This document shows positions 1-64,000 of a stretch of 64,000 bases of DNA, one piece after another. The position numbers and the translations under genes were made by a program. Every line of letters begins with the position of its first letter. Position 1 is the stretch's first letter. The stretch spans positions 2,015,375 to 2,079,374 of the forward strand of contig NZ_VFOK01000001.1 of the NCBI RefSeq assembly GCF_006716095.1. Direction: 5' to 3'. A model generated the notes under the pieces. The model saw only the letters and a list, made by a program, of their open reading frames with translations, was not told the DNA's origin and searched no databases. This stretch comes from Barrientosiimonas humi (GTDB lineage: Bacteria > Actinomycetota > Actinomycetes > Actinomycetales > Dermatophilaceae).

Positions 1-1094
1 CCGGTCTCCGAGCCGAGCAGGCCGATGGCGATCGTGCCCCACAGGCCGGCGACCAGGTGCACGCCGACGACGTCGAGCGAGTCGTCGTACCCCAGGCGGT
101 ACTTCAGCCCCACGGCCAGCGCGCACAGCCCGCCGGCGACGACGCCGAGCGCCAGCGACCCGACCGGGGTCAGCGCGGCGCAGGCCGGGGTGATGGCGAC
201 CAGACCGGCGACCACGCCCGAGGCGGCGCCGATCGAGGTGGCGTGCCCGTCGCGGATGCGCTCGACGGCGAGCCAGCCGAGCATCGCGGCGCAGGTCGCG
301 GCGGTCGTGTTGACCCAGACCAGGCCGGCGGTGCCGTCGGCGGCCAGCTCCGACCCGGAGTTGAAGCCGAACCAGCCGAACCACAGCAGCCCGGCGCCGA
401 GCATCGTGAGCGGCACGTTGTGCGGACGCATCGGGGTCTTGCCGAAGCCGAGCCGGCGGCCGGTGAGGATCGCGAGGACGAGGCCGGCCATACCGGCGTT
501 GATGTGCACGACCGTGCCGCCGGCGAAGTCGATCGGGCCGTACGCCGCGTCGCCCTCTCCCCCGGCGAACCAGCCGTCGGCGCTGAGCACGCCGCCGCCC
601 CACACCATGTGCGCGAGCGGGAAGTAGACCAGCGTCACGAAGACGCCCGCGAACACCAGCCAGGTGCTGAACTTCACGCGGTCCGAGAGGGATCCGCTGA
701 TCAGCGCGACGGTGAGCACGGCGAACGTGAGCTGGAAGGCGACGAAGACGACGGTGGGGATCCCGCTGGCCATCAGCGCGAACTCGCCGCCGGCGTCGTA
801 CATCACCTCACGCAGGCCGAAGTTGGTGAACGGGTTGGCGAAGAACCCGCCGACGTCGTTGCTGCCGAACGACATCGAGTAGCCCCACAGGACGTAGATG
901 ACGCCCACGAGCCCGAGGGCCCCGAACGACATCATCATCATGTTGAGGACGGACTTGGAACGGTTCATGCCGCCGTAGAACAGGGCGAGGGCCGGGGTCA
1001 TCAGCAGCACGAGCGCGGCGCTGATCAGCATCCAGGCCGTGCTGCCGGTGTCCAGCGTCACCGAGTCGGCGGTGGCGAGGGCGAGGTTTCTCAT
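1..1094 (-). CDS. amt: Ammonium transporter (Amt/AmtB), C-terminus beyond left edge
   Basis: Polytopic inner-membrane channel for ammonium uptake; about 364 codons are in the window and the C-terminal part is cut off. The first helix reads ALVLLMTPALALFYGG, a hallmark of the family. Both pore histidines are visible: HINAGMAGLV (AmtB His168 position) and GVHLVAGLWG (His318 position), as is the WFGWFGFNSGS segment. In actinobacteria amt is normally followed by glnB/glnK and glnD, which would lie to the left. The start may instead be GTG at 1061 (VTLDTGSTAWML), which fits family N-termini better. A GlnR-like box lies just upstream. The family call is firm; the start is not. Confidence 0.95.
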   Translation of the reverse strand, partial: MRNLALATADSVTLDTGSTAWMLISAALVLLMTPALALFYGGMNRSKSVLNMMMMSFGALGLVGVIYVLWGYSMSFGSNDVGGFFANPFTNFGLREVMYDAGGEFALMASGIPTVVFVAFQLTFAVLTVALISGSLSDRVKFSTWLVFAGVFVTLVYFPLAHMVWGGGVLSADGWFAGGEGDAAYGPIDFAGGTVVHINAGMAGLVLAILTGRRLGFGKTPMRPHNVPLTMLGAGLLWFGWFGFNSGSELAADGTAGLVWVNTTAATCAAMLGWLAVERIRDGHATSIGAASGVVAGLVAITPACAALTPVGSLALGVVAGGLCALAVGLKYRLGYDDSLDVVGVHLVAGLWGTIAIGLLGSET

Positions 1095-1118
1095 GGGCCA
1101 CCACGGTGGGCCCGCGCC

Positions 1119-1156
1119 GTTTCGCCTCCGCGCGCCTTGTGTTACGCCCGTGTTGC
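1119..1156 (-). promoter_or_regulatory. Putative GlnR-type box upstream of amt
   Basis: On the minus strand the half-sites GCAAC, GTAAC and GAAAC occur in the order GCAAC-N6-GTAAC-N17-GAAAC. Seventeen bases equal two 6-nt spacers plus one missing 5-nt half-site. This matches three of the four half-sites of the actinobacterial GlnR/AmtR-type nitrogen box known to activate amtB. The site lies 25-62 nt before the ATG at 1094, which is tight for an activator and favours the downstream GTG start at 1061. Inference from pattern only. Confidence 0.4.
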
Positions 1157-1362
1157 GATGCCGCGGATCGTGTTAACGACCTGCAACAGCGGCCGGCTGG
1201 TCCCGGATGGTGGGACGCGGGGCGTCAGGCGAGCCCGGCGTACGCCCTCGCGGACCACCGCCGCACCGTGCGCCCCAGCGCACCCCCCGCCGGACCACCG
1301 CCGACGCGTGACAGGCGAACCAGCCGACCCGGCCCGCTCGCCGGTCGCCGCTCGCTCGGCCC

Positions 1363-2865
1363 TCAGTCCAGGACGGCGTCGACGAACGCGGCCGGATCGA
1401 ACGGCGCGAGGTCGTCGGGGCCCTCGCCGAGGCCGACGAGCTTGACCGGCACGCCGAGCTGGCGCTGCACCGCGACGACGATGCCGCCCTTGGCGGTTCC
1501 GTCGAGCTTGGTGAGCACCACGCCGGTGACGTCGACGGCCTGGCCGAAGACCTCGGCCTGGCGCACGCCGTTCTGGCCGGTGGTGGCGTCGATGACCAGC
1601 AGCACCTCGTCGATCGGGCTCTGCTTCTCGACGACGCGCTTGATCTTGGACAGCTCGTTCATCAGGTTGGCCTTGTTGTGCAGCCGGCCCGCGGTGTCGA
1701 TGAGCACCACGTCGGCCTCGGCCTCGTTGCCGCCGCGCACCGCGTCGAAGGCGACGGCCGCGGGGTCGGCGCCCTCGCGGTCGGAGCGCACCGTCGGCAC
1801 CCCGACCCGGGCGCCCCAGGTGTCGAGCTGGTCGGCGGCGGCCGCGCGGAAGGTGTCGGCGGCGCCGAGCACGACGTCCTTGTCCTCGGCCACGAGCACG
1901 CGGGCGAGCTTGCCGACGGTGGTGGTCTTGCCGGTTCCGTTCACGCCGACGACGAGCACCACGGCGGGGCGCCCCTCGACCCGGCTCGCGGCGATGCGGC
2001 GGTCCATGGTCGGGTCGACCTGCTTGAGCAGCTCCTCGTGCAGCCAGCCGCGCACGGTCTCCTCGTCGACCGTGCCCGCGACCTTGGCGCGGGTCTTGAG
2101 CGCGTCGACGACCTCGGTGGTCGCCTCGACGCCCAGGTCGGCCGCGAGCAGGGTGTCCTCGACCTCTTCCCAGGCCTCCTCGTTGAGCTTGCCGCCGGCG
2201 AGCAGGTTGAGCAGCGCCTTGCCGAGCGCGGAGTTGGAGCGCGAGAGCCGCTCACGCAGCCGCACCATGCGTCCGCGGGCCGACTCCGGGCGCTCAAGGT
2301 CGGGAGCCTCCTCGGGCTCGACCAGCTCGTCACCGACGAGGGTGTCGTCAGGGCGGTCGACGGTCGAGACGTCGGGGTCGCCGGTCTTGGCGGTGGGTAC
2401 GTCGGTGGTCGCCTCGGGCTGCTCGGCCACCTCGGGGGTGACGCTGGGCTCGGTGGCGTCGGGCCGGGTGTCGCCCGGCGCGGGTGTGCCCTGGTCCGTG
2501 GGGGTCGTGCCGGCGCTGCCCGGAGTGGTCGTGCCGGTCGCCCCGGACGCGGGCCGGTCGATCGTGCCGGCCCCGGCGCCGCCCTTGCCGGTCGCGCCCG
2601 TGCCGCTGGTGTCGATCTTGACGCCGGCACCCGGCTTGTAGGTGTTCTTCTTCGGCGGCTTGCGCTCGATCGTGCTGGTGCCCGTGCCGCCGCCCCCGTC
2701 ACCGGAGGCGCCCGCACCGGGGGTGCCGGTCGTGCTGGTGTCGTCCTGCTTCGGCGGCAGGTCCTTGGTGCGTCCGCCCTTGCCGCGGAAGAACCCGACG
2801 ACGAGCAGAAGTCCCGCGACAGCCGCCGCGGTGATGACGAGCAGAATCTCCCAGAACTGATCCAC
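1363..2865 (-). CDS. ftsY: Signal recognition particle receptor FtsY
   Basis: SRP receptor GTPase that docks ribosome-nascent-chain/SRP complexes at the membrane. The 500-residue protein starts with a transmembrane segment (residues about 5-26, ILLVITAAAVAGLLLVVGFF). A long acidic, Gly/Pro/Thr-rich linker runs to about 215, followed by the NG domain. GTPase motifs are GVNGTGKTTT (about 307-316), DTFRAAA, LIDTAGRL (about 388) and TKLDGTAKGG (about 452). The N-terminal anchor plus long linker is the usual actinobacterial form. It sits between smc and amt, the conserved order in the phylum. Confidence 0.98.
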   Translation of the reverse strand: MDQFWEILLVITAAAVAGLLLVVGFFRGKGGRTKDLPPKQDDTSTTGTPGAGASGDGGGGTGTSTIERKPPKKNTYKPGAGVKIDTSGTGATGKGGAGAGTIDRPASGATGTTTPGSAGTTPTDQGTPAPGDTRPDATEPSVTPEVAEQPEATTDVPTAKTGDPDVSTVDRPDDTLVGDELVEPEEAPDLERPESARGRMVRLRERLSRSNSALGKALLNLLAGGKLNEEAWEEVEDTLLAADLGVEATTEVVDALKTRAKVAGTVDEETVRGWLHEELLKQVDPTMDRRIAASRVEGRPAVVLVVGVNGTGKTTTVGKLARVLVAEDKDVVLGAADTFRAAAADQLDTWGARVGVPTVRSDREGADPAAVAFDAVRGGNEAEADVVLIDTAGRLHNKANLMNELSKIKRVVEKQSPIDEVLLVIDATTGQNGVRQAEVFGQAVDVTGVVLTKLDGTAKGGIVVAVQRQLGVPVKLVGLGEGPDDLAPFDPAAFVDAVLD

Positions 2866-2936
2866 GGGGCCATCATGGCAAACGGGGACGACAGCCCCGA
2901 GCCCCCGGCCAGGACGCCGCGAGGACGTACGAAGGG

Positions 2937-3212
2937 CTAGCTGGCCTCGCGCCCGGCCTCGGCCTGGGCGCTGCGGCGACCGCTCACCGAGCCGCCGCGG
3001 GAGCGGGCGACTGAGGCGACGCTGCCGGTCGCACCCTTGGCGGTCGAGACGACCTTGTCGGTGCGGCGCGCGACGCCGGAGACGACTTCTTCGCCCTTGG
3101 GCGTCAGCATCTGGCGTCCGTCACGACGCGCGGGCACCGCCACGATGCCGACGACGGCAGCGGCGAGCGCGAGACAGACCACCATCGCGAGGATCAGCCA
3201 GACCATGGGCAT
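2937..3212 (-). CDS. Small single-pass membrane protein, function unknown
   Basis: A 91-residue protein starting MPMVWLILAMVVCLALAAAV: one N-terminal transmembrane helix, then a short basic, Ser/Arg/Ala-rich cytoplasmic tail containing LTPKGEEVVSGVARR. I chose the ATG at 3212 because it places the helix directly at the N-terminus; an in-frame start at 3242 adds a non-hydrophobic decapeptide. Small proteins of this kind are often seen beside actinobacterial ftsY, but I do not recognise a named family. No catalytic motif is visible. Confidence 0.65.
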   Translation of the reverse strand: MPMVWLILAMVVCLALAAAVVGIVAVPARRDGRQMLTPKGEEVVSGVARRTDKVVSTAKGATGSVASVARSRGGSVSGRRSAQAEAGREAS

Positions 3213-3262
3213 ATCTTGCGGTGCGAACCTGTGGCTTCCCAAACCGCCACACCCGAGAAACC

Positions 3263-3288
3263 TGGGTGAATCCGGGAACCTTCACCCA
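3263..3288 (-). terminator. Stem-loop at the 3' end of the alpha/beta hydrolase gene
   Basis: TGGGTGAA (3263-3270) and TTCACCCA (3281-3288) form an 8-bp perfect stem with a 10-nt loop. It overlaps the stop codon of the hydrolase gene and precedes the small membrane-protein gene on the same strand. There is no clear U-tract, so termination is only possible. Confidence 0.4.
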
Positions 3289-4268
3289 CTGTTCACGTCA
3301 CCCCGGGTCACCTCGCGCACGAAACCGTCGGCGGCGTCGACCAGCTGGTCGAGACCGGGCTGCTCGATCGGGTAGTGCCCGGCGTTGGCGAGCTCGGTGA
3401 CGCGCACCGGCACCCGGGTGATCCGGTCCAGGAACGGGGTGCTGAGGCGCAGCGGGCTCCACCGGTCCTTCGCCGGCTGGGTCAGCAGGATCGGGCAGGC
3501 GTCGAACTGCTCGGGCTGCACCGCCGGCTCGTAGCGCAGGTAGGAGTCGAGGAACGTCAGGGTCACCGCGTTGCCGGCCGAGGTCTTGTCGGCGAGGCAC
3601 GCCTTGAGCGCGGCCTTGTCGTTGACCAGCGTGTGCATCTTGCTCACCAGGCGCATCGGGACCTTGACGCGGCGCAGCGGGCTGCTCGCCCCGAGCCGCA
3701 TGGTGGTCTCGCCGGTGCGCCCGGCGATCTTGGTGATCGCGGTCTCGACCTGAACCTGAGGGTTGCGCTGGTCGAGGAAGGTCATCCCCACGATGCCCTT
3801 CACCTTCGGGTTGACGGCGGCGATGTGGTACGCCTCCATCCCGCCGGCGCTCAGGCCGTACAGCACGATCGGCCGGTCGTCCTTGGCCAGCTCGGCGTCG
3901 ACGAGCGCCGACCCGGCGCGGACCCAGTCGTCGTACGTCACGAGCGCGTCCGGCCGCACCCGGCTCAGGCCGTACGTCGGCATGTCGACCGCGATCGTCT
4001 CGAGCCCGCGCTCGGCGAGCGGGTGCCCGAGGATCGTGGTCATCTGGCGGCCGTTGGTGCCGACGCCGTGCAGCAGGATCACCTTCGCGGGGGCGTCGGG
4101 GTTGCGATAGGTGTCCAGGTGCAGCCGGTGCCCCTCCCAGTCCCACCACTCCTCGGCGGGCAGGTCGTCGGGGCCGAGCTGGTACGCCGTGGGCAGGAAG
4201 GACTGGATCCGGCGCCACTGCGGCTGGTCGGCATAGGACTCGGGCAGTTCGCTACTCACGAGTCTCAC
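3282..4268 (-). CDS. Alpha/beta hydrolase
   Basis: A 328-residue serine hydrolase of the alpha/beta fold. Visible elements are the oxyanion region ILLHGVGTNGR (about residue 65), the nucleophile elbow GLSAGGMEAY (Ser at about 138), a late acidic stretch and the catalytic histidine candidate in NAGHYPIEQPG near residue 300. There is no signal peptide, so it is cytoplasmic. Substrate is not predictable from sequence; the family includes esterases, lipases and C-C hydrolases. It lies downstream of smc on the same strand but is separated by a tandem repeat, so it may have its own transcript. An alternative start is GTG at 4259. Confidence 0.85.
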   Translation of the reverse strand: MRLVSSELPESYADQPQWRRIQSFLPTAYQLGPDDLPAEEWWDWEGHRLHLDTYRNPDAPAKVILLHGVGTNGRQMTTILGHPLAERGLETIAVDMPTYGLSRVRPDALVTYDDWVRAGSALVDAELAKDDRPIVLYGLSAGGMEAYHIAAVNPKVKGIVGMTFLDQRNPQVQVETAITKIAGRTGETTMRLGASSPLRRVKVPMRLVSKMHTLVNDKAALKACLADKTSAGNAVTLTFLDSYLRYEPAVQPEQFDACPILLTQPAKDRWSPLRLSTPFLDRITRVPVRVTELANAGHYPIEQPGLDQLVDAADGFVREVTRGDVNSG

Positions 4269-4289
4269 GGTGCCGCACCCGCCTGTGAA

Positions 4290-4438
4290 GCGGGGAAACG
4301 GCGTCCCAACCTCCGATATCGGCCGTCGTGACCGTCACGGGCGCGAAACCCGCGCAACAACCCCCGACATCGGCCCTCGTGACCGTCACGGGCGCGAAAC
4401 CCCCGCAACAACCCCCGACATCGGGCCGTACGACCGTG
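4290..4438. repeat. 51-bp tandem direct repeat between smc and the hydrolase gene
   Basis: Two nearly identical 51-bp units begin at GATATC (4315) and GACATC (4366), and a third partial unit begins at GACATC (4417); a degenerate partial copy precedes the first. Each full unit contains the perfect inverted repeat GTGAC-C-GTCAC. The period is 17 codons, so the minus strand stays open and would encode a repeated DVGGCCAGFAPVTVT peptide, but no start or ribosome site supports a real gene. The region has no other feature. Confidence 0.8.
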
Positions 4439-4444
4439 GCCGGC

Positions 4445-7400
4445 TCAGGAGGCCGCGGCCACGTCCTGGTCCTCGGGGGCTCCCCCGCCGTCGCCCGGAC
4501 CGCCGTCGCCACCGTCGTCGGCGACGTCGCGCAGCCGCTGGCTGACCACCGTGGTGACGCCGTCGCCGCGCATGGACACGCCGTACAGCGCGTCGGCGAC
4601 CTCCATCGTGCGCTTCTGGTGGGTGATGACGATGAGCTGGCTGGAGTCGCGCAGCTCCTCGAACAGCGTGATGAGCCGGCCCAGGTTGGCGTCGTCGAGG
4701 GCGGCCTCGACCTCGTCCATGATGTAGAAGGGGCTGGGCCGCGCCTTGAAGATCGACACCAGCAGCGCGACCGCGACCAGCGACCGCTCGCCGCCGGACA
4801 GCAGCGACAGCCGCTTGATCTTCTTGCCGGGCGGGCGGGCCTCGACCTCGATGCCGGTGGTCAGCATGTCGCCGGGCTCGGTGAGCACCAGGCGCCCTTC
4901 GCCACCGGGGAACAGCCGCGAGAAGACGCCCTCGAACTGCGCGGCGGTGTCGGCGAACGCGTCGGCGAAGACGGTCTTCACCCGCTCGTCGATGGTCGTG
5001 ACGATGTCGAGCAGGTCCTCGCGGGAGCGGCGCAGGTCGTCCAGCTGCTCGGTGAGGAACTTGTGCCGCTCCTCCAGCGCCGCGAACTCCTCCAGCGCCA
5101 GCGGGTTGACCTTGCCGAGCTGGTTCAGCTTGCGCTCGGCCGAGCGCAGCCGCTTCTCCTGCGCCTCGCGCACGAACGCGATCGGCTCGGGGAAGTCCTC
5201 GTCGTCGGGCGACTGGTCGGGCCCGGGGACGTGCGGGACGAGCTGGTGCGGGCCGTACTCCTCGGTGAGCACCTCGGGGTCGATGCCCAGCTCCTCGACC
5301 GCCTTGGTCTGCAGCGCCTCGATGCGCAGCCGCTGCTCGGCGCGGGCGATCTCGTCGCGGTGCACGGTGTCGGTGAGCTCGCGCAGCTCCTCGGTGAGGT
5401 TCTCCATCCGGCTGCGCGTCTGGCTCATCTGCGTCTGCCGCTCGGCCTGGGCCTGCTCGGCGCTGCTGCGCCGCTCGGCGGCGATCTCGAGCAGCTGGGC
5501 GACGACGTCGACCGAGTACGTCGCGCCGGTGCGCACCGCCCGGGCCGCCTGGGCCTCGCGGTGCCGCCGCTCGCGACGGCGCTGGGCCTTCTCGCGCGCC
5601 TCGAGCTCGGAGCGTACGGCCGACTCCAGGCTGCTCGCCCGTCCCGCGAGCGAGCGGGCCTGCTCCTCCTGGGTGCGCAGCGCGAGGCGCTGGTCGGTCT
5701 CGTGGGTGCGCGCCCTGGCCGCCGCCTGGGCCAGCTGTTCACGCTCGTCGGCGGTGGGCTCCTCGTCGGCCGGCTCCTGCTCGGCCGCGGCGAGCCGCTG
5801 CTCGAGCTCGGCCAGCGCGCCGCGGTCGGCCTCGAGCGCGGTCTCGGCGGACTGGATGCCCTGCTCGAACCGCTGCTGCTCGGCGCCGGCCGAGCGGACG
5901 GTCTGACCCAGCTGACCCAGCTGCTCGGCGACGGCCGACATCTTGGCGTCGGAGTCGTTGAGCTCATCCAGCGCCGCCTCGGCGTGCGACTTCAGCGACC
6001 CGACCCGCTCGCGCAGCTGGCCGAGCTGGAACTGCGCCCGCTCCTTGCGGCCGGTCGCGTCGGCGAGCGCCTTGCGGGCGTCGTCGACGGCCGACTGGAT
6101 CTCCAGCAGGCTCGGCGCGTCGGCCGAGCCGCCGCGCACCACGCCGGGGGCGTAGACGTCGCCGTCGGGCGTGACCGCGGTGACTCGCTGGCCCAGCAGG
6201 CCGGTCGCGGTGGTCGCGTCGGGCACGAGCGCGACCCGGTCGAGCAGCTGGTCGAGCGCGGCACGTACGCCGTCGGGCGCCTCGACCACGTCGCGCGCCC
6301 AGGTGCACCCCGCCGGCAGCGACGGCCACGCGTCGGGCTCGACCGGGTGCGCGGTCTCCCCCACCAGCAGCACCACGCGCCCGCCCTCGTCGTCGCGCAG
6401 GCTGTCGACCGCGGAGGTCGCGGCGGCCAGGTCGTCGACCACGACCGCCTCGGCGGCCCAGCCGAGCGCCGCGGCGAGCGCGGCCTCGTGGCCGTCGGCG
6501 ACGCGCACGAGCCCGGAGACCGAGCCGCGCACGCCGTGCTCGTCGCGCCGCTCGAGCAGCGTGGCCGCGCCGTCCTTGCGCCGCAGCGACAGCTCCAGCG
6601 CCTCGACCCGCGCCTGGTGGCTGCTGCGGTCGCGGTCGGCGCCGCGCTCGTCGTCCTGCAGCTTCGCGAGCTCGGCCTCGGCGGCCTCCAGGTCGGCGAC
6701 GGCCTGCTCGTAGCGCTCGTCGAGGTCGACCTCGCCGGCCTCGGTGTCGGCGATGGACCCCTCGAGCTCGGCGTACTTGCGCTCGGCGACGGCGGCCCGC
6801 TCCTGGGCCTCGCCGATGCGCTCGCGCAGGCGGCCGATCTCGGCCTCGCCCGCCTCGATGCGGCTGCGTCGCGCGGCGACCTGGCCCTGCAGCTTGGCGA
6901 GCCCCTCGCGGCGGTCGGCGGCGGCCCGGGCGAGCTGGGCGATGCGCCGCTGCTCGTCGTCGTAGGCCTTCTCGGCGGCGCCGCGCGCCTCGACCGCGGC
7001 CTGCAGCGCGGCCTGCGAGCCGGTGATCGTGGCCTGCAGCTGCTGCTCCTGGGCGCGCAGGTCGGCGGCCTGCCGCTTGAGCTGCTCGGGGTCGCGCCCG
7101 CTGGTGGGCTGCTCGTCGTCGGTGGCCAGCAGGCGTACGCGCTCGGCGGCGAGGCTCGCGGTGGCACCGAGCCGCTCCTTCAGCGAGCCCAGGGCGTACC
7201 ACTGCTCCTGCGCCTGCGCGAGCGCCGGCCGCGCCCGCTCGGCCTGTCGCTCCAGGGCGGACAGCTCGTCCTTGACGCGCGCCAGCTCGGTCTCGACGCG
7301 GGTGCGCCGCTCGATCATGGCGGTCTCGTCGGCGACCTCCTGCTCGAGCGTGCTCGTGAGCTGCACCAGGTCGTCGGCGAGCAGCCGCAGCCGGGCGTCG

Positions 7401-8068
7401 CGCACGTCGGCCTGGATGCTCGCGGCGCGGCGGGCCGTCTCGGCCTGACGCCCGAGCGGGCCGAGCTGGCGGCGGATCTCGTCGACGAGGTCGCGCAGCC
7501 GGTTGAGGTCGCCCTCCATCGACTCCAGCTTGCGCAGCGCCTTCTCCTTGCGCTTGCGGTGCTTCAGGACGCCGGCGGCCTCCTCGATGAAGCCGCGGCG
7601 CTCCTCGGGCGTGGCGCGCAGCACGGTGTCGAGCTGGCCCTGGCCGACGATGACGTGCATCTCGCGGCCGATGCCGGAGTCGGAGAGCAGCTCCTGCACG
7701 TCGAGCAGCCGCACGACCGTGCCGTTGATCCGGTACTCCGAGCCGCCGTTGCGGAACATCGTCCGCGAGATGGTGACCTCGGTGTAGTCGATCGGCAGGG
7801 CGCCGTCGGTGTTGTCGATGGTCAGCGTGACCTCGGCCCGGCCGAGCGGCGGACGGTTGGGCGTGCCCGCGAAGATGACGTCTTCCATCTTGCCGCCGCG
7901 CAGGCTCTTGGCGCCCTGCTCACCCATCACCCACGCAAGCGCGTCGACCACGTTGGACTTGCCCGAGCCGTTGGGGCCGACGATGCAGGTGATGCCCGGT
8001 TCGAGCGTCATCGAGGTCGCGGACGCGAAGGACTTGAAGCCCTTGAGGGTGAGGCTCTTGACGTACAC
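4445..8068 (-). CDS. smc: Chromosome segregation protein SMC
   Basis: ATPase that compacts and segregates the chromosome, working with ScpAB. The 1207-residue protein has the full SMC plan: head with Walker A GPNGSGKSNV (31-40), a long coiled coil rich in Glu/Arg/Ala, a hinge around 500-640 (HGVRGSVSGLVRV), a returning coiled coil, then signature LSGGERSLVAVALL (about 1090) and Walker B FYIMDEVEAALDD (about 1115). The acidic Gly/Asp-rich tail is short. The start is GTG, with GGAGGG 11 nt upstream. In most actinobacteria mutM lies immediately upstream; here about 11.6 kb intervene. Confidence 0.98.
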   Translation of the reverse strand: MYVKSLTLKGFKSFASATSMTLEPGITCIVGPNGSGKSNVVDALAWVMGEQGAKSLRGGKMEDVIFAGTPNRPPLGRAEVTLTIDNTDGALPIDYTEVTISRTMFRNGGSEYRINGTVVRLLDVQELLSDSGIGREMHVIVGQGQLDTVLRATPEERRGFIEEAAGVLKHRKRKEKALRKLESMEGDLNRLRDLVDEIRRQLGPLGRQAETARRAASIQADVRDARLRLLADDLVQLTSTLEQEVADETAMIERRTRVETELARVKDELSALERQAERARPALAQAQEQWYALGSLKERLGATASLAAERVRLLATDDEQPTSGRDPEQLKRQAADLRAQEQQLQATITGSQAALQAAVEARGAAEKAYDDEQRRIAQLARAAADRREGLAKLQGQVAARRSRIEAGEAEIGRLRERIGEAQERAAVAERKYAELEGSIADTEAGEVDLDERYEQAVADLEAAEAELAKLQDDERGADRDRSSHQARVEALELSLRRKDGAATLLERRDEHGVRGSVSGLVRVADGHEAALAAALGWAAEAVVVDDLAAATSAVDSLRDDEGGRVVLLVGETAHPVEPDAWPSLPAGCTWARDVVEAPDGVRAALDQLLDRVALVPDATTATGLLGQRVTAVTPDGDVYAPGVVRGGSADAPSLLEIQSAVDDARKALADATGRKERAQFQLGQLRERVGSLKSHAEAALDELNDSDAKMSAVAEQLGQLGQTVRSAGAEQQRFEQGIQSAETALEADRGALAELEQRLAAAEQEPADEEPTADEREQLAQAAARARTHETDQRLALRTQEEQARSLAGRASSLESAVRSELEAREKAQRRRERRHREAQAARAVRTGATYSVDVVAQLLEIAAERRSSAEQAQAERQTQMSQTRSRMENLTEELRELTDTVHRDEIARAEQRLRIEALQTKAVEELGIDPEVLTEEYGPHQLVPHVPGPDQSPDDEDFPEPIAFVREAQEKRLRSAERKLNQLGKVNPLALEEFAALEERHKFLTEQLDDLRRSREDLLDIVTTIDERVKTVFADAFADTAAQFEGVFSRLFPGGEGRLVLTEPGDMLTTGIEVEARPPGKKIKRLSLLSGGERSLVAVALLVSIFKARPSPFYIMDEVEAALDDANLGRLITLFEELRDSSQLIVITHQKRTMEVADALYGVSMRGDGVTTVVSQRLRDVADDGGDGGPGDGGGAPEDQDVAAAS

Positions 8069-8179
8069 GCGGGGCGGGCCCTCCAGGCGGCGAACGGTTC
8101 AGGTCACCATACCGAGGGGTGCCGGAGTGTCTGCGGACCTGGGCTCTGAGCGCCTTCGGGCGCAGAGCCCCGCGTGGTC

Positions 8180-8185
8180 CAGACT
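8180..8185 (+). promoter_or_regulatory. -10 box of a leaderless MarR gene
   Basis: CAGACT lies exactly 6 nt before the ATG at 8192, and no Shine-Dalgarno sequence is present. The spacing matches the other leaderless starts in the window. Confidence 0.45.
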
Positions 8186-8191
8186 TGGCGC

Positions 8192-8707
8192 ATGTCCGCG
8201 AAGACCGACTACGCCGACGAGCACCTGGCGCGCTGGAGCGACCTGTTCCCCGACCCCGACGCGCGCGAGGCGCTGGTCGAGGCGGCGCTGGTGCGGATGA
8301 ACCGCGTGATGCAGCGCACCGAGCGCGAGCTGCGCGCGATCGCCCAGGACGGGCCGCTGACGTACGAGGAGTTCCGCACCCTGCACGCGCTGATCGGCGG
8401 GGTGCAGCGCGGCAAGCCCTCCACCCCGGCCGAGCTCGCCGAGCGCACCGGCGTCTCGCGCGCCGGCATGACGAGCCGGCTCGACCGGCTGACCGGCGCC
8501 GGCATGGTCACCCGCACCCCCGACGAGAACGACCGGCGCAGCGTGCAGATCACCGCCACCAAGGCGGGCCACAAGGCGTGGCAGCAGATGCTCGACGCGT
8601 GGGCCGGGGCCGAGCAGCGGCTGTTCGCGGGGCTGAGCGAGCGCGAGCTGCAGCAGCTCAACACGGTGCTGCGCAAGGTGGTCCTCACCTCCGCGGAGCA
8701 GGGATGA
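8192..8707 (+). CDS. MarR-family transcriptional regulator
   Basis: A 171-residue winged-helix regulator. The helix-turn-helix is TPAELAERTGVSRAGMTSRL (about 86-105), followed by the wing RLTGAGMVTRTPDENDRRSV with the DxRxxx signature of MarR proteins and an amphipathic C-terminal dimerisation helix. It overlaps the downstream amidohydrolase gene by ATGA, so the two are co-translated and the regulator probably controls that enzyme. Proteins of this family usually repress their own operon and release DNA on binding small phenolic or carboxylate ligands; the ligand here is unknown. Confidence 0.92.
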   Translation: MSAKTDYADEHLARWSDLFPDPDAREALVEAALVRMNRVMQRTERELRAIAQDGPLTYEEFRTLHALIGGVQRGKPSTPAELAERTGVSRAGMTSRLDRLTGAGMVTRTPDENDRRSVQITATKAGHKAWQQMLDAWAGAEQRLFAGLSERELQQLNTVLRKVVLTSAEQG

Positions 8708-9615
8708 CCGACCCGGCGGGCTCCCCGGCGCTGCGCGACGCCGACGTGCCCGCCGTGTGGCGCTCGCTCGGGCTGCCGGGCCTCGCCGACATCCACGTGC
8801 ACTTTCTCCCCGAGGGGATGCTGCGCAAGGTCTGGCAGTTCTTCGACGAGCGCGGCGAGCGCGACGGCGTGCCGTGGACCATCACCTATCGCGACACCGA
8901 GGACGAACGGCTGGCGACCGTGCGCCGGCTCGGGCTGCGCGCGGTGCCGTCGCTGACGTACGCCCACAAGCCGGGCATGTCCGCCTGGCTGAACGAGTGG
9001 TGCACCGAGTTCGCGGCCCGGGTGCCGGACGCGCTGCACTCGGCGACGCTGTTCCCCGAGCCCGGGAACGCGGATTACCTTGCGCGCGCGCTGGACTCGG
9101 GCGCGCGCCTGGTCAAGATGCACGTGCAGGTCGGCGCGTACGACCCCTCCGACCGGATCCTCGACGACGCCTGGGACCAGCTGCAGCAGTGCGGCGTTCC
9201 GGTGGTCATCCACTGCGGGTCGGGGCCGGCCCCGGGGCGGTTCACCGGGGTGGGCCCGGTGCGCGAGGTGCTGGGTCGCTTCCCCGACCTGACCCTGGTG
9301 ATCGCGCACGCCGGACTGCCGGAGTATCTCGAGTTCGCAGACCTGGCAACGGAGTTCGCGAACGTGCACCTCGACACCACGATGGTCGGCACCGACTTCA
9401 CCGAGCGCTTCGCGCCGATGCCGAGCGGCTATGTCGATCGGTGGCGCGACCTGCAGCACAAGGTCGTGCTGGGGTCGGACTTCCCCAACATCCCCTACCC
9501 CTATGCCCACCAGATCGAGGTGCTGCAGCGGCTCGACCTCGGCGACGCGTGGATGCGAGATGTGCTGTGGCACAACGGGGCTCGGCTGATGGGGCTCGAC
9601 GCGGCGGCGCGGTAG
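8704..9615 (+). CDS. Amidohydrolase-2 family metal-dependent hydrolase
   Basis: A 303-residue TIM-barrel enzyme related to ACMSD-type decarboxylases/hydrolases. Metal-ligand motifs are in the expected order: DIHVHFLPEG (HxH near residue 24), VIHCGSG (His about 170), VIAHAGLPEY (His about 201) and GSDFPNIPYP (Asp about 258). The substrate is not evident. Translation is coupled to the upstream marR by a 4-nt overlap, forming a two-gene unit. It could act on an aromatic or cyclic acid that is also the MarR ligand; that is inference. Confidence 0.87.
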   Translation: MTDPAGSPALRDADVPAVWRSLGLPGLADIHVHFLPEGMLRKVWQFFDERGERDGVPWTITYRDTEDERLATVRRLGLRAVPSLTYAHKPGMSAWLNEWCTEFAARVPDALHSATLFPEPGNADYLARALDSGARLVKMHVQVGAYDPSDRILDDAWDQLQQCGVPVVIHCGSGPAPGRFTGVGPVREVLGRFPDLTLVIAHAGLPEYLEFADLATEFANVHLDTTMVGTDFTERFAPMPSGYVDRWRDLQHKVVLGSDFPNIPYPYAHQIEVLQRLDLGDAWMRDVLWHNGARLMGLDAAAR

Positions 9616-9664
9616 GTCTCGCAACAGGTCCCCTCGGGGGTGGGCCGACCCGCCTCCGCCTGCC

Positions 9665-9670
9665 TAGCGT
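9665..9670 (+). promoter_or_regulatory. -10 box of leaderless tenA
   Basis: TAGCGT is followed by 7 nt and the ATG at 9678. The same TAGCGT hexamer occurs at this distance before the starts at 50020, 51950 and 62135. Confidence 0.5.
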
Positions 9671-9677
9671 GGGGGCC

Positions 9678-10340
9678 ATGACGACTCGAACGCGCGACGT
9701 GCTCTGGTCCGACGTGGAGGGCATCTACGACGAGATCCTCCACCACCCCTTCGTCACCGGGCTGCGCGACGGCTCGCTGCCGCACCCGGTCTTCCGGCAC
9801 TACATCGTCCAGGACGCGCTCTACCTGCGCGGCTACGCCCGGTCCCTGGCCGCCTGCGCCGCCCGCGCGCCTGAGGTCGACGCCACGGTGATGTTCGCCG
9901 AGCACGCCGCGGGCGCGGTCGCGGCCGAGCGCGAGCTGCACGCCGAGCTGCTGGGCGACCTCGGGGTCGACCCCGACGACCTGGGCGCGCCCGCCCCGGC
10001 GACACAGGCGTACGTCAGCTATCTGGCCGCGACGGTGCACGCGGGCTCCTACGCCGAGGCCGTCGCGGCCGTCCTGCCCTGCTACTGGATCTACGCCAAG
10101 GTCGGCGAGGCGCTGCTCGAGGCCGGCTCCCCCGACCCGCTCTACCAGCGGTGGATCGACCTCTACGCCGGCGAGGAGTTCCAGGCCGTCGTCGACGCGG
10201 TGCTCGACGAGACCGACCGTGTCGGCGCGACCGTGTCGGACACCGAGCTGGCGCGCATGCGTGAGCACTTCACGACGACCTCGCGCTACGAGTGGATGTT
10301 CTGGGACGGGGCCTACCGCCAGGAGACCTGGCCGGTCTGA
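9678..10340 (+). CDS. tenA: TenA-family protein (thiaminase II / aminopyrimidine aminohydrolase)
   Basis: A 220-residue all-helical enzyme that salvages thiamine breakdown products by hydrolysing aminopyrimidines. The catalytic-cysteine motif LPCYWIYAKVG (Cys about 135) and the C-terminal YEWMFWDGAY segment are both family signatures; FRHYIVQDALYL near residue 35 also matches. Length equals the family norm. No other thiamine salvage gene is nearby and no TPP riboswitch is seen. It converges with map across a repeat-rich spacer. Confidence 0.93.
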   Translation: MTTRTRDVLWSDVEGIYDEILHHPFVTGLRDGSLPHPVFRHYIVQDALYLRGYARSLAACAARAPEVDATVMFAEHAAGAVAAERELHAELLGDLGVDPDDLGAPAPATQAYVSYLAATVHAGSYAEAVAAVLPCYWIYAKVGEALLEAGSPDPLYQRWIDLYAGEEFQAVVDAVLDETDRVGATVSDTELARMREHFTTTSRYEWMFWDGAYRQETWPV

Positions 10341-10370
10341 GCCGGCGAGGGCGTCCGGACACCCCTTCCG

Positions 10371-10460
10371 CATTTCGTTCACCGGTGCACGAAATGTGGA
10401 GCGCCACCCCCGGGATCCCGGGAGGTCGGCGCCACAGATCGTTCACAAGTGCACGAAATG
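10371..10460. repeat. Two copies of a palindromic element between tenA and map
   Basis: Copy A (10371-10396) has arms CATTTCGT and ACGAAATG around a central CACCGGTG; 12 of 13 base pairs of the palindrome match. Copy B repeats the 20-bp half GTTCAC-NN-GTGCACGAAATG at 10441-10460, 64 bp later, with a degenerate left arm. Both lie between convergent genes. Their role (operator, repeat element or part of a terminator) is unknown. Confidence 0.7.
10401..10432. terminator. Possible bidirectional terminator hairpin between tenA and map
   Basis: GCGCC...GGCGC arms enclose the perfect palindrome CCCGGGATCCCGGG (10409-10422), giving a strong GC stem midway between convergent stop codons. There is no T-tract. 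It lies between the two palindromic copies listed separately. Confidence 0.45.
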
Positions 10461-10488
10461 CGGAGGCGCAGCCCGGCGAGGGCGTACG

Positions 10489-11256
10489 TCAGTCGCGGGC
10501 GGTGAGCACGAGCGGGCCGTCCTCGGTGATGGCGATGGTGTGCTCGGAGTGGGCGCCGCGGGAGCCGTCGGCGCTGCGCAGGGTCCAGCCGTCGTCGTCG
10601 GTGTAGATCTCGTCGGTGGTGGCCATGAGCCACGGCTCGATCGCCACGACCAGGCCCGGGCGCAGCCGCAGGCCCCGGCCCGCGCGGCCGTCGTTGGGCA
10701 CGTGCGGCTCACCGTGCATCGTGCGCCCGACGCCGTGACCACCGAACTGGGTGTTGACGGCGTAGCCGCCGGAGCGGGCGACGTCACCGATCGCCGCGGA
10801 GATGTCGCCGATCTTGGCGTCGACCTGGGCGGCGTCGATGGCCACCGCGAGCGCCCGCTCGGTGTGCTCGATGAGGCGCAGGTCCTCGTCGCGCGGGGTG
10901 CCGACGACCACCGACAGCGCCGAGTCGGACACCCAGCCGTCGATCGACGCGGCGAAGTCGACCGACAGCAGGTCGCCGTCGCGCAGGACGTAGTCGTGCG
11001 GCAGCCCGTGCAGCACGGCGTCGTTGACCGAGGTGCACAGCACCTTGCCGAACGGGCTCGCGCCGAAGCTGGGGTGGTAGTCGATGTAGCACGACTCTCC
11101 CCCGGCGTCGCGGATCATCCGGTGCGCCAGAGCGTCGAGGTCGAGCAGGTTGACCCCGACGTCGGCGGCCTCGCGCAGCGCCGTCAGCACCGAGGCGACG
11201 AACCGGCCGGCGGGCCGCATGGCCTCGATCTCCGCAGGGGTCTTGAGCTCGATCAC
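10489..11256 (-). CDS. map: Type I methionine aminopeptidase
   Basis: Removes the initiator methionine from nascent proteins. The 255-residue pita-bread enzyme shows all five metal ligands: Asp in LSVDFAASIDG, Asp in WVSDSALSVV, His in GGHGVGRTMH, Glu in AIEPWL and Glu in AHSEHTIAI. It lacks the N-terminal SH3-binding extension of eukaryotic forms. I chose GTG at 11256 (VIELKTPAEIEAM), which follows a GGGGGC tract; the ATG at 11295 would add an unusual basic extension. Actinobacteria often carry more than one map, and this copy is not in the ribosomal-protein/adk/secY context. Confidence 0.95.
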   Translation of the reverse strand: MIELKTPAEIEAMRPAGRFVASVLTALREAADVGVNLLDLDALAHRMIRDAGGESCYIDYHPSFGASPFGKVLCTSVNDAVLHGLPHDYVLRDGDLLSVDFAASIDGWVSDSALSVVVGTPRDEDLRLIEHTERALAVAIDAAQVDAKIGDISAAIGDVARSGGYAVNTQFGGHGVGRTMHGEPHVPNDGRAGRGLRLRPGLVVAIEPWLMATTDEIYTDDDGWTLRSADGSRGAHSEHTIAITEDGPLVLTARD

Positions 11257-11314
11257 GCCCCCACGGTAAGCCCCGGTGCGCACCGGCCCGGGCACGGGCC
11301 GACCGCGGCCGGGG

Positions 11315-12709
11315 TTACCCGAGCGGCCAGAGCAGTGCGGCGAGCGCGAAGGCGGTGACGCCGATCGTGGTCTCCATGACCGTCCAGGTCTTCAGCGTGG
11401 TCTTCTCGTCCATCTGGAAGAAGCGGCTGACGAGCCAGAAGCCGGAGTCGTTGACGTGCGAGAGCACGGTGGCGCCCGCGGCGATGGCCACGACCAGAAG
11501 CGTCAGGCGTACGTCCGACAGGTTCGCCGCGGTGGCTGCCTCGGCGACCAGGCCGGCGGTCGTGGTGATCGCGACCGTCGCCGAGCCCTGCGCCACGCGC
11601 AGCGCGGTGGCGATGACGAACGACTGGAGCAGCAGCGGCATCCCGAGGTCGCCGAGCGAGGCGGTGAGCGCGTCGCCGATGCCGCTGGCGCGCAGCACCC
11701 CGCCGAACATGCCGCCCGCGCCGGTGATCAGGATGATCGAGCAGATCGGGCCGAGCGCGTCGTCGAGGATGTTGCGCAGCGGCGCCATCTTGCCGGGGCG
11801 CACCATGGTCGCGATCGCGACCAGCAGCGTGATCAGCAGCGCGACCGGCGTCTGCCCGAGCAGCACCAGCGCCTGCGCCCACACCGCCTCGTCGTCGATC
11901 GTTCCGGCGGTCCCGAGCGTCGACACGATCGTGTTGCCCGCGATGAGCACGAACGGCAGCAGCAGCAGGAGCAGCACGTGCCCGAACCGCGGGCGGCGCA
12001 GGTCGGCCTGCACCTCGTCGTCGTCGCCGTCGTTCATCTCGCCGAACAGCAGGTCGGGCACGTCGACGTGCACGCGCTTCCCGAGCACCTGGGAGACGAG
12101 GTAGGAGCCGACGAACCAGGTGACGACCGCGACCGGCAGCCCGATCAGCAGGCCGATGCCGATGTTGCCGCCGAGCGCGTCGGCCGCGGCCACCGGGCCG
12201 GGGTGCGGCGGGACGATCGCGTGCATGGCGGCGAACGCACCCGCGGCGGGGAGGGCGTACAGCAGGACGGAGCCGCCGAAGCGACGGGCCACGGTGAGGA
12301 TGATCGGCAGGAAGACGACCAGGCCGGCGTCGAAGAAGATCGGGATGCCGAACAGCAGCGCCGCGACGCCGAGCGCCAGCGGTGCGCGCTTCTCGCCGAA
12401 GCGGTTCACGAGCACGTCGGCGAGCACCTGCGCGCCGCCGCTCACCTCGAGCAACCGCCCGAGCATGACGCCGAACCCGACCAGTAGCGCTACGGATCCG
12501 AGGGTGGAGTTGAAGCCGGTGCTCATGGCTTCGGGCACGTCGCCGATGGGGATGCCGGCGGCGACGGCGGTGATGACGCTCACCAGCACGAGCGCGATGA
12601 AGGCGTGCAGCTTGACCTTCATGATGAGGAACAGCAGCAGCACGACCGCGGCCCCCGCCACGAGCAGCAGCGTGGCGGTGGGGTAGGTCGCGACGACTCC
12701 GTCGTCCAT
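11315..12709 (-). CDS. gntP: GntP-family gluconate:H+ symporter
   Basis: A 464-residue integral membrane permease with about 12-14 hydrophobic segments. Family signatures include FGIPIFFDAGLVVFLPI (about 112), AMHAIVPPHPGP (about 164), ITGAGGMFGGVLRASG (about 318) and SHVNDSGFWLVSRFF near the C-terminus. The family imports gluconate, ketogluconates or related sugar acids with protons. No gluconate kinase or GntR regulator lies beside it, so the substrate is uncertain. It sits 14 nt downstream of the M3 peptidase gene on the same strand and may share its transcript. Confidence 0.93.
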   Translation of the reverse strand: MDDGVVATYPTATLLLVAGAAVVLLLFLIMKVKLHAFIALVLVSVITAVAAGIPIGDVPEAMSTGFNSTLGSVALLVGFGVMLGRLLEVSGGAQVLADVLVNRFGEKRAPLALGVAALLFGIPIFFDAGLVVFLPIILTVARRFGGSVLLYALPAAGAFAAMHAIVPPHPGPVAAADALGGNIGIGLLIGLPVAVVTWFVGSYLVSQVLGKRVHVDVPDLLFGEMNDGDDDEVQADLRRPRFGHVLLLLLLPFVLIAGNTIVSTLGTAGTIDDEAVWAQALVLLGQTPVALLITLLVAIATMVRPGKMAPLRNILDDALGPICSIILITGAGGMFGGVLRASGIGDALTASLGDLGMPLLLQSFVIATALRVAQGSATVAITTTAGLVAEAATAANLSDVRLTLLVVAIAAGATVLSHVNDSGFWLVSRFFQMDEKTTLKTWTVMETTIGVTAFALAALLWPLG

Positions 12710-12723
12710 GGTGTCTCTCCCGA

Positions 12724-14652
12724 TCAGTCGGTGCCGGGCTCGCGGGAGAGCCAGGCGGCGTAGGCGTCGAAGGTGTAGGGGCGGCCGAGGAAGTCCTCGA
12801 CCAGGTCGGCGGCGTCGCGGGACCCGCCCGGCGCCAGGATGCGGTCGCGATAGCGCTCGGCCACCTCGGACGCGAACAGGTCACCGGGGTCGAACGCCGA
12901 GAACAGGTCCTTGGCGATGACGAGCGACCACATGTACGTGTAGTAGGCCGACGCGTAGCCCGACAGGTGGCCGAACGAGCAGTGCATGTGCGTGTCGGGC
13001 AGGGCCGCGAACACGGAGTACTGGCGCTGCAGCTCGCCGATGCGCTCGGTGAGGTCGTCGGGCAGCGCGTGGTGCAGGTCGTAGCTCACGGCGGCGTAGA
13101 ACATCTGCGTGCGCGCCTGGAACCCCTTGCCGAACTCGTGTGCGGCGCGCATCCGCCGCACCAGGTCGGCCGGGATCGCGTTGCCGTCGGCGTCACGCGC
13201 GAACGACGCGAGCACGTCGGCGTCCCAGGCCCACTCCTCGAGCATCTGGCTCGGCGCCTCGACGAAGTCCCACTCGGTGGCGACGCCCGAGAACCGTTGC
13301 CACTGCTGGCGACCCGCGGTCACGTGGTGGATCAGGTGGCCGAACTCGTGGAAGAGCGTGACGACCTCGCTGTGCTCCATCAGCCCGCGGCTGAAGTTGC
13401 AGACGAGCACGCCCTCGGGCAGTGCGCGCTCGAAAAGCCCTGAGACCAGGGTGAACTGGGCCGCGTGCTTGAACTTGCCGTCGCGCGGGTGCAGGTCGAG
13501 GTAGATCCGCCCGATCCGTTCGCCGGCCAGCTCGACGTCGTACGCCGTCACGTCCTCGTGCCAGGTCGTCGCCTCGACGGGGGTCCAGGTGAGACCGAAC
13601 AGGCGACCGGTCACGTCGAGCAGCCCCCGGCGTACGTCCTCGAAGGCGAAGTATCGACGGACCTCCTGCGCGTCCACGTCGAGCTGCTCCCGACGTACGA
13701 GCTCGGAGTAGTAGGTCGCGTCGGCGGTGTCGACGTCGGCCAGGTCGGGGCGGTCCTGCCGGGCGCGCTCGAACAGGCGCTGCTTGTCGCGCTCGGCGCT
13801 CGGACCCGCGAGATCGGTGATGCGCGCGATGAACCCGGCCTCCGCCTCGGCCGTCTCGATCATCTTCACCTCGGTGTCGAGGTCGACCCAGGTGGGGTAT
13901 CCCAGCAGCCGCGCGTGCTCGGCGCGCAGCTCGAGCAGGCGGCGCAGCACCGCGTCGTTGTCGGGCCAGGCCACCGTCAGCGACGCCGACGAGACCGCGA
14001 CCCGCGCGTCGCGGTCGTGGGCGAACGTGCGCACCGGGATCGAGTCGGGGTAGTCGGTCGTGACCTCGACGAGGCCGTCGGCACCGGCCGGGTGCTGCTC
14101 GCGCCAGTCGTCGGGCAGGCCGTCGAGCTGCTCGGGGCGCAGGCGCACGGTCTTGGTGCCCTCGCGGATGTTGCGGGCGAACTCCTGGCTGGTCTCCAGC
14201 TCCAGCCGGTTGAGCTCGCGCAGCCGCTCGCGCGTGGCCTCGTCGCAGTCGACGCCGCTGCGCCGGAAGTCGCGCAGCACCTTGTCGAGCATCCGGGTGG
14301 CGTCGGCGTCGAGCCCGTCCGGGTCGACCCCGGCGACGACGGCGTAGATCTCGGTGTCGAGCGACAGGTCGGTCGCGAAGGCGTCGAGGTCCTGGGAGTG
14401 CTTGTCGGCTGCCTCGCGCACCTGCGCGTCGGGGTGCACCTCCGACAGCAGCGACGCCGCAGCCCCCGCGTCGCCCAGCGCCGTCTGCAGCGCGTCCCAG
14501 GTCTGCAGCACCTCCAGGGCCGGCGCGTCGCTCATGCCTCGCAGGCGGTCGGCTAAAACCCTTGCCGCATCGAGGCTTTCGTCGGTTCGGGCACGGAGCC
14601 AGGGTCCGGTTGCCGCGGCCTCGGGGAGGGCGATCGGCTGCAGATCGGTCAC
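12724..14652 (-). CDS. M3-family oligopeptidase (oligopeptidase A / Dcp-like)
   Basis: A 642-residue zinc metallopeptidase that degrades short peptides in the cytoplasm. The zinc site LFHEFGHLIHHV (HExxH) is at about 423-434, and the distal glutamate lies in VEAPSQMLEEWAWD. Length and helical character match the thimet/oligopeptidase A family. The start is GTG at 14652, with TAGCCT six nucleotides upstream and no ribosome site, so the transcript is probably leaderless. It forms the last core gene before the accessory island. Confidence 0.95.
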   Translation of the reverse strand: MTDLQPIALPEAAATGPWLRARTDESLDAARVLADRLRGMSDAPALEVLQTWDALQTALGDAGAAASLLSEVHPDAQVREAADKHSQDLDAFATDLSLDTEIYAVVAGVDPDGLDADATRMLDKVLRDFRRSGVDCDEATRERLRELNRLELETSQEFARNIREGTKTVRLRPEQLDGLPDDWREQHPAGADGLVEVTTDYPDSIPVRTFAHDRDARVAVSSASLTVAWPDNDAVLRRLLELRAEHARLLGYPTWVDLDTEVKMIETAEAEAGFIARITDLAGPSAERDKQRLFERARQDRPDLADVDTADATYYSELVRREQLDVDAQEVRRYFAFEDVRRGLLDVTGRLFGLTWTPVEATTWHEDVTAYDVELAGERIGRIYLDLHPRDGKFKHAAQFTLVSGLFERALPEGVLVCNFSRGLMEHSEVVTLFHEFGHLIHHVTAGRQQWQRFSGVATEWDFVEAPSQMLEEWAWDADVLASFARDADGNAIPADLVRRMRAAHEFGKGFQARTQMFYAAVSYDLHHALPDDLTERIGELQRQYSVFAALPDTHMHCSFGHLSGYASAYYTYMWSLVIAKDLFSAFDPGDLFASEVAERYRDRILAPGGSRDAADLVEDFLGRPYTFDAYAAWLSREPGTD

Positions 14653-14658
14653 CGGCTC

Positions 14659-14664
14659 AGGCTA
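14659..14664 (-). promoter_or_regulatory. -10 box of leaderless M3 peptidase gene
   Basis: On the minus strand TAGCCT is followed by 6 nt and the GTG start at 14652. No ribosome binding site is present. Confidence 0.5.
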
Positions 14665-14697
14665 GTCGCGCACCTCCCCACCACGCTCGCCGACGCG

Positions 14698-14730
14698 AGC
14701 ACCCGCTGAAACGCAGTTTCAGCGGGTGCT
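14698..14730. terminator. Perfect 15-bp hairpin at the island edge
   Basis: AGCACCCGCTGAAAC (14698-14712), a 3-nt loop GCA, then its exact complement (14716-14730). The stem contains the stop codon of the broken HTH gene. There is no T-run on either strand. It can act as an intrinsic terminator for the minus-strand remnant or mark an insertion boundary. Confidence 0.6.
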
Positions 14731-14963
14731 GATCACACGATCGGGCGGCGTGTCGTCGGCGATGCCCTGGGCCAGCTCGCGCACGGCGCTCCGCCTGAGT
14801 TCCGCACGGGTCTGCCGGTAGCGCTCCAGCTCCGCCGCGCTGATCCGACGGTGCACGCCACCGCCCTCGCGGCCCAACCCGCCCCGGTCGATCAGCCGCA
14901 CCCACGGTCATGCGGCTGACCCCCAGCAGCAAGCATGTCAAAGCGCGGGAGGTCGATCGCGAC
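14719..14963 (-). pseudogene. Frameshifted excisionase/antitoxin-like HTH protein remnant
   Basis: Read on the minus strand, one frame encodes SRALTCLLLGVSRMTV and then, after a 1-nt frame change near 14907, another frame encodes RLIDRGGLGREGGGVHRRIS followed by AAELERYRQTRAELRR and a short tail. Joined, this gives the pattern GVSRMTV-x-RLIDRG-x(6)-G-HRRI of excisionase-type (MerR-like) DNA-binding proteins, which often act as antitoxins. No upstream start is preserved and no PIN or other toxin gene follows. It is a decayed gene unless the frameshift is a sequencing error. Confidence 0.6.
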
Positions 14964-15089
14964 CGACACACGTCCCAAGCCCAGGCTCCGACCGCAACGT
15001 GCAAGGGAGGTTGCTCTGCGCGGACCGCTTCCCGCGACGTTGGCTCTTCCGGGTTAGCCCTCGAGCCCCAGCCCAGGCACCCCTGAACA

Positions 15090-15103
15090 CCGACATCTGT
15101 CGG
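15090..15103. promoter_or_regulatory. Palindrome upstream of the CoiA-like gene
   Basis: CCGACA-TC-TGTCGG, a perfect inverted repeat ending 22 nt before the ATG at 15126 and directly before the AT-rich stretch CGCTATCAATAGGAC. It could be an operator over the promoter; no regulator is identified. Between 14964 and 15089 I see no gene. Confidence 0.3.
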
Positions 15104-15125
15104 CGGGCATCGCTATCAATAGGAC

Positions 15126-16439
15126 ATGACTCCATCGTCGTCAGGCCGAAAGCCGCTCGCCGCGAGCGGCGCTTCCGTTGCCGACACAGCCAAGCGGAGA
15201 CAGCATGCGTCGCACCGGACGCAGCGCGTGCGGATCCGGGGGCTTGTAGTGGATCCGCCCGGCTCAGCCGGACCGGTCGAGGTCTGCGTCAACGACCAGT
15301 CGGACTGGGAGCTAATTTACAAGAACCCCGCGATCCGAGTGAAGTGCCTAGTCAGGTCATGCGACACCCTGCTCACGGCGAAGCGGATGAGCCGGAGCGG
15401 GCTGAGGTTTCTCGCGGTCCGTTCCGGAGGCTGCTCCCACAACCTGGTAGAGATGCGCGTGGAGCGAGGAGAAGTCGAACAGAATCCAACTGATCTCGTC
15501 GGAGGCGGTGGACCAGAAGGCGACGAGCACCTCTGGGTGAAGGGCCGATTGTTCAAGGTCGCGCAGAGCCTGGGTGCTGAGGCAGTGGTGGAGCACTCCC
15601 TGACGCGCGCGGACGTCTTCCTGCCAGAGCACAACCTCGTCCTCGAGTACCAGCGATGGAGCACAGATTTCCGCGGGCGAACGGCGCAGCGCTGGTCGAC
15701 TGGGGCAGCGCGCACTATCTGGATGTTCCCCTGGCAACCGCCTAACGCGCCTCGGACCGGCACACTCAAATTGTTCAACAACGAAGTCTTCGAGCATGGC
15801 GGCATCTACGTGGCCGTGCGGAACAAGGACGACCTCAGTGAGTTGCAGAGGCCGTGGGAGGACCCCTCGCAGGAACGCACGGCCCGCCTCTACGCGAGCG
15901 GGTCGATCGCGGTGTTCGATCCTGACCGCGGAGCACTGATCCGCAGACAACTCTCACTGGCAACGGTTCTCGCCGAGATCATGAGCGACGAGCGAGTCCT
16001 GGCCCACGCCGTCGTCCTGACGAAGGCCAACGGCCATAGGGCACGAAAACGCCTCTGGGTGCTCCGCGAGGACCTCGCCCAGGCGGAAACAGCGCGGGAA
16101 AAGCGACGGCACGCCATGAGCAAATCCCCAATCACGGAGCAGCAATCTGAGCCGCCGGTCGAACGGAAGGTCCAGCCAGCCGGCGACTCGGCCGCGGAGC
16201 AGCACCACCCACCGTCGCCCGTCGATGTGCAGGCATCAGCGGCATCGGCCGAGCTCGCCCCCAGCCCGCCAGCGGCCGAGATGTCGAACGATGACCGCGC
16301 CGCTCCGGAAGAAGCTGCACGCGAGACCTTTGCCGTGACCAGCAACGCGAACCTGGCCGCCCGACCGCCGAAGAACCACCAACCCACGCCCCGCGGGTCA
16401 TGGTGGACATCGATCACCGACTGGTTTCGCCGACTCTGA
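15126..16439 (+). CDS. CoiA-like predicted nuclease with disordered C-terminal tail
   Basis: A 437-residue protein resembling competence protein CoiA. Residues 74-105 hold a candidate zinc site (C74, C79, C103, H105). The core follows with HLWVKGRLFKVAQSLG (135-150), E156, ADVFLPEHN (D163), LVLEYQRWST (E174, Q176) and ARTIWMFPW. This is the E-x(6)-D-x(10)-ExQ arrangement of the PD-(D/E)XK fold. Residues about 320-425 are a charged Pro/Ala-rich, probably disordered tail ending in the aromatic WWTSITDWFRRL. Codon use is less GC3-biased than in neighbours, indicating transfer. Family assignment is from pattern recognition; its role (DNA processing or defence) is inference. Confidence 0.65.
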   Translation: MTPSSSGRKPLAASGASVADTAKRRQHASHRTQRVRIRGLVVDPPGSAGPVEVCVNDQSDWELIYKNPAIRVKCLVRSCDTLLTAKRMSRSGLRFLAVRSGGCSHNLVEMRVERGEVEQNPTDLVGGGGPEGDEHLWVKGRLFKVAQSLGAEAVVEHSLTRADVFLPEHNLVLEYQRWSTDFRGRTAQRWSTGAARTIWMFPWQPPNAPRTGTLKLFNNEVFEHGGIYVAVRNKDDLSELQRPWEDPSQERTARLYASGSIAVFDPDRGALIRRQLSLATVLAEIMSDERVLAHAVVLTKANGHRARKRLWVLREDLAQAETAREKRRHAMSKSPITEQQSEPPVERKVQPAGDSAAEQHHPPSPVDVQASAASAELAPSPPAAEMSNDDRAAPEEAARETFAVTSNANLAARPPKNHQPTPRGSWWTSITDWFRRL

Positions 16440-16560
16440 CGGACCAGCCGGACACCATCCTCGACAAAACCGGGCTACGCACATCTGGTCGGACCAGGTC
16501 GACCACGAAGGGAAGCTACTTGAACGCGTTGGAGCGACAGTGTCGATAGCCACATAATCG

Positions 16561-17484
16561 CTACTCGTCATCTGGGGCTGCTGCACGGATAGGTGACAGG
16601 TTGTGTCGTGCGCCACGAAGTTCGCGTTCTAAGACAGCGGGCACCACGGGATAGGCGTTGCGCAACCATGTGCGCATCTCGGTGGCGACGGAGTCTTCGA
16701 GCGTCTCCTTGAACGGCCCGGACAGGAGAGGCCACAAGCAGTGCTTGACGACGTCCGGGTGCCTATCGGGGTCGGGACACGTGGTCGCGCCGATCAGCCG
16801 AAGGTGCTTGAATACAGCTTCTTCGCCGATCTCCTTGACGGCAATCATGACTGCGCGAACCGCCTTCTTGATCAGTGCCTCCAGGAACGCGTACTCGGAT
16901 ACTTCGAACGCCGCGACAATCCGGTGCCTGTACTGGTAGATGTCCCGAGGCTGGCTTTCCTCTCCTCGGTCGGTCGAGATGTCTTCTCGCAAAGCCCCCA
17001 TGATGTTCTCGACGAGGTCGTCAAGGGTCCCGTTGACGAGGTTGAATCCGTGGTCGTAGAGGCGGCAAAGTGTCGCCAGGACGACGCACCAGAGATGTCG
17101 GGTGCTGCGATGGTCAGGGCCGCCGCCGTCGAGATGCCGTTCGAACTCGTCGCCGATCTCGTCGGAGATCTGGTGGGCCAGCGCCGCAATGGCGTCGATC
17201 TCGCCGTCGGTGCGACCCTGCTCGATGAGGGTGATCACCAGTTCGCTGGCGATTCCTGTCACCGCCGGATGGCGGTCGGCGACTCGGCCTTTTACAGTCG
17301 TTGCCCGTGTCGCCTCCGGCAAGCGGGTCCAGCGGCGTGGCTCTGCCCACTCGATCGCCTCGGCCTGATCTGCCGGGTCGGAAGTGGCGATACCCCTGAT
17401 CAAGATCGCTCCGTGCCGTGCCCCTCCGCAGGGGCACACGCAGGTGTAGGTCTTCGCGGTCTCGCAGTTGGTGGTGTGTCCCAT
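16561..17484 (-). CDS. Cysteine-rich N-terminus protein of unknown function
   Basis: A 307-residue protein I do not recognise. It opens with a compact metal-binding-like cluster (C7, then TCVCPCGGARHG with C15, C17, C19 and H24). A largely helical body follows, with EIGDEFERHLDGGG, FEVSEYAFLEALIKKAVRAV and a C-terminal basic segment. I chose ATG at 17484, which has GGAG upstream and puts the cysteine cluster at the N-terminus; a longer frame upstream lacks coding character. It is convergent with the CoiA-like gene, and the two together form the lower-GC core of the island. A role alongside that nuclease is only a guess. Confidence 0.55.
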   Translation of the reverse strand: MGHTTNCETAKTYTCVCPCGGARHGAILIRGIATSDPADQAEAIEWAEPRRWTRLPEATRATTVKGRVADRHPAVTGIASELVITLIEQGRTDGEIDAIAALAHQISDEIGDEFERHLDGGGPDHRSTRHLWCVVLATLCRLYDHGFNLVNGTLDDLVENIMGALREDISTDRGEESQPRDIYQYRHRIVAAFEVSEYAFLEALIKKAVRAVMIAVKEIGEEAVFKHLRLIGATTCPDPDRHPDVVKHCLWPLLSGPFKETLEDSVATEMRTWLRNAYPVVPAVLERELRGARHNLSPIRAAAPDDE

Positions 17485-17540
17485 GGTCCGTTCACGCTCC
17501 TGGTCGGTTCCGAGGGTGCTGGTCGAGGGCTGCGGCAAGT

Positions 17541-17750
17541 CACCGCCACTCCAGGATCGGGCTCCACACCCCGGCCTCGGTCCACCTCGGCACCGCGACT
17601 GAGTTCCGGGCGCAGCGGCAAGCCACCCTCGACGCCGCTCACGCTGCCCACCCCCAACGGTTGGGCAACCGCCGCCCCATCGCACCCAAGCTGCCCGAGA
17701 CCGCCTGGATTAACCAGCCCTCACCGGAGGCCCTCACCCAGACCGCGTGC
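17541..17750 (+). mobile_element. IS3-family transposase OrfB, 3' remnant
   Basis: Translation reads SRIGLHTPASVHLGTATEFR, then RAQRQATLDAAHAAHPQR, then PKLPETAWINQPSPEALTQT. This is the typical C-terminal end of IS3-family integrase-core transposases (IGLHTPASVHYGTA... WINxP). The DDE catalytic core, OrfA and the left end are missing, so it is a non-functional scar. It lies exactly between the unknown gene and hipA, marking an insertion/deletion junction. The rest of 17485-17773 holds no gene I can support. Confidence 0.75.
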
Positions 17751-17773
17751 GGTTCACATTCTCGAGGCTATGT

Positions 17774-19015
17774 TCATGCCTTCCTCGCGGTGGCGATCAC
17801 CGTGTTCATCCGAGGCTCGATCGACTTGGCCATCATCGTGATTTCCTGCTCACGGATGCCGTTCCTCCGCGCCGCGTCGCGCCACCCGGTGACCGCTCCG
17901 GCTGCGCGCGCGATCCGCTCGCCTGCCTGAGCGGGCGAGAGGCTGCACTCCTCTGCCAGGGCGAGCAGTGCCTCGGCCTCGTCGGGCGGGGCGTCAGCTC
18001 CCATGATCGTGGTCGAGCGGGCCCGCTGCGGGTCGGGGTTCGGGTTGACGTCGAAGACGGGGCTCAGGGTCCACGAGCCCCGATCGGCGAGGAAGCCGTG
18101 GTTGCGCAGATGGTCGTCCGTGTTACCGAGCGCGACGCTCGCGACGACGCGGTCAAAGAGTTCGTGATGGTCCGCCTTGGGCGACCGGGACAGGTCTCGC
18201 ATAGCCTCGGTGATCTCGGCGTAGTCGCGGTGCTCTCCGTCGGCGGCGCTCAACGCCGTCATCGCGCTGATGTAGCCGATCCTGCGCCCCTCGCCCGTCC
18301 GGTCGAACCTGCGCAGGATCAGCACGCTGCGCTCGCCCACCCGGACGAGCCGCCGACGAGGCGCCCTGATCCCCGCGGCCTCCATCAGGTCCAGCGCCGT
18401 CGCTTCCCAGGCCATGACGTCCCACTGGTCGCTGCCGTGGGGGAATTTCGCGATCGCCAGCGAGCCGTCCTCGAGGCGCACTGAGGCCTTCGGCCGCGCG
18501 CCGCCCAGGCCTGTCGTGCCGGTGTCGAGCAGCTGCTTGACGGCCCGGCTCGGATCCTCGTCCGAGGCGAGACCGTCCGAGGCGCGCAGCAGCTCCGGCA
18601 GCGAGACGAGCCGGGGGACGGTCGCGGGCCTCCCGAGGAACTCCTCGCTGCCCGGCAGCCGGTAGCGCAGCGCGCCTTGGCGGGTGTCGTCGCTGACGCC
18701 CAGGAGGAAGTCGAGGTCGTCCAGCCGGCGCGGCGCGCGGCCCTCGTCGCGGGCACGCGCGCGCTCCGCCTTCTCGACGAGGTTGCGGCCCCAGCGGTCG
18801 GGAGCGCTGTCCGCGAAGGCGCGCACCAGCCCGGACTGGTGCTGCGCGCCCGAGACCAGCGGCAGGCCGGGGTCGATGCTCGTGCCGTCGCTCGACAGGT
18901 AGCCCGGGTCGTAGAGGAACGTGGTGGAGATCTGGCCGCGCTGCCTGGTGAAGTGCGCCTGGCCCACCACGCGCGCGCCATCCGCCTCGTCGACGAGGAC
19001 TTCGACGGTGGTCAT
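17774..19015 (-). CDS. hipA: HipA-like serine/threonine kinase toxin
   Basis: A 413-residue type II toxin kinase. Visible are the N-terminal subdomain with LSSDGTSIDPGLPL, SAPDRWGRNLVEKAER, the Gly-rich ATP loop GLGGARPKASV (about 165), the lysine in LAIAKFPHG, the catalytic loop ASVALGNTDDHLRNHGF and the metal site SPVFDVNPNPDP. HipA phosphorylates glutamyl-tRNA synthetase in E. coli and causes dormancy; the target here is not known. It is translationally coupled to hipB by ATGA (19012-19015). The start ATG at 19015 matches the family N-terminus. Confidence 0.92.
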   Translation of the reverse strand: MTTVEVLVDEADGARVVGQAHFTRQRGQISTTFLYDPGYLSSDGTSIDPGLPLVSGAQHQSGLVRAFADSAPDRWGRNLVEKAERARARDEGRAPRRLDDLDFLLGVSDDTRQGALRYRLPGSEEFLGRPATVPRLVSLPELLRASDGLASDEDPSRAVKQLLDTGTTGLGGARPKASVRLEDGSLAIAKFPHGSDQWDVMAWEATALDLMEAAGIRAPRRRLVRVGERSVLILRRFDRTGEGRRIGYISAMTALSAADGEHRDYAEITEAMRDLSRSPKADHHELFDRVVASVALGNTDDHLRNHGFLADRGSWTLSPVFDVNPNPDPQRARSTTIMGADAPPDEAEALLALAEECSLSPAQAGERIARAAGAVTGWRDAARRNGIREQEITMMAKSIEPRMNTVIATARKA

Positions 19016-19299
19016 CGCGCGCGCTTCTTCGCGAGGCTCCCCGCGCGCAGGCGGCCGATGTCGCTGCCCAGCGGGTCGACGGCCTCGACCACCTGGTCGA
19101 GCACGCCGAGGGCGCGCATCACCTGCGCGACGTTGCCGAAGCCCGCACTCGGGTCGCCGGCCTCGATCTTGCGCAGGGTGTCCCGAGTAATCCCTGCGCG
19201 CTCGGACACTTGCTGCGCTGTCAGGCCCAGCACCATGCGCCAGCCCCGCACGTGCTCGCCGAACTCGGCGAGCTGTCGGTCGATCTTGTACCCGGCCAT
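19012..19299 (-). CDS. hipB: HipB-like XRE antitoxin
   Basis: A 95-residue helix-turn-helix protein: LTAQQVSERAGITRDTLRKI (about 27-46) is a classical XRE motif. The basic C-terminal tail (SLAKKRAR) could contact the toxin or DNA. It precedes and overlaps hipA, the standard order in which the antitoxin represses the operon. Promoter and operator probably lie in 19300-19348, shared with a divergent small ORF; no exact TATCC-N8-GGATA repeat of the E. coli type is present. Confidence 0.88.
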   Translation of the reverse strand: MAGYKIDRQLAEFGEHVRGWRMVLGLTAQQVSERAGITRDTLRKIEAGDPSAGFGNVAQVMRALGVLDQVVEAVDPLGSDIGRLRAGSLAKKRAR

Positions 19300-19348
19300 A
19301 GCACAATCCCTCCTACTACGACGAGTATGCTAGCCGGATAGACCTAAT

Positions 19349-19672
19349 ATGGCGAGCATCGTCGTCACAATACAAGGCATCCTTGCCGGGACCACGAGGT
19401 CGCGCGGCGCGATCCTCACGGCCGACGCGGCGAAGCGGGATGCCGAGATCAAGCTCCTCCTTGGCTGCGCGCCGGAGGAGACCGCCGTGACCCCGCGCTT
19501 CGTCGCGGAGGTCGCGGCGACCCAGATGGACGTCACCGACCTCATCCTCGACCTCCTCGAGGTGATCCGTCACAGGAGCGCTCTCACACATCGGCGCGCT
19601 CGGCTCGTCAGACCGAGGGTTCGGCGACTGCGTCTTCAGCTACGAGTTCTCTCGCCGGCAGGGGCTATGCAT
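19349..19672 (+). pseudogene. Unknown small ORF, probably frameshifted
   Basis: From ATG 19349 to about 19575 the plus frame has strong GC3 bias and encodes an unrecognised protein (ILTADAAKRDAEIKLLLG, then FVAEVAATQMDVTDLILDLL). Near 19580 the bias ends in that frame and resumes in another, encoding HIGALGSSDRGFGDCVFSYE up to about 19672. This looks like one gene split by a frameshift, or two gene fragments joined at the island's right edge. It is divergent from hipB. Function unknown. Confidence 0.35.
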
Positions 19673-19696
19673 TGAGCGTGAGAAGCGGGGTGGGCA

Positions 19697-20551
19697 TCAT
19701 CGCCGCGGGCGGGGCTGGCAGCGCGGGCAGAAGAAGCTCGAGCGGTTCATGAACACCTCGCGGCGCATCAGCGTGCCGCAGCGACGGCACGGCTCCCCCA
19801 CCCGGCCGTACGCGTTCAGCGACCGCTCGAAGTAGCCGCTCGCGCCGTTGACGTTGACATAGAGCGCGTCGAACGAGGTCCCGCCCTGGTCGAGCGCGGC
19901 CTCCATCACCTCGCGGGCGTGCCCCAGCACCCGCGCCAGCGCCGGCTTGGTCAGCTGGTCGGTGCGCCGCGCGCCGTGCACCTGCGCCCGCCACAGCGCC
20001 TCGTCGGCATAGATGTTGCCGATGCCCGAGACGAGCGACTGGTCCAGCAGCGCCCGCTTGACCTCCGTGTGCTTGCCCTTCATCCGCCGTACGACCGCGG
20101 CCGGTTCGTAGGCCGCCTCCAGCGGGTCCGGGGCGATGTGGGCGATCGTGGCCGGCACCCGGCGCGGCCCGACGTCGGCGAGCTCGTCGAGCTGCAGCCC
20201 GCCGAAGGTGCGCTGGTCGACGAATCGCAGCTGGCGTCCGTCGTCGAGGTCGAGCACCGCGTGGGCGTGCTTCTCCAGGGGCGCGTCGGCGTCCTCGACC
20301 AACAGCTGCCCGCTCATGCCGAGGTGGGCGATCAGCGCCTGCTCGTCGTCGAGCAGCAGCCAGAGGTACTTGCCGCGGCGCTCGGCCGCGGCGACCGTGC
20401 GGCCGGTGAGCCGGTCGGCGAGGTCGAGCGGCCCGGGCAGGTGACGGCGCGCGACCCGCGCCCCGGTGACCTGCACCCGCTCGAACCGGCGCCCCACCAC
20501 GTGGTCGGCGAGGCCGCGGCGAACCACCTCGACCTCGGGCAGCTCGGGCAC
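19697..20551 (-). CDS. mutM: Formamidopyrimidine-DNA glycosylase (Fpg/MutM)
   Basis: Base-excision repair enzyme removing 8-oxoguanine and formamidopyrimidines. The 284-residue protein starts [14 protein letters not shown] with catalytic Pro2 and Glu3. It has the helix-two-turn-helix [18 protein letters not shown] and the C-terminal zinc finger C-x2-C (CRRCGTLM) ... C-x2-C (FFCPRCQ). It lies 3 nt after rnc, in the operon yceD-rpmF-rnc-mutM. In related genomes smc follows directly; here the island begins after its stop. Confidence 0.98.
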
Positions 20552-20554
20552 GGA

Positions 20555-21331
20555 TCAGGCCCCGTCGACCGGGGGTGCCGTGTCGCTCACGGCGTCGGCG
20601 CGCTCCTTGAGCGTGGTCCACGCCTGCTGCGCGGCCTCCTGCTCGGCGGTCTTCTTGTTGCGGCCCTCGCCGCGCCCCAGCTCCTCGTCGCCGACCAGCA
20701 CCTTGGCGGTGAAGATCTTGTCGTGGTCGGGGCCCTCGGCGGTCACGGAGTACGACGGCGAGCCCAGCTCGGCCGCGGCCACCGCCTCCTGCAGCGAGGT
20801 CTTCCAGTCCAGCCCGGCCCCCAGCTGCGTCGACTGCTCCAGCAGCGGGTCGAGGATGTGGTGCACGAAGCGGCTGGCCGGCTCCAGCCCGCCCATCAGG
20901 AACACCGTCCCGATGACCGCCTCCATCGTGTCGGCGAGGATCGAGTCCTTGTCGCGCCCGCCGGTGGCCGCCTCGCCCCGGCCGAGGAAGACGTACTCCC
21001 CGAGGTCCAGGCCGCGAGCGACGTCGGCGAGCGCCCGCGAGTTGACCACCGAGGCGCGCAGCTTGGCCAGCTGCCCCTCCGGCAGGTCGGGGTGCTCGCC
21101 GTAGAGGTGGTCGGTGACGACCAGCCCGAGCACGGCGTCGCCGAGGAACTCCTGGCGCTCGTTGTGCGGGGCGCCGCCGTTCTCGTACGCGTAGGACCGG
21201 TGCGTCAGGGCACGCGAAAGCAGCGGTTCGTCGATGACCGTGCCCGAGACCTCGGTGAGGATCTGGGCCAGGTCAGCGACGGACCGCTGCGCTGCGCTGA
21301 GGTGCCGTGAGCGCTTGGACTGCGACCCCAC
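20555..21331 (-). CDS. rnc: Ribonuclease III
   Basis: Double-strand-specific endoribonuclease for rRNA and mRNA processing. 258 residues: catalytic motif [20 protein letters not shown] (about 55-74), second acidic cluster [12 protein letters not shown], then a dsRNA-binding domain [12 protein letters not shown] ... [17 protein letters not shown] chose GTG at 21331, 8 nt after the rpmF stop; a longer frame overlaps rpmF and has no family match. Tight coupling to rpmF and mutM indicates one transcript. Confidence 0.97.
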
Positions 21332-21339
21332 GGCGGGGG

Positions 21340-21534
21340 TCAGCTCTGGTGCTCGGTGCGCTCGGCCGAGGCGTAGTGCCGGCCGGCGTAGGTGCCGCAG
21401 TTGGGGCACGCGATGTGCGGCTGCTTGAGCGCCGAGCAGTTCGGGCAGGCCTGGGTGGCGACCGGCGTCGCCTTCCAGTTCGCGCGGCGCGAGCGGGTGT
21501 TGGAGCGCGACATCTTCCGCTTCGGGACGGCCAC
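21340..21534 (-). CDS. rpmF: 50S ribosomal protein L32
   Basis: A 64-residue ribosomal protein beginning [18 protein letters not shown]. Two CxxC pairs (ACPNCSALK and ACPNCGTY) form the zinc-binding type of L32, as opposed to the zinc-free paralogue expressed under zinc starvation. It starts 1 nt after the yceD stop codon, the near-universal bacterial arrangement. Confidence 0.98.
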
Positions 21535-21535
21535 G

Positions 21536-22114
21536 TCAGTTCCTCTTCTGGTCGTCGGTGGCGGCCTGGTCGCGCAGTGCGGCCAAGGCTCCCCACCGGG
21601 GGTCTACCTGGTCATGGTGGTGGTCCGGGTCGTCGGCCAGCCTGGCTCCGCACTCGGAGCACAGGCCGGGGCAGTCGTCCCGGCACACCGGCTGGAACGG
21701 CAGCGAAGGCACCACTGCGTCCCGGAGCACGGGCTCCAGGTCGGCAAGGTCACCGTCCAGCTCCCGCAGCTCCTCGTCGTCCTCACCCCCCACCTCCTGG
21801 TGGTGAGCGGCGCGATCGGCGTAGGCGAACAGCTCCTGGAGGTGCACGTCGACAGGGACGTGAACCTCCTCCAGGCACCGCACGCACGCGCCGGTCGCGG
21901 TGGCGCGAGCCGAGCCGGTGACCAGGACCCCCTCGACGACGGCCTCCAGCCGCAGGTCCAGCTCGATGGGCTGGCCCTCCGGGACGGAGATCACGTCGGT
22001 GCCGAGAAGCTCTGGCGCCTCGACCTCGCGGTGCACCTCGAGCATGTTGCCTGGGCGGCGCCCCAGCTCCCGGGTGTCCAGGACCAGTGGGCCGCGTGGG
22101 TCCGCATGCGTCAT
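21536..22114 (-). CDS. yceD: YceD/DUF177 family protein (23S rRNA accumulation protein)
   Basis: A 192-residue protein of the DUF177 family, linked in other bacteria to 23S rRNA accumulation. It contains the single-cysteine motif ATGACVRCLEEV (about 92-103), an acidic region, and the C-terminal cluster CRDDCPGLCSECGARL with a presumed metal site. It directly precedes rpmF, as in most bacteria, which supports the call. The start ATG at 22114 gives the usual length. A promoter lies 63 nt upstream. Confidence 0.93.
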   Translation of the reverse strand: MTHADPRGPLVLDTRELGRRPGNMLEVHREVEAPELLGTDVISVPEGQPIELDLRLEAVVEGVLVTGSARATATGACVRCLEEVHVPVDVHLQELFAYADRAAHHQEVGGEDDEELRELDGDLADLEPVLRDAVVPSLPFQPVCRDDCPGLCSECGARLADDPDHHHDQVDPRWGALAALRDQAATDDQKRN

Positions 22115-22176
22115 CAGGTGCTCACGAAGATCGTTGGGTGGCTCGGCCCACGTCATGACGACGAGGCCGAGGGCCA

Positions 22177-22205
22177 AGGCTACCGGAGCGGCGCTCCCGG
22201 CCCAA
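22177..22205 (-). promoter_or_regulatory. Promoter of the yceD-rpmF-rnc-mutM operon
   Basis: Minus strand: TTGGGC (22205-22200), a 17-nt spacer, TAGCCT (22182-22177). The spacing is consensus-like, and the box is 63 nt before the yceD ATG. The remaining 22115-22289 interval shows GC-rich inverted repeats but no gene. Confidence 0.55.
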
Positions 22206-22289
22206 AACGTACGTCCTGGGCCGGCTCCCGCCCATCCCGAGGGGTGGCGCGCGGCCGGCCGCGGCGGCCACCTTGGCACACTGTCGCGC

Positions 22290-23210
22290 GTGACCCAGCC
22301 CACCCCCGACCGTCGCCACGTGGCGCTGCTGACCAACCCCGCCTCCGGGCACGGCAAGGGCGGGCGCGCGATCCAGCCGGTGCTCGACCGGTTGCGGGCC
22401 TCCGGGGTGCGCGTCGACCACGTCGCCGAGGACGGTCGCGACGCCGCCGAGGCCGCGGTGCGCGAGGTCGCCGGGCAGGGGGCCGACCTGATCCTCAGCG
22501 TCGGCGGCGACGGCACGCACGGCGTCGCGCTGCAGGCCGCCGTCGCGACGGGCACGCCGCTCGGCGTGGTGCCCGCCGGCACCGGCAACGACCTCGCGCG
22601 CGCCCTGCGCATCCCGCGCTCCGACCTCGGCGACGCGGTGACGCTCGCGCTGGAGGCGCCGGTCCGCTCGATCGACGTCGGCCGGGTGCGCACGGGCGAG
22701 CAGGAGCGGTTCTTCGCGACCATCGTCACCGCCGGCTTCGACTCCCTGGTCACCGACCGCACCAACGCGATGCGCTGGCCGAACGGCAAGGCCCGATACC
22801 TGCTCGCGATCGGGATGGAGTACTTCCGCCTCGCCCCGCGCGACTTCCGCGTCGAGATCGACGGCGAGCTCGTGCACGACGGCCCGGCGATCCTCACGGC
22901 CGTGGGCAACACCGAGAGCTACGGCGGCGGCATGCGCATCCTGCCCACCGCCGACCCCGCCGACGGGCTGCTGGACGTGACGATCCTGGAGGGCGTGCGC
23001 TACCCGCGGGTGGAGCTTCCGGCCGTCCTGCCCCGGATCATGCGCGGCACGCACGCGACCCACCGCGCCGTGCGCACCCTGCGGGGCCGGCGGGTGCGGC
23101 TGGAGAGCGGCGTGATGAACGCCTACGCCGACGGCGACCCGGTCGGCGCGCTGCCGGTGACGATCGACGTCGTGCCCGGCGCGCTGCAGGTCGCCGCGCC
23201 GAGCGCCTGA
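22290..23210 (+). CDS. Diacylglycerol/lipid kinase family protein (DgkB/YegS-like)
   Basis: A 306-residue lipid kinase catalytic domain. The nucleotide motif SVGGDGTHGVAL (GGDGT at about 71-75) and GVVPAGTGNDLARAL (about 92-106) are the family's two signatures. ESYGGGMRILPTADPADGLL (about 211-230) supplies the C-terminal metal/active-site region. It probably phosphorylates diacylglycerol or a related lipid at the membrane, recycling DAG into phospholipid synthesis. The start is GTG with no ribosome site; a leaderless start is possible. It is divergent from yceD. Confidence 0.92.
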   Translation: MTQPTPDRRHVALLTNPASGHGKGGRAIQPVLDRLRASGVRVDHVAEDGRDAAEAAVREVAGQGADLILSVGGDGTHGVALQAAVATGTPLGVVPAGTGNDLARALRIPRSDLGDAVTLALEAPVRSIDVGRVRTGEQERFFATIVTAGFDSLVTDRTNAMRWPNGKARYLLAIGMEYFRLAPRDFRVEIDGELVHDGPAILTAVGNTESYGGGMRILPTADPADGLLDVTILEGVRYPRVELPAVLPRIMRGTHATHRAVRTLRGRRVRLESGVMNAYADGDPVGALPVTIDVVPGALQVAAPSA

Positions 23211-23238
23211 CCGACCCCGCCGTACGCCCTCGCCGGGC

Positions 23239-23733
23239 TCAGCTCGGACGCACGCGCTCCAGCAGCGGGCCGAGCACCGGTGCCGGCACCATCGACGCGA
23301 CGTCGCCGCCGAGCGAGGCGACGGTGCGGATCAACGAGCTGGAGTAGTGCCCGAGCGCCGGGTCGCCGGGCAGCAGCAGCGTCTCGACGCCGGTCATCTC
23401 GCGGTTCATCTGCGCCATCGGCTGCTCGTAGTCGTAGTCGACCGACCCGCGGATCCCCTTGAGCAGCACGCCCGCGTCGAGCTCGCGGCACACGTCGACG
23501 ATCAGTCGCCGGCCGAACTCCTCGGCGCGCACGTTGGGCAGCCCGGCGGTCGACTCCTCGATCAGGGCGATGCGCTCCTGCGGGGTGAACGTGCCCTGCT
23601 TGTCGGGGTTGTGCAGCACCGCGACAACCACCTCGTCGAACAGCGCGCTGGCCCGGGTGATGACGTCGAGGTGCCCGACGGTGATCGGGTCGTAGGAGCC
23701 GGGGCACACGCAGCGTCGGGGGTTGCCGGTCAT
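23239..23733 (-). CDS. coaD: Phosphopantetheine adenylyltransferase
   Basis: Catalyses the penultimate step of coenzyme A synthesis (4'-phosphopantetheine + ATP). 164 residues: CPGSYDPITVGHLDVITRA contains the substrate and HxGH-type motifs (GHLD), the ISSS-like motif appears as HYSSSLIR (about 128), and LLKGIRGSVDYDYE is the usual central segment. TAGCCT lies 7 nt before the ATG, indicating a leaderless transcript separate from rsmD. It converges with the lipid kinase gene. Confidence 0.97.
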   Translation of the reverse strand: MTGNPRRCVCPGSYDPITVGHLDVITRASALFDEVVVAVLHNPDKQGTFTPQERIALIEESTAGLPNVRAEEFGRRLIVDVCRELDAGVLLKGIRGSVDYDYEQPMAQMNREMTGVETLLLPGDPALGHYSSSLIRTVASLGGDVASMVPAPVLGPLLERVRPS

Positions 23734-23740
23734 GCGCGCC

Positions 23741-23746
23741 AGGCTA
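23741..23746 (-). promoter_or_regulatory. -10 box of leaderless coaD
   Basis: Minus strand TAGCCT, then 7 nt, then the ATG at 23733; no Shine-Dalgarno sequence. Confidence 0.5.
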
Positions 23747-23759
23747 TGCGTTCGCCGGC

Positions 23760-24332
23760 TCAGGCGACGTCGCCCTCGGGCACGAACTCGGCGAACCAGA
23801 CGGTGGTCTCGCCGTAGCGCCGCGGCCCGATGAGCTCGACGTCGGCCGGCCAGGTGGGCTCGGGCGAGCGGGCCGAGCGCTCGACCGCCAGCACGGCGGA
23901 GTCGGCCAGCCACGGACGTACGGCGGTGAGGACGGCGGCGAGCTCGGCCTCGCCGATGTCGTAGGGCGGGTCGCACAGCACCAGGTCGACGTCGGGCGGG
24001 TCGGGCGGGTTGGCGAGCGCCCGCTCGACGCCGGCCGCGACGACCCTGGCCTGGCGCAGGCCGAGATCGGCGATGTTGCGCCGGATGGTCTCGGCCGCGC
24101 GGCGGTCGGACTCCACGAGCAGCACCGAGGCGGCGGCCCGCGAGGCGGCCTCGAGGCCGAGGGCGCCGGACCCGGCGTAGAGGTCGAGCACCCGCGCGCC
24201 GTGCAGCACGTCGAGGTGCTCCAGCCGGGAGAACATCGCCTCGCGCACCCGGTCGCTGGTGGGCCGGGTGCCGCGGCCGGGCGGTGTCTGCAGCCGCCGG
24301 CCGCCGGCGCTGCCGGCGATGACGCGGGTCAT
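23760..24332 (-). CDS. rsmD: 16S rRNA (guanine966-N2)-methyltransferase RsmD
   Basis: A 190-residue SAM-dependent methyltransferase modifying the small-subunit rRNA. It starts MTRVIAGSAGGRRLQTP, a strongly conserved N-terminus. Motif I is LDLYAGSGALGLEA (about 49-62) and the catalytic motif IV is LVLCDPPYDIGE (about 117). It shares one base with the recG stop (TGATG), so it is translationally coupled in the DAK-recG-rsmD operon. It precedes coaD, a very common pairing. Confidence 0.97.
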   Translation of the reverse strand: MTRVIAGSAGGRRLQTPPGRGTRPTSDRVREAMFSRLEHLDVLHGARVLDLYAGSGALGLEAASRAAASVLLVESDRRAAETIRRNIADLGLRQARVVAAGVERALANPPDPPDVDLVLCDPPYDIGEAELAAVLTAVRPWLADSAVLAVERSARSPEPTWPADVELIGPRRYGETTVWFAEFVPEGDVA

Positions 24333-26563
24333 CAGCCCCGCTCCAGGAAGGCGACCTGCTGCTCGTCGAGCCGCTCGGTCACGGCCCGCTCGAGGCCGGG
24401 GTAGCGCAGCAGCTCGGGGTCGTCGCCCACCAGCTCGCCGGCGTCGCCGCGGGCCTGCTCGATGAGGTCGGCGTCCTGCTTGAGCCGCAGCATGCGCAGC
24501 TGCGAGCGCCGCCCACTCTGCTGGGCGCCGAGCACGTCGCCCTCGCGGCGCAGCGAGAGGTCGAGGTCGGCGAGCCCGAAGCCGTCGGTGGTCTCGGCGA
24601 CCTTCTGCAGCCGGTTCAGCGCGGCCTCCTCGTTGCGGGTGGCGAGCAGGCACACTCCCCCGGCGTCGCCCCGGCCGACGCGGCCGCGCAGCTGGTGCAG
24701 CTGGGAGATGCCGAACCGGTCGGCGTCGAGGATGACCATCGCGGTGGCGTTGGGCACGTCGACGCCCACCTCGACCACGGTCGTCGCGACGAGCACGTCG
24801 ACCGCGCCGGAGGCGAATGCGGCCATCACGGCGTCCTTCTCGTCGGTGGGCAGCTGCCCGTGCATCGACTCGATGCGCAGCCCGGCGAGCGCCGGCTCCT
24901 CGCGCAGCTGGGCGAGCACCTCGTGCACCCCGCGCATGGGTGGCGGCTCCTCGTCGTGCGGCGGCTCCGCGTCGTCGGCACCGTCCTCGACGGTGCCCTC
25001 TCGCCAGGCCCGCTCCAGCTCGGCGAGCACCTGGTCGTCCTCGGGCGTCTCCTCGCCGATGCGCGGACAGATGACGTACGCCTGGTGCCCCCGGGCGACC
25101 TCCTCGGCCACCCGCTGCCAGGTGCGCTGCATCCAGCGCTCGTTGGTCGAGGGCACGACGAACGTCTCGATGGGCTGACGACCGCGGGGCAGCTCGCGCA
25201 GGGTCGAGGTCTCCATGTCGCCGAACACCGTCATGGCGATGCTGCGCGGGATCGGCGTGGCGGTCATGACGAGCAGGTGCGGCGCGCGAACGGCCTTGTC
25301 GCGCAACGCATCTCGCTGCTCGACACCGAACCGGTGCTGCTCGTCGACGGCCACGAGCCCGAGGTCGGCGAACATCACCTCGTCCTGGATCAGCGCGTGG
25401 GTGCCGATGACGATGCCGACCGGGCCGGTGGTGATGTCGAGGAGGACCTTCTCCTTCTGCCTGCGCGTCATGCTGCCGGTGAGCAGCGCCACCTGGGTGC
25501 CCTGGGCTGAGCCGCCGAGCATCCCGCCCTCGGCGAGCGGCCCGAGCATGGCGCGGATCGACCGGGCGTGCTGCTGGGCCAGCACCTCGGTGGGCGCGAG
25601 CAGCGCGGCCTGCGCGCCGGAGTCGACGGCCGCGAGCATCGCGCGCAGCGCCACCACCGTCTTGCCCGAGCCGACCTCACCCTGCAGCAGCCGGTGCATC
25701 GGCACGTCGCGCGCCATGTCGGCGGCGATCTCGTCGGCGACCTCGCGCTGGCCGGTGGTCAGCTGGAACGGCAGCTGCGCGTCGAAGGCCTCGAGCAGCC
25801 CGCCCTTCGGGGCGGTGCGCGGAACCGCTTGCTCCGCAAGGTATTTCGCGCGTCGCTGCGCCAGGACGGTCTGCACGACCAGCGCCTCTTCGTAGCGCAG
25901 GCGCTGCTTGGCCGACTCGACCTCGGCGAGGGTGCGCGGCAGGTGCAACCGGCGGTACGCCTCCCGCTCGTCGATCAGCCCGCGCCGCTCGCGCAGGTGG
26001 TCGGGCACGGCGTCGGCGCCGACCTCGAGCTGCTCGAGCACCAGCTTGAGCGTCTTGGTGAGACCCATGTCGGTGATGCCCTTGGTGGCCTTGTAGATCG
26101 GCACCAGGCCACCGGCGTAGACGTCGAGGTCGCTGCCCTCGGCATCGGCGTCGAGCACGGTGTAGGTCGGGTGGGCCAGCTGCGGGCGCCGCCGGAACTC
26201 CCCCAGCTTGCCCCGGGCCAGCACCCGCCGCCCGGGCTGCAGCGCCTGCTCGTGGCCGTAGGGCCGGAAGAAGACCAGGCTGAACTCGTTGTCCTCGGCG
26301 TCGACCAGGGTGGCCTCGAACCGGCTGCCGCGGCTGGCCCGGTTGCGGCTGGTGGTGCCCGAGACGACGGTGGCCACGATCGCCACGTGGTCGTCCAGCG
26401 CGAAGTCGGTGATCCGCCCGGAGGTCTCGACGTCGATGTATCGGCGCGGGTGGAAGTCGAGCAGGTCGCCGACGGTGACGATGTCGCGCTCGGTCGCGAG
26501 CTTCTTGGCGGGCGCACCGACGACCTTGCTCAGCCTGGTCTCGCGGGTGATCGGGTCGGCCAT
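24332..26563 (-). CDS. recG: ATP-dependent DNA helicase RecG
   Basis: Branch-migration helicase that remodels stalled forks and Holliday junctions. 743 residues: N-terminal wedge/OB domain with ATERDIVTVGDLLDFHPRRY, Walker A LQGEVGSGKTVVALRAM (about 300), AVDEQHRFGVEQR (DEQH Walker B), MTATPIPRSIAMTVFGDM and motif VI HQLRGRVGRGDAGG. An acidic insert (EDGADDAEPPHDEEPP) interrupts the C-terminal helicase lobe. GTG at 26566 immediately precedes the ATG at 26563; either may start. It overlaps the DAK gene's stop. Confidence 0.98.
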   Translation of the reverse strand: MADPITRETRLSKVVGAPAKKLATERDIVTVGDLLDFHPRRYIDVETSGRITDFALDDHVAIVATVVSGTTSRNRASRGSRFEATLVDAEDNEFSLVFFRPYGHEQALQPGRRVLARGKLGEFRRRPQLAHPTYTVLDADAEGSDLDVYAGGLVPIYKATKGITDMGLTKTLKLVLEQLEVGADAVPDHLRERRGLIDEREAYRRLHLPRTLAEVESAKQRLRYEEALVVQTVLAQRRAKYLAEQAVPRTAPKGGLLEAFDAQLPFQLTTGQREVADEIAADMARDVPMHRLLQGEVGSGKTVVALRAMLAAVDSGAQAALLAPTEVLAQQHARSIRAMLGPLAEGGMLGGSAQGTQVALLTGSMTRRQKEKVLLDITTGPVGIVIGTHALIQDEVMFADLGLVAVDEQHRFGVEQRDALRDKAVRAPHLLVMTATPIPRSIAMTVFGDMETSTLRELPRGRQPIETFVVPSTNERWMQRTWQRVAEEVARGHQAYVICPRIGEETPEDDQVLAELERAWREGTVEDGADDAEPPHDEEPPPMRGVHEVLAQLREEPALAGLRIESMHGQLPTDEKDAVMAAFASGAVDVLVATTVVEVGVDVPNATAMVILDADRFGISQLHQLRGRVGRGDAGGVCLLATRNEEAALNRLQKVAETTDGFGLADLDLSLRREGDVLGAQQSGRRSQLRMLRLKQDADLIEQARGDAGELVGDDPELLRYPGLERAVTERLDEQQVAFLERG

Positions 26564-28092
26564 CACTCACATCCCACGGCCAGCGCCGGCTGCGCGGCGC
26601 CGCTCTCCAGCACGGTCACCTCGGCATACTCCGCCACGGCACCGACAAGGTCCACGACGGCCCGCAGCTCCTCGGACCGCAGCGCCGCCCCGGCGACCAC
26701 CGACACCAGCTCGGCGCCGGCGAGCGCGTCGGTGAGCTCGGCGCGGGCGACGGCCAGGTCGAACGGGTCGGGATAGCTCAGCACCGCGATCTCGCCCTCG
26801 AGGTCGTCGAGCTGCTGGTCCAGCGGCTTGGCCCGGCGGTCGCGCTCGAGCAGGTCGAGGGCCGCCAGCAGCGTCACCGGGTCGTCGCAACCGACGGTGA
26901 CCCCCTCGCGCCCGGCCGCCGCCCGCTCGGCCGCGCGGCGCGTCTCGGGCGAGTCGCACACGACCACGACCGGCGGCGCACCCACGACCTCCTCCAGCAG
27001 CGCGGAGTCACCGGCCTCGACGGGGGTGCCACCGCGCTGACGCACGCGGTCGGCCAGGCCCGCGCCGGAGACCACGGCCGCGAGACGTACGTCGTCGTCG
27101 CCTGCCCGCGGCGCGTCACCCGGGCACGGCTCGGCCCCGAGACCCGGCTGGTCGGCGAAGCGGGTGACCGCGAACCGGTGCGGCCGACCGTTGCTCGCTC
27201 CCGCTTCGAGCGCGGCGGCGATGTCGTCAGTGTGCACGTGGACGGAGAACAGCGCGGGCCCGCCGGCGATGACGACCGAGTCGCCGATCGACTCCAGCTG
27301 CGCCGACAGCGACCGGGCGCGCTCGTCGTCGGTGTCGTCGAGGAGATACATGACCTCGTACGCCGGCCCCCCGGAGTCCGCGTGCGCGCCCAGCCCCTGG
27401 GCCGGCACGGCGCGCGCGGCGCCGGTCGCGGGCAGCCAGGCGGCGGGGCGGTCGGGGTCGGCCAGCCCGTGCTCGCCGCGCACCACCCGCAGCAGCGCCT
27501 CGAGCACGAGGAGATATCCGGCGCCGCCCGCGTCGACCACCCCGGCCTCGCGCAGCGTCTCGAGCTGGCGCGGGGTCGACTGCAGCGCCGAGCGGGCCGC
27601 GTCGACCGCGCCCTGGGTGACGTCGTCGAGCGACCCGCCACCGACCGCCTCGGCCCCCTCGGCCGCCGCGCGCGCGACGCTGAGGATGGTGCCCTCGACG
27701 GGGCGCGCGACGCCCGACCAGGCGAGGTCGCTGGCTGCGCGCAGGGCCGCGGTCAGCGCCGGACCGTCGAGGGGGCGCCCGCCGGTCTCCTCGACGACCG
27801 AGGCCAGGCCGCGCACGAGCTGGCTGAGGATGACGCCGCTGTTGCCACGGGCGGAGACGAGCATGGCCCGGGCCAGCACGGCGGCCGCCTCGGTGAGGCT
27901 GGTCGCGTCCGCCGCCGCGAGCAGGCGCACGGCCTGCTGCACGGTGACCCGCAGGTTGGTGCCCGTGTCGCCGTCGGGCACCGGGAAGACGTTGAGCCGG
28001 TCGAGCGCCGCGGCGTGGGTCGCGAGATCGGTGCGTGCCGCGACGAGCCACCGCCGCAACGCCGCCAGGTCCAGCTCGCTCAGGACCGCCAC
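26563..28092 (-). CDS. DAK2/DhaL-domain protein (YloV/FakA-like kinase)
   Basis: A 509-residue protein with an N-terminal DhaL domain: NVFPVPDGDTGTNL (about 35-48) carries the Asp residues that bind Mg-ADP, followed by SARGNSGVILSQLVRGL. The C-terminal part is a FakA-like extension. FakA in Firmicutes phosphorylates fatty acids held by FakB; the gene here is conserved beside recG and rpmB across actinobacteria, but the substrate is not established. I chose GTG at 28092, which follows a strong GGCGGAGGT site; an ATG at 28119 would place that site inside the gene. Confidence 0.9.
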   Translation of the reverse strand: MAVLSELDLAALRRWLVAARTDLATHAAALDRLNVFPVPDGDTGTNLRVTVQQAVRLLAAADATSLTEAAAVLARAMLVSARGNSGVILSQLVRGLASVVEETGGRPLDGPALTAALRAASDLAWSGVARPVEGTILSVARAAAEGAEAVGGGSLDDVTQGAVDAARSALQSTPRQLETLREAGVVDAGGAGYLLVLEALLRVVRGEHGLADPDRPAAWLPATGAARAVPAQGLGAHADSGGPAYEVMYLLDDTDDERARSLSAQLESIGDSVVIAGGPALFSVHVHTDDIAAALEAGASNGRPHRFAVTRFADQPGLGAEPCPGDAPRAGDDDVRLAAVVSGAGLADRVRQRGGTPVEAGDSALLEEVVGAPPVVVVCDSPETRRAAERAAAGREGVTVGCDDPVTLLAALDLLERDRRAKPLDQQLDDLEGEIAVLSYPDPFDLAVARAELTDALAGAELVSVVAGAALRSEELRAVVDLVGAVAEYAEVTVLESGAAQPALAVGCE

Positions 28093-28393
28093 GACACCTC
28101 CGCCTGTTGCTTCGCACATCCGCCGTGCGCGAGGCTAACCGCCCGCGCGTGACTGTGCACGGCACGCCGTACGTCCTCGCGCGGCTGCCGGGTGTCCTGC
28201 ACGGCCACGGCGGGGCAGCCGGCGGTGAGCGGGGCCGAGGTCTCCGTTTTGGCTTGTGCCAAGGTGCTCGGCTACGCTTGTCCGGTTCCCCCGCGTGGTC
28301 CGCTGCCATCAGGCGCGTCCGCATGACGGGCGGGCACCGAGACCAGAGCTTGACCAGAACGACGACGACACCGTCCCGACCTCAGGAGCAACC
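28093..28393. other. Divergent intergenic region between the DAK gene and rpmB
   Basis: About 300 bp without a gene. It contains the DAK ribosome site near 28095-28105, one copy of the dispersed motif CGTACGTCCTCGC (28168-28180) and the rpmB promoter (28249-28278). A leader of roughly 110 nt precedes rpmB; no riboswitch or leader peptide was recognised. Confidence 0.5.
28249..28278 (+). promoter_or_regulatory. Putative rpmB promoter
   Basis: TTGGCT (28249-28254), an 18-nt spacer and TACGCT (28273-28278) lie about 115 nt before the rpmB GTG. Confidence 0.4.
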
Positions 28394-28588
28394 GTGGCTG
28401 CCACTTGCGACGTCTGCGGCAAGAAGCCGAGCTTCGGCCACAACATCTCGCACTCCCACCGCCGCACCAAGCGGCGCTGGAACCCCAACATCCAGCGTGT
28501 GCGCGCCAAGGTCGGTGTGAACGGCTCGACCCCGAAGCGCCTCAACGTGTGCACCTCCTGCCTCAAGGCCGGCAAGGTCACCCGCTGA
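28394..28588 (+). CDS. rpmB: 50S ribosomal protein L28
   Basis: A 64-residue ribosomal protein. It begins [20 protein letters not shown] and has two CxxC pairs (CDVC and CTSC), so it is the zinc-binding form. [15 protein letters not shown] is the conserved rRNA-binding stretch. The start is GTG preceded by AGGAG at good spacing. It is divergent from the DAK-recG operon, the usual order in the phylum. Confidence 0.98.
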
Positions 28589-28662
28589 CCCTTCGCCCGC
28601 GAGGCGAGACACCAGGCCGATCCCCGGGCGCCGGGGGTCGGCCTCGTTGTTTCCTGGGGGTC

Positions 28663-29454
28663 GTGAGGACGCCCTACACCCACGGCCACGCCGAGAGCGT
28701 GCTGCGCTCGCACCGGTGGCGCACCGCCGAGAACTCCTGCGCCTACCTGCTCCCCCGGCTGCGCCCGGGCCTTGACCTGCTCGACGTCGGCGCCGGGCCC
28801 GGCACCATCACCGTCGACCTCGCCCGCCGCGTCGCCCCCGGCCAGGTCAGCGCCCTCGAGCTGGGCGAGGCCGCCGCGTCGGTGACGCGCGAGGGGGTGG
28901 CCGGCACCGACGTACGCGTCCTGGTCGGCGACGTGCACGCGCTCGCCCTGCCCGAGGCGTCCTTCGACGTGGTCCATGCCCACCAGGTGCTGCAGCACGT
29001 GCCCGAGCCGGTGCGGGCGCTGCGCGAGATGGCGCGGGTGACGCGGCCGGGCGGCACGGTCGCGGTGCGAGACACCGACTACTCCGCGTTCACCTGGTGG
29101 CCGCGACTGCCCGAGCTCGACACCTGGCTGGACCTGTACGTGCGCGCCGCACGCGCCAACGGCGGCGAGCCCGACGCCGGTCGCCGGCTGCTGTCGTGGG
29201 CGCACGCCGCCGGACTGCAGCAGGTCGAGCCGTCGGCCTCGGTGTGGTGCCTGGCCACGCCCGAGGACCGCGCCTGGTGGGGCGGCATGTGGGCCGACCG
29301 GATCCGCACCTCGGCGATCGCGACGCAGCTCCTGGACGCCGGCTGGGCGACCCGGGAGGACCTCGAGGGCATCTCGGCCGCGTGGCGCACCTGGGCCGCC
29401 GATCCCGACGGCTGGCTGATCGTGCCGCACGGGGAGCTGCTGATCACCGCCTGA
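28663..29454 (+). CDS. SAM-dependent class I methyltransferase
   Basis: A 263-residue Rossmann-fold methyltransferase of the UbiE/Methyltransf_11 type. Motif I is DLLDVGAGPGTITVDLA (about 35-51), motif II VSALELGE, and post-motif segments are DVHALALPEASFDVVHAHQV and REMARVTRPGGTVAVRD. It begins HGHAESVLRSHRWRTAENS, typical of a small-molecule methyltransferase subgroup. The start is GTG at 28663 with GGGGGTC upstream. Substrate unknown. It converges with thiL. Confidence 0.87.
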   Translation: MRTPYTHGHAESVLRSHRWRTAENSCAYLLPRLRPGLDLLDVGAGPGTITVDLARRVAPGQVSALELGEAAASVTREGVAGTDVRVLVGDVHALALPEASFDVVHAHQVLQHVPEPVRALREMARVTRPGGTVAVRDTDYSAFTWWPRLPELDTWLDLYVRAARANGGEPDAGRRLLSWAHAAGLQQVEPSASVWCLATPEDRAWWGGMWADRIRTSAIATQLLDAGWATREDLEGISAAWRTWAADPDGWLIVPHGELLITA

Positions 29455-29459
29455 CGGAC

Positions 29460-29489
29460 GAGACACCCACGCACGATCGAGCGTGTCTC
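29460..29489. terminator. Bidirectional stem-loop between the methyltransferase gene and thiL
   Basis: GAGACAC (29460-29466) pairs with GTGTCTC (29483-29489), with a nested CACGC/GCGTG option. It sits between convergent stop codons and overlaps the thiL stop. No T-tract. Confidence 0.45.
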
Positions 29490-30459
29490 ACGGGTGGAAG
29501 TGGTCCCAGCCGCCGCCCGAGCGCGGCCGGCCGTCGACCGTCACGCCCTCGCCCGCGCCCACCTGACCGATCCGGCGCCACCCGTCGGGCAGCGCGACCT
29601 CGGGCGGGAAGCAGGCCAGCAGCGAGTGCTCCTCTCCCCCGGTGAGCACGCAGCCCAGCGCGGCGTCGTCGTCGAGCACCCCGGTCAGCCGGTCGAGGTC
29701 GGCGCGCAGCAGCTCGGTGCTCAGCTCGAGCCGCACCCCCGACGCCGCGGCGACGCGTCCCGCGTCGCGCACCAGGCCGTCGCTCAGGTCGATCATCGCG
29801 GTGGCGCCGGCCGATCTCGCCACCGGGCCCTGCTCGTACGGCGGGCGCGGGCGGACGTGCTCGCGCACCAGATCTTCGTCGTCGTCAGCCCGATCCTGTT
29901 GCAGCAGAACGAAACCCGCGGCCGAACGACCCAGCGTGCCGGCGACGGCGACCACGTCTCCCCCGCGCGCGCCCGAGCGCAGCACCGGGTCGCCGTCGAC
30001 GTCGCCGAGCGCGGTGATCGAGACCATCAGCGTGCCCGCGGGCGCGGACGACAGGTCGCCGCCCGCGATCGGGACCTCGATCTCGGCCGCCGCCGCGCCG
30101 AGACCCGCGGCGAAGTCGAGCACCCACGCCACGGGGGTCTCCGGGTCGGCCACGAGCGTCACGAGCAGCGCGGTGGCGCGCCCGCCCATCGAGGCGATGT
30201 CGGCGACGTTCTGGGCGACGGACTTACCGCCCACGTCGGCGGGCGAGGACCACTCGTCGAGCCAGTCACGCCCGCGCACCATCGTGTCGGTCGTGGCCAG
30301 CACGCTGCCGTACGCCGTCCGCACCAGCGCGGTGTCGTCACCCGGCGCGACGACCACCGGGCCGCCGCGGGGCAGCAGCGGGAAGATCTGGGCGAGCAGC
30401 TCGTCCTCGCTGACGTCGCGCAGCCGGGGACCCGGCCCGTCCGTCCAACGGTTGGTCAC
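29488..30459 (-). CDS. thiL: Thiamine-monophosphate kinase
   Basis: Phosphorylates thiamine monophosphate to thiamine diphosphate, the last step of TPP synthesis. 323 residues of the PurM/ThiL fold: GDDTALV (about 41), TTDTMVRGRDWLDEW, DIASMGGRATALLVTLVADP, IAGGDLSSAPAG and MIDLSDGLVRDAGRVA (about 206) are all family motifs. The start GTG at 30459 follows GGAGGAG; upstream ATG-like codons lack such a site. It is followed on the other strand by the Lrp and DUF3515 genes, as in Streptomyces and mycobacteria. Confidence 0.96.
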   Translation of the reverse strand: MTNRWTDGPGPRLRDVSEDELLAQIFPLLPRGGPVVVAPGDDTALVRTAYGSVLATTDTMVRGRDWLDEWSSPADVGGKSVAQNVADIASMGGRATALLVTLVADPETPVAWVLDFAAGLGAAAAEIEVPIAGGDLSSAPAGTLMVSITALGDVDGDPVLRSGARGGDVVAVAGTLGRSAAGFVLLQQDRADDDEDLVREHVRPRPPYEQGPVARSAGATAMIDLSDGLVRDAGRVAAASGVRLELSTELLRADLDRLTGVLDDDAALGCVLTGGEEHSLLACFPPEVALPDGWRRIGQVGAGEGVTVDGRPRSGGGWDHFHP

Positions 30460-30563
30460 GTGACTCCTCCGGCCTCGGGCATCAGCCCCAGACGGTAGCG
30501 TCTGCCCCGACACCACGGCTCCCACCTTGCGGGTGCCGCACCGACCCCGACGACGGAGGCGAG

Positions 30564-30797
30564 ATGGTCCAGGCGTACATCCTCATCCAGACCGACATGG
30601 GCAGGGCCGGCGACGTGTCGGCCGCGTGCGCCGAGATCGACGGGGTCGTGAGCGCCGAAGACGTCACCGGCGGCTACGACGTCATCGTCAAGGTCGAGGC
30701 CAACACCGTCGACGAGCTCGGCAAGCTCGTGCTGGCCAAGATCCAGAAGGTCCAGGGCATCGTCCGCACCCAGACGTGCACCGTCGTCCACGTCTGA
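30564..30797 (+). CDS. Stand-alone Lrp/AsnC ligand-binding (RAM) domain protein
   Basis: A 77-residue protein consisting only of the beta-alpha-beta RAM domain of Lrp/AsnC regulators: MVQAYILIQTDMGRAG, GVVSAEDVTGGYDVIVKVEA and VQGIVRTQTCTVVHV. It has no DNA-binding domain. Such proteins usually form ring assemblies and may sense amino acids. GGAGGCGAG precedes the ATG at ideal spacing. The gene is conserved between thiL and ddl in actinobacteria; its function is not established. Confidence 0.93.
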   Translation: MVQAYILIQTDMGRAGDVSAACAEIDGVVSAEDVTGGYDVIVKVEANTVDELGKLVLAKIQKVQGIVRTQTCTVVHV

Positions 30798-31228
30798 CCG
30801 CCCTCGCGGTCGCCGCCGCGACCCTCGCCCTCAGCGGCTGCTCGTCGGCCGTCGAGGTCTCCGCCGCACCGAAGGCGTCAGATCCGTTGTGCGCCAAGGC
30901 TGCTCAGCAGTGGCCGACCTCCGTCTCCGGTGAGGAGCTGCGCGAGGTCAGCGTCGACTCCCCCACCGTGCGCGCCTGGGGAGACCCGGCGATCATCGCC
31001 CGCTGCGGCATGACCTCCCCCGGCCCGACCACCAACGACTGCATCGGCGTCTCCGGGGTCGACTGGGTCGCTCGCAAGCTCAGCGACGGCATGGCGTTCA
31101 CGACGTACGGCCGCGAGCCCGCCATCGAGGTCCTCGTCCCGAAGGACTACGCGCCCGAACCGTTGGTGCTCGGCGCGTTCACCGAGGCGGCCCAGCAGAT
31201 CCCCCAGGGCCCACGCCGCTGTTCGTGA
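30776..31228 (+). CDS. DUF3515 family lipoprotein
   Basis: A 150-residue secreted lipoprotein. I chose GTG at 30776, which overlaps the RAM gene by 22 nt. It gives the n-region MHRRPR, the hydrophobic stretch LTALAVAAATLALSG and the lipobox LALSGC with the lipidated Cys at 21. The mature part contains two further cysteine pairs (DPLCAKA, IIARCGM, DCIGVSG, PRRCS) and VDWVARKLSDGMAFTTYG, matching DUF3515. The gene sits between the RAM protein and ddl across actinobacteria, suggesting a cell-envelope role, which is unproven. Confidence 0.88.
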   Translation: MHRRPRLTALAVAAATLALSGCSSAVEVSAAPKASDPLCAKAAQQWPTSVSGEELREVSVDSPTVRAWGDPAIIARCGMTSPGPTTNDCIGVSGVDWVARKLSDGMAFTTYGREPAIEVLVPKDYAPEPLVLGAFTEAAQQIPQGPRRCS

Positions 31229-31306
31229 CTTTTTTGGCCTCAACTCCTCCTCCGGCAGCCCGTCGCACGCTACGGTCTGCCGGCATCGTCGCCGAGGCGT
31301 CCGTCC

Positions 31307-31387
31307 CGGGCAGAACGGGTCGATACCGACCCCACATGACACGCGAACGGCCCGATTCGCGGGCAGAACGGGTCGATATCGACCCCA
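31307..31387. repeat. Pair of 28-bp direct repeats containing a palindrome
   Basis: Copies at 31307-31334 and 31360-31387 (period 53) read CGGGCAGAACGGGTC followed by GATACC or GATATC and GACCCCA. In copy 2 the core GGGTCGATATCGACCC (31370-31385) is a perfect 16-bp palindrome; copy 1 differs at one base. They lie between the convergent DUF3515 and ddl genes. Role unknown. Confidence 0.75.
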
Positions 31388-31421
31388 GACGTACGCCCAC
31401 CCCGGCCGACCGGGGCGGGCG

Positions 31422-32576
31422 TCAGCGCAGGCCGGTGCGGCGGTCCAGCGCCAGCTCGATCAGCTCGGTGATCAGCTGCGGGTAGTCCAGGCCGCTGACC
31501 TTCCACACCTGCGGGAACATCGAGCTGGGCGTGAAGCCGGGCAGGGTGTTGATCTCGTTGAGCACGAGCCGGCCACCGGGCTGGTAGAACCAGTCGACCC
31601 GCGCCAGACCCTCGCAGCCGGCGGCGTCGAACGCCTTGACCGACAGCTCCTTGACCTCGTCCGCGACCTCCGCCGGGATGTCGGCGGGGCAGGTGAGGCG
31701 GACGTCCTCGGCGTCGATGTACTTCGCCTCGAAGTCGTAGAAGTCGTGGTTGGAGACGACCTCGATCTCGCCGATCTCGCTGGCCCGCGGGAGGCTGTCG
31801 CCGCGGCCCTCGAGCACGCCGCACTCGATCTCGCGACCGTCCACCGCGGCCTCGACGATCACCTTGGGGTCGTGCTCGCGCGCGGCCTCGATCGCCGGCC
31901 GCAGGTCGTCGAACCGCTCGACCTTGGAGATCCCGACGCTGGAACCGGCGCGCGCGGGCTTGACGAAGACCGGCCAGCCCAGCGCCGGCACAGCGTCCAT
32001 CGCGAGCTCGGGGTCGCGGCGCCACTGCTTGTCGGTGATGACGACGTACGGCCCCACCGGCAGCCCGGCCGCGGAGAAGACGACCTTCATGAGGTGCTTG
32101 TCCATCATCACCGCCGACGCGGCGACGCCCGAGCCGACGTAACGCACGTCGGCGAGCTCGAGCAGGCCCTGCAGCGTGCCGTCCTCGCCGAACGGTCCGT
32201 GCAGCAGCGGCAGCACCACGTCGACGCCCGCGAGCTCGGTCGGCGGCTGCCCCGGCTCGCGCACGATGAGGTTGCGCGGCCCGGACCCCGCCGGCACGAC
32301 CACGTCGGTGTCGCCGGTGACCTCGGGGCGGTTGGTCGCCGTGAGCCGCAGCGGCTCGGGGTCGTCGGCCATGAGCAGCCAGCGGCCGTCGCGGGCGATG
32401 CCGATCGGCACCACCTCGAACCGCTCCCGGTCGATCGCGCGCAGCACGCCGGCCGCGGTCGCGCACGACACGGCGTGCTCGGAGGACCGGCCGCCGAACA
32501 CGATGGCCACACGGGTCTTGGGTGCGCCCTGCTCGGAGCCCGTCGGGGCCGGCGGTGCGGCGTTGCTCTCAGTCAT
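31422..32576 (-). CDS. ddl: D-alanine--D-alanine ligase
   Basis: ATP-grasp enzyme making D-Ala-D-Ala for peptidoglycan. 384 residues: N-terminal VAIVFGGRSSEHAVSCATA (about 22-40), LPLLHGPFGEDGTLQGLLEL, the ATP-binding VFVKPARAGSSVGISKV (about 200), the DFYDFEAKY loop, and the C-terminal GLARVDWFY ... LNEINTLPGFTPSSMFP. The conserved Y/F-loop position reads DFYDFEAKYID, which does not by itself predict D-Ala-D-Lac activity. The -10-like TACCCT lies 8 nt before the ATG. Gene order ddl-gpsA is preserved with one gene between. Confidence 0.97.
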   Translation of the reverse strand: MTESNAAPPAPTGSEQGAPKTRVAIVFGGRSSEHAVSCATAAGVLRAIDRERFEVVPIGIARDGRWLLMADDPEPLRLTATNRPEVTGDTDVVVPAGSGPRNLIVREPGQPPTELAGVDVVLPLLHGPFGEDGTLQGLLELADVRYVGSGVAASAVMMDKHLMKVVFSAAGLPVGPYVVITDKQWRRDPELAMDAVPALGWPVFVKPARAGSSVGISKVERFDDLRPAIEAAREHDPKVIVEAAVDGREIECGVLEGRGDSLPRASEIGEIEVVSNHDFYDFEAKYIDAEDVRLTCPADIPAEVADEVKELSVKAFDAAGCEGLARVDWFYQPGGRLVLNEINTLPGFTPSSMFPQVWKVSGLDYPQLITELIELALDRRTGLR

Positions 32577-32647
32577 CGTGGTCGAGGGTAATGCCCGGAT
32601 CCTGGTGCCCGGCGCAGGCTGCGCCGCGGCCGTGCGACGCTGCGACC

Positions 32648-33709
32648 ATGCCCGACCTGCCCCTGTCCCCCGCCACCCGGCTCGTCGCCGGCGGCCGCCC
32701 CGCCCACCAGCCGGGCGCCTCGCTCAACGCGCCGGTCGAGCTGACCTCGACGTACGTCGCCGGCGCCCCCGTCAACTACGCGCGGGTCGACAACCCCACC
32801 TGGCGGGCGTTCGAGGACGTCCTCGGCGAGCTCGAGGGAGGGTCCGCGCTGGCGTACGCCTCCGGCATGGCGGCCATCTCGGCCGCCCTCGCCCTGGCGC
32901 CGGTCGGGGCGGTGGTGGTGGCGCCGCACCACGCGTACAACGGGACGGGGGCGCTGCTCGCCGAGCTGGCCGAGCAGGGCGTCGTGCAGGTGCGCCGGGT
33001 CGACATCGCGGACACCGACGAGGTGCTCGCCGCCCTCGACGGCGCGGCCCTGCTGTGGACCGAGTCGCCGACCAACCCGATGCTCGAGATCGCCGATCTG
33101 CCAACGCTTTTCGCTGCTGCTCGCGAGCGCGGCGTGGTGTCGGTCTGCGACAACACCTTCTCCACGCCGCTGCTGCAGCGCCCGCTCGAGCTCGGCGCCG
33201 ACGTGGTGGTGCACTCGGTCACCAAGTTCCTCTCCGGGCACTCCGACGTGCTGCTCGGCGCCGCGGTCACCGCCGACGATGGCCTGCGCGAGCGGCTGCA
33301 CACGCACCGCACGCTGCGCGGTGCGATCCCCGGCCCGATGGAGACCTGGCTCGCGCTGCGCGGGCTGCGCACGCTGCACCTGCGCCTGGAGCGCTCGTGC
33401 GCCAACGCGGCGGTGCTGGCCGAACGGCTGCGCGAGCACCCGGCGGTCGAGCGGGTGCGTTATCCCGGCACGGGCGCGATCGTGGCGATCGAGCCGGTCG
33501 GTGGCCGGGCCGCGGCCGAGCGGGTGGAGCAGGTGGTGCGCGTGTGGACGCCCGCGACCAGCCTCGGCGGCGTGGAGTCGCTGCTCGAGCGCCGTCGCCG
33601 CCACCCGGCGGAGCCGCCGACCGTGCCCGAGCAGCTGGTGCGGCTCAGCGTCGGGGTCGAGGACGTCGAGGACCTGTGGCGCGACCTGGACCGGGCGCTG
33701 TCCGACTGA
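32648..33709 (+). CDS. Trans-sulfuration PLP enzyme (cystathionine gamma-synthase/lyase family)
   Basis: A 353-residue fold-type I PLP enzyme. The cofactor lysine lies in VHSVTKFLSGHSDVLLG (Lys about 198), the phosphate-binding part in YASGMAAISAALAL, and the PLP-aspartate in VVSVCDNTFSTPLLQRP. The C-terminal RVWTPATSLGGVESLLERR and EQLVRLSVGVEDVEDL are family signatures. It may be a cystathionine gamma-lyase or synthase; sequence alone does not separate them. At 353 residues it is slightly shorter than typical (380-400). It sits divergently between ddl and gpsA, as in several actinobacteria. Confidence 0.9.
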   Translation: MPDLPLSPATRLVAGGRPAHQPGASLNAPVELTSTYVAGAPVNYARVDNPTWRAFEDVLGELEGGSALAYASGMAAISAALALAPVGAVVVAPHHAYNGTGALLAELAEQGVVQVRRVDIADTDEVLAALDGAALLWTESPTNPMLEIADLPTLFAAARERGVVSVCDNTFSTPLLQRPLELGADVVVHSVTKFLSGHSDVLLGAAVTADDGLRERLHTHRTLRGAIPGPMETWLALRGLRTLHLRLERSCANAAVLAERLREHPAVERVRYPGTGAIVAIEPVGGRAAAERVEQVVRVWTPATSLGGVESLLERRRRHPAEPPTVPEQLVRLSVGVEDVEDLWRDLDRALSD

Positions 33710-33733
33710 TCGCGACCGGGCGCTCGGCCCGCG

Positions 33734-34735
33734 TCAGCTGCGCTCGTGCTTGCGGCTGCGCGACATGAGCTGCTCGACGACGTCGGCGGGACGGCGCCCC
33801 TCGAACACCACGGCCGCGACGTTCTCGACGATCGGCACCTCGGCGCCGACGCTGGTGGCCAGCTCGAGGATCGACCGGCACGACTTCACGCCCTCGGCGG
33901 TCTGCTTGGTGCTGGCCTGCACCTCCTCCAGCGTCTGCCCCTGGCCGAGCTTGAAGCCGAACGTGTAGTTGCGCGACAGCGGCGAGGCGCACGTCGCCAC
34001 CAGGTCGCCCACGCCGGCGAGACCGAGGAAGGTCTGCGGGTCGGCGCCGAGCCGGATGCCGAAGCGCGCCGTCTCGGCGAGCCCCCGGGTCAGCAGGCTG
34101 GCCATGGTGTTGTCGCCCATCCCCATGCCCTTGGCCATGCCGACGGCGAGCGCGATGACGTTCTTGACCGCACCGCCGATCTCAACGCCCACGACGTCGC
34201 CGTTGGTGTAGGGGCGAAAGTACGGCGTGGCCGACGCCTCGGCCACCCTGGCCCGGGCCATCGCGTTGGTGGAGGCGACCACGGCGGCCGCCGGCTGCTT
34301 GGCGGCGATCTCGCGCGCCAGGTTGGGCCCCGACACGACCACGATGCGCTCGGGGTCGACCGACGCCGCCTCGGCGATGACCTCGCTCATCCGGCGGGTG
34401 GTGCCGAGCTCGATGCCCTTCATCAGCGACACGACATAGGCGTCGTCGCCGATCGCGTCGCCCCACTGCGCGAGGTTGTCGCGCAACGTCTGCGAAGGCA
34501 CCGCCAGCACCGCGACCTGCGCGCCCTCGGCCGCCTCGCGCGGGTCGGCCGTCGCGCGCACCGCGTCGGGCAGCTGCAGGTCGGGCAGATATCCGCCGTT
34601 GCGTCGGGTGCTGTTGATCTCGTCGGCGACCTCGGGCCGGCGGCTCCAGATCGTCACGTCGCACCCGGCGTCGGCCAGGATCGCGGCGTACGCCGTCCCC
34701 CAGCTGCCGCTGCCGAAAACCGTTGCGCGGGTCAT
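33734..34735 (-). CDS. gpsA: Glycerol-3-phosphate dehydrogenase [NAD(P)+]
   Basis: Produces sn-glycerol-3-phosphate from dihydroxyacetone phosphate for phospholipid synthesis. 333 residues: Rossmann motif ATVFGSGSWGTAYAAIL (4-20), SGPNLAREIA, the catalytic lysine in GAVKNVIALAVGMA (about 193) and LAGVGDLVATCASPLSRN. It overlaps plsC by ATGA (34732-34735), linking synthesis of the glycerol backbone with its acylation. Confidence 0.97.
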   Translation of the reverse strand: MTRATVFGSGSWGTAYAAILADAGCDVTIWSRRPEVADEINSTRRNGGYLPDLQLPDAVRATADPREAAEGAQVAVLAVPSQTLRDNLAQWGDAIGDDAYVVSLMKGIELGTTRRMSEVIAEAASVDPERIVVVSGPNLAREIAAKQPAAAVVASTNAMARARVAEASATPYFRPYTNGDVVGVEIGGAVKNVIALAVGMAKGMGMGDNTMASLLTRGLAETARFGIRLGADPQTFLGLAGVGDLVATCASPLSRNYTFGFKLGQGQTLEEVQASTKQTAEGVKSCRSILELATSVGAEVPIVENVAAVVFEGRRPADVVEQLMSRSRKHERS

Positions 34736-35475
34736 GATCTCGCCTCTCCGTCCGCGCGTCCGGGGCCGGCCGGGCGGAACCGCTCGGCAGGTGCCCGCTC
34801 GCCACGGATCGTCTCGAGCTGGGTGGTGATGGCCGCCATCAGCCGCTCGGTCGCGGTGCGCAGGGTGGCGCTGTCGTACGGCCGCGCCAGGTCGGACAGG
34901 TCGACCGGCGGACCCGCCTGGATGCGGATCGTCTTGCGCGGCAACAGCTTCGGGACCTTGCCGCGATAGGGCCACAGCAGGTCCTGGGTCCCCCACATCG
35001 CGACGGGGATCAGCGGGCAGTCGGTCTCGAGCGCGATGCGCGCCGCGCCGGTCTTGCCGGCCATCGGCCACAGCCCGGGGTCGCGGGTGAGCGTGCCCTC
35101 GGGCATCACCACGACGCAGGCGCCCTCGCGCACGGCCTGGATCGCCGCGGTCAGGGCGTCGACCGCGCGCACGGTGTTGCGATAGACGGGGATCTGCCCG
35201 GTGCCGCGGATGACGTGCCCGAGGCCCGGCACGTCGAGCAGGCTGGACTTCGCGAGGTAGTGCGGGGCGCGGCCGTGGTCGACCAGGAAGTGCCCGAGCG
35301 TGAGCGGGTCGGTGTAGGAGACGTGGTTGGCGGCGAGCACGAACCCGCCCTCGCGCGGCAGGTGCTCGCCCCCGCTCCACTCCTGGCGCGTGACGCCCTG
35401 CATCACCGGGCGCAGACCGCCGATGATGCGTCGGAACAGGGGCGTGATCTCCTCACGCATCGGCTCTCGGGGCAC
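34732..35475 (-). CDS. plsC: 1-acyl-sn-glycerol-3-phosphate acyltransferase (PlsC family)
   Basis: Membrane-associated acyltransferase making phosphatidic acid. 247 residues: the catalytic HX4D motif is AANHVSYTDPLTLG (about 48), the glycerol-3-phosphate-binding motif VVMPEGTLTRDPGLWPM (about 122), with RNTVRAVDALTAAI and VPKLLPRKTIRIQAGPP downstream. The start GTG at 35475 follows GGAGGAGACCG. It is the first gene of the plsC-gpsA pair and divergent from cofC. Confidence 0.94.
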   Translation of the reverse strand: MPREPMREEITPLFRRIIGGLRPVMQGVTRQEWSGGEHLPREGGFVLAANHVSYTDPLTLGHFLVDHGRAPHYLAKSSLLDVPGLGHVIRGTGQIPVYRNTVRAVDALTAAIQAVREGACVVVMPEGTLTRDPGLWPMAGKTGAARIALETDCPLIPVAMWGTQDLLWPYRGKVPKLLPRKTIRIQAGPPVDLSDLARPYDSATLRTATERLMAAITTQLETIRGERAPAERFRPAGPGRADGEARS

Positions 35476-35606
35476 CGGTCTCCTCCACGTGGCGGCGGGG
35501 TCCCGGTCATCCTGCCACGCGGCGCGCCGCCGGACCGGCCGCCTCGGACATACCCCTGCGTGTGTGTCGTCGCGGGGCTGTCACCGGGCGATGAGACCAT
35601 GGCCGC

Positions 35607-36263
35607 GTGAGCGTCTCACCCCCGACCGCCGCCCGCACCTCGACCTGGCACGTCGTCGTGCCCGTCAAGAGCCGGTTCCGCGCCAAGTCGCGGCTGCACG
35701 CGCCCGCCGGCGTCGACAAGCCCGGCCTCGCACTGGCCCTCGCGCTCGACACCCTCGACGCCGTGCTCGACGTCGTGCGCACCGACCGGCTGATCGTCGT
35801 CACCGAGGACGACCTGGTCACCGCCCACCTCGCCGAGCGCGACGTGCGCACCGTCCCCGACCCGGCCCGCGGTCTCAACCCGGCCGTCCAGGCGGGTCTC
35901 GCCGAGGCCGTCCGGCGCGACGCGGGCCTGCCCACCGCCGTGCTGCTCGGCGACCTCCCGGCGCTGCGCCCGGCCGAGCTGCTCGCGGGGCTGCGCGCGT
36001 GCGCCGCGACCGAGAGCGCGCTCGTGCCCGACCACGACGGGCACGGCACCGTGCTGCTGACCCATCACGACCCGCGCGCGCTCGCGCCCCGGTTCGGTCG
36101 CGGCTCGGCCGCGCGCCACGCCCGGCGCTGCACGGTGCTCGACCTCGACCTGCCGACGCTGCGGCACGACGTCGACGACCTCGCCTCGCTCGACCGGGCC
36201 GCCGAGCTCGGTCTCGGCGAGCACAGCGCCGCGGCGCTCGGTGCCGAGCGACGGAGCGCCTAA
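35607..36263 (+). CDS. cofC: 2-phospho-L-lactate/phosphoenolpyruvate guanylyltransferase (CofC/FbiD)
   Basis: Catalyses the GTP-dependent step that activates phospholactate or PEP in coenzyme F420 biosynthesis. 218 residues of the nucleotidyltransferase fold: WHVVVPVKSRFRAKSRLHAP (14-33), LNPAVQAGLAEAVRR and the metal motif AVLLGDLPALRPAELLAG (about 112). GTVLLTHHDPRALAPRFGRG and the C-terminal TLRHDVDDLASLDRA (about 191) are CofC signatures. Presence of the gene indicates that the organism makes F420; fbiA/fbiB are not in the window. The start is GTG-like with no strong ribosome site. Confidence 0.93.
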   Translation: MSVSPPTAARTSTWHVVVPVKSRFRAKSRLHAPAGVDKPGLALALALDTLDAVLDVVRTDRLIVVTEDDLVTAHLAERDVRTVPDPARGLNPAVQAGLAEAVRRDAGLPTAVLLGDLPALRPAELLAGLRACAATESALVPDHDGHGTVLLTHHDPRALAPRFGRGSAARHARRCTVLDLDLPTLRHDVDDLASLDRAAELGLGEHSAAALGAERRSA

Positions 36264-36264
36264 C

Positions 36265-36480
36265 GTGCAGGCCACCGTGCACACCTTCGACCTCGACACC
36301 GCCTCGGGCTCGGTGCTCATGGACAACGGGCGCGAGCTGCGCTTCGGGCAGACGGCCTTCGCCGCGAGCGGGCTGCGGCACCTGCGCCCCGGCCAGCGGG
36401 TCAGCGTCGAGATCGGCTCCGACGGCGGGGTGTCCCGGCTGTGGATCGTCGGCATCGGCGCGGGCCAGATCATCCGCTGA
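36265..36480 (+). CDS. Small cold-shock-like (OB-fold) protein
   Basis: A 71-residue protein resembling the actinobacterial cold-shock-like proteins encoded next to cofC: ATVHTFDLDTASGSVLMDNG, RELRFGQTAFAASGLRHLRP and GQRVSVEIG. The sheet pattern matches an OB fold, but the RNP1 motif (KGFGFI) and RNP2 motif (VFVH) of CspA are not present, so nucleic-acid binding is uncertain. I chose GTG at 36265, one nucleotide after the cofC stop; GTG at 36241 is an alternative. Probably co-transcribed with cofC. Confidence 0.75.
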   Translation: MQATVHTFDLDTASGSVLMDNGRELRFGQTAFAASGLRHLRPGQRVSVEIGSDGGVSRLWIVGIGAGQIIR

Positions 36481-36542
36481 CCTGACCTGACCGACCGGGC
36501 CGCGTACCCGAAATCACCACCTCGGGCCGCCGGACACGCCAC

Positions 36543-36570
36543 GAGGGCGGCCCCATCGGGAGCCGCCCTC
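36543..36570. terminator. Stem-loop terminator between cofC operon and hup
   Basis: GAGGGCGGC (36543-36551) pairs with GCCGCCCTC (36562-36570); the loop can extend through CCC-ATC-GGG. It lies between convergent genes and can serve both. Confidence 0.6.
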
Positions 36571-36598
36571 GCTGACGTACGGGGTCTGTGCCGCGCGC

Positions 36599-37234
36599 TC
36601 AGCGCTTGGCGGTGCGCGTGGTCTTCTTCGCCGGGGCCTTCTTGGCCGTGGTGGCGCGCGTCGTCGTCTTCTTCGCGGTGCTGCGCGCCGGGGTGGCCTT
36701 GGTCGTGGCCTTCTTGGCGGTCGACTTCTTCGCCGCCGTGGTGCCGGTCGCCTTCTTGGCGGTGGACTTCTTGGCCGCGGTGGACTTCGTCGCTGCACCC
36801 GTGGACTTGGCCGCCGACTTCTTCGCCGCGGTGGTGCCGGTCGCCTTCTTGGCGGTCGACTTCTTGGCCGCGGTCTTCTTGGTGGCGGCCTTCTTCGTGG
36901 TGGTCGACGAGCCGGCCGCGGTCGCGCGGCCGCCGGCGTTGCCGGTCTTGGGCAGGCTGCGCGGGTCGGCGACGACGGTCTTGAACGCGGTGCCCGGCTT
37001 GAACTTCGGGACCGCGGTCTTCTTGATGCGCACGCTCTGACCGGTGCGCGGGTTGCGACCGGTGCGGGCCGCACGGGACACCTTCTCGAAGGTGCCGAAG
37101 CCGGTGATGCCCACCTTGTTGCCCTTGGCCACCTCGCGGATGATCACGTCGAAGACCGCCTCGAGGGCGTCGTTGGCCGCCTTCTTGCTGCCGAGGCGAC
37201 CCTCGAGGTTCGCGATGAGTTCTGCCTTGTTCAC
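36599..37234 (-). CDS. hup: HU-family nucleoid protein with Lys/Ala-rich tail (HupB-type)
   Basis: Nucleoid-associated protein that bends DNA. 211 residues: an N-terminal HU domain (about 1-90) starting MNKAELIANLEGRLGSKKAA, with GITGFGTFEKVSRAARTGRN and the beta-arm sequence NPRTGQSVRIKKTAVPKF. A C-terminal half of about 110 residues is built from repeated KKSTAKKATGTTAAKK-like units, histone H1-like. This tailed form is specific to actinobacteria (HupB/HupS). The start is GTG with GGAGGG upstream. The repeats make this stretch prone to length change. Confidence 0.96.
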   Translation of the reverse strand: MNKAELIANLEGRLGSKKAANDALEAVFDVIIREVAKGNKVGITGFGTFEKVSRAARTGRNPRTGQSVRIKKTAVPKFKPGTAFKTVVADPRSLPKTGNAGGRATAAGSSTTTKKAATKKTAAKKSTAKKATGTTAAKKSAAKSTGAATKSTAAKKSTAKKATGTTAAKKSTAKKATTKATPARSTAKKTTTRATTAKKAPAKKTTRTAKR

Positions 37235-37580
37235 GATCCCAACCCTCCGGGGGATTCTGCCGGCGCCACCGCCGGACTCTCACACTGCCGGGCAGGTGCT
37301 CGGCTTGACATCAGACGGTATGACCGCGCGAGGCGCACGTCCACTACATCGCGCCGGAGATTCGTTGTGGCCGAACGACTTTGGGCGCTCGAGGCTGGGT
37401 GTCGCCCGACGGCAGCCCGCGCACCGACCGGTCCGCGTCGGCCCGACGCCCCCGGCTCCGACCCCGCACCGGCGGCTGCGGCGACGGGCGCGCGGAGGCG
37501 GCGAGGGCGTACGGCGGGGGGATGCGAAAGCCCGGGTCCCGTTGCGGCGCTACGGAACCCGGGCTTCGGTGCAGAGTCGG
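37235..37580. other. Intergenic region between hup and leuD
   Basis: About 345 bp without a supported gene. It contains the hup ribosome site, a possible hup -10 box TACCGT on the minus strand (37320-37315), one copy of GCGAGGGCGTACG (37501-37513) and the leuD terminator hairpin. The remainder is GC-rich with no coding bias I can defend. Confidence 0.5.
37528..37566 (-). terminator. Terminator hairpin downstream of leuCD
   Basis: AAGCCCGGGT (37528-37537) pairs with ACCCGGGCTT (37557-37566), and CCGT (37539-37542) pairs with ACGG (37552-37555) inside. It begins 15 nt after the leuD stop on the minus strand. Confidence 0.65.
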
Positions 37581-38177
37581 TCAGCCGGCGACCGTGGTGG
37601 TCGGCTTCCACGGGTGGCGCTGCGACTCGTAGTCGTCGATGGCGTCGGCGTGACGCAGCGTGAGGCTGATGTCGTCGAGCCCCTCGAGCAGGCGCCACCG
37701 CGTGTAGTCGTCGATCTGGAACGGGACGGTGAGGTCGCCGCCGGTGATCACCCGGCCCTTGAGATCGACCGAAAGCGGTGTGCCCGGGTGGTTCTCGAGC
37801 AGCTTCCACAGCAGCTCGACGTCCTCCTGGGCGACCTGCGCGGTGAGCAGACCGGCCTTGCCGGAGTTGCCGCGGAAGATGTCGGCGAAGCGCGAGGAGA
37901 TGACCACGCGGAAGCCGTAGTCCATCAGCGCCCACACCGCGTGCTCGCGCGAGGAGCCGGTGCCGAAGTCGGGTCCGGCGACGAGCACCGACCCCTGGGC
38001 GTAGTCGGGGTTGTTGAGCACGAACGACTCGTCGCCCCGCCAGGCGGAGAACAGCCCGTCCTCGAAGCCGGTGCGGGTGATCCGCTTCAGGTAGACCGCG
38101 GGGATGATCTGGTCGGTGTCGACGTTGCTGCGCCGCAGCGGGACTCCGACGCCGGTGTGGGTCTCGAACTTGTCCAT
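37581..38177 (-). CDS. leuD: 3-isopropylmalate dehydratase small subunit
   Basis: Forms the isopropylmalate isomerase with LeuC for leucine biosynthesis. 198 residues: [20 protein letters not shown] (about 9-28), [17 protein letters not shown] (about 68-84) and [19 protein letters not shown] are invariant segments. It follows leuC by 12 nt, so both subunits come from one transcript; a strong hairpin follows the stop. Confidence 0.98.
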
Positions 38178-38189
38178 CGTGGGCTCCTC

Positions 38190-39581
38190 CTACAGGTCCG
38201 CCGGGCTGGACAGCGTGCCGCGCACCGCGGTCGCCGCCGCGACGAGCGGGCTCACCAGGTGGGTGCGGCCGCCCTTGCCCTGGCGGCCCTCGAAGTTGCG
38301 GTTCGACGTTGAGGCGCAGCGCTCCCCCGGCGTCAGCTGGTCTGGGTTCATGCCGAGGCACATCGAGCATCCGGCGAGGCGCCACTCGGCGCCCGCGTCG
38401 GAGAAGATCCGGTCGAGCCCCTCGTCCTCGGCCTGCAGGCGCACCCGGGCCGACCCGGGGACGACGAGCATGCGCACGCCCTTGGCGACCCGGTGGCCGC
38501 GGATGACGTCGGCCGCCGCGCGCAGGTCCTCGATGCGCCCGTTGGTGCACGACCCGAGGAAGACCGTGTCGACCGCGATGTCGCGCAGCGGCGTGCCCGG
38601 CTCCAGACCCATGTACGTCAGCGCCCGCTCGGCGTCCTCGCGGTCGCCGTCGTCGCCGAAGGACTCCGGGTCGGGCACCGTCGCGCCGAGCGGCAGGCCC
38701 TGGCCGGGGTTGGTGCCCCAGGTGACGTACGGCGTCAGCTGGGTCGCGTCGATGCGCACCTCGTGGTCGAACTCGGCGTCGTCGTCGGTGCGCAGCTCGG
38801 TCCAGGCGGCGACGGCGGCGTCCCAGTGCTGCTCGTCGGGAGCGTGCGGGCGGCCCTTGAGGTAGTCGAACGTGGTCTGGTCGGGCGCGATCATGCCGGC
38901 GCGGGCGCCGGCCTCGATCGACATGTTGCACACGGTCATCCGCGCCTCCATCGAGAGCGACTCGATGGTGCTGCCCCGATACTCCAGCACGTAGCCCTGG
39001 CCGCCGCCGGTGCCGATCTCGGCGATCACCGCGAGGATGATGTCCTTGGCCGTGACGCCCTCGGGCAGCTCGCCGTCGACCGTGATCGCCATGGTGCGGA
39101 ACGGCTTGAGCGGCAGCGTCTGGGTGGCCAGCACGTGCTCGACCTCGCTGGTGCCGATGCCGAAGGCGAGCGCGCCGAACGCGCCGTGCGTCGAGGTGTG
39201 GCTGTCGCCGCAGACGATCGTCATGCCGGGCTGGGTGAGCCCGAGCTGCGGACCGATGATGTGCACGATGCCCTGCTCGGCGTCGCCCATCGGATAGATC
39301 GGCACCCCGAACTCCGCGCAGTTCTGGCGCAGCGTCTCGACCTGGGTGCGGCTCACCGGGTCGCTGATCGGCCCGGCCGTGGTCGGGACGTTGTGGTCCT
39401 CGGTGGCGAGGGTCAGCTCGGTGTGACGCACCCCGCGACCGGCCAGGCGCAGCCCCTCGAACGCCTGCGGGCTGGTCACCTCGTGGAGCAGGTGGAGATC
39501 GATGTAGAGGAGATCCGGCTCGCCCTCGACCCGGCGCACCAGGTGCTCGTCCCAGACCTTCTCGGCCAGTGTGCGTGCCAT
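38190..39581 (-). CDS. leuC: 3-isopropylmalate dehydratase large subunit
   Basis: Aconitase-superfamily [4Fe-4S] subunit of isopropylmalate isomerase. 463 residues: starts [54 protein letters not shown] (about 125). The cluster cysteines lie in [12 protein letters not shown] (about 340) and [13 protein letters not shown] (about 400). The ATG at 39581 follows GGGAGGGG. It is divergent from the IclR-type regulator, whose homologues repress leuCD. Confidence 0.98.
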
Positions 39582-39650
39582 GACCCCTCCCGGAATCCGC
39601 TCTTCGTGCTGCGTCCGCCACATCCTGCGCCGCTGTTTTTGCGGTTGAAC

Positions 39651-39679
39651 TTGCGTCTCGTCCTCTGAGACGGCAGTAT
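39651..39679 (+). promoter_or_regulatory. Promoter and putative autoregulatory operator of the IclR gene
   Basis: TTGCGT (39651-39656), a 17-nt spacer, CAGTAT (39674-39679), then 6 nt to the ATG, so the mRNA is probably leaderless. The inverted repeat CGTCTC-N7-GAGACG (39654-39672) fills the space between the two hexamers, as expected for a repressor site. The same 104-bp spacer holds the leuCD promoter. Confidence 0.5.
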
Positions 39680-39685
39680 CAACTC

Positions 39686-40429
39686 ATGGACAAGTCTAGC
39701 GGTGTGGGCGTCCTGGACAAGGCGGCCATCGTTCTCTCGGCCCTGGAAGCGGGTCCCTCGACCCTCGCCCAGCTCGTGGCGTCGACCGGTCTGGCGCGCC
39801 CCACGGCGCACCGGCTCGCCGTCGCGCTCGAGCACCACCGACTCGTCGCACGCGACATGCAGGGGCGCTTCGTGCTCGGCCCGCGCCTGGTCGAGCTGGC
39901 CTCGGCGGCGGGCGAGGACCGCCTGCTCGCGGCCGCCGGCCCGGTGCTCGGCGCGCTGCGCGACCACACCAACGAGAGCGCCCAGCTCTTCCGCCGGCAG
40001 GGCGACCAGCGCATCTGCGTCGCCGCGGCGGACCGCCCGGTCGGCCTGCGCGACTCGATCCCGGTCGGCGCGACCCTGTCGATGCAGGCCGGGTCCGCCG
40101 CGCAGATCCTGCTCGCCTGGGAGGAGCCCGAGCGGCTGCACAAGGGGCTGCAGGGCGCGAAGTTCACCGCGACGATGCTGTCGGCCGTGCGCCGCCGCGG
40201 CTGGGCGCAGAGCGTCGGCGAGCGCGAGGCCGGCGTCGCGTCGGTGTCCGCCCCGGTGCGCAACCCCGCCGGCAAGGTCATCGCGGCCGTGTCGATCTCG
40301 GGCCCCATCGAGCGCGTGTCCCGCCAGCCCGGCCGGCTGCACGCCGCGACCGTGATCGCCGGCGCCAACAAGCTCACCGAGGTGCTCGCCCGCGCCCAGG
40401 CCCCGGTCATCCGCCACGAGAGTGCGTGA
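39686..40429 (+). CDS. ndgR: IclR-family regulator (NdgR/LtbR-type)
   Basis: A 247-residue IclR protein. It starts SGVGVLDKAAIVLSALEAGP, the conserved N-terminus of NdgR/LtbR, followed by a winged-helix domain (LAQLVASTGLARPTAHRLAV) and a C-terminal ligand-binding domain with GSAAQILLAWEEPE and RREAGVASVSAPVR-like segments. Homologues control leucine, methionine and nitrogen metabolism in Streptomyces, and leucine plus tryptophan genes in Corynebacterium. Divergent placement next to leuCD supports the orthology. Confidence 0.9.
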   Translation: MDKSSGVGVLDKAAIVLSALEAGPSTLAQLVASTGLARPTAHRLAVALEHHRLVARDMQGRFVLGPRLVELASAAGEDRLLAAAGPVLGALRDHTNESAQLFRRQGDQRICVAAADRPVGLRDSIPVGATLSMQAGSAAQILLAWEEPERLHKGLQGAKFTATMLSAVRRRGWAQSVGEREAGVASVSAPVRNPAGKVIAAVSISGPIERVSRQPGRLHAATVIAGANKLTEVLARAQAPVIRHESA

Positions 40430-40471
40430 CCCGCGCCCGACGTACGCCATCGGCCGGCACCGCACGCCCGC

Positions 40472-40666
40472 TCACTCCCGCGGGTCGAACACGTCCTCGA
40501 TCGTGACGTCGAACTCGCGCGCGATGCGGAAGGCCAGCGGCAGCGAGGGGTCATAGCGCCCCTTCTCCAGCGAGATCACCGTCTGCCGCGAGACGCCCAG
40601 CGCCACGGCGAGGGCGGCCTGCGAGAGCCCCCGGTCGCGGCGCAGCTGCGGGATCCGGTTGCGCAC
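40472..40666 (-). CDS. Small XRE-family transcriptional regulator
   Basis: A 64-residue stand-alone helix-turn-helix protein: RGLSQAALAVALGVSRQTVI (about 13-32) followed by SLEKGRYDPSLPLAFRIAR. This is the common short regulator paired with a membrane protein. Its GTG start directly follows the TGA of the upstream membrane-protein gene, so translation is coupled. It probably binds the two TCAAGC-GT-GCTT sites in front of the operon. Confidence 0.92.
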   Translation of the reverse strand: MRNRIPQLRRDRGLSQAALAVALGVSRQTVISLEKGRYDPSLPLAFRIAREFDVTIEDVFDPRE

Positions 40667-41095
40667 TCAGGCCTCCGCGCGCCGGGCCTGGAGGTAGGCC
40701 AGGCCGAAGCTCGCCCCGGCGAGCAGCAGCACGTGCACGATCGTCACCGGCGCCAACCAGTCGACGCGCAGCGCCCGGCCCAGACCCTCGAAGAGCAACG
40801 CGCCGCCGATCGTGCAGCAGAACGCCGTCGACGCCGCGCGCTCGAACCAGGACCGCTCCACGTCGTCGCGCCCCGCCCGGTCGGTGGCCGCGACCTCGGC
40901 CCGCCCGAGCCACAGCATCCACGCCAGCCCGGCGACCGCCGGGCCGCACACGAGCGCGAACACCACCACCCACAGCACGGTCGCGTCGTCGCCGCCGCCA
41001 CGCACCGCCGCGAGCAGCCCCAGCAGACCGCCGCCCAGCAGCCCGAGGCCGCCGGCCACCGCGACGCGTGCGCTCCGTGTCATGCCCTGGTTCAT
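40667..41095 (-). CDS. Four-helix membrane protein encoded with an XRE regulator
   Basis: A 142-residue integral membrane protein with four hydrophobic segments: GGLGLLGGGLLGLLAAV, VLWVVVFALVCGPAVAGLAW, STAFCCTIGGALLFEGLG and VTIVHVLLLAGASFGLAYLQ. I recognise the arrangement (small DUF membrane protein plus XRE regulator), but not a defined function. The ATG at 41095 has GGGGGGC upstream; an earlier in-frame ATG lacks a ribosome site. Two operator-like repeats lie upstream. Confidence 0.8.
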   Translation of the reverse strand: MNQGMTRSARVAVAGGLGLLGGGLLGLLAAVRGGGDDATVLWVVVFALVCGPAVAGLAWMLWLGRAEVAATDRAGRDDVERSWFERAASTAFCCTIGGALLFEGLGRALRVDWLAPVTIVHVLLLAGASFGLAYLQARRAEA

Positions 41096-41111
41096 CGTGC
41101 CCCCCGAAGTA

Positions 41112-41124
41112 GTCAAGCGTGCTT
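41112..41124. promoter_or_regulatory. Operator-like repeat, copy 1
   Basis: GTCAAGCGTGCTT. The core AAGC-NN-GCTT is palindromic, and five of six bases of the extended TCAAGC/GCTTGA arms match. It lies 17 nt upstream of the membrane-protein ATG. Confidence 0.55.
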
Positions 41125-41158
41125 TACGCCGCCACCCTGCACCGCGGGCGCCCGGCAT

Positions 41159-41171
41159 GTCAAGCGTGCTT
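41159..41171. promoter_or_regulatory. Operator-like repeat, copy 2
   Basis: The same GTCAAGCGTGCTT, 47 bp from copy 1 and 2 bp from the stop codon of the next upstream gene. The two copies bracket the expected promoter. Confidence 0.55.
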
Positions 41172-41173
41172 AA

Positions 41174-41797
41174 CTACGCCGCGAGCACCTCGTCCAGCCG
41201 CTCCGGGGTCCACGTGGGTCGCACGCCGGGCGCCGGCAGCAGGTAGTCGCGGATCTGCGGCGTCGACAGGCCGTGCGCCTCGCGCAGGCCGGCCGCGATC
41301 ATCGCGAGGTAGGCGCCGCTCGGCGCGTTGACGGCCGGCCGGGCGTCGTCGTCGGGGCAGGTGAAGGTGACCACCGGCTCGCCCTCGAGGTCGGCGACGA
41401 CGGCGAGCGTCTCGTACCGGCCCGGCCCGAGCACCAGCCGCCGGGCGCCGATCAGCTCGTCGACGTCGAGCGCGTCGCCGGGGTCGCGGTGCATCTCCTG
41501 CGCGACGACGTCGGCGAGCTGCTCGTGGGTGATGCGGTACGCCCGCACCAGCGCCTCTCCCCCGGCGGCGAGGTCGAGGAACGCAATGCCGCCACCACCC
41601 CAGGTCGGCGAGTCCCAGCCGAAGAAGATCTCCCCGGGCACGTGCAGCGCGCGGTCCGCGACCGGCGGCGTGGCGTCGCGCGCCCCGGGGTAGGTCCGGC
41701 TCGCCCCGGGCGGGCGGCCGCCGGACAGGTAGAACCCGAACCGGGCGGCCGACAGGTTCGAGCCGTAGGAGGCGTACCAGATGTGGTCGGTGCTCAT
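41174..41797 (-). CDS. Gamma-glutamylcyclotransferase-fold protein
   Basis: A 207-residue protein starting MSTDHIWYASYGSNLSAARF. The YGSNL motif at residues 11-15 binds substrate in the AIG2/GGCT fold. A candidate catalytic acid lies among GEALVRAYRITHEQLADVVA and QEMHRDPGD. Enzymes of this fold act on gamma-glutamyl peptides or glutathione, but many members have unknown substrates. The C-terminal part (NAPSGAYLAMIAAGLREAHG) is typical of an actinobacterial subgroup often annotated only as hypothetical. Confidence 0.75.
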   Translation of the reverse strand: MSTDHIWYASYGSNLSAARFGFYLSGGRPPGASRTYPGARDATPPVADRALHVPGEIFFGWDSPTWGGGGIAFLDLAAGGEALVRAYRITHEQLADVVAQEMHRDPGDALDVDELIGARRLVLGPGRYETLAVVADLEGEPVVTFTCPDDDARPAVNAPSGAYLAMIAAGLREAHGLSTPQIRDYLLPAPGVRPTWTPERLDEVLAA

Positions 41798-41822
41798 CAG
41801 GGGCAGCATGCCAAAGACACGA

Positions 41823-41857
41823 AGAAGCCCGGACCCTCCGAGAGGGTCCGGGCTTCT
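41823..41857 (-). terminator. Strong terminator after tRNA-Glu
   Basis: AGAAGCCCGGACCCTC (41823-41838), loop CGA, and the exact complement to 41857: a perfect 16-bp stem 9 nt downstream of the tRNA 3' end. Confidence 0.85.
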
Positions 41858-41866
41858 CGCGATACG

Positions 41867-41939
41867 TAGCCCCGACGGGATTCGAACCCGCGCTACCGCC
41901 TTGAGAGGGCGGCGTGCTAGGCCGCTACACAACGGGGCC
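41867..41939 (-). tRNA. tRNA-Glu (anticodon CTC)
   Basis: 73-nt cloverleaf on the minus strand. The acceptor stem is GGCCCCG with CGGGGCT and discriminator A, including the G1-U72 wobble seen in actinobacterial tRNA-Glu. The D arm is TGTAGCGGCCTAGCAC, the anticodon arm CCGCCCTCTCAAGGCGG reads glutamate GAG, and the T arm is GCGGGTTCGAATCCCGT. CCA is not encoded. A separate -10-like TATGGT (41977-41972) and the inverted repeat GCTGATC-GA-GATCAGC (41949-41964) lie in its 5' leader. Confidence 0.97.
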
Positions 41940-42034
41940 GCACGTGGTGCTGATCGAGATCAGCGGAGAGAACCATACCGCGAGGAGTGGAACTTCTCCG
42001 AATCGCCTGAGCCGGAACGGCTTTCGGCGACTCG

Positions 42035-42106
42035 CTGGGGTACCAGGACTCGAACCTAGACTAACTGAACCAGAATCAGTCGTGCTGCCAATTACACCAT
42101 ACCCCA
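42035..42106 (-). tRNA. tRNA-Gln (anticodon CTG)
   Basis: 72-nt cloverleaf on the minus strand. The acceptor stem is TGGGGTA with TACCCCA and discriminator G. The anticodon arm GACTGATTCTGGTTCAGTT reads glutamine CAG, and the T arm contains GGTTCGAGTCC. It lies 95 nt upstream of tRNA-Glu in the same orientation and just downstream of gltX. Confidence 0.97.
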
Positions 42107-42164
42107 AGGGGGTATCACTCCATGCGCGCCGGGAACCGGCCTTCATGGGGTGAACCGAGGAGAA

Positions 42165-42194
42165 ACCTTACCGGCCGCCCCCGCGTGGGCCCAA
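42165..42194 (-). promoter_or_regulatory. Promoter of tRNA-Gln
   Basis: Minus strand TTGGGC (42194-42189), an 18-nt spacer, TAAGGT (42170-42165). The TTGGGC -35 also occurs in the yceD promoter. Confidence 0.5.
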
Positions 42195-42220
42195 ATCGGG
42201 GTGGCCCGTCGAGGCGCGGC

Positions 42221-43780
42221 TCACAGCTGGTCGCGCAGCGCCCGCAACCGGGTCATGGTCGAGTGCTTGCCGAGGATCTCCATCGACTCGAACAGCGGCG
42301 TCGAGATCTTCTGTCCCGCGATCGCGACGCGCAGCGGACCGAACGCGAGCCGCGGCTTGATGCCGAGCCCGTCGATGATCGCCTCGCGCAGCGCGGCCTC
42401 GATGCGCGGGGCCAGCCACTCCACCCCGGTGCCGTCGGGGTTGCCGATGCCGCCGTCGATCGGCTCCAGCGCCGCGATGGCCGCGTCGAGCACCTCGGCC
42501 GCGCCGTCCTTGAGCGTGGCGCGCGCGTCGTCGGCGATCTCCAGCTCGTCGTCCGCGACGTAGAACGGGCGCACCAGCGGCACGGCGTCCTGCAGCGTCG
42601 TGATGCGCGTCTGCACCTGCTCGGCGACCAGCTTGAGGCGCCCCAGCTCGGGCAGCGTCGGGTGCGAGCCGACGAGCCCCTCGGCGTGCAGGAACGGGAT
42701 GAGCCGGCTCGCGAGGTCGCCCGCGTCGAGCTCACGGATGTAGTGCCCGTTGAGCCAGTTGAGCTTGTCGAGGTTGAACACGGCACCAGCCTTGTTGACC
42801 TTGGCCCACTCGAAGCGCTGCGTGAACTCCTCGAACGTGAAGACCTCGCGCTCGGTGCCATCCGCCTCGACGATCGGCGGATACCCCTGCAGCGCAAGGA
42901 AGTTCAGCAACGCCTCGGGCAGATAGCCCTGCTCCTGGAACCAGGTGAGCCGGGCGGCGGGGTTCTTGCGCTTGGAGATCTTGGCGCGCTTCTCGTCACG
43001 CAGCAGCGGCATGTGCGCGAAGCGCGGCGCCGGCACCTCGAGCCACTTGTAGAGGAGCAGGTGCTTGGGCGTGCTGGAGATCCACTCCTGGCCGCGCACG
43101 ACGTGGGTGATCGCCATCTCGTGGTCGTCGACGACCACGGCCAGGTGGTACGTCGGGAAGCCGTCGGCCTTGAGGATCACCTGGTCGTCGGGCCGGGGCG
43201 CGCTCGTGCGCCCCATGATCAGGTCGTCCCACTCCAGCTCGACGTCGTCGGGGATCAGCATGCGCACGACCGGCTTGTCGCTGAAGCCGGGCAGCGCGGC
43301 CCGCTCCTCCTCGGTCTTGCCGTAGCAGAGCCGGTCGTAACCGGTCGGCTGCTTCAGCGCCTGCTGCTTCTCGCGCATCTCCTTCAGCCGTTCCGCGGAG
43401 CACCAGCAGTAGTAGGCCTTGCCCTCGGCCAGCAGCTTGTCGACATAGGGCTGGTAGGTATCGAGCCGCTCGGACTGCCGGTACGGCGCGTACGGACCGC
43501 CCACGTCGGGCCCCTCGTCGTGGCTCAGCCCGAGCCAGGCGAGGGTGTCGTAGACCTGCTGCTCGCTGCCCTCGACGAACCGCGCGCGGTCGGTGTCCTC
43601 GATGCGCAGCACGAACTGGCCGCCGTGCTTGCGGGCGTACGCCAGGTCGAACATCGCCATGTAGGCGGTGCCGACGTGCGGGTCGCCGGTCGGCGACGGC
43701 GCGACGCGCAGCCGTGGCGGGGCCACCGGGGCGTCGGGGTCGGGTGAGGAGGCAGCAGCAAGGGTGTCGGACGCGCTCAT
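42221..43780 (-). CDS. gltX: Glutamyl-tRNA synthetase
   Basis: Class I aminoacyl-tRNA synthetase, 519 residues. The HIGH motif appears as PTGDPHVGTAYMAMF (about 30-44), FVLRIEDTDRARF follows, and the KMSKS loop is AKISKRKNPAARL (about 266). The N-terminal tail (SASDTLAAASSPDPDAP) is dispensable. In bacteria without glutaminyl-tRNA synthetase GltX also charges tRNA-Gln for the GatCAB route; both tRNAs lie directly downstream. TACGAT is 9 nt before the ATG. Confidence 0.98.
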   Translation of the reverse strand: MSASDTLAAASSPDPDAPVAPPRLRVAPSPTGDPHVGTAYMAMFDLAYARKHGGQFVLRIEDTDRARFVEGSEQQVYDTLAWLGLSHDEGPDVGGPYAPYRQSERLDTYQPYVDKLLAEGKAYYCWCSAERLKEMREKQQALKQPTGYDRLCYGKTEEERAALPGFSDKPVVRMLIPDDVELEWDDLIMGRTSAPRPDDQVILKADGFPTYHLAVVVDDHEMAITHVVRGQEWISSTPKHLLLYKWLEVPAPRFAHMPLLRDEKRAKISKRKNPAARLTWFQEQGYLPEALLNFLALQGYPPIVEADGTEREVFTFEEFTQRFEWAKVNKAGAVFNLDKLNWLNGHYIRELDAGDLASRLIPFLHAEGLVGSHPTLPELGRLKLVAEQVQTRITTLQDAVPLVRPFYVADDELEIADDARATLKDGAAEVLDAAIAALEPIDGGIGNPDGTGVEWLAPRIEAALREAIIDGLGIKPRLAFGPLRVAIAGQKISTPLFESMEILGKHSTMTRLRALRDQL

Positions 43781-43817
43781 GATGCGGCGATCGTACCGAG
43801 GCGCCGACGGCGCGACC

Positions 43818-45464
43818 TCAGGAGAACAGCTTGCCCGGGTTCATAACCGCCTGGGGGTCGACGGCTCCCGCGGCGGCGCGCAGCAGCCGGATGCCCAGCT
43901 CGCCGACCTCGTCGGGCAGGTAGGCCCGGTGGTCGACGCCGACGGCGTGGTGGTGGGTGATGGTGCCGCCGTGCTCGACGATCGCGCGGCTCGCGGCCTC
44001 CTTGGCCCTCCCCCAGCGCCCCAGCGGGTCGTCGCCCGCCTCCCCGATGACGGTGAGATAGAGCGAGGCGCCGGTCTCGTAGACGTGCGACACGTGGGTC
44101 TGCACGACGCAGCGGGTGCCGTCGGCGACGAAGGCGTCGCTGATGGCGGTGCGCACCGCGGCGGCGAGCGGCACCAGGTTGCTCCAGCCCGTCGCGGTCT
44201 CGAGGGTCTCGACCAGCACACCGCGGCGCAGCAGCTCGTCGCGCAGGTAGGGCGCGCCGAACCGGTGCGCGGCCCAGGCGCGGGCGACGGCGCCGGGCAG
44301 CCGGCGGCCGTGGTGGGCGGTGAGCGCGGGCCGGGCGGCGGCGGCGCGCGCGTCGACGGTCTTGCTGTCGGGGCCGTCCCACAGCAGGATCACCAGGCAC
44401 GGGTCGCCGAGGCGGCGCAGCCGGGTGAGCCCCCGCAGCGCGGCGCCCGACCGGCCCGCCATCCGCAGGGTCACCCGGGTCTCCTCGGCGTCGGAGGCGC
44501 GGCAGACGTCGGGCAGGGTGCGCGACTGCGCGAGCTGGCGCAGCGCGGCGGTCGCCTCCTCGAACGACGCGAACGCCCAGGCCTCGTGCCGGGTGGCCGC
44601 CGGGCGAGGGCGCGCGCGCACGGTCACGTCGGTGATCACGCCGAGCCGGCCCTCGCTGCCGAGCACCAGGTCCAGCAGCGCCGGCCCGGCCGCGGTGCCG
44701 GGGAAGCCGCCGACCCGCAGCTCGCCCTCGGGGGTCACGACGGTCGCGGCGAGCACCATGTCGTCGAAGCGGCCGTAGCCGGAGGACGCCTGGCCCGAGG
44801 ACCGGGTCGCGGCGAACCCGCCGAGCGTCGCCTGCTCGAAGCTCTGCGGGAAGTGGCCGAGCGTGAGGTCGTGGGCGGCCAGCAGCCGCTCCGCCTCGGG
44901 GCCGCGCACGCCAGCCCCGAAGGTCGCGGTGCGCGACACCGGGTCGAGGTCGACGAGGCCGTCGAGGCGGCGCAGGTCGAGCGTGACGACGCCCGCGTGG
45001 TCGCCGCGCAGCGCCTGCACGCCACCGACGACGGAGGTGCCGCCGCCGAACGGCACGACGGCCAGGTCGTGCTCGGCGCAGACGCGCAGCACCTGCGCCA
45101 CCTGGTCCGCGTCGGCCGGGAGCACGACGGCGTCGGGCGCCTCGTCGGCGTCGCCGCCGCGCGCCCGCACCAGGTCGCGATAGCTCTTTCCGCCGGCGTG
45201 CTCGACGCGCGCCTCGGCGTCGGTGCGCACGTGCTCCTCGCCGACGACGGCGGTGAGCGCCGCCCGGGCCGACGGCGCGAGCAGACGGTCGGGAAGGCGT
45301 ACGGCGGGCAGGTCGACCGGCGGCTCGTCGACCGCGTCGACCGGCCGGCCGAGCTCGCGACCGAGCAGCGCCAGCCCGGCGCCGGACAGGCTCCGGTCGG
45401 CGTCGGCGGCACCCCAGCCCCACCAGACGGAACGGGGCGGGACGGGAGGCAGCTCAGACGTCAT
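43818..45464 (-). CDS. FAD-binding oxidase, alkyldihydroxyacetonephosphate-synthase-like
   Basis: A 548-residue flavoprotein of the VAO/FAD_binding_4 family, closest in layout to AGPS. Visible are PDAVVLPADADQVAQVLRVC (about 110), VVPFGGGTSVVGGVQALRGD (FAD pyrophosphate loop), LGHFPQSFEQATLGGFAATRS, ASSGYGRFDDMV and the C-terminal THVSHVYETGASLYLTVIG ... HHHAVGVDHRAYL ... VMNPGKLFS. I chose the ATG at 45464; GTG at 45473 falls inside the palindromic operator. It is divergent from tetR-glpD, which suggests a joint role in glycerophosphate or ether-lipid-like metabolism (inference). Confidence 0.88.
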   Translation of the reverse strand: MTSELPPVPPRSVWWGWGAADADRSLSGAGLALLGRELGRPVDAVDEPPVDLPAVRLPDRLLAPSARAALTAVVGEEHVRTDAEARVEHAGGKSYRDLVRARGGDADEAPDAVVLPADADQVAQVLRVCAEHDLAVVPFGGGTSVVGGVQALRGDHAGVVTLDLRRLDGLVDLDPVSRTATFGAGVRGPEAERLLAAHDLTLGHFPQSFEQATLGGFAATRSSGQASSGYGRFDDMVLAATVVTPEGELRVGGFPGTAAGPALLDLVLGSEGRLGVITDVTVRARPRPAATRHEAWAFASFEEATAALRQLAQSRTLPDVCRASDAEETRVTLRMAGRSGAALRGLTRLRRLGDPCLVILLWDGPDSKTVDARAAAARPALTAHHGRRLPGAVARAWAAHRFGAPYLRDELLRRGVLVETLETATGWSNLVPLAAAVRTAISDAFVADGTRCVVQTHVSHVYETGASLYLTVIGEAGDDPLGRWGRAKEAASRAIVEHGGTITHHHAVGVDHRAYLPDEVGELGIRLLRAAAGAVDPQAVMNPGKLFS

Positions 45465-45465
45465 G

Positions 45466-45482
45466 TGTGACACAGTGTCACA
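45466..45482. promoter_or_regulatory. TetR-type operator in the AGPS-like/tetR divergent promoter
   Basis: TGTGACACAGTGTCACA is a perfect 17-bp palindrome. It ends one base before the AGPS-like ATG (45464) and lies just upstream of the tetR -10-like TAACAT (45488-45493). Occupancy would block both genes. Confidence 0.75.
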
Positions 45483-45517
45483 TGTTGTAACATCGCCACA
45501 ACCGAGCTGGAGGTGTC

Positions 45518-46195
45518 ATGGCGAAGCAGGCAGCGCAGGACCCCACGTCCGACGCGCCCGAGGCGCACGCCCCCGAGACGCTGGCTCCGGAGGCCGACGC
45601 CTCCGAGGTCGCGGCACCCGACCGCGCCGCGCAGCTGGTGCAGGCCGCGCGCGAGGAGGTGCTGGCCTACGGCGTACGCCGGGCCACCGCCACCTCCATC
45701 GCCCGCCGGGCGGGCGTCTCGCGGATGACGGTCTATCGCCACTCCGGCGGCATCGAGCAGCTGGTGCTGGAGGCGCTGTACGGCGAGTTCGAGCAGCTGG
45801 TCACCGCCTCCGCCGAGGGCGCCGACCTCGAGGCGTCGGCGCGCCCGCAGATCGTGCGCCGGGTCACCTCGGCGCTGCACCAGATCCGCCGCTCGCCGCT
45901 GGTGCAGGCGCTGCGCCAGCACGACCCGGAGCTGCTGCTGCCCTATCTGATCGACCACCTCGGCCGCGGTCAGGAGCTGATGCGCACGTTGCTGCGCGAG
46001 GGCATCGAGCTCGGGCAGCGCGACGGGTCGGTGCGCCGCGTCGACCCCGACGTGGCCGCGATCACCCTGCTCATGGCGCTGCAGGGGTTCGTCGTCTCCG
46101 CCACCGTCGTGGCCGATCTCGCCGACGAGCGCGCGATCGACGACGAGGTGGCGCTGCTGGTCGACCGCTACCTCGCCCCGAGGCTCGGGGCATGA
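45518..46195 (+). CDS. TetR-family transcriptional regulator
   Basis: A 225-residue repressor. After a disordered acidic N-terminus (about 1-33), the HTH is ATATSIARRAGVSRMTVYRH (about 56-75); the C-terminal helical domain binds an unknown ligand. GGAGGTGTC precedes the ATG. It overlaps glpD by ATGA, so regulator and enzyme are co-translated, and a perfect palindrome lies 36 bp upstream between it and the divergent oxidase gene. Confidence 0.93.
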   Translation: MAKQAAQDPTSDAPEAHAPETLAPEADASEVAAPDRAAQLVQAAREEVLAYGVRRATATSIARRAGVSRMTVYRHSGGIEQLVLEALYGEFEQLVTASAEGADLEASARPQIVRRVTSALHQIRRSPLVQALRQHDPELLLPYLIDHLGRGQELMRTLLREGIELGQRDGSVRRVDPDVAAITLLMALQGFVVSATVVADLADERAIDDEVALLVDRYLAPRLGA

Positions 46196-47784
46196 GCGCG
46201 CCGAGCCCGGCCGGCGGGCGCGGCTCGCTCAACCGGACCCAGCGCCGGGGTGCGCTGGAGCGCGCGGCCGAGCGGACGTACGACGTCGTGGTCGTGGGCG
46301 GTGGCGTCACCGGCTGCGGGGTGGCGCTCGACGCGGCCAGCCGCGGGCTGAGCGTGCTGCTGGTCGAGCAGCACGACCTCGCCGCGGGCACCAGCCGGTG
46401 GAGCTCGAAGCTGGTGCACGGCGGGCTGCGCTACCTCGCGTCGGGGCACGTGGGCGTCGCGCACGAGTCGGCCCGCGAGCGCCACCTGCTGATGTCCCGG
46501 ATCGCGCCGCACCTGGTCGCGCCGATGCCCACGCTCGTGCCGCTCGGGCGCGACGTCGGCCGGCGCCAGGGGGCGCTGATCCGGTTGGGCGTGACGGCCG
46601 GCGACGTGCTGCGGCGCAGCGCGCGCACGCCGTCCTCGCTGCTCCCCCGGCCCCGACGGATCGGCGCCGCCGCCACGCTGCGGCTCGCGCCGGGGCTCGC
46701 CGCCGACGGGCTGCGCGGCGGGGTGCTGTCGCACGACGGACGGCTCGAGGACGACGCGCGCCTGGTCGTCACGCTCGCCCGCACGGCCGCCGCGGCCGGG
46801 GCCGACGTGGTCACCCGCGCGCGGGTCGACGAGCTCGACGCCGAGCGGGTCATGCTGACCGACACGCTGACCGGCGAGCGCCTCACCGTGCGCGCCCGCA
46901 CGGTCGTGAATTCCACTGGTGCCTGGGCGGATCGGCACGACGACCGGATCACCGTGCTGCCCAGCCGCGGCTCGCACCTGGTGCTCCCGGCGGCCGCCGT
47001 CGGGTCGCCCCGGGCGGCGCTGACCGTGCCGCTACCGGGCAGCACCAGCCGGTTCCTGCTGGTGCTGCCGCGGCCCGACGACCAGGTGCTGGTCGGGCTC
47101 ACCGACGAGCCGGCGCCCGGTGTCGACCCGTTGGAGCCGCCGGTGCCCGAGGCCGACGAGCAGCTGCTGCTCGAGGGCGTCTCGCGGGCGCTGCGCTCCC
47201 CCGTCACCTCGGCCGACGTGGTCGGGCGCTTCGCCGGGCTGCGGCCGCTGGTCGTGCGCGACGACAAGCCGTCCGCCGACGTGTCGCGCGAGCACCTGCT
47301 GCTCGACGAGCCGGGACGGCCGCTCACCATCGCGGGCGGCAAGCTGACGACCTATCGCCGGATGGCCCAGGACACCGTCGACGCGGTCGTGCGGCGGCTG
47401 GGGCGCGGCGGGGAGTGCCGCACGGCGACGCTGCCCCTGCTCGGTGCGGCCGAGGCGGCCGACCTCGCCCACGTGGCGGCGCCGGCCCGGCTGGTGCGCC
47501 GGTTCGGCACGCTCGCGCCCGAGGTGGCCGCCCTGTCGGCGCGCCACCCGTGGCTTGCCGACCCGATCGCTCCGGGGAGCGCGACCACGGGGGCCGAGCT
47601 GGCGTACGGCGTGCTGGAGGAGGGTGCGCTGACCGTGGACGACCTGCTGGCCCGGCGCACCCGGACCACGTTCGACCCGGCGGCCGCGGCCGCCGCCGTG
47701 CCGGTCGCCGAGCGGGTGCTGGCGACCTTCGACACGGAGGTCACCGCAGCAACGCCTGGGCGACCGACTCCTGGAGCCAGGTGA
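46192..47784 (+). CDS. glpD: Aerobic glycerol-3-phosphate dehydrogenase
   Basis: FAD-dependent membrane-associated enzyme oxidising glycerol-3-phosphate to DHAP and feeding quinone. 530 residues: DVVVVGGGVTGCGVALDAAS (about 30-49, FAD site), DLAAGTSRWSSKLVHGGLRY, NSTGAWADRHD, the RFAGLRPLV segment and the C-terminal GGKLTTYRRMAQDTVDAV. Its 3' end overlaps the convergent DUF2017 gene by 44 nt. The pairing with TetR and an AGPS-like oxidase is a locus-level association and is different from a glpFKD operon. Confidence 0.95.
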   Translation: MSAPSPAGGRGSLNRTQRRGALERAAERTYDVVVVGGGVTGCGVALDAASRGLSVLLVEQHDLAAGTSRWSSKLVHGGLRYLASGHVGVAHESARERHLLMSRIAPHLVAPMPTLVPLGRDVGRRQGALIRLGVTAGDVLRRSARTPSSLLPRPRRIGAAATLRLAPGLAADGLRGGVLSHDGRLEDDARLVVTLARTAAAAGADVVTRARVDELDAERVMLTDTLTGERLTVRARTVVNSTGAWADRHDDRITVLPSRGSHLVLPAAAVGSPRAALTVPLPGSTSRFLLVLPRPDDQVLVGLTDEPAPGVDPLEPPVPEADEQLLLEGVSRALRSPVTSADVVGRFAGLRPLVVRDDKPSADVSREHLLLDEPGRPLTIAGGKLTTYRRMAQDTVDAVVRRLGRGGECRTATLPLLGAAEAADLAHVAAPARLVRRFGTLAPEVAALSARHPWLADPIAPGSATTGAELAYGVLEEGALTVDDLLARRTRTTFDPAAAAAAVPVAERVLATFDTEVTAATPGRPTPGAR

Positions 47785-48337
47785 GCAGGTCGTAGATCAT
47801 CGCCGCCATGACGGCGGGGTCCTCGAAGTCGTCGGCCTCGGCGACGATCTGCTCCAGGCGGGCGGAGTCCTCGTCGGTGCGCAGGCCGAGGCGCTCGCCC
47901 AGCACGAGGCGCACGTCGGACAGGGCCATCATCAGCGCCTGCGCCTGACCGAGGTCGAGCTCGACCTTGTCGGAGGTGGCGCTGTCGAGCGCGGCGATGG
48001 CGGCGGTGATCGTGGCGACCTTGCGGCGGCGCAGCGAGTCCTCGGTCAGCGCGCGGAAGTCGCGCGCGAGGTCGTCGTCGTCGCGGCTGGCGGGGGGCAG
48101 CAGCCGGCGCAGCGCCGGGTCGCGCTGCTCGACCTCCTCGGGCGTGGCGGTCGGCGCGTCGAGCTCGCGGCGCAGCCGCTCCAGCGGGTCGGCGGTCTCG
48201 TCGGTGTCGCCGGTCTCGTCGGCGTCGGGGTCGAGCAGCTCACGGGTGCTGGAGAGCAGCCCGGCGACGATGCCGCGCTCCTGCTCGTCGAGCCGCCCGA
48301 CCACGCGAGATCCCTTGCGGCGGAATGCCGTTGCCAC
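47741..48337 (-). CDS. DUF2017 family protein
   Basis: A 198-residue protein of unknown function found beside clpS throughout actinobacteria. It starts MATAFRRKGSRVVGRLDEQE, has a central acidic linker and a helical C-terminus (MMALSDVRLVLGERLGLRTD, IYDLLTWLQESVAQALL). It follows clpS directly (stop and start adjacent), so it is co-translated and may act with the N-end-rule/Clp system. Its 3' end overlaps glpD on the opposite strand. Confidence 0.92.
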   Translation of the reverse strand: MATAFRRKGSRVVGRLDEQERGIVAGLLSSTRELLDPDADETGDTDETADPLERLRRELDAPTATPEEVEQRDPALRRLLPPASRDDDDLARDFRALTEDSLRRRKVATITAAIAALDSATSDKVELDLGQAQALMMALSDVRLVLGERLGLRTDEDSARLEQIVAEADDFEDPAVMAAMIYDLLTWLQESVAQALLR

Positions 48338-48652
48338 TCACTCGTCCTTCTGGAAGGTGGCCCACAGGCTGTAGCCGTGCATGGCCTCGGTGTCGCTCTC
48401 CATCTTCTCCCGCGTGCCCCGCGAGACCACGGCGGGCCCCTCGTGGTGGACCGCCAGCATCAACTGCTCGGCCTTGTCTCGGGAGTAGCCGAAGTAGCTC
48501 TGGAAGACCCAGCTGACGTACGACATGAGGTTGACGGGGTCGTTCCAGACGATCGTCACCCAGGGCTGGTCGAGCTGCTGGGCGAGGTCTTCCTCGAGGC
48601 CGACGTCGGTGACGGCATCGGGCGTCGCTTGATCAGGTGGGGCCACGGACAC
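48338..48652 (-). CDS. clpS: ATP-dependent Clp protease adaptor ClpS
   Basis: N-end-rule adaptor that delivers substrates with bulky N-terminal residues to ClpC/ClpP. 104 residues: the core motif [20 protein letters not shown] (about 31-50) has the conserved N-D-P/N and the pocket residues; [20 protein letters not shown] and [14 protein letters not shown] complete the fold. It is divergent from pncB and followed immediately by DUF2017. Confidence 0.96.
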
Positions 48653-48662
48653 GCCTCAACCT

Positions 48663-48668
48663 TAGGGT
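48663..48668 (+). promoter_or_regulatory. -10 box of leaderless pncB
   Basis: TAGGGT, 6 nt, then the GTG at 48675. No ribosome site. Confidence 0.5.
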
Positions 48669-48674
48669 GGCGGC

Positions 48675-50003
48675 GTGACCTCGCAGAGCCCCTCTCCCGC
48701 CGCCACCGCCTCGACCGCGCTGCTGACCGACCACTACGAGCTGACGATGCTGCAGGCGTCGTTGCGCAGCGGCGCCGCGCACCGCCGGTCGGTGTTCGAG
48801 CTGTTCGCGCGCCGGCTGCCCGACGGCCGCCGCTACGGCGTGGTCGCCGGCACCGGGCGCTTCCTGGAGTCGCTGCGCCACTTCCGGTTCGAGGAGGCCG
48901 AGCTGGAGCGGCTGCGCTCGGCGAAGGTCGTCGACGACGCGACCGTCGACTGGCTCGCCGACTACCGCTTCTCCGGCGACGTGTGGGGCTACGCCGAGGG
49001 CGAGGCGTACTTCCCCGGCTCGCCGCTGCTCATCGTGGAGTCCTCGTTCGCCGAGGGCGTGATCCTGGAGACGCTGGCGCTGTCGATCTTCAACCACGAC
49101 AGCGCCGTCGCGTCGGCCGCGTCGCGGATGACCTCGGCGGCCGACGGGCGCCCGTGCATCGAGATGGGCTCCCGGCGCACCCACGAGTGGGCGGCGGTCG
49201 CGAGCGCGCGGGCGGCGTACGTCGCCGGGTTCGCGACGACGTCGAACCTCGAGGCGGGGCGGCGCTACGGCGTGCCGACCGCCGGCACGGCGGCCCACTC
49301 GTTCACCCTGCTGCACGACGACGAGCGGGCGGCCTTCACCTCCCAGGTCGAGTCGCTCGGCAAGGACACCACGCTGCTGGTCGACACCTACGACGTGACC
49401 GCGGCGGTCGAGCTCGCCGTCGAGATCGCCGGCCCCGAGCTCGGCGGGGTGCGGCTCGACTCCGGCGACCTGCTGGTGCAGGCGAAGGAGGTGCGCCAGC
49501 AGCTGGACGAGCTGGGCGCGACCAAGACCCGCATCGTCGTGACCAGCGACCTGGACGAGTACGCCATCGCCGCGCTGCAGGCCGCCCCGGTCGACGTCTA
49601 CGGGGTGGGCACGAGCCTGGTCACCGGGTCCGGCACGCCGACGGCCGGCATGGTCTACAAGCTGGTCTCCCGCGCCGACGACTCCGGCGAGATGATCGGC
49701 GTCGCCAAGGCGAGCAAGGACAAGACCAGCGTCGGCGGGCGCAAGTACGCCCTGCGCAAGATCAGCCCGCGCGGCCTCGCCGAGGCCGAGGTGATCGGCA
49801 TCGGCGAGCGCCCGTTCGACGACGGCAACGACCGTGAGCTGCTGGTGCCGCTGGTGCGAGACGGCGAGATCGTCGGCGAGGAGCCGCTCGAGGCCGCCCG
49901 CGAACGGCACGCCGCCTCGCTCGCCGAACTGCCCCGCAAGGCCCACCAGCTCTCCCGCGGCGAGCCGGTGATCCCCACGGTCTATCTCGACGACCAGCCC
50001 TGA
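48675..50003 (+). CDS. pncB: Nicotinate phosphoribosyltransferase
   Basis: Converts nicotinate and PRPP to nicotinate mononucleotide in the Preiss-Handler NAD salvage route. 442 residues: TDHYELTMLQASLRSGAAHR (about 17-36), FVTTSNLEAGRRYG-like segment AGFATTSNLEAGRRYGVPTA, the active-site region GTAAHSFTLLHDD and VRLDSGDLLVQAKEVRQQLD (about 257). It is followed by pncA, which supplies nicotinate. The GTG start is probably leaderless. Confidence 0.96.
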   Translation: MTSQSPSPAATASTALLTDHYELTMLQASLRSGAAHRRSVFELFARRLPDGRRYGVVAGTGRFLESLRHFRFEEAELERLRSAKVVDDATVDWLADYRFSGDVWGYAEGEAYFPGSPLLIVESSFAEGVILETLALSIFNHDSAVASAASRMTSAADGRPCIEMGSRRTHEWAAVASARAAYVAGFATTSNLEAGRRYGVPTAGTAAHSFTLLHDDERAAFTSQVESLGKDTTLLVDTYDVTAAVELAVEIAGPELGGVRLDSGDLLVQAKEVRQQLDELGATKTRIVVTSDLDEYAIAALQAAPVDVYGVGTSLVTGSGTPTAGMVYKLVSRADDSGEMIGVAKASKDKTSVGGRKYALRKISPRGLAEAEVIGIGERPFDDGNDRELLVPLVRDGEIVGEEPLEAARERHAASLAELPRKAHQLSRGEPVIPTVYLDDQP

Positions 50004-50007
50004 GCGT

Positions 50008-50013
50008 TAGCGT
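50008..50013 (+). promoter_or_regulatory. -10 box of leaderless pncA
   Basis: TAGCGT, 6 nt, ATG at 50020. It lies 5 nt after the pncB stop, so pncA can be transcribed on its own. Confidence 0.5.
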
Positions 50014-50019
50014 CGGACC

Positions 50020-50592
50020 ATGACGAGCGCACTGGTGATCGTGGACGTGCAGAACGACTTCTGCGAGGGCGGTTCGCTCGCGGTCGAGGGCGGCGCCGAG
50101 GTCGCCGGCCGGATCAGCACGTACGTCGGCAGCGGCCTGGGTGGGTACGCCCACGTCGTCGCCACCGCCGACTGGCACGTCGACCCGGGCGACCACTGGT
50201 CGGACGAGCCCGACTTCACCGACAGCTGGCCGGTGCACTGCAAGGTCGGGACCGCCGGCGCCGACTTCCACCCCAACCTCGCGCCGGCGCTGGAGCAGGT
50301 CGAGACGGTGTTCCGCAAGGGTGAGCACGAGGCGGCCTACTCCGGGTTCGAGGGCGCGGCCGAGGACGGCACCGGCCTCGCCGACTGGCTGCGCGAGCGC
50401 GGCGTCGAGTCGGTCGACGTCGTGGGCCTGGCCACCGACTACTGCGTGCGAGCCACCGCCCTGGACGCCGTGCGCGCCGGGCTCAGCACCCGGCTGCTCA
50501 CCGACCTGGCCGCCGGTGTCGCGCCGGAGACCACGAAGGCTGCGCTGGCGGAGCTGGCCGGCGCGGGCGTACAGGTCACCACCGCGAGCTGA
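50020..50592 (+). CDS. pncA: Nicotinamidase (isochorismatase family)
   Basis: Deamidates nicotinamide to nicotinate. 190 residues: catalytic Asp in LVIVDVQNDFCEGG (about 9), metal ligands ADWHVDPGDHW (Asp, His, His at about 51-59), catalytic Lys in VFRKGEHEAAYSGF and nucleophile Cys in GLATDYCVRATALDA (about 145). This is the complete PncA signature. The homologous enzyme activates pyrazinamide in mycobacteria. It pairs functionally with pncB. Confidence 0.96.
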   Translation: MTSALVIVDVQNDFCEGGSLAVEGGAEVAGRISTYVGSGLGGYAHVVATADWHVDPGDHWSDEPDFTDSWPVHCKVGTAGADFHPNLAPALEQVETVFRKGEHEAAYSGFEGAAEDGTGLADWLRERGVESVDVVGLATDYCVRATALDAVRAGLSTRLLTDLAAGVAPETTKAALAELAGAGVQVTTAS

Positions 50593-50609
50593 CCGCCCGC
50601 ACGGCGGGC

Positions 50610-51848
50610 CTAGGCGTCGCGACCGCCCACCCAGCTCCAGGCGTACTTCCCGTCGTCCACGGCGACGCCGGCCTCGCCGAGGTCGAGCGGGCGGAAGGTG
50701 TCGACCATGACGGCGGTCTCGTCGAAGTAGTGCACGCCCACCGAGGCCTCGTAGGCGCCGGGCTGCGGGCCGTGCGCGTGCCCGCCCGGGTGCACCGAGA
50801 TCGAGCCGCGCCCGATGCCCGAGCCCTTGCGCGCCTCGTAGTCGCCGGCGACGTAGAACATGATCTCGTCGCTGTCGACGTTGGAGTGGTAGTACGGCAC
50901 CGGGATCGACCGCTCGTGGTAGTCGACCTTGCGCGGCACGAAGTTGCAGACCACGAAGTTGTGGCCCTCGAACACCTGGTGCACGGGCGGCGGCTGGTGC
51001 ACCTTGCCGGTGATCGGCATGTAGTCGGCGATGTTGAAGGCGTAGGGGTAGAGGCAGCCGTCCCAGCCCACGACGTCGAGCGGGTGGTAGGGGTAGGTGT
51101 AGATCGTGCCGACCACGCCGCCGGGCCCGTTGCCGCGGTGCTTGATGTAGACCTGGGTCGGCTCGGTCGCGTCGGCGCCGACGTCCTCGGCCAGCAACGG
51201 CCCCTGCGGCCCGCGCAGGTCGCGCTCGCAGTACGGCGCGTGCTCCAGCAGCTGCCCGAAGCGGGACAGGTATCGCTTGGGCGGGGTGATGTGCGAGCTC
51301 GCCTCGATGCAGTACGCCCGGAGCGGCTCGACGAAGTCGTCGTCGCCCTCGACGAGCGGGAGCCAGCGGTGGGTGGTCGCGCGCGGGACGACCAGGTAGT
51401 CGCCCTCGCGCACGTCGAACGCCCCGAACACGGTCTCGACGCGCGCGCCGCCGCGCTCGACGTAGATGCACTCGTCGCCGATCCCGTTGCGGTACCACGG
51501 ACTTGGCGCGTCGGCCTTGACGTAGAGCAGCCGCACGTCGGCGTTGCCGAGCACGAGGCGACGCCCGGTGACGACGTCGCGTCCGGTCTCGTCGTCGGGG
51601 AACAGGTCGTGCAGCTTCAGGTGGCGCGGCACGAGCGGGTGGTTGGGCGTGGTCGCCATCGAGTTGCCGAGGTTCCACACCTGGGCGTCGGTGATCGCCG
51701 ACGGGAGCCCGCGGTGGTAGAGCAGCGAGGAGTCGGAGGAGAAGCCCTCCTCGCCCATCAGCTCCTCGTAGTAGAGGCCGCCGTCGGGCCGGTCGTGCAT
51801 CGTGTGCCGGTGCCGGGGCACCGAACCCATCGCCTGGTAGTACGCCAT
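50610..51848 (-). CDS. hmgA: Homogentisate 1,2-dioxygenase
   Basis: Fe(II) ring-cleaving dioxygenase converting homogentisate to maleylacetoacetate in tyrosine/phenylalanine breakdown. 412 residues: the Fe ligands are visible in YYHSNVDSDEIMFYVAGDYE (His, Glu at about 302-308) and SVHPGGHAHGP (His about 331). AYCIEASSHITPPKRY and YIKHRGNGPG are also conserved. The start ATG at 51848 follows GGAGAGGC. It is divergent from the unknown gene and fahA, the latter acting two steps later. Confidence 0.96.
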   Translation of the reverse strand: MAYYQAMGSVPRHRHTMHDRPDGGLYYEELMGEEGFSSDSSLLYHRGLPSAITDAQVWNLGNSMATTPNHPLVPRHLKLHDLFPDDETGRDVVTGRRLVLGNADVRLLYVKADAPSPWYRNGIGDECIYVERGGARVETVFGAFDVREGDYLVVPRATTHRWLPLVEGDDDFVEPLRAYCIEASSHITPPKRYLSRFGQLLEHAPYCERDLRGPQGPLLAEDVGADATEPTQVYIKHRGNGPGGVVGTIYTYPYHPLDVVGWDGCLYPYAFNIADYMPITGKVHQPPPVHQVFEGHNFVVCNFVPRKVDYHERSIPVPYYHSNVDSDEIMFYVAGDYEARKGSGIGRGSISVHPGGHAHGPQPGAYEASVGVHYFDETAVMVDTFRPLDLGEAGVAVDDGKYAWSWVGGRDA

Positions 51849-51936
51849 CGCAGCCTCTCCTCGCGAGTGCCGATCCGCGCGCGCCGGGCGTCCGATTTTC
51901 GGACGTCGGCGTCTCATCGGCGCGACGAGGATGCAG

Positions 51937-51942
51937 TAGCGT
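51937..51942 (+). promoter_or_regulatory. -10 box of the leaderless unknown gene preceding fahA
   Basis: TAGCGT, 7 nt, ATG at 51950. The 101-bp spacer between this gene and hmgA must contain both promoters. Confidence 0.5.
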
Positions 51943-51949
51943 GACGGGC

Positions 51950-52792
51950 ATGTCAACGCCCTCCAGCGTGCCCCCGCGCGCCCTTTTCGCGGGCCTCATC
52001 GATGACGCGGCGGTCTTCCCGCCCGGAAACTTCCCGCTCGACGAGGCGATCTCGCGCCGGGTCGAGCGGCGCGGCAGCTCGATCAGCGACCTGGTCGGTC
52101 CGCTGCTGCTGCCGCCCACCCTGGTCAGCGAGGCGGTGGCCGGCTCCACCCCGGTCACGGTGTCGGTCGTCGGCCGCAGCGACGTCACGCTCGACCAGCT
52201 GCTCACCGCCGCCCAGCTGCTCGTCGACGCCGACGGCCACTCCCTCGCCGGGCTGGAGCTGACCTACTCCCCCGACTGGCGCGCGGCGCTCGAGCTCGGG
52301 GTGCCGGTCGCGGTCGAGGTGACCCCGGAGCAGGCCGTCGACGAGCCGATGGCCGACCTCGCCTCGGAGGGGTCGGAGCAGGTGCGCGCGAAGCTGCGCA
52401 CCGGGTCGACGCCCAGCAACGCCGTGCCGAGCGCGTCCGCCCTGGGCGGCTTCATCGCCTCGGCGACGGGCCAAGGGCTGTCGTTCAAGCTCACCGGCGG
52501 CCTGCACCGCGCGGTCTCCCACCGCACCAGCACCGCCGACGGCGGGGAGGACCAGTTCGGCTTCCTCAACGTGCTGCTCGCGACCGACCAGATCCTGCGC
52601 GGGTCCTCGACGGCCCAGGCCGTGACGCTGCTCGAGCAGCGCGACAGCGACGTCATCGCCGGCCTGGTGCGCGAGCTCGACGACCCGCGGATCGCCAGCG
52701 TGCGCAACGCTTTTCACTCCTACGGCTGCTGCGACGTGCTCGACCCCATCCATGACCTGTCCGATCTCGGCCTGATCGAGGAGAACCTGTGA
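51950..52792 (+). CDS. Conserved unknown protein in the homogentisate cluster
   Basis: A 280-residue protein I do not recognise as a characterised enzyme. Visible are the N-terminal LFAGLIDDAAVFPPGNFPLD, the central SALGGFIASATGQGLSFKLT (about 163-182) and TGGLHRAVSHR, and a C-terminal RNAFHSYGCCDVLDPIHDL with adjacent cysteines. The LSFKLTGGLH stretch could be a barrel-type active site. It overlaps fahA by GTGA, so it is co-translated. Position suggests the missing maleylacetoacetate isomerase or an accessory role, but it shows no glutathione-transferase motif. Confidence 0.75.
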   Translation: MSTPSSVPPRALFAGLIDDAAVFPPGNFPLDEAISRRVERRGSSISDLVGPLLLPPTLVSEAVAGSTPVTVSVVGRSDVTLDQLLTAAQLLVDADGHSLAGLELTYSPDWRAALELGVPVAVEVTPEQAVDEPMADLASEGSEQVRAKLRTGSTPSNAVPSASALGGFIASATGQGLSFKLTGGLHRAVSHRTSTADGGEDQFGFLNVLLATDQILRGSSTAQAVTLLEQRDSDVIAGLVRELDDPRIASVRNAFHSYGCCDVLDPIHDLSDLGLIEENL

Positions 52793-54000
52793 CGAGCAGC
52801 TGGCTCGACCTGCCCGCCGACCACCCGTACGGCATCACCGCGCTCCCCTACGGCGTCTTCTCGGGCGCCGACGGCGTGCGCAGGGTGGGCGTGCGGGTCG
52901 GCGACCAGGTGCTCGACCTCGGCGCGGCGGCGGGTTCGACCGGCAGCGGGACCGCGCGGCTGTGGCAGCAGCCGTCGCTGAACGCCCTTCTGGCAGAAGG
53001 GAAGCCGGCGTGGGAGTCGGCTCGTGCCTGGGTCGTCGGGCTGCTCTCCGACCCCGAGCTCCGTGCGGCCGTCGAACCGCACCTGCACCACCTGTCCGAC
53101 GTCACGCTGCACCTGCCCGTCGAGGTCGCCGACTACGTCGACTTCTACGCCAGCGAGCACCACGCCACCAACGTGGGCCGGATCTTCCGACCCGACGGCG
53201 ACGCCCTCACGCCGAACTGGAAGCACCTGCCGATCGGCTACCACGGTCGCTCCGGCACGGTCGTGGTCAGCGGCACCGACATCCGTCGCCCGGTGGGTCA
53301 GCGCAGGCCGCCGACCGAGGACCAGCCGGTCTTCGGCCCCAGCGTGCGCCTCGACATCGAGGCCGAGCTCGGCTTCGTGGTGGCCGGTGGGACCGAGCTC
53401 GGCAGCCGCGTCTCGGTCGACGAGGCGAGCGAGCACCTGTTCGGCGTCCTGGCGTTCAACGACTGGAGCGCGCGCGACATCCAGGCCTGGGAGTACGTCC
53501 CGCTCGGCCCGTTCCTCGGCAAGTCCTTCGCGTCCTCGGTCGGCGCGTGGGTGACACCCATGGAAGCGCTGCAGGCGGCGAAGACCCCTCTGCCGCAGCA
53601 GGATCCGCGCCCGATGGACTACCTGCTGGGCGATGACCTGTTCGGTCTCGACATCGCCATCGAGGTCGAGCTGAACGGCTCGGTCGTGGCGCGCCCGCCG
53701 TACTCGACGATGTACTGGTCGCCCAGCCAGATGCTCGCGCACCTGACCGTGAACGGCGCCTCGCTGCGCGACGGCGACCTGTTCGCCTCGGGCACCGTGT
53801 CGGGACCGGAGGCCGACCAGCGCGGCAGCCTGCTCGAGCTCACCTGGAGCGGCGAGCAGCCGATCACCCTGCCCAACGGCTCGACGCGCACCTTCCTCGA
53901 GGACGGCGACACCGTCACCATCCGCTACTCCGCACCCGGCGCCGACGGCATCCGGATCGGCCTGGGTGAGGTCACCGGCACGATCCTCCCGGCAGACTGA
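52789..54000 (+). CDS. fahA: Fumarylacetoacetase
   Basis: Last step of homogentisate breakdown, splitting fumarylacetoacetate into fumarate and acetoacetate. 403 residues: metal and catalytic residues in DFYASEHHATNVGRIFRP (about 118-135), HGRSGTVVVSG, the metal-binding DIEAELGFVV (two Glu), FNDWSARDIQAWEYVPLGPF and LGKSFASSVGAWVTP. Length matches the two-domain FAH form, not the smaller hydroxylase-like family. Its stop is immediately adjacent to the convergent TetR gene. Confidence 0.96.
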   Translation: MTSSWLDLPADHPYGITALPYGVFSGADGVRRVGVRVGDQVLDLGAAAGSTGSGTARLWQQPSLNALLAEGKPAWESARAWVVGLLSDPELRAAVEPHLHHLSDVTLHLPVEVADYVDFYASEHHATNVGRIFRPDGDALTPNWKHLPIGYHGRSGTVVVSGTDIRRPVGQRRPPTEDQPVFGPSVRLDIEAELGFVVAGGTELGSRVSVDEASEHLFGVLAFNDWSARDIQAWEYVPLGPFLGKSFASSVGAWVTPMEALQAAKTPLPQQDPRPMDYLLGDDLFGLDIAIEVELNGSVVARPPYSTMYWSPSQMLAHLTVNGASLRDGDLFASGTVSGPEADQRGSLLELTWSGEQPITLPNGSTRTFLEDGDTVTIRYSAPGADGIRIGLGEVTGTILPAD

Positions 54001-54645
54001 TCAGCCGGTGCCCTGCTGACGCGAGCAGGGCCCGGTGAAGATCTGCGCGCACCGCTGCTCGATCACGGCGGAGGCCCGCCGGCGAGCCTCCGCCGAGCCG
54101 CGTCCGCGCGCGAGGTAACCCGCTCGCGCCAGGCCGCGGACCGTCGCGACCAGTCCCGCCGCCGCGACGTCGGCGTCGAGCCCGGACTCGACCTCGCCGC
54201 ACTCCTTCCCGTTCGCGACCGCCTGGCGCACTCGCTCGGTCAGGTGTGCCTCGGAGCCGCGCAGCGCGGCCAGCAGCCGGGGGTTGTCCAGCGCCAGCCC
54301 GGTGAACGTCAGGTCCAGATAGACCTCCTCGCGCCGAGCCTTGTCGAGCGGGAGGAGCTGGTGCAGCGCCTCGCCCAGGATGTGCTCGATGCGGGCGTGC
54401 TTGCGCTCGGCGCGGGCGATCCCGACGTCGACCCGGGCGTGCATCTGGTCCAGCAGCTGCTCGTAGACCGCGACGACGAGGTCGTCCTTGCTGGCGTAAT
54501 AGTGCTGCACGAGCCCCACCGAGATGCCGGCTGCCTCCGCCGTGCGCGCGATGGTCACCGCCGCCAGCCCGTCGCTGACCGCGACCTGGCGCACCGCGTC
54601 CCGGATGAGTGTGCGACGGGCGTCGTGGTCGGCGGTGCGAGGCAT
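54001..54645 (-). CDS. TetR-family transcriptional regulator
   Basis: A 214-residue repressor: RTLIRDAVRQVAVSDGLAAV leads into the HTH VTIARTAEAAGISVGLVQHY (about 30-49) and YYASKDDLVVAVYEQLLDQM, the BetI/TetR-C-like form. It converges with fahA and is divergent from the beta-lactamase-like gene 53 bp away, so it more probably controls the latter and itself. TAGGGT (54657-54652) is 6 nt before the ATG. Confidence 0.92.
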   Translation of the reverse strand: MPRTADHDARRTLIRDAVRQVAVSDGLAAVTIARTAEAAGISVGLVQHYYASKDDLVVAVYEQLLDQMHARVDVGIARAERKHARIEHILGEALHQLLPLDKARREEVYLDLTFTGLALDNPRLLAALRGSEAHLTERVRQAVANGKECGEVESGLDADVAAAGLVATVRGLARAGYLARGRGSAEARRRASAVIEQRCAQIFTGPCSRQQGTG

Positions 54646-54651
54646 GCCGGC

Positions 54652-54657
54652 ACCCTA
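54652..54657 (-). promoter_or_regulatory. -10 box of leaderless TetR gene
   Basis: Minus strand TAGGGT, 6 nt, ATG at 54645. Confidence 0.5.
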
Positions 54658-54674
54658 GACGACAAGCCTCATTT

Positions 54675-54692
54675 CCATATGGTTATATGGTT
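54675..54692. promoter_or_regulatory. AT-rich operator candidate between tetR and the beta-lactamase-like gene
   Basis: CCATAT-GGTT-ATATGG is an inverted repeat (54675-54690), and ATATGGTT is repeated in tandem (54677-54684, 54685-54692). It is one of the most AT-rich stretches of the window and lies in the 53-bp divergent spacer. Confidence 0.55.
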
Positions 54693-54698
54693 ATCGGC

Positions 54699-56159
54699 AT
54701 GCGCACCCGCCTGGCCGTCGCCGCGTCCGCACTGCTCGCCCTGCTCGCCACGCTCTGGGTGCCGCCCGCCTGGCCGGCCGCCGACCCGGCTGCCGCGCAG
54801 CAACGAGCGGTGCAGCCGCTGCGCGACCTCGACGTCCCGGGCTGGACCGCGGTGGTCGTGCAGGGCGACCGGGTGGTCGCCCGGTTCGCCGAGGGGCGAG
54901 CCGGTGGCCGGCCGGTCAGCGGCAGCACGCCGTTCCTCGTCGGGTCGGTGTCGAAGTCGTTCACCGCGACCCTCGTGCTGAACCTCGTGCAGGAGGGACA
55001 GCTCGGCCTCGACGACCGGGTGGACCGGCGGCTGCCCGACCTGCGGGGCGCCCCCAACGGCCTCGGTGCGGTCTCGGTGCGCCAGCTGCTCACGCACACC
55101 AGCGGCCTCAGCCGCAGCGCGGGACTGGAGCGGGCCGACGTGGTCGACGACCGGCCCGAGACCCTGCGCCGCCTCGCCTCGTCGCTCCGGGAGGTGACGC
55201 TCGCGTCCGAGCCCGGGACGACGTACGCCTACTCCGACGCGAACTACCTCCTGCTCGGCGCGATCGTCGAGCAGGTCACCGGCACCGACTTCGGTCGGGC
55301 GCTGCGCGAGCGCGTCACCGACCCGCTGGGCATGTCCGGCGCGATCACGACGAGCGCCCAGGCCGACGCGTCCGGCGTCGGGGCCGGGAACCGGCTGCCG
55401 TTCGGTCGCGCGCGCCCGTTCGACCGCGGCTACTCCCAGAGCGGGGTGCCCTACGGCTACGTCGGCGCCACCCCCGACGACCTCGTGCGCTACGCCCGGT
55501 TCCAGCTCGGCGTCGCCCCGAACACCTCGGTGCTGAGCAGCTCCGGGCTGGCCACGATGCAGCGGGCGCAGGTGCGCACGTCGGCGACACAGTCGTACGG
55601 ATTCGGTTGGCGCACAACGCAGCTCGACGGTCTCCCCCGCCCCGTCGTCGAGCACACCGGGGCCACCCCGGGCTTCTTCACCCACGTGCTGCTCGACCCG
55701 GCGAACGACCGCGCGGTCATCGTGCTGGCGAACGCCTACTCCGAGGCGGCGGCGCCGGCGCTGGCCGGGGTCGGGCCCGACCTGCTGCGCGCCGCGGCCG
55801 CAGTCCCGCAGCAACCGATGTCCCCCGACCCGGTCCTGTCCGCCGCGCCGTGGGTCGCGGTGGCGCTGGCCGCGGTGGGTCTGGTCTGCGCCGCGCTCGC
55901 GGTGCGCGCCGGGCTGCGTCGCGACCGGCGCCGGCGGGCGGCGCTCACCGCCCTGGCCGTGCTCGGGGTCGTCCTGGCCGCGCTGGCCGCGCTCACCCCG
56001 CGGCTGGTCGGCTACGGCTGGCGAGAGGTCCGGCTGTGGGCACCTGACCTGGCGCTCGGCCTGGGCGCGAGCGTGGTCGCCTGGGGCGCTGTCGCTGTCA
56101 CCGCGGCGGTCGCCGTCGTGGTGCGCACCCGCCGTGGCCGGGCCGCCCCGCCCGGGTAG
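54699..56159 (+). CDS. Serine beta-lactamase-like (class C/PBP4*) membrane-anchored hydrolase
   Basis: A 486-residue exported protein. A signal peptide spans about 1-29 (ASALLALLATLWVPPAWPA). The catalytic domain has SxxK in FLVGSVSKSFTATLVL (about 86), YxN in YAYSDANYLLLGAI (about 178) and HxG in VEHTGATPGFFTHVLL (about 319). The C-terminus has three transmembrane segments (about 390-475) ending in RTRRGRAAPPG. Such proteins are usually esterases or D-aminopeptidases acting outside the membrane; antibiotic hydrolysis is not implied. The ATG at 54699 has no clear ribosome site. Confidence 0.9.
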   Translation: MRTRLAVAASALLALLATLWVPPAWPAADPAAAQQRAVQPLRDLDVPGWTAVVVQGDRVVARFAEGRAGGRPVSGSTPFLVGSVSKSFTATLVLNLVQEGQLGLDDRVDRRLPDLRGAPNGLGAVSVRQLLTHTSGLSRSAGLERADVVDDRPETLRRLASSLREVTLASEPGTTYAYSDANYLLLGAIVEQVTGTDFGRALRERVTDPLGMSGAITTSAQADASGVGAGNRLPFGRARPFDRGYSQSGVPYGYVGATPDDLVRYARFQLGVAPNTSVLSSSGLATMQRAQVRTSATQSYGFGWRTTQLDGLPRPVVEHTGATPGFFTHVLLDPANDRAVIVLANAYSEAAAPALAGVGPDLLRAAAAVPQQPMSPDPVLSAAPWVAVALAAVGLVCAALAVRAGLRRDRRRRAALTALAVLGVVLAALAALTPRLVGYGWREVRLWAPDLALGLGASVVAWGAVAVTAAVAVVVRTRRGRAAPPG

Positions 56160-56190
56160 ACGCCGGAGGGTGGACCCGCCGGGCGCGAAC

Positions 56191-56196
56191 TAGATT
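56191..56196 (+). promoter_or_regulatory. -10 box of the leaderless methyltransferase gene
   Basis: TAGATT, 7 nt, ATG at 56204. No ribosome site. Confidence 0.5.
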
Positions 56197-56203
56197 GGCG
56201 TCC

Positions 56204-56872
56204 ATGGCATCTCAGGACCCGCGCGAGGAGCGGGTGCGGCAGGCGTACGACACCGTCGCGACGGAGTACGCCGCGGCCATCCGCGACGAGCTCGCCGGCA
56301 AGCCGCTCGACCGCGCGCTCCTGGCCGCCGTCGCGGAGATGGCCGCGGGCGGCACCGTGGCCGACATCGGCTGCGGCCCCGGTCACGTCGCCGCGCACCT
56401 GGCCGGGCTCGGCGCCGACGTCGTGGGCATCGACCTGTCGCGCTCGATGGTCGAGATCGCGCGCGCCGACCATCCGCAGGTGCGCTTCGAGGTCGCCTCG
56501 ATGACCGATCTGCCGCAGGCCGACGGCAGCCTCGCGGCCGCGGTGCTGATGTACTCGATCATCCACCTCGGACCCGCCGACCGGGACCGCACGATCGCCG
56601 AGCTGCGCCGGGTGCTGCAGCCGGGCGGCATCGCGCTGCTGGCCTTCCACATCCGCAGCGAGGAGTTCCAGCCCGGCGACGTCAACCGGCTCACGACCTG
56701 GTTCGGCCACAGCGTCGACGTGGAGGGCTACTTCCTCGAGCCGGAGGTCGTGCTCGACGACCTCGAGCGGCACGGTCTCGACATCGTCTCGGTCATGACC
56801 CGCATGCCGCACCCCCAGGTCGAGCTGCCCAGCGAGCGCGCGTACGTCCTCGCCCAGCGACCCGTGTCGTGA
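56204..56872 (+). CDS. SAM-dependent class I methyltransferase
   Basis: A 222-residue Rossmann methyltransferase. Motif I is TVADIGCGPGHVAAHLAG (about 51-68), motif II ADVVGIDLSRSMVEIAR, acidic motif MTDLPQADGSLAAAVLMYSI and post-motif IAELRRVLQPGGIALLAFHI. The N-terminus RQAYDTVATEYAAAIRDELA is typical of small-molecule methyltransferases. It overlaps cobS by GTGA, but a cobalamin role is not implied because it lacks the precorrin methyltransferase motifs. Substrate unknown. Confidence 0.88.
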   Translation: MASQDPREERVRQAYDTVATEYAAAIRDELAGKPLDRALLAAVAEMAAGGTVADIGCGPGHVAAHLAGLGADVVGIDLSRSMVEIARADHPQVRFEVASMTDLPQADGSLAAAVLMYSIIHLGPADRDRTIAELRRVLQPGGIALLAFHIRSEEFQPGDVNRLTTWFGHSVDVEGYFLEPEVVLDDLERHGLDIVSVMTRMPHPQVELPSERAYVLAQRPVS

Positions 56873-57666
56873 GCCGGTCCGTCGTGCGCCCGTGGGACCA
56901 GTTCGCCACGGCCGCAACGTTTCTCACGCGGCTCCCGGTGCCGGCCCGGCCGGCGAAGGACGCCGACGAGCACGCCGCGCGGCTGCACGCCTCGGTCGGC
57001 TGGTTCCCGCTCGTCGGTGCCGTGGTGGGCGCCGCCTGCGCCGGCACGTTCTGGCTCGCCGGGCAGGTCTTCCCGCCCCTGGCCGCCGCGGCGCTCGCGG
57101 CGGTCGTGGGTGCGCTGGTCACCGGCGCCTTCCACGAGGACGGGCTCGCCGACACCGTCGACGGCCTCTGGGGCGGGTGGAGCCAGGAGCGGCGGCTGGA
57201 GATCATGCGCGACAGCCGCATCGGCACCTACGGCACGCTGGCCGTCGTGCTGTCGTCGCTGCTGCTGGTGACGACGCTCGCGTCGCTGCCGATGGCGTAC
57301 GCCGGGCGCGGGTTGGTCGTCACCCACCTGGTGAGCAGGTTCGTGGTGCTGCCGATGCTCGCGCTGGTCCCGCCGGCACGCGACGACGGGCACGGCGCGT
57401 CGGTGGCGCGCCCGCCGACCGCCGCGTCGTGGCTGGTCGCGGCGCTGACGGTCGTGGTGGTCGGCGCGGGCCTGCTCGGGTGGTGGTCGGCGGTCGTGCT
57501 GGTCGCGGCGCTGCTCACGGCCGCGGGGGTGTCGGCCGTCGCGCGGCGCAAGGTCGGCGGCGTGACCGGCGATGTGCTGGGCGCGGCCAACCACCTCGCC
57601 ATGCTGGTGGGGCTGCTCGTCGTGCTGGCCCTGGTCGGGCAGGGCGCGCCGGGCCCGTTCGGCTGA
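56869..57666 (+). CDS. cobS: Adenosylcobinamide-GDP ribazoletransferase
   Basis: Membrane enzyme joining adenosylcobinamide-GDP and alpha-ribazole, the penultimate step of cobalamin assembly. 265 residues with about six transmembrane segments. The signature GAFHEDGLADTVDGLWGG (about 86-103) and RLEIMRDSRIGTYGTLAVVL are both present. Other cob genes are not in the window. Translation is coupled to the preceding methyltransferase. Confidence 0.95.
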   Translation: MSRSVVRPWDQFATAATFLTRLPVPARPAKDADEHAARLHASVGWFPLVGAVVGAACAGTFWLAGQVFPPLAAAALAAVVGALVTGAFHEDGLADTVDGLWGGWSQERRLEIMRDSRIGTYGTLAVVLSSLLLVTTLASLPMAYAGRGLVVTHLVSRFVVLPMLALVPPARDDGHGASVARPPTAASWLVAALTVVVVGAGLLGWWSAVVLVAALLTAAGVSAVARRKVGGVTGDVLGAANHLAMLVGLLVVLALVGQGAPGPFG

Positions 57667-57696
57667 GCCCGTCCGGCTCCCGACGGAGCCCGCGCC

Positions 57697-58242
57697 TCAG
57701 CGCTCGGCCTGGCCGAGCCCCGCCCAGAGCGCCTGCGGGGTGTCGGCGACCACGAGGCTGCCGCGCACCTTCAGGCTGAGGAAGCCGGCGTCGACCATGC
57801 CGTCGAGGGCGCGCAGCAGCGGCGTCCAGTAGCCGTGGATGTCGTAGAACGCGACCGGCTTGTCGTGCAGCCCGAGGTGCTGCCAGGTCCAGACCTCGAA
57901 GATCTCCTCGAGCGTGCCGATGCCGCCGGGGAGCGCCACGAACGCGTCGGCGCGCTGGGCCATCACGGCCTTGCGCTCGTGCATCGAGTCGACCTCGATC
58001 AGCTCGGTCAGGCCCGTGTGCGGGACCTCCTCGGAGAACAGCGAGCGCGGGATGACCCCGACGATCTCGGCCCCCTCCTCGATCGCGATGTCGGCGACCG
58101 CGCCCATCAGGCCGACCGACGCGCCGCCGTAGACGATGCCGGCGCCCTGGCGCACGAGGTAGCGGGTGACCTGCGTCGCGGCCTCGTGCCAGCGCTGGTC
58201 GGCCCCGTCGGAGGAGCCGGTGAAGATCGCGACCCGCATCAC
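57697..58242 (-). CDS. LOG-family protein (putative nucleotide 5'-monophosphate phosphoribohydrolase)
   Basis: A 181-residue Rossmann-like protein of the TIGR00730/LOG family: VAIFTGSSDGADQRWHEAA (3-21), GIVYGGASVGLMGAVADIA (about 36-54) and the signature LPGGIGTLEEIFEVWTW (about 104-120). Family members release the base from cytokinin or purine nucleoside monophosphates. It overlaps the upstream RDD gene by ATGA. Substrate is likely a nucleotide; a cytokinin role in this organism is not shown. Confidence 0.92.
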   Translation of the reverse strand: MMRVAIFTGSSDGADQRWHEAATQVTRYLVRQGAGIVYGGASVGLMGAVADIAIEEGAEIVGVIPRSLFSEEVPHTGLTELIEVDSMHERKAVMAQRADAFVALPGGIGTLEEIFEVWTWQHLGLHDKPVAFYDIHGYWTPLLRALDGMVDAGFLSLKVRGSLVVADTPQALWAGLGQAER

Positions 58243-59204
58243 TGCATCCCTCCGTAGGGCGGCTGCGGGTACTGACCCGGGTACTGGCCGGGCGGCGTCG
58301 CCGCGGGGGCGCCCTCCGGCGGCCCGACGACCACCAGGCTCTTGCCGACCTTGTCGTGGATGGCCTGCTTGCGCGAGTCACCGAGGGGCCACAGACCGTC
58401 GACCAGCGTGAAGATCGTCGCGAGGCCGCCGATCGCGGGAATCACGTTGACGATGCTGGAGATTCCCTTCACGAGGAACCGCTGCGCGGCCTCGGCGAGG
58501 GTGAGCTTGCGGGGGGCGTCGACCGACCGCACGCTGATGCCGGTGAGCATCTTGCCGAGCGTGCGACCGCGCCAGACCACCATGGCGATCTCGTAGACCG
58601 CGTAGACCAGCGCGACGGCCAGCGCTAGCTGCACCGGCATGACCGCGAGCTCCTCGGGCACCGGCGGCGCCTGGCTCGACCCCGACGCCGCGGCGTCCAT
58701 CGCGTCGTTCCAGTAGCTGCGGTATCCGGCGAACCAGTCGCTCGCCCACGGCAGCGCCAGCAGCGCGCCCACGACGAACACGACGATGCCGTCGACGAAC
58801 CACGCGAAGAACCGGCGCCACCAGCCGCTCAGCCGCTGCCCCTCGAGCGTGAACGCACCGCGGGCGACCTGCTGCTGCCAGCCGGGCTGGGCGTACTGCT
58901 GCGGGACGGGCTGCCCCGGCCCGCCGTACGTCTGGTGCGGCGGAGTCTGCGCCGGCGGCACTCCCGGGCCCGCGTACGGGTCGCCGGGGTTGCCGAAGCG
59001 GGAGCCGCCCACGGTCGTGCCGGGCGCGGCGGCCTGCTGCTGCTCGGCCGGGTCGGGGTAGGCGCTGGGGGTGCCGATGCGCGAGCCGTCGAGGCCGGGC
59101 TTGACCTTCGGCGTGCGCCGCTCGGTCCACAAGATCCCGTCCCAGTAGCGCAGCTGGGTCTCGTCGTCGGGATCGTCGTACCACCCGGAGGGCCGTGCCG
59201 TCAT
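58239..59204 (-). CDS. DUF2510/RDD-domain membrane protein
   Basis: A 321-residue protein. It begins with a DUF2510 motif (SGWYDDPDDETQLRYWDG, about 6-23), then a Gly/Pro/Gln-rich linker (about 50-125), then an RDD domain with about three transmembrane segments: LSGWWRRFFAWFVDGIVVFV, LALAVALVYAVYEIAMVVW and the RDD signature RGRTLGKMLTGISVRSVD. Function is unknown; such proteins may be membrane carriers or scaffolds. I chose the ATG at 59204, which places DUF2510 at the N-terminus. Confidence 0.9.
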   Translation of the reverse strand: MTARPSGWYDDPDDETQLRYWDGILWTERRTPKVKPGLDGSRIGTPSAYPDPAEQQQAAAPGTTVGGSRFGNPGDPYAGPGVPPAQTPPHQTYGGPGQPVPQQYAQPGWQQQVARGAFTLEGQRLSGWWRRFFAWFVDGIVVFVVGALLALPWASDWFAGYRSYWNDAMDAAASGSSQAPPVPEELAVMPVQLALAVALVYAVYEIAMVVWRGRTLGKMLTGISVRSVDAPRKLTLAEAAQRFLVKGISSIVNVIPAIGGLATIFTLVDGLWPLGDSRKQAIHDKVGKSLVVVGPPEGAPAATPPGQYPGQYPQPPYGGMQ

Positions 59205-59229
59205 GGGGCCAACCCTCCCATGCGCGCCT

Positions 59230-59736
59230 TCAGGACCCGTCGGCGCGGGCAAAGGTCAGCGTCTCGCCGCGCGCCCCGCCCATCCACACGTCCTGGCACG
59301 CGGCGACCATCTGCTCGTAGCCGTCGGTGATCTCGGCGAACACGTTGCCGGGCACGTAGCCCTGGTCGCCGTTGATGAGCAGGTTGTTGCGGCCGTAGAA
59401 GATCGCCAGGTCCACGATGCGCCCGGCGGCGCGGTGCTCGCCCTCGGCCTCGTAGCCGTACGCCGGGTTGCCGAGGTCGTCGCCGCTGAAGCTGAACCAG
59501 CACACGTCGCGCGGGATCGGCGTGATCGTGGTGTTCTCCGGGCCGGGCTCGGCCGCCGCCCAGTCGGTGACGAGGCCGTAGACCTCGTTGCGGGCGTACT
59601 TCCCGTGGAAGGCGGGCGCGGTGACCGGCAGCGCGTCCCAGACCGCCGCGCAGGTGCGCGGGGCGACCTCGTCGAGCAGCCGGGCGGTGCACGAGACCTG
59701 CCGGCGGTCCAGAGTGATGGTGATGAGGCGGGGCAC
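59230..59736 (-). CDS. DUF3830 family protein
   Basis: A 168-residue cyclophilin-like (DUF3830) protein: SCTARLLDEVAPRTCAAVWD, HGKYARNEVYGLVTDW, TPIPRDVCWFSFSGDDLGNP and INGDQGYVPGNVFAEIT. Members occur in catabolic clusters with amidases, hydantoinases and racemases; the activity is not established. It follows the amidase gene by 18 nt and is the last gene of the operon dehydrogenase-amidase-DUF3830. Confidence 0.88.
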   Translation of the reverse strand: MPRLITITLDRRQVSCTARLLDEVAPRTCAAVWDALPVTAPAFHGKYARNEVYGLVTDWAAAEPGPENTTITPIPRDVCWFSFSGDDLGNPAYGYEAEGEHRAAGRIVDLAIFYGRNNLLINGDQGYVPGNVFAEITDGYEQMVAACQDVWMGGARGETLTFARADGS

Positions 59737-59754
59737 GGTTCCTCCTGCGCGGGG

Positions 59755-61161
59755 TCAGCGGGTGCGGGGCGGGTGCTGGGTGTGCCAGGTGGTCGCCTGC
59801 TCGAACGCCCGGCCCACGCGCAGCGCCGCGGCGTCGTCGTGCCGCGCGGCCACGACCTGCAGCCCGATCGGCAGCCCGTCGCCGGTGAAGCCGCACGGCA
59901 CGGTGAGCGCCGGCTGCTGGGTCATGTTGAACGGGTAGGTGTAGGGAGTCCACGAGGTCCACAGCGGCGAGGGCCAGCCGTCGGGGGCGGGCTGACCGGC
60001 GGGGAACGCCGCGATCGGCATGGTCGGGGTCAGCAGCGCGGCATACGTCGTGTGCAGCTCCCCCATCACCCGCCCCAGGTCGGCGCGCACCGCCACCGCG
60101 TCCAGGTAGTCCGCCGCGGTGGCCCTGTCGCCGAACTCCTCGATGGCAGAACGCAGTCCGGGGTCGATGCGCTCGCGCGCGCCCGGCCCGTACGCGTCGA
60201 TCACCTTGGCCGCGCCGGTGAACCACAGCGTGTGGAACGCCTCGACCGGGTCGGCGATGCGCAGGTCGATCTCGTCGACCTGCGCGCCCTGCTCGCGCAG
60301 CACGTCGACCGCCGCCCGGACGGCGGCCTCGACCTCGGGGTCGTTGCGGCCGGTGCCGAGGTCGGGCGAGAAGGCGATCCTGGTGCCGGAGACGCCGGAG
60401 TCGAGCCCGTCGAGGTAGGAGCCGGGGTGGGTGGGCATCGCCGACCAGTCGCGCGGGTCGGGCCGGGCGATGACGTCGAGCAGCAGCGCGCAGTCGGTGA
60501 CCGAGCGGGTCATCGGGCCGATGTGCGACAGCGTGCCGTAGGGGCTCGCCGGATAGATCGGCACCTGGCCGTAGGTCGGCTTGAGAGCGACCACCCCGCT
60601 GAACGCCCCTGGGATCCGGACGGATCCGCCGCCGTCGGTGCCCACCGACCAGGTGCCCATGCCGAGCGCCGTCGCGGCCGCCGCGCCACCGCTCGACCCG
60701 CCGGAGGTGCGACCGGGGTCCCACGGGTTGCGGGTGACGCCGTGCCGCAGCGAGTCGGTCACGCCCTTCCACCCGAACTCCGGCGTGGTGTTCTTCCCGA
60801 AGATCACCTGCCCCGACTCGCGCAGCCGCGCGACGAACGGTGCGTCGACGTCCCACGGGCCGGTGTCGTCGACGAGGTTGCTGCCGCGATAGGTCGGCCA
60901 GCCGCGGGTCGGCACCATGTCCTTGACGGTGAGCGGCACCCCGTCGACCGGGCCCACCGGCTCCCCCGCCCGCCAGCGCCGCGCGGACAGCTCCGCGGCT
61001 CCCCGGGCCGCCGGCTCGTCGAGCATCGTGATGGCGTTGACCGCGCCGTCGAGCCGGCGCACCGCGTCGAGCGCCGAGTTCAGCGCGTCGACGGGCGTCC
61101 ATGTGCCGGAACGGAATCCGGCGACCAGCTCGTGCGCGCCGAGCATCGACAGGTCGGTCAT
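59755..61161 (-). CDS. Amidase-signature family amidase
   Basis: A 468-residue Ser-cisSer-Lys amidase. The catalytic lysine is in GVPLTVKDMVPTRGW (about 79), the Gly/Ser-rich signature is GRTSGGSSGGAAAATALG (about 150-167) and the nucleophile region is VGTDGGGSVRIPGAFSG (about 173-189). LTVPCGFTGDGLPIGLQVV is the conserved C-terminal part. The substrate is unknown; cluster context suggests opening of an amide in a cyclic or acylated compound. It overlaps the dehydrogenase gene by ATGA and is thus under the GntR-type operator. Confidence 0.93.
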   Translation of the reverse strand: MTDLSMLGAHELVAGFRSGTWTPVDALNSALDAVRRLDGAVNAITMLDEPAARGAAELSARRWRAGEPVGPVDGVPLTVKDMVPTRGWPTYRGSNLVDDTGPWDVDAPFVARLRESGQVIFGKNTTPEFGWKGVTDSLRHGVTRNPWDPGRTSGGSSGGAAAATALGMGTWSVGTDGGGSVRIPGAFSGVVALKPTYGQVPIYPASPYGTLSHIGPMTRSVTDCALLLDVIARPDPRDWSAMPTHPGSYLDGLDSGVSGTRIAFSPDLGTGRNDPEVEAAVRAAVDVLREQGAQVDEIDLRIADPVEAFHTLWFTGAAKVIDAYGPGARERIDPGLRSAIEEFGDRATAADYLDAVAVRADLGRVMGELHTTYAALLTPTMPIAAFPAGQPAPDGWPSPLWTSWTPYTYPFNMTQQPALTVPCGFTGDGLPIGLQVVAARHDDAAALRVGRAFEQATTWHTQHPPRTR

Positions 61162-62135
61162 CGCGCACCCGTGGCGACGAACCCGCCCTGCTTGTCGACG
61201 GCGTACGGCAGGGGTTCGTCGGCGAGCCACCGCTCGGCGAGGTCCACGAACTGGTCGGCGAGCCGGTCGCGCCAGCCGACGACGTCGCCCGACATGTGGG
61301 CCGAGACGTGCACCCCGGGCAGGGTCCACAGCGGGGAGTCGGGCGGCAGCGGCTCGGTCTCGAAGACGTCGAGGGAGGCGGCGGCGACCTGCCCCTGCTC
61401 GATCGCTTGCACCAGGTCGACCTCGACCAGGCTGCGCCCGCGTCCGACGTTGACGACGTGGGCGTGCGCGGGCAGCGCGGCGAAGACCGTCGCGTCGAGG
61501 ATGCCGGTCGTCTGCGGGGTCAGCGGCGCGGCGTTGACCAGGTGGTCGACGTCGCCGACGTGCCGGGCCAGCTCGCCGCTCGCGACGATGCGGTCGAAGT
61601 CGTCGTCGCCGTCGCGGGCGGTGCGACCGGCCCCGGTGACCCGCATGCCGACGGCCCGCAGCAGCCGGCCGGTGGCCCGGCCGATCCCGCCGGTGCCGAC
61701 GACCAGGGCGTGCGACCCGGCGGTCTCGCGCGGCTCGCGGTGGCGCCAGGTGCGCTCGCGCTGCAGGTCGGCCGAGGCGTGCAGCAGCTTGTCCTGGGCG
61801 AGCACGCTGGCCAGCACGAACTCGGCGATCGGTCGGTCGAAGACGCCGCGCGCGTTGGTCAGCACCACGTCGGAGTCGCGCAGCCCGTCGAACAGGATCG
61901 CGTCGACGCCGGCGGCGGCCACGTGCACCCAGCGCAGCCGGTCGCGCCGCGGCCAGGCGGCCTCGAGCGCCGGGTTGAAGAAGTCCCACAGCAGCAGGGC
62001 GTCGGTGCCGGGCAGCGCGTCGGCCAGGCCGTCGCTGTCGCACACCCGGACGTCGAAGCGGCCCGCGAGCCGGTCGAGCCGGTCCGGGGCGTCGCCGCCG
62101 GACTCCACGAGAACAGTCAGCACCGGGGCAGCCAC
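61158..62135 (-). CDS. D-isomer-specific 2-hydroxyacid dehydrogenase
   Basis: A 325-residue NAD(P)-dependent dehydrogenase. The nucleotide fold is ALVVGTGGIGRATGRLLRAV (about 136-155). The catalytic region has VNAAPLTPQTTGILDATVF, NVGRGRSLVEVDLVQAIEQG and ASLDVFETEPLPPDSPLW, followed by VHVSAHMSG with the catalytic histidine. I chose GTG at 62135 because TTGACA-N18-TAGCGT places it 7 nt after the -10 box; GTG at 62144 overlaps that box. First gene of the three-gene operon. Confidence 0.93.
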   Translation of the reverse strand: MAAPVLTVLVESGGDAPDRLDRLAGRFDVRVCDSDGLADALPGTDALLLWDFFNPALEAAWPRRDRLRWVHVAAAGVDAILFDGLRDSDVVLTNARGVFDRPIAEFVLASVLAQDKLLHASADLQRERTWRHREPRETAGSHALVVGTGGIGRATGRLLRAVGMRVTGAGRTARDGDDDFDRIVASGELARHVGDVDHLVNAAPLTPQTTGILDATVFAALPAHAHVVNVGRGRSLVEVDLVQAIEQGQVAAASLDVFETEPLPPDSPLWTLPGVHVSAHMSGDVVGWRDRLADQFVDLAERWLADEPLPYAVDKQGGFVATGAR

Positions 62136-62142
62136 GGCGGCC

Positions 62143-62172
62143 ACGCTAGGAACGCGGCCGAGAGATTGTCAA
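62143..62172 (-). promoter_or_regulatory. Promoter of the dehydrogenase-amidase-DUF3830 operon
   Basis: Minus strand TTGACA (62172-62167), an 18-nt spacer, TAGCGT (62148-62143), then 7 nt to the GTG at 62135. The -35 box is consensus and is embedded in the operator. Confidence 0.7.
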
Positions 62173-62178
62173 CAATCT
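62163..62178. promoter_or_regulatory. GntR-type operator, copy 1
   Basis: AGATTGT-CA-ACAATCT, a perfect 16-bp inverted repeat covering the -35 box of the dehydrogenase promoter. The ATTGT-NN-ACAAT form is typical of FCD/GntR-family repressors. Confidence 0.75.
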
Positions 62179-62213
62179 TTGGGCGCGTAGCCGTCGGGTG
62201 GCGGGCGCATCGT

Positions 62214-62861
62214 TCAGCCCGCGGCCGCCACCTCGCGGACCATGACGCAGTTGCCCTTCCCCTTGGGGCGGTCGTAGACGAAGCCGACGCGCTCGTACAT
62301 CCGGCGGGTGCCGTTGTAGACGAACGACGCCGACATCCGGCGCCCGTCGAGGTCGTGCGGATATCCCTCGACGACGCCTCCCCCGGCTGCCGCGATCAGC
62401 TCGACCGCGCCGCGCAGCGCGAGCTCGGCCACCCCGCGCCGCCGATATCGCCGGTCGACGAAGATGCAGGTCACCCGGAAGTCCGGCGGCTGCTGCTGCT
62501 CGGCGAGGTACTGCTTGCGGTGGTGCAGGTTCGGCAGCTCCTCGGGCGGCCCGAACTCGGCCCAGCCGACCGCCTCCTCCCCGTCCAGGACCAGCGCGGC
62601 GTGCGTCGCATCCTCCTCGACCCAGCGCTGCTTCAGCGCCCGGTTGCCCTCGTAGGACTGGCGTTTCTCCGGGCAGTCGGGCCCGAAGAAGGTGCACCAG
62701 CACCCGCCGAAGATCCCGTTGTGCCGCTCGACCAGGGCGGCGAACTGCGGCCAGGTCGAGACGTCCAGGGCCGCGATGCGCAGCCCGTCGAGGTCGGGCT
62801 CGACGGCTGCTCGTGGCTGCTGGCCCCGCTTCTTCCCCGTGTCCTTCTGCTTGGTGCTCAT
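62214..62861 (-). CDS. GNAT-family N-acetyltransferase
   Basis: A 215-residue acetyltransferase. Acetyl-CoA binding is in TCIFVDRRYRRRGVAELALR (about 134-153, RRxGxA-type), preceded by GWAEFGPPEELPNLHHRKQY and followed by EGYPHDLDGRR, VYNGTRRMYERVGFV. A cysteine cluster GGCWCTFFGPDCPEKR (about 52-67) is unusual and defines the subgroup sometimes called GNAT with a C-rich N-terminus. It lies between the two operators, divergent from the EutA-like gene, so it could belong to the regulon. Substrate unknown. Confidence 0.88.
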   Translation of the reverse strand: MSTKQKDTGKKRGQQPRAAVEPDLDGLRIAALDVSTWPQFAALVERHNGIFGGCWCTFFGPDCPEKRQSYEGNRALKQRWVEEDATHAALVLDGEEAVGWAEFGPPEELPNLHHRKQYLAEQQQPPDFRVTCIFVDRRYRRRGVAELALRGAVELIAAAGGGVVEGYPHDLDGRRMSASFVYNGTRRMYERVGFVYDRPKGKGNCVMVREVAAAG

Positions 62862-62929
62862 GCGGCCAGCCTGAACCCGGTCCCGGTCGGAACGCGGACG
62901 GAACCGGGCGCAACTCGCGATCGGCAAAA

Positions 62930-62943
62930 GATTGTCAACAATC
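62930..62943. promoter_or_regulatory. GntR-type operator, copy 2
   Basis: GATTGT-CA-ACAATC, identical in the central 14 bases to copy 1. It overlaps the -35 box of the EutA-like promoter and lies 69 bp before the GNAT start on the other strand. Confidence 0.75.
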
Positions 62944-62961
62944 CACATCGGGATGCACCAT
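62932..62961 (+). promoter_or_regulatory. Promoter of the EutA-like/M24 operon
   Basis: TTGTCA (62932-62937), an 18-nt spacer, CACCAT (62956-62961), then 6 nt to the ATG at 62968. The geometry copies the dehydrogenase promoter. Confidence 0.6.
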
Positions 62962-62967
62962 GGGCGC

Positions 62968-63765
62968 ATGCTCCCCAGCCACCCCGCCGTGCCCGACCCG
63001 GGCGACGTCGGTCTGGACCTGCCCGACGAGGCGCCGGTGGGGTCGGTGGGCATCGGGGTGGTCGCGCCCTACGACTTCGCGCTGGACCGCGAGCTGTGGC
63101 GCTGGGTCCCTGAGCAGGCGGCGCTGCTGCTGACCCGCACGCCCTTCTCCTCGCTGCCGGTGAGCGTCGAGCAGGCCACGACGGTGGGTGACCCCGACAC
63201 GGTCGCCGCGTGCACCTCCAGCCTCATCGCCACCCGTCCCGAGGTGGTCGCCTACGCCTGCACGTCGGGCTCGTTCGTCGGGGGCGTCGCGGGTGAGCAC
63301 GCCCTGGTCGCCTCGATGCTCGCGTCGGGCACGCCCGCGGCGGTGACCTCCAGCGGCGCGCTGCTGATGGCGCTGCGGCACCTGGGGATCCGGCGCCTCG
63401 CGGTGGCCACGCCGTACGACCAGCGCATCACCGACCGGCTGCGCGCCTTCCTGTCCGCCTCGGGCATCACCGTCACCGCGAGCACCCTGCTGCAGCTGCG
63501 CGGCCTGATCTGGCGGGTGCCCTACGGCACCACCGTCGAGCTGGTGCGCGAGGCGGTCGCCCGGGACGACTGCGAGGCGGTCTTCATCTCCTGCACCAAC
63601 CTCCCGACGTACGACCTCATCGCCCCGCTCGAGCGCGAGCTCGGCATCCCCGTGCTCACCGCGAACCAGGTGACGCTGTGGGCCGCGCTGCGGCTGGCGG
63701 GCATCGCCGCGATCGGCGAGCAGCAGCGACTGCTCGCCGTGACTCACCACAGGCCGGCCGCGTGA
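62968..63765 (+). CDS. EutA-like Asp/Glu racemase / maleate isomerase family protein
   Basis: A 265-residue protein with the two-cysteine active site of the Asp/Glu/hydantoin racemase fold: VAYACTSGSFVGG (Cys about 90) and VFISCTNLPTYDLI (Cys about 208), plus VEQATTVGDPDTVAACTSS, SSGALLMALRHLGIRRLAV and LTANQVTLWAALRLAG. The layout matches maleate cis-trans isomerases and ectoine-utilisation protein EutA. I chose the ATG at 62968 on promoter geometry; ATG at 62953 is an alternative. It overlaps the M24 peptidase gene by GTGA. Confidence 0.82.
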   Translation: MLPSHPAVPDPGDVGLDLPDEAPVGSVGIGVVAPYDFALDRELWRWVPEQAALLLTRTPFSSLPVSVEQATTVGDPDTVAACTSSLIATRPEVVAYACTSGSFVGGVAGEHALVASMLASGTPAAVTSSGALLMALRHLGIRRLAVATPYDQRITDRLRAFLSASGITVTASTLLQLRGLIWRVPYGTTVELVREAVARDDCEAVFISCTNLPTYDLIAPLERELGIPVLTANQVTLWAALRLAGIAAIGEQQRLLAVTHHRPAA

Positions 63766-64000
63766 CGACGAACACCCTTCGGCCGCAACCGTTTCCGGCC
63801 CAGGAGTATGTCGCTCGCCTGCAGGCGGTGCAGCGCCGGATGGCCGAGCGCGACCTCGCCTCGCTGGTGGTCGTCGACCCGGCGAACCTGTACTACCTGA
63901 CCGGTTACAACGCGTGGTCGTTCTACACCCCGCAGTGCCTGGTCGTCCCGGTCGAGGGGCCGCCCCACCTGTTCGCCCGCGCGATGGACGCCCAGGGTGC
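63762..64000 (+). CDS. M24-family peptidase, ectoine hydrolase (DoeA/EutD)-like, cut by right edge
   Basis: Only the first 79 codons are in the window. The N-terminal creatinase/prolidase domain reads EYVARLQAVQRRMAERDLAS, LVVVDPANLYYLTGYNAWSF and YTPQCLVVPVEGPPHLFARA. The YLTGYxxWSFYxPQ segment is very like the N-terminus of ectoine hydrolase DoeA/EutD. The metal-binding catalytic domain lies outside, so the reaction cannot be confirmed. Its GTG start overlaps the EutA-like stop, so both are made from the same operator-controlled transcript. Confidence 0.8.
   Translation, partial: MTTNTLRPQPFPAQEYVARLQAVQRRMAERDLASLVVVDPANLYYLTGYNAWSFYTPQCLVVPVEGPPHLFARAMDAQG

Follow-up and report, generated by a model that had tools for sequence, protein, structure and literature searches.

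The closest described systems are the eut/doe clusters of Proteobacteria (S. meliloti, R. pomeroyi, H. elongata), and a 2018 review confined ectoine consumers to Proteobacteria (PMC5924519). Gram-positive ectoine clusters were listed, as putative only, in a 2026 paper whose text describes EutB/EutC, PucR and thrA (AEM 2026, PMC13188858). Control of ectoine use by the GntR superfamily is known from the EutR/EnuR regulon (Suvorova and Rodionov 2016, PMC5320631; Hermann 2021, PMC8739950), in which both PLP and the inducer bind to an aminotransferase domain of EnuR (PMC5320631, PMC8739950).

We compared these systems with a gene cluster of Barrientosiimonas humi that lies partly in a 64,000-nucleotide stretch of DNA (the window) and partly beyond it (Table 1). 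The actinomycete cluster resembles the proteobacterial ones in its DoeA/EutD-like hydrolase, EutA-like protein, class III aminotransferase and SSADH-like dehydrogenase and, in some relatives, an EhuBCDA transporter. It differs in having an FCD-GntR regulator rather than MocR-type EnuR, an M20 enzyme rather than DoeB/EutE, no EutB above cut-off, and three extra proteins, namely a class I aminotransferase, a D-2-hydroxyacid dehydrogenase and a YdiJ-like flavoprotein (this last in relatives). The gene set points to a chemical route and to a regulator unlike those known in Proteobacteria. The putative Gram-positive clusters share EutD, an M20-type protein (abgB), an aminotransferase, an ALDH, the lack of EutE and MFS or Ehu transporters; their description makes no mention of an FCD-GntR protein, the operator, AT1, HADH, the flavoprotein, the amidase or DUF3830 (PMC13188858). 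Judging from the sequences, soil actinomycetes very probably use this conserved, operator-controlled gene set to consume the salt-stress protectant ectoine. Ectoine use by actinomycetes gains from this analysis a candidate regulator, a genome-specific operator found in many genera and a candidate chemical route.

Table 1. Features of the cluster. Positions above 64,000 are extended window coordinates, beyond the window.
Feature	Position	Strand	Basis or remark
DUF3830 protein (PF12903), cyclophilin-like fold	59230-59736	-	Pfam, 3kop match, fold comparison
Amidase-signature hydrolase	59755-61161	-	NF004815, above cut-off
D-2-hydroxyacid dehydrogenase (HADH)	61158-62135	-	profile match; conserved residues
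Operator 1, GATTGTCAACAATC	62164-62177	none	overlaps -35 box of HADH-amidase-DUF3830 unit
GNAT-like acetyltransferase, 215 aa	62214-62861	-	by reading; between two operator copies
Operator 2, GATTGTCAACAATC	62930-62943	none	upstream of EutA1-M24
EutA1, Amdase/EutA-like	62953-63765	+	both catalytic cysteines; start 62953 or 62968
DoeA-like M24 amidinohydrolase	63762-64000 in window, to 64964	+	
AT1, class I aminotransferase	64969-66183	+	
M20 deacylase	66180-67484	+	
EutA2, second EutA-like gene	67487-68224	+	
FCD-GntR regulator	68227-68907	+	
ALDH, aldehyde dehydrogenase	69172-70680	-	
Operator 3	70726-70739		perfect copy
AT3, GABA-AT-like aminotransferase	70764-72014	+	
MFS, ProP-like transporter	72100-73476	-	nearest ProP
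Operator 4 variant, TTTTGTCGACAATC	73513-73526		near-copy by transporter gene

The original prediction, made on the window, had proposed a catabolic regulon, a reading that our analysis supports, and its five gene identities (DUF3830, amidase, 2-hydroxyacid dehydrogenase, EutA-like and M24) were confirmed. It saw no regulator in the window and pointed to the right for a GntR gene, a transporter and the remainder of M24. All three are located there, with the FCD-GntR gene 4.2 kb past the window end.

The operator and its probable regulator

A genome-wide scan for GATTGTNNACAATC returned three perfect copies in 3.65 Mb, all inside 8.6 kb, plus the near-copy beside the transporter gene and no copy with exactly one mismatch. 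Base composition predicts 0.007 perfect copies per genome, and shuffling of the window gave an expectation of 0.21 matches when up to two mismatches were allowed. Both palindromes first noticed in the window are exact, operator 1 sitting within AGATTGTCAACAATCT (62163-62178), and the genome-wide search for stray copies that had been advised found none outside the cluster.

Eighty actinomycete loci share the gene set, AT1 being present in every one by construction of the search. The operator occurs in 75 of them (185 copies, before several different cluster genes) and in many genera, including Arthrobacter, Rhodococcus, Kribbella and Mycobacterium; the control patterns (19 permuted palindromes, other spacings, reversed) were each found zero times in these loci. 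A few relatives do carry the palindrome elsewhere, beside related FCD-GntR genes (genomes G017 and G150), as might be expected if the palindromes were chance occurrences or sites of an unrelated global regulator. The low expected number, the restriction to the cluster in the window's own genome and the controlled counts in related loci all argue against this explanation, which we regard as extremely improbable and ruled out.

The promoter of HADH on the minus strand reads TTGACA-18 nt-TAGCGT-7 nt-GTG (62135) and that of EutA1 on the plus strand TTGTCA-18 nt-CACCAT-6 nt-ATG (62968), spacings that agree with the earlier reading of both. The identical geometry also claimed for them was rejected as a general rule, as operator position varies by promoter in relatives. 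There, the operator lies over the -35 box at the dehydrogenase promoter alone (with TANNNT at +27/+28 in 27 of 51) and at or just past a -10-like box for ALDH, EutA2, M24 and AT3.

The regulator (226 aa) has a GntR winged helix at its N terminus (PF00392, 60.1 bits) and an FCD domain at its C terminus (PF07729, 65.5 bits), both over cut-off, and belongs to the FCD subfamily of GntR. It is under GntR-superfamily control that ectoine use stands in the EutR/EnuR regulon as well, but the fusion of HTH and aminotransferase that marks those MocR-type proteins is absent here: the cluster's regulator has an FCD domain and no aminotransferase domain, and its predicted operator is ATTGTNNACAAT. AT1 was rejected as a MocR regulator, being a separate enzyme without an HTH. 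FCD-GntR genes are present in 50 of the 80 related loci. When 20 genomes were compared, the operator occurred in 9/9 with a regulator homologue and 1/11 without (Fisher p = 6e-5); G017 and G150 were counted among the former, yet the regulator there stands in other gene settings. A search of a limited literature collection, in which absence is weak evidence, found nothing relevant on an FCD-GntR ectoine regulator.

We are fairly confident that the palindrome is the operator of the FCD-GntR repressor in the same cluster, and that the regulon serves to import and degrade ectoine and probably 5-hydroxyectoine. The FCD-GntR gene right of the window supports the operator type first suggested. The repressor would occupy the palindrome, either across the -35 box or at the -10/start region, and would dissociate when a breakdown product of ectoine appears.

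Probable substrate and proposed degradation route

The operator adjoins EhuBCDA in five loci from several genera (L083, L103, L108, L134, L177). EhuB is above its cut-off in all five and EhuA of L108 just under, while EhuA, B, C and D all pass the NCBI cut-offs (TIGR02995/3003/3004/3005) in L177. As the operator precedes ehuBCDA genes passing curated ectoine/hydroxyectoine cut-offs, the substrate is most likely ectoine or hydroxyectoine, which favors the ectoine-like solute originally proposed. No EhuB reaches cut-off in the genome that contains the window; therefore, the substrate was inferred largely from relatives.

The M24 protein has the solved DoeA as its best match across the whole length. 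It agrees with four annotated DoeA sequences in 106 of 121 conserved columns and has the motifs GGDYPAIVPMLPTG, RYHAP and YPPDWGERT in common with DoeA. Against the TIGR02993 ectoine-hydrolase equivalog it scored 407.8 bits over the full length, below the cut-off of 613, and in a tree it formed a clade outside the four DoeA sequences. Alignment to prolidase 1pv9, using what we take to be its metal ligands, showed that two Asp, a His and one of the Glu residues have been exchanged in the same way as in 6twk (E256, P267, Y329, L364) and that one ligand Glu is kept (E377). The original prediction had regarded missing ligands as fatal to it. Most are missing, but such loss is expected of the family because the solved ectoine hydrolase DoeA has lost them as well. 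A role as metal-dependent peptidase was rejected, since the ligands are missing.

The score below cut-off could also mean that a DoeA-like enzyme with shifted specificity acts on another small cyclic amidine or amide. DoeA-like M24 genes at similar identity occur in different contexts, for example beside sarcosine oxidase, and one relative has the amidase, DUF3830, EutA1, HADH, AT3 and ALDH without an M24 orthologue. We consider another substrate quite unlikely. Against it stand the motifs shared with DoeA and the operator's position, in several genera, upstream of Ehu transporters whose scores exceed the ectoine cut-offs.

Ectoine would be imported by the ProP-like carrier or, in some relatives, by EhuBCDA, and its ring opened by the DoeA-like M24 enzyme to N-acetyl-diaminobutyrate. 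Beyond this point, the gene set departs from the canonical one. The genome has no TIGR02994 (DoeB/EutE deacetylase) match, its best EutB match reaches 210 bits against a cut-off of 413, and no EutC-like family was recognised among families recurring in at least five related loci. The M20 deacylase, with H92, D123, E161/E162, E187 and H379 conserved, may replace DoeB in removing acetate. AT1, nearest to LysN-type aminotransferases, would take off the alpha-amino group. HADH is nearest to D-2-hydroxyacid reductases, with R232, E261 and H280 conserved among orthologues, and would reduce the 2-oxo acid to the D-2-hydroxy acid 4-amino-2-hydroxybutanoate (hydroxy-GABA). AT3 (nearest PuuE/GabT) and ALDH (nearest SSADH) could convert this to D-malate, and the YdiJ-like FAD/Fe-S dehydrogenase, nearest to D-2-hydroxyglutarate dehydrogenase, could oxidize D-malate to oxaloacetate. 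The flavoprotein gene is in the cluster in many relatives and elsewhere in the window's own genome, where it is represented by an unlinked homologue of 49% identity that lacks an operator. In related loci, AT3-flavoprotein-ALDH is contiguous in 23 and M24-AT1-M20 forms a second unit.

The M20, AT1, HADH and flavoprotein genes therefore suggest a 2-hydroxy route via 4-amino-2-hydroxybutanoate and D-malate instead of aspartate, a proposal we make tentatively and at somewhat less than an even chance. The same regulator and substrate might instead be combined with classical chemistry, in which M24 and M20 yield diaminobutyrate, AT3 and ALDH lead through aspartate semialdehyde to aspartate, and AT1, HADH and the flavoprotein serve 5-hydroxyectoine only (e.g., 3-hydroxyaspartate to oxaloglycolate and on). 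In broad enzyme class, AT3 does match DoeD/Atf and ALDH matches DoeC/Ssd (DoeD and DoeC as classed in PMC5924519). ALDH also has 48% identity to Paracoccus Ssd, but AT3 has only 29% to Paracoccus Atf. Moreover, HADH and the flavoprotein look like core steps because they are present in 70 and 45 of the 80 loci, including loci without any EutA gene. Classical chemistry, too, has somewhat less than an even chance. The limited literature search found nothing relevant linking D-malate or 4-amino-2-hydroxybutyrate to ectoine, which is weak evidence.

The EutA, amidase and DUF3830 module

EutA1, EutA2, the amidase and DUF3830 co-occur all-or-none across related loci, and in one relative the module is found without an M24 gene. 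These four genes form an optional module, perhaps for the hydroxylated substrate. As judged by their scores, EutA1 (100 bits) and EutA2 (77.7 bits) are EutA-like only, the TIGR02990 cut-off being 318.

A structure but no function was available for the DUF3830 family, which is now placed in a defined module. The protein matches PF12903 (E = 2e-59) and 3kop (E = 1e-71), the structure of an orthologous sequence from Arthrobacter sp. FB24 to which no function is assigned (166 residues, Z 25.5). Plasmid records gave no match, and no paper on DUF3830 was found in the limited literature collection. The next fold neighbours are the Pictet-Spenglerases McbB and KslB (Z 16.5, rmsd 2.2-2.4, 134-136 residues), ahead of the cyclophilins at Z 12. 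DUF3830 shares its fold with Pictet-Spenglerases, a match that shows no function; a sequence link to McbB/KslB was rejected, as a profile search found none.

The full scheme would be a 2-hydroxy route of ectoine degradation, not described before, that leads from N-acetyl-diaminobutyrate through 4-amino-2-hydroxybutanoate, malic semialdehyde and D-malate to oxaloacetate and is controlled by the FCD-GntR repressor. The four added genes would include DUF3830 as an enzyme of Pictet-Spenglerase fold whose substrate in the hydroxyectoine branch is a cyclic imine or amidine. Taken as a whole, the scheme is doubtful.

The GNAT-like gene between operators 1 and 2, overlooked in the original prediction, had no Pfam or NCBIfam match and was not found in related clusters. 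Operator 2 lies 69 bp upstream of it.

Gene order and operators of the cluster

The original prediction had looked for the remainder of the catabolic cluster to the right of the window, and extension of the contig revealed it there, running on for about 9.5 kb and including genes for an FCD-GntR regulator and a ProP-like MFS carrier. Families were assigned with Pfam and NCBIfam, and the gene order is given in the table. The two palindromes proposed earlier were exact and correctly placed, and the genome scan suggested with them found perfect copies of the 14-mer GATTGTNNACAATC only three times in the whole 3.65 Mb genome, where 0.007 copies per genome are expected from base composition. No copies with one mismatch were found in the whole genome; besides operator 4, eight sites with two mismatches were scattered over it.

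Features of the cluster, in order, and of related loci (extended window positions unless a genome or locus is named)
Feature	Direction	Position
DUF3830, amidase, D-2-hydroxyacid dehydrogenase (HADH)	leftward	
Operator 1, perfect GATTGTNNACAATC		62164
GNAT-like gene	leftward	between operators 1 and 2 (62164-62943)
Operator 2, perfect GATTGTNNACAATC		62930
EutA1 (EutA-like), M24 (DoeA-like hydrolase), AT1 (class I aminotransferase), M20 (deacylase), EutA2 (EutA-like), FCD-GntR	rightward	
Aldehyde dehydrogenase (ALDH)	leftward	
Operator 3, perfect GATTGTNNACAATC		70726
AT3 (GABA-AT-like aminotransferase)	rightward	
ProP-like MFS carrier, with variant operator 4 (two mismatches to GATTGTNNACAATC)	leftward	73513 (operator)
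Ectoine synthase EctC, same genome		G000:C1:3353894-3354271
Rid-family gene adjoining an operator copy		L177:6957-7412
Rid-family gene adjoining an operator copy		L134:17165-17620
Related locus L176		G164:C4:16000-30000
Related locus L175		G017:C1:1131000-1150999

The GNAT-like gene is flanked by two identical copies of the operator, as would be expected if its insertion had duplicated the operator. Unlike this arrangement, the divergent HADH and EutA1 genes share a single operator in relatives, and the GNAT-like gene was absent from every related cluster.

Conservation of the operator and its predicted regulator

M24 was carried by 24 of 297 genomes in a search of the same order. The same genes, largely rearranged, and the same operators were present in five relatives besides the window (loci L040-L043 and L049); the operator was not found in the fetched M24 loci that had no GntR orthologue beside M24 (L039, L044-L048, L050-L058). 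Among 20 related genomes, ten contained the operator and nine an FCD-GntR homologue, all nine within those ten (Fisher p = 6e-5). The homologues of genomes G017 and G150 are more distant (42% and 35%) and stand in different gene settings, so the palindrome may also be recognised in other places by FCD regulators closely related to this one. At L175 and at L180 (G150) the palindrome precedes other genes beside a related FCD-GntR gene, by reading HAD-type hydrolases, FAD oxidoreductases and an ABC transporter, perhaps a sister regulon using the same operator.

One genome per species was scanned with an AT1 profile, yielding 80 loci from many actinomycete families. ATTGTNNACAAT occurred in 75 of them (185 copies in 1.50 Mb), while control patterns (19 other half-site arrangements, the pattern in reverse, and half-sites spaced by 0, 1 or 3-8) gave zero in the same 80 loci. 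As copies lay upstream of HADH, EutA1, M24, AT3, ALDH, EutA2, MFS and other genes, they do not represent one inherited stretch. The variant at the MFS gene, ending ACAAAA, also occurred in Kribbella, Mycobacterium and Microlunatus. Besides AT1 (80, by selection), the core genes of the loci were M24 (77), M20 (72), HADH (70), ALDH (55), AT3 (51), GntR (50), a YdiJ-like FAD/Fe-S dehydrogenase (flavoprotein; 45) and MFS (40), counts affected by the many loci that end at contig or fetch limits. AT3, flavoprotein and ALDH were contiguous in 23 loci; M24-AT1-M20 formed the other unit. In Arthrobacter-like genomes, the Rid-family gene is a further predicted member of the regulon.

A single promoter geometry, with the operator overlapping the -35 box, had been proposed; it held for the two sites on which it was based but not as a rule. 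At HADH, TTGACA lies inside the operator, and 27 of 51 cases have TANNNT at an offset of 27 or 28. At ALDH (21/21), EutA2 (17/23), M24 and AT3, a -10-like TANNNT is instead found at the operator or immediately in front of it; operator bases make up part of that box at ALDH and EutA2. Judged from sequence, both arrangements would suit repression.

Substrate and proposed route

A 2018 review confined ectoine consumers to Proteobacteria (PMC5924519). The EnuR/EutR regulons are of MocR type (PMC5320631, PMC8739950), whereas the present cluster has an FCD-GntR regulator. A 2026 paper (PMC13188858) lists clusters from Gram-positive bacteria, identified by way of EutD and EutB, as tentative; its text does not mention the regulator, operator or enzymes of the present cluster.

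Over its full length M24 matched DoeA, the ectoine hydrolase of solved structure (344 bits), and of 121 conserved columns it had 106 in common with four proteins annotated as DoeA. It scored below the NCBI equivalog cut-off (408 vs 613) and fell outside the DoeA clade in a tree with some long branches, for which the tool issued a warning. The metal ligands of the M24 family are mostly lost in the cluster M24, as in DoeA. For the putative substrate, the strongest evidence comes from transporter genes: in L083, L103, L108, L134 and L177 an EhuBCDA operon follows the operator directly, and curated ectoine/hydroxyectoine cut-offs were exceeded by all four subunits of L177 and by EhuB of each of the other loci. 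No EhuB was found in the window's own genome, where the ProP-like carrier presumably serves uptake. Since that genome also encodes ectoine synthase, the organism probably both makes and degrades ectoine.

No DoeB/EutE, and no EutB above cut-off, was found in the window's own genome. Ring opening would be followed by deacetylation and alpha-transamination by AT1 (LysN type by comparison), in either order; HADH would then reduce the product to a D-2-hydroxy acid. The GABA-AT-like enzyme would carry out omega-transamination of 4-amino-2-hydroxybutanoate, an SSADH-like enzyme oxidation to D-malate, and the flavoprotein conversion of D-malate to oxaloacetate. The known substrate of each enzyme is a near analogue of its proposed intermediate, and we put forward the route as a whole tentatively. 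DoeA reportedly yields alpha- and gamma-acetyl isomers at 2:1, the gamma isomer not being used by DoeB (PMC5924519); the proposed route could use the gamma isomer because its alpha-amino group is free.

On Shinella plasmids, L139 and L140 carry MocR regulator-EutA-M24-M20 clusters, possibly another ectoine-like pathway with M20 instead of DoeB; their M24 is slightly closer to the cluster M24 (48%) than DoeA is (46%). On L142, also a Shinella plasmid, a DoeA-like M24 has as neighbours a GntR gene, genes for sarcosine oxidase subunits and transporters annotated as Ehu, perhaps a sign that this group of M24 enzymes acts on another substrate as well.

EutA1, EutA2, amidase and DUF3830

In 65 long loci these four genes, an add-on module, nearly always occurred or were missing as a set, with one partial case; EutA1, amidase and DUF3830 were each found in 28-30 and EutA2 in 23, a count affected by cut locus ends. 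L176 holds DUF3830-amidase-HADH/EutA1 and AT3/ALDH units, operators and a GntR homologue, and no M24 orthologue was found in its genome, G164. The proposed model does not account for this gene set, including the module's substrate there.

The predicted DUF3830 model (pLDDT 82) matched 3KOP best (Z 25.5). Two Pictet-Spenglerases, McbB and KslB, came next (Z 16.5), and after them cyclophilins (Z about 12). A fold alone is no proof of function, but a condensation or a cleavage involving a C=N bond would be compatible with the chemistry of the ectoine ring. Both catalytic cysteines were kept in all 36 EutA1 proteins, and the first alone in all 27 EutA2 proteins.
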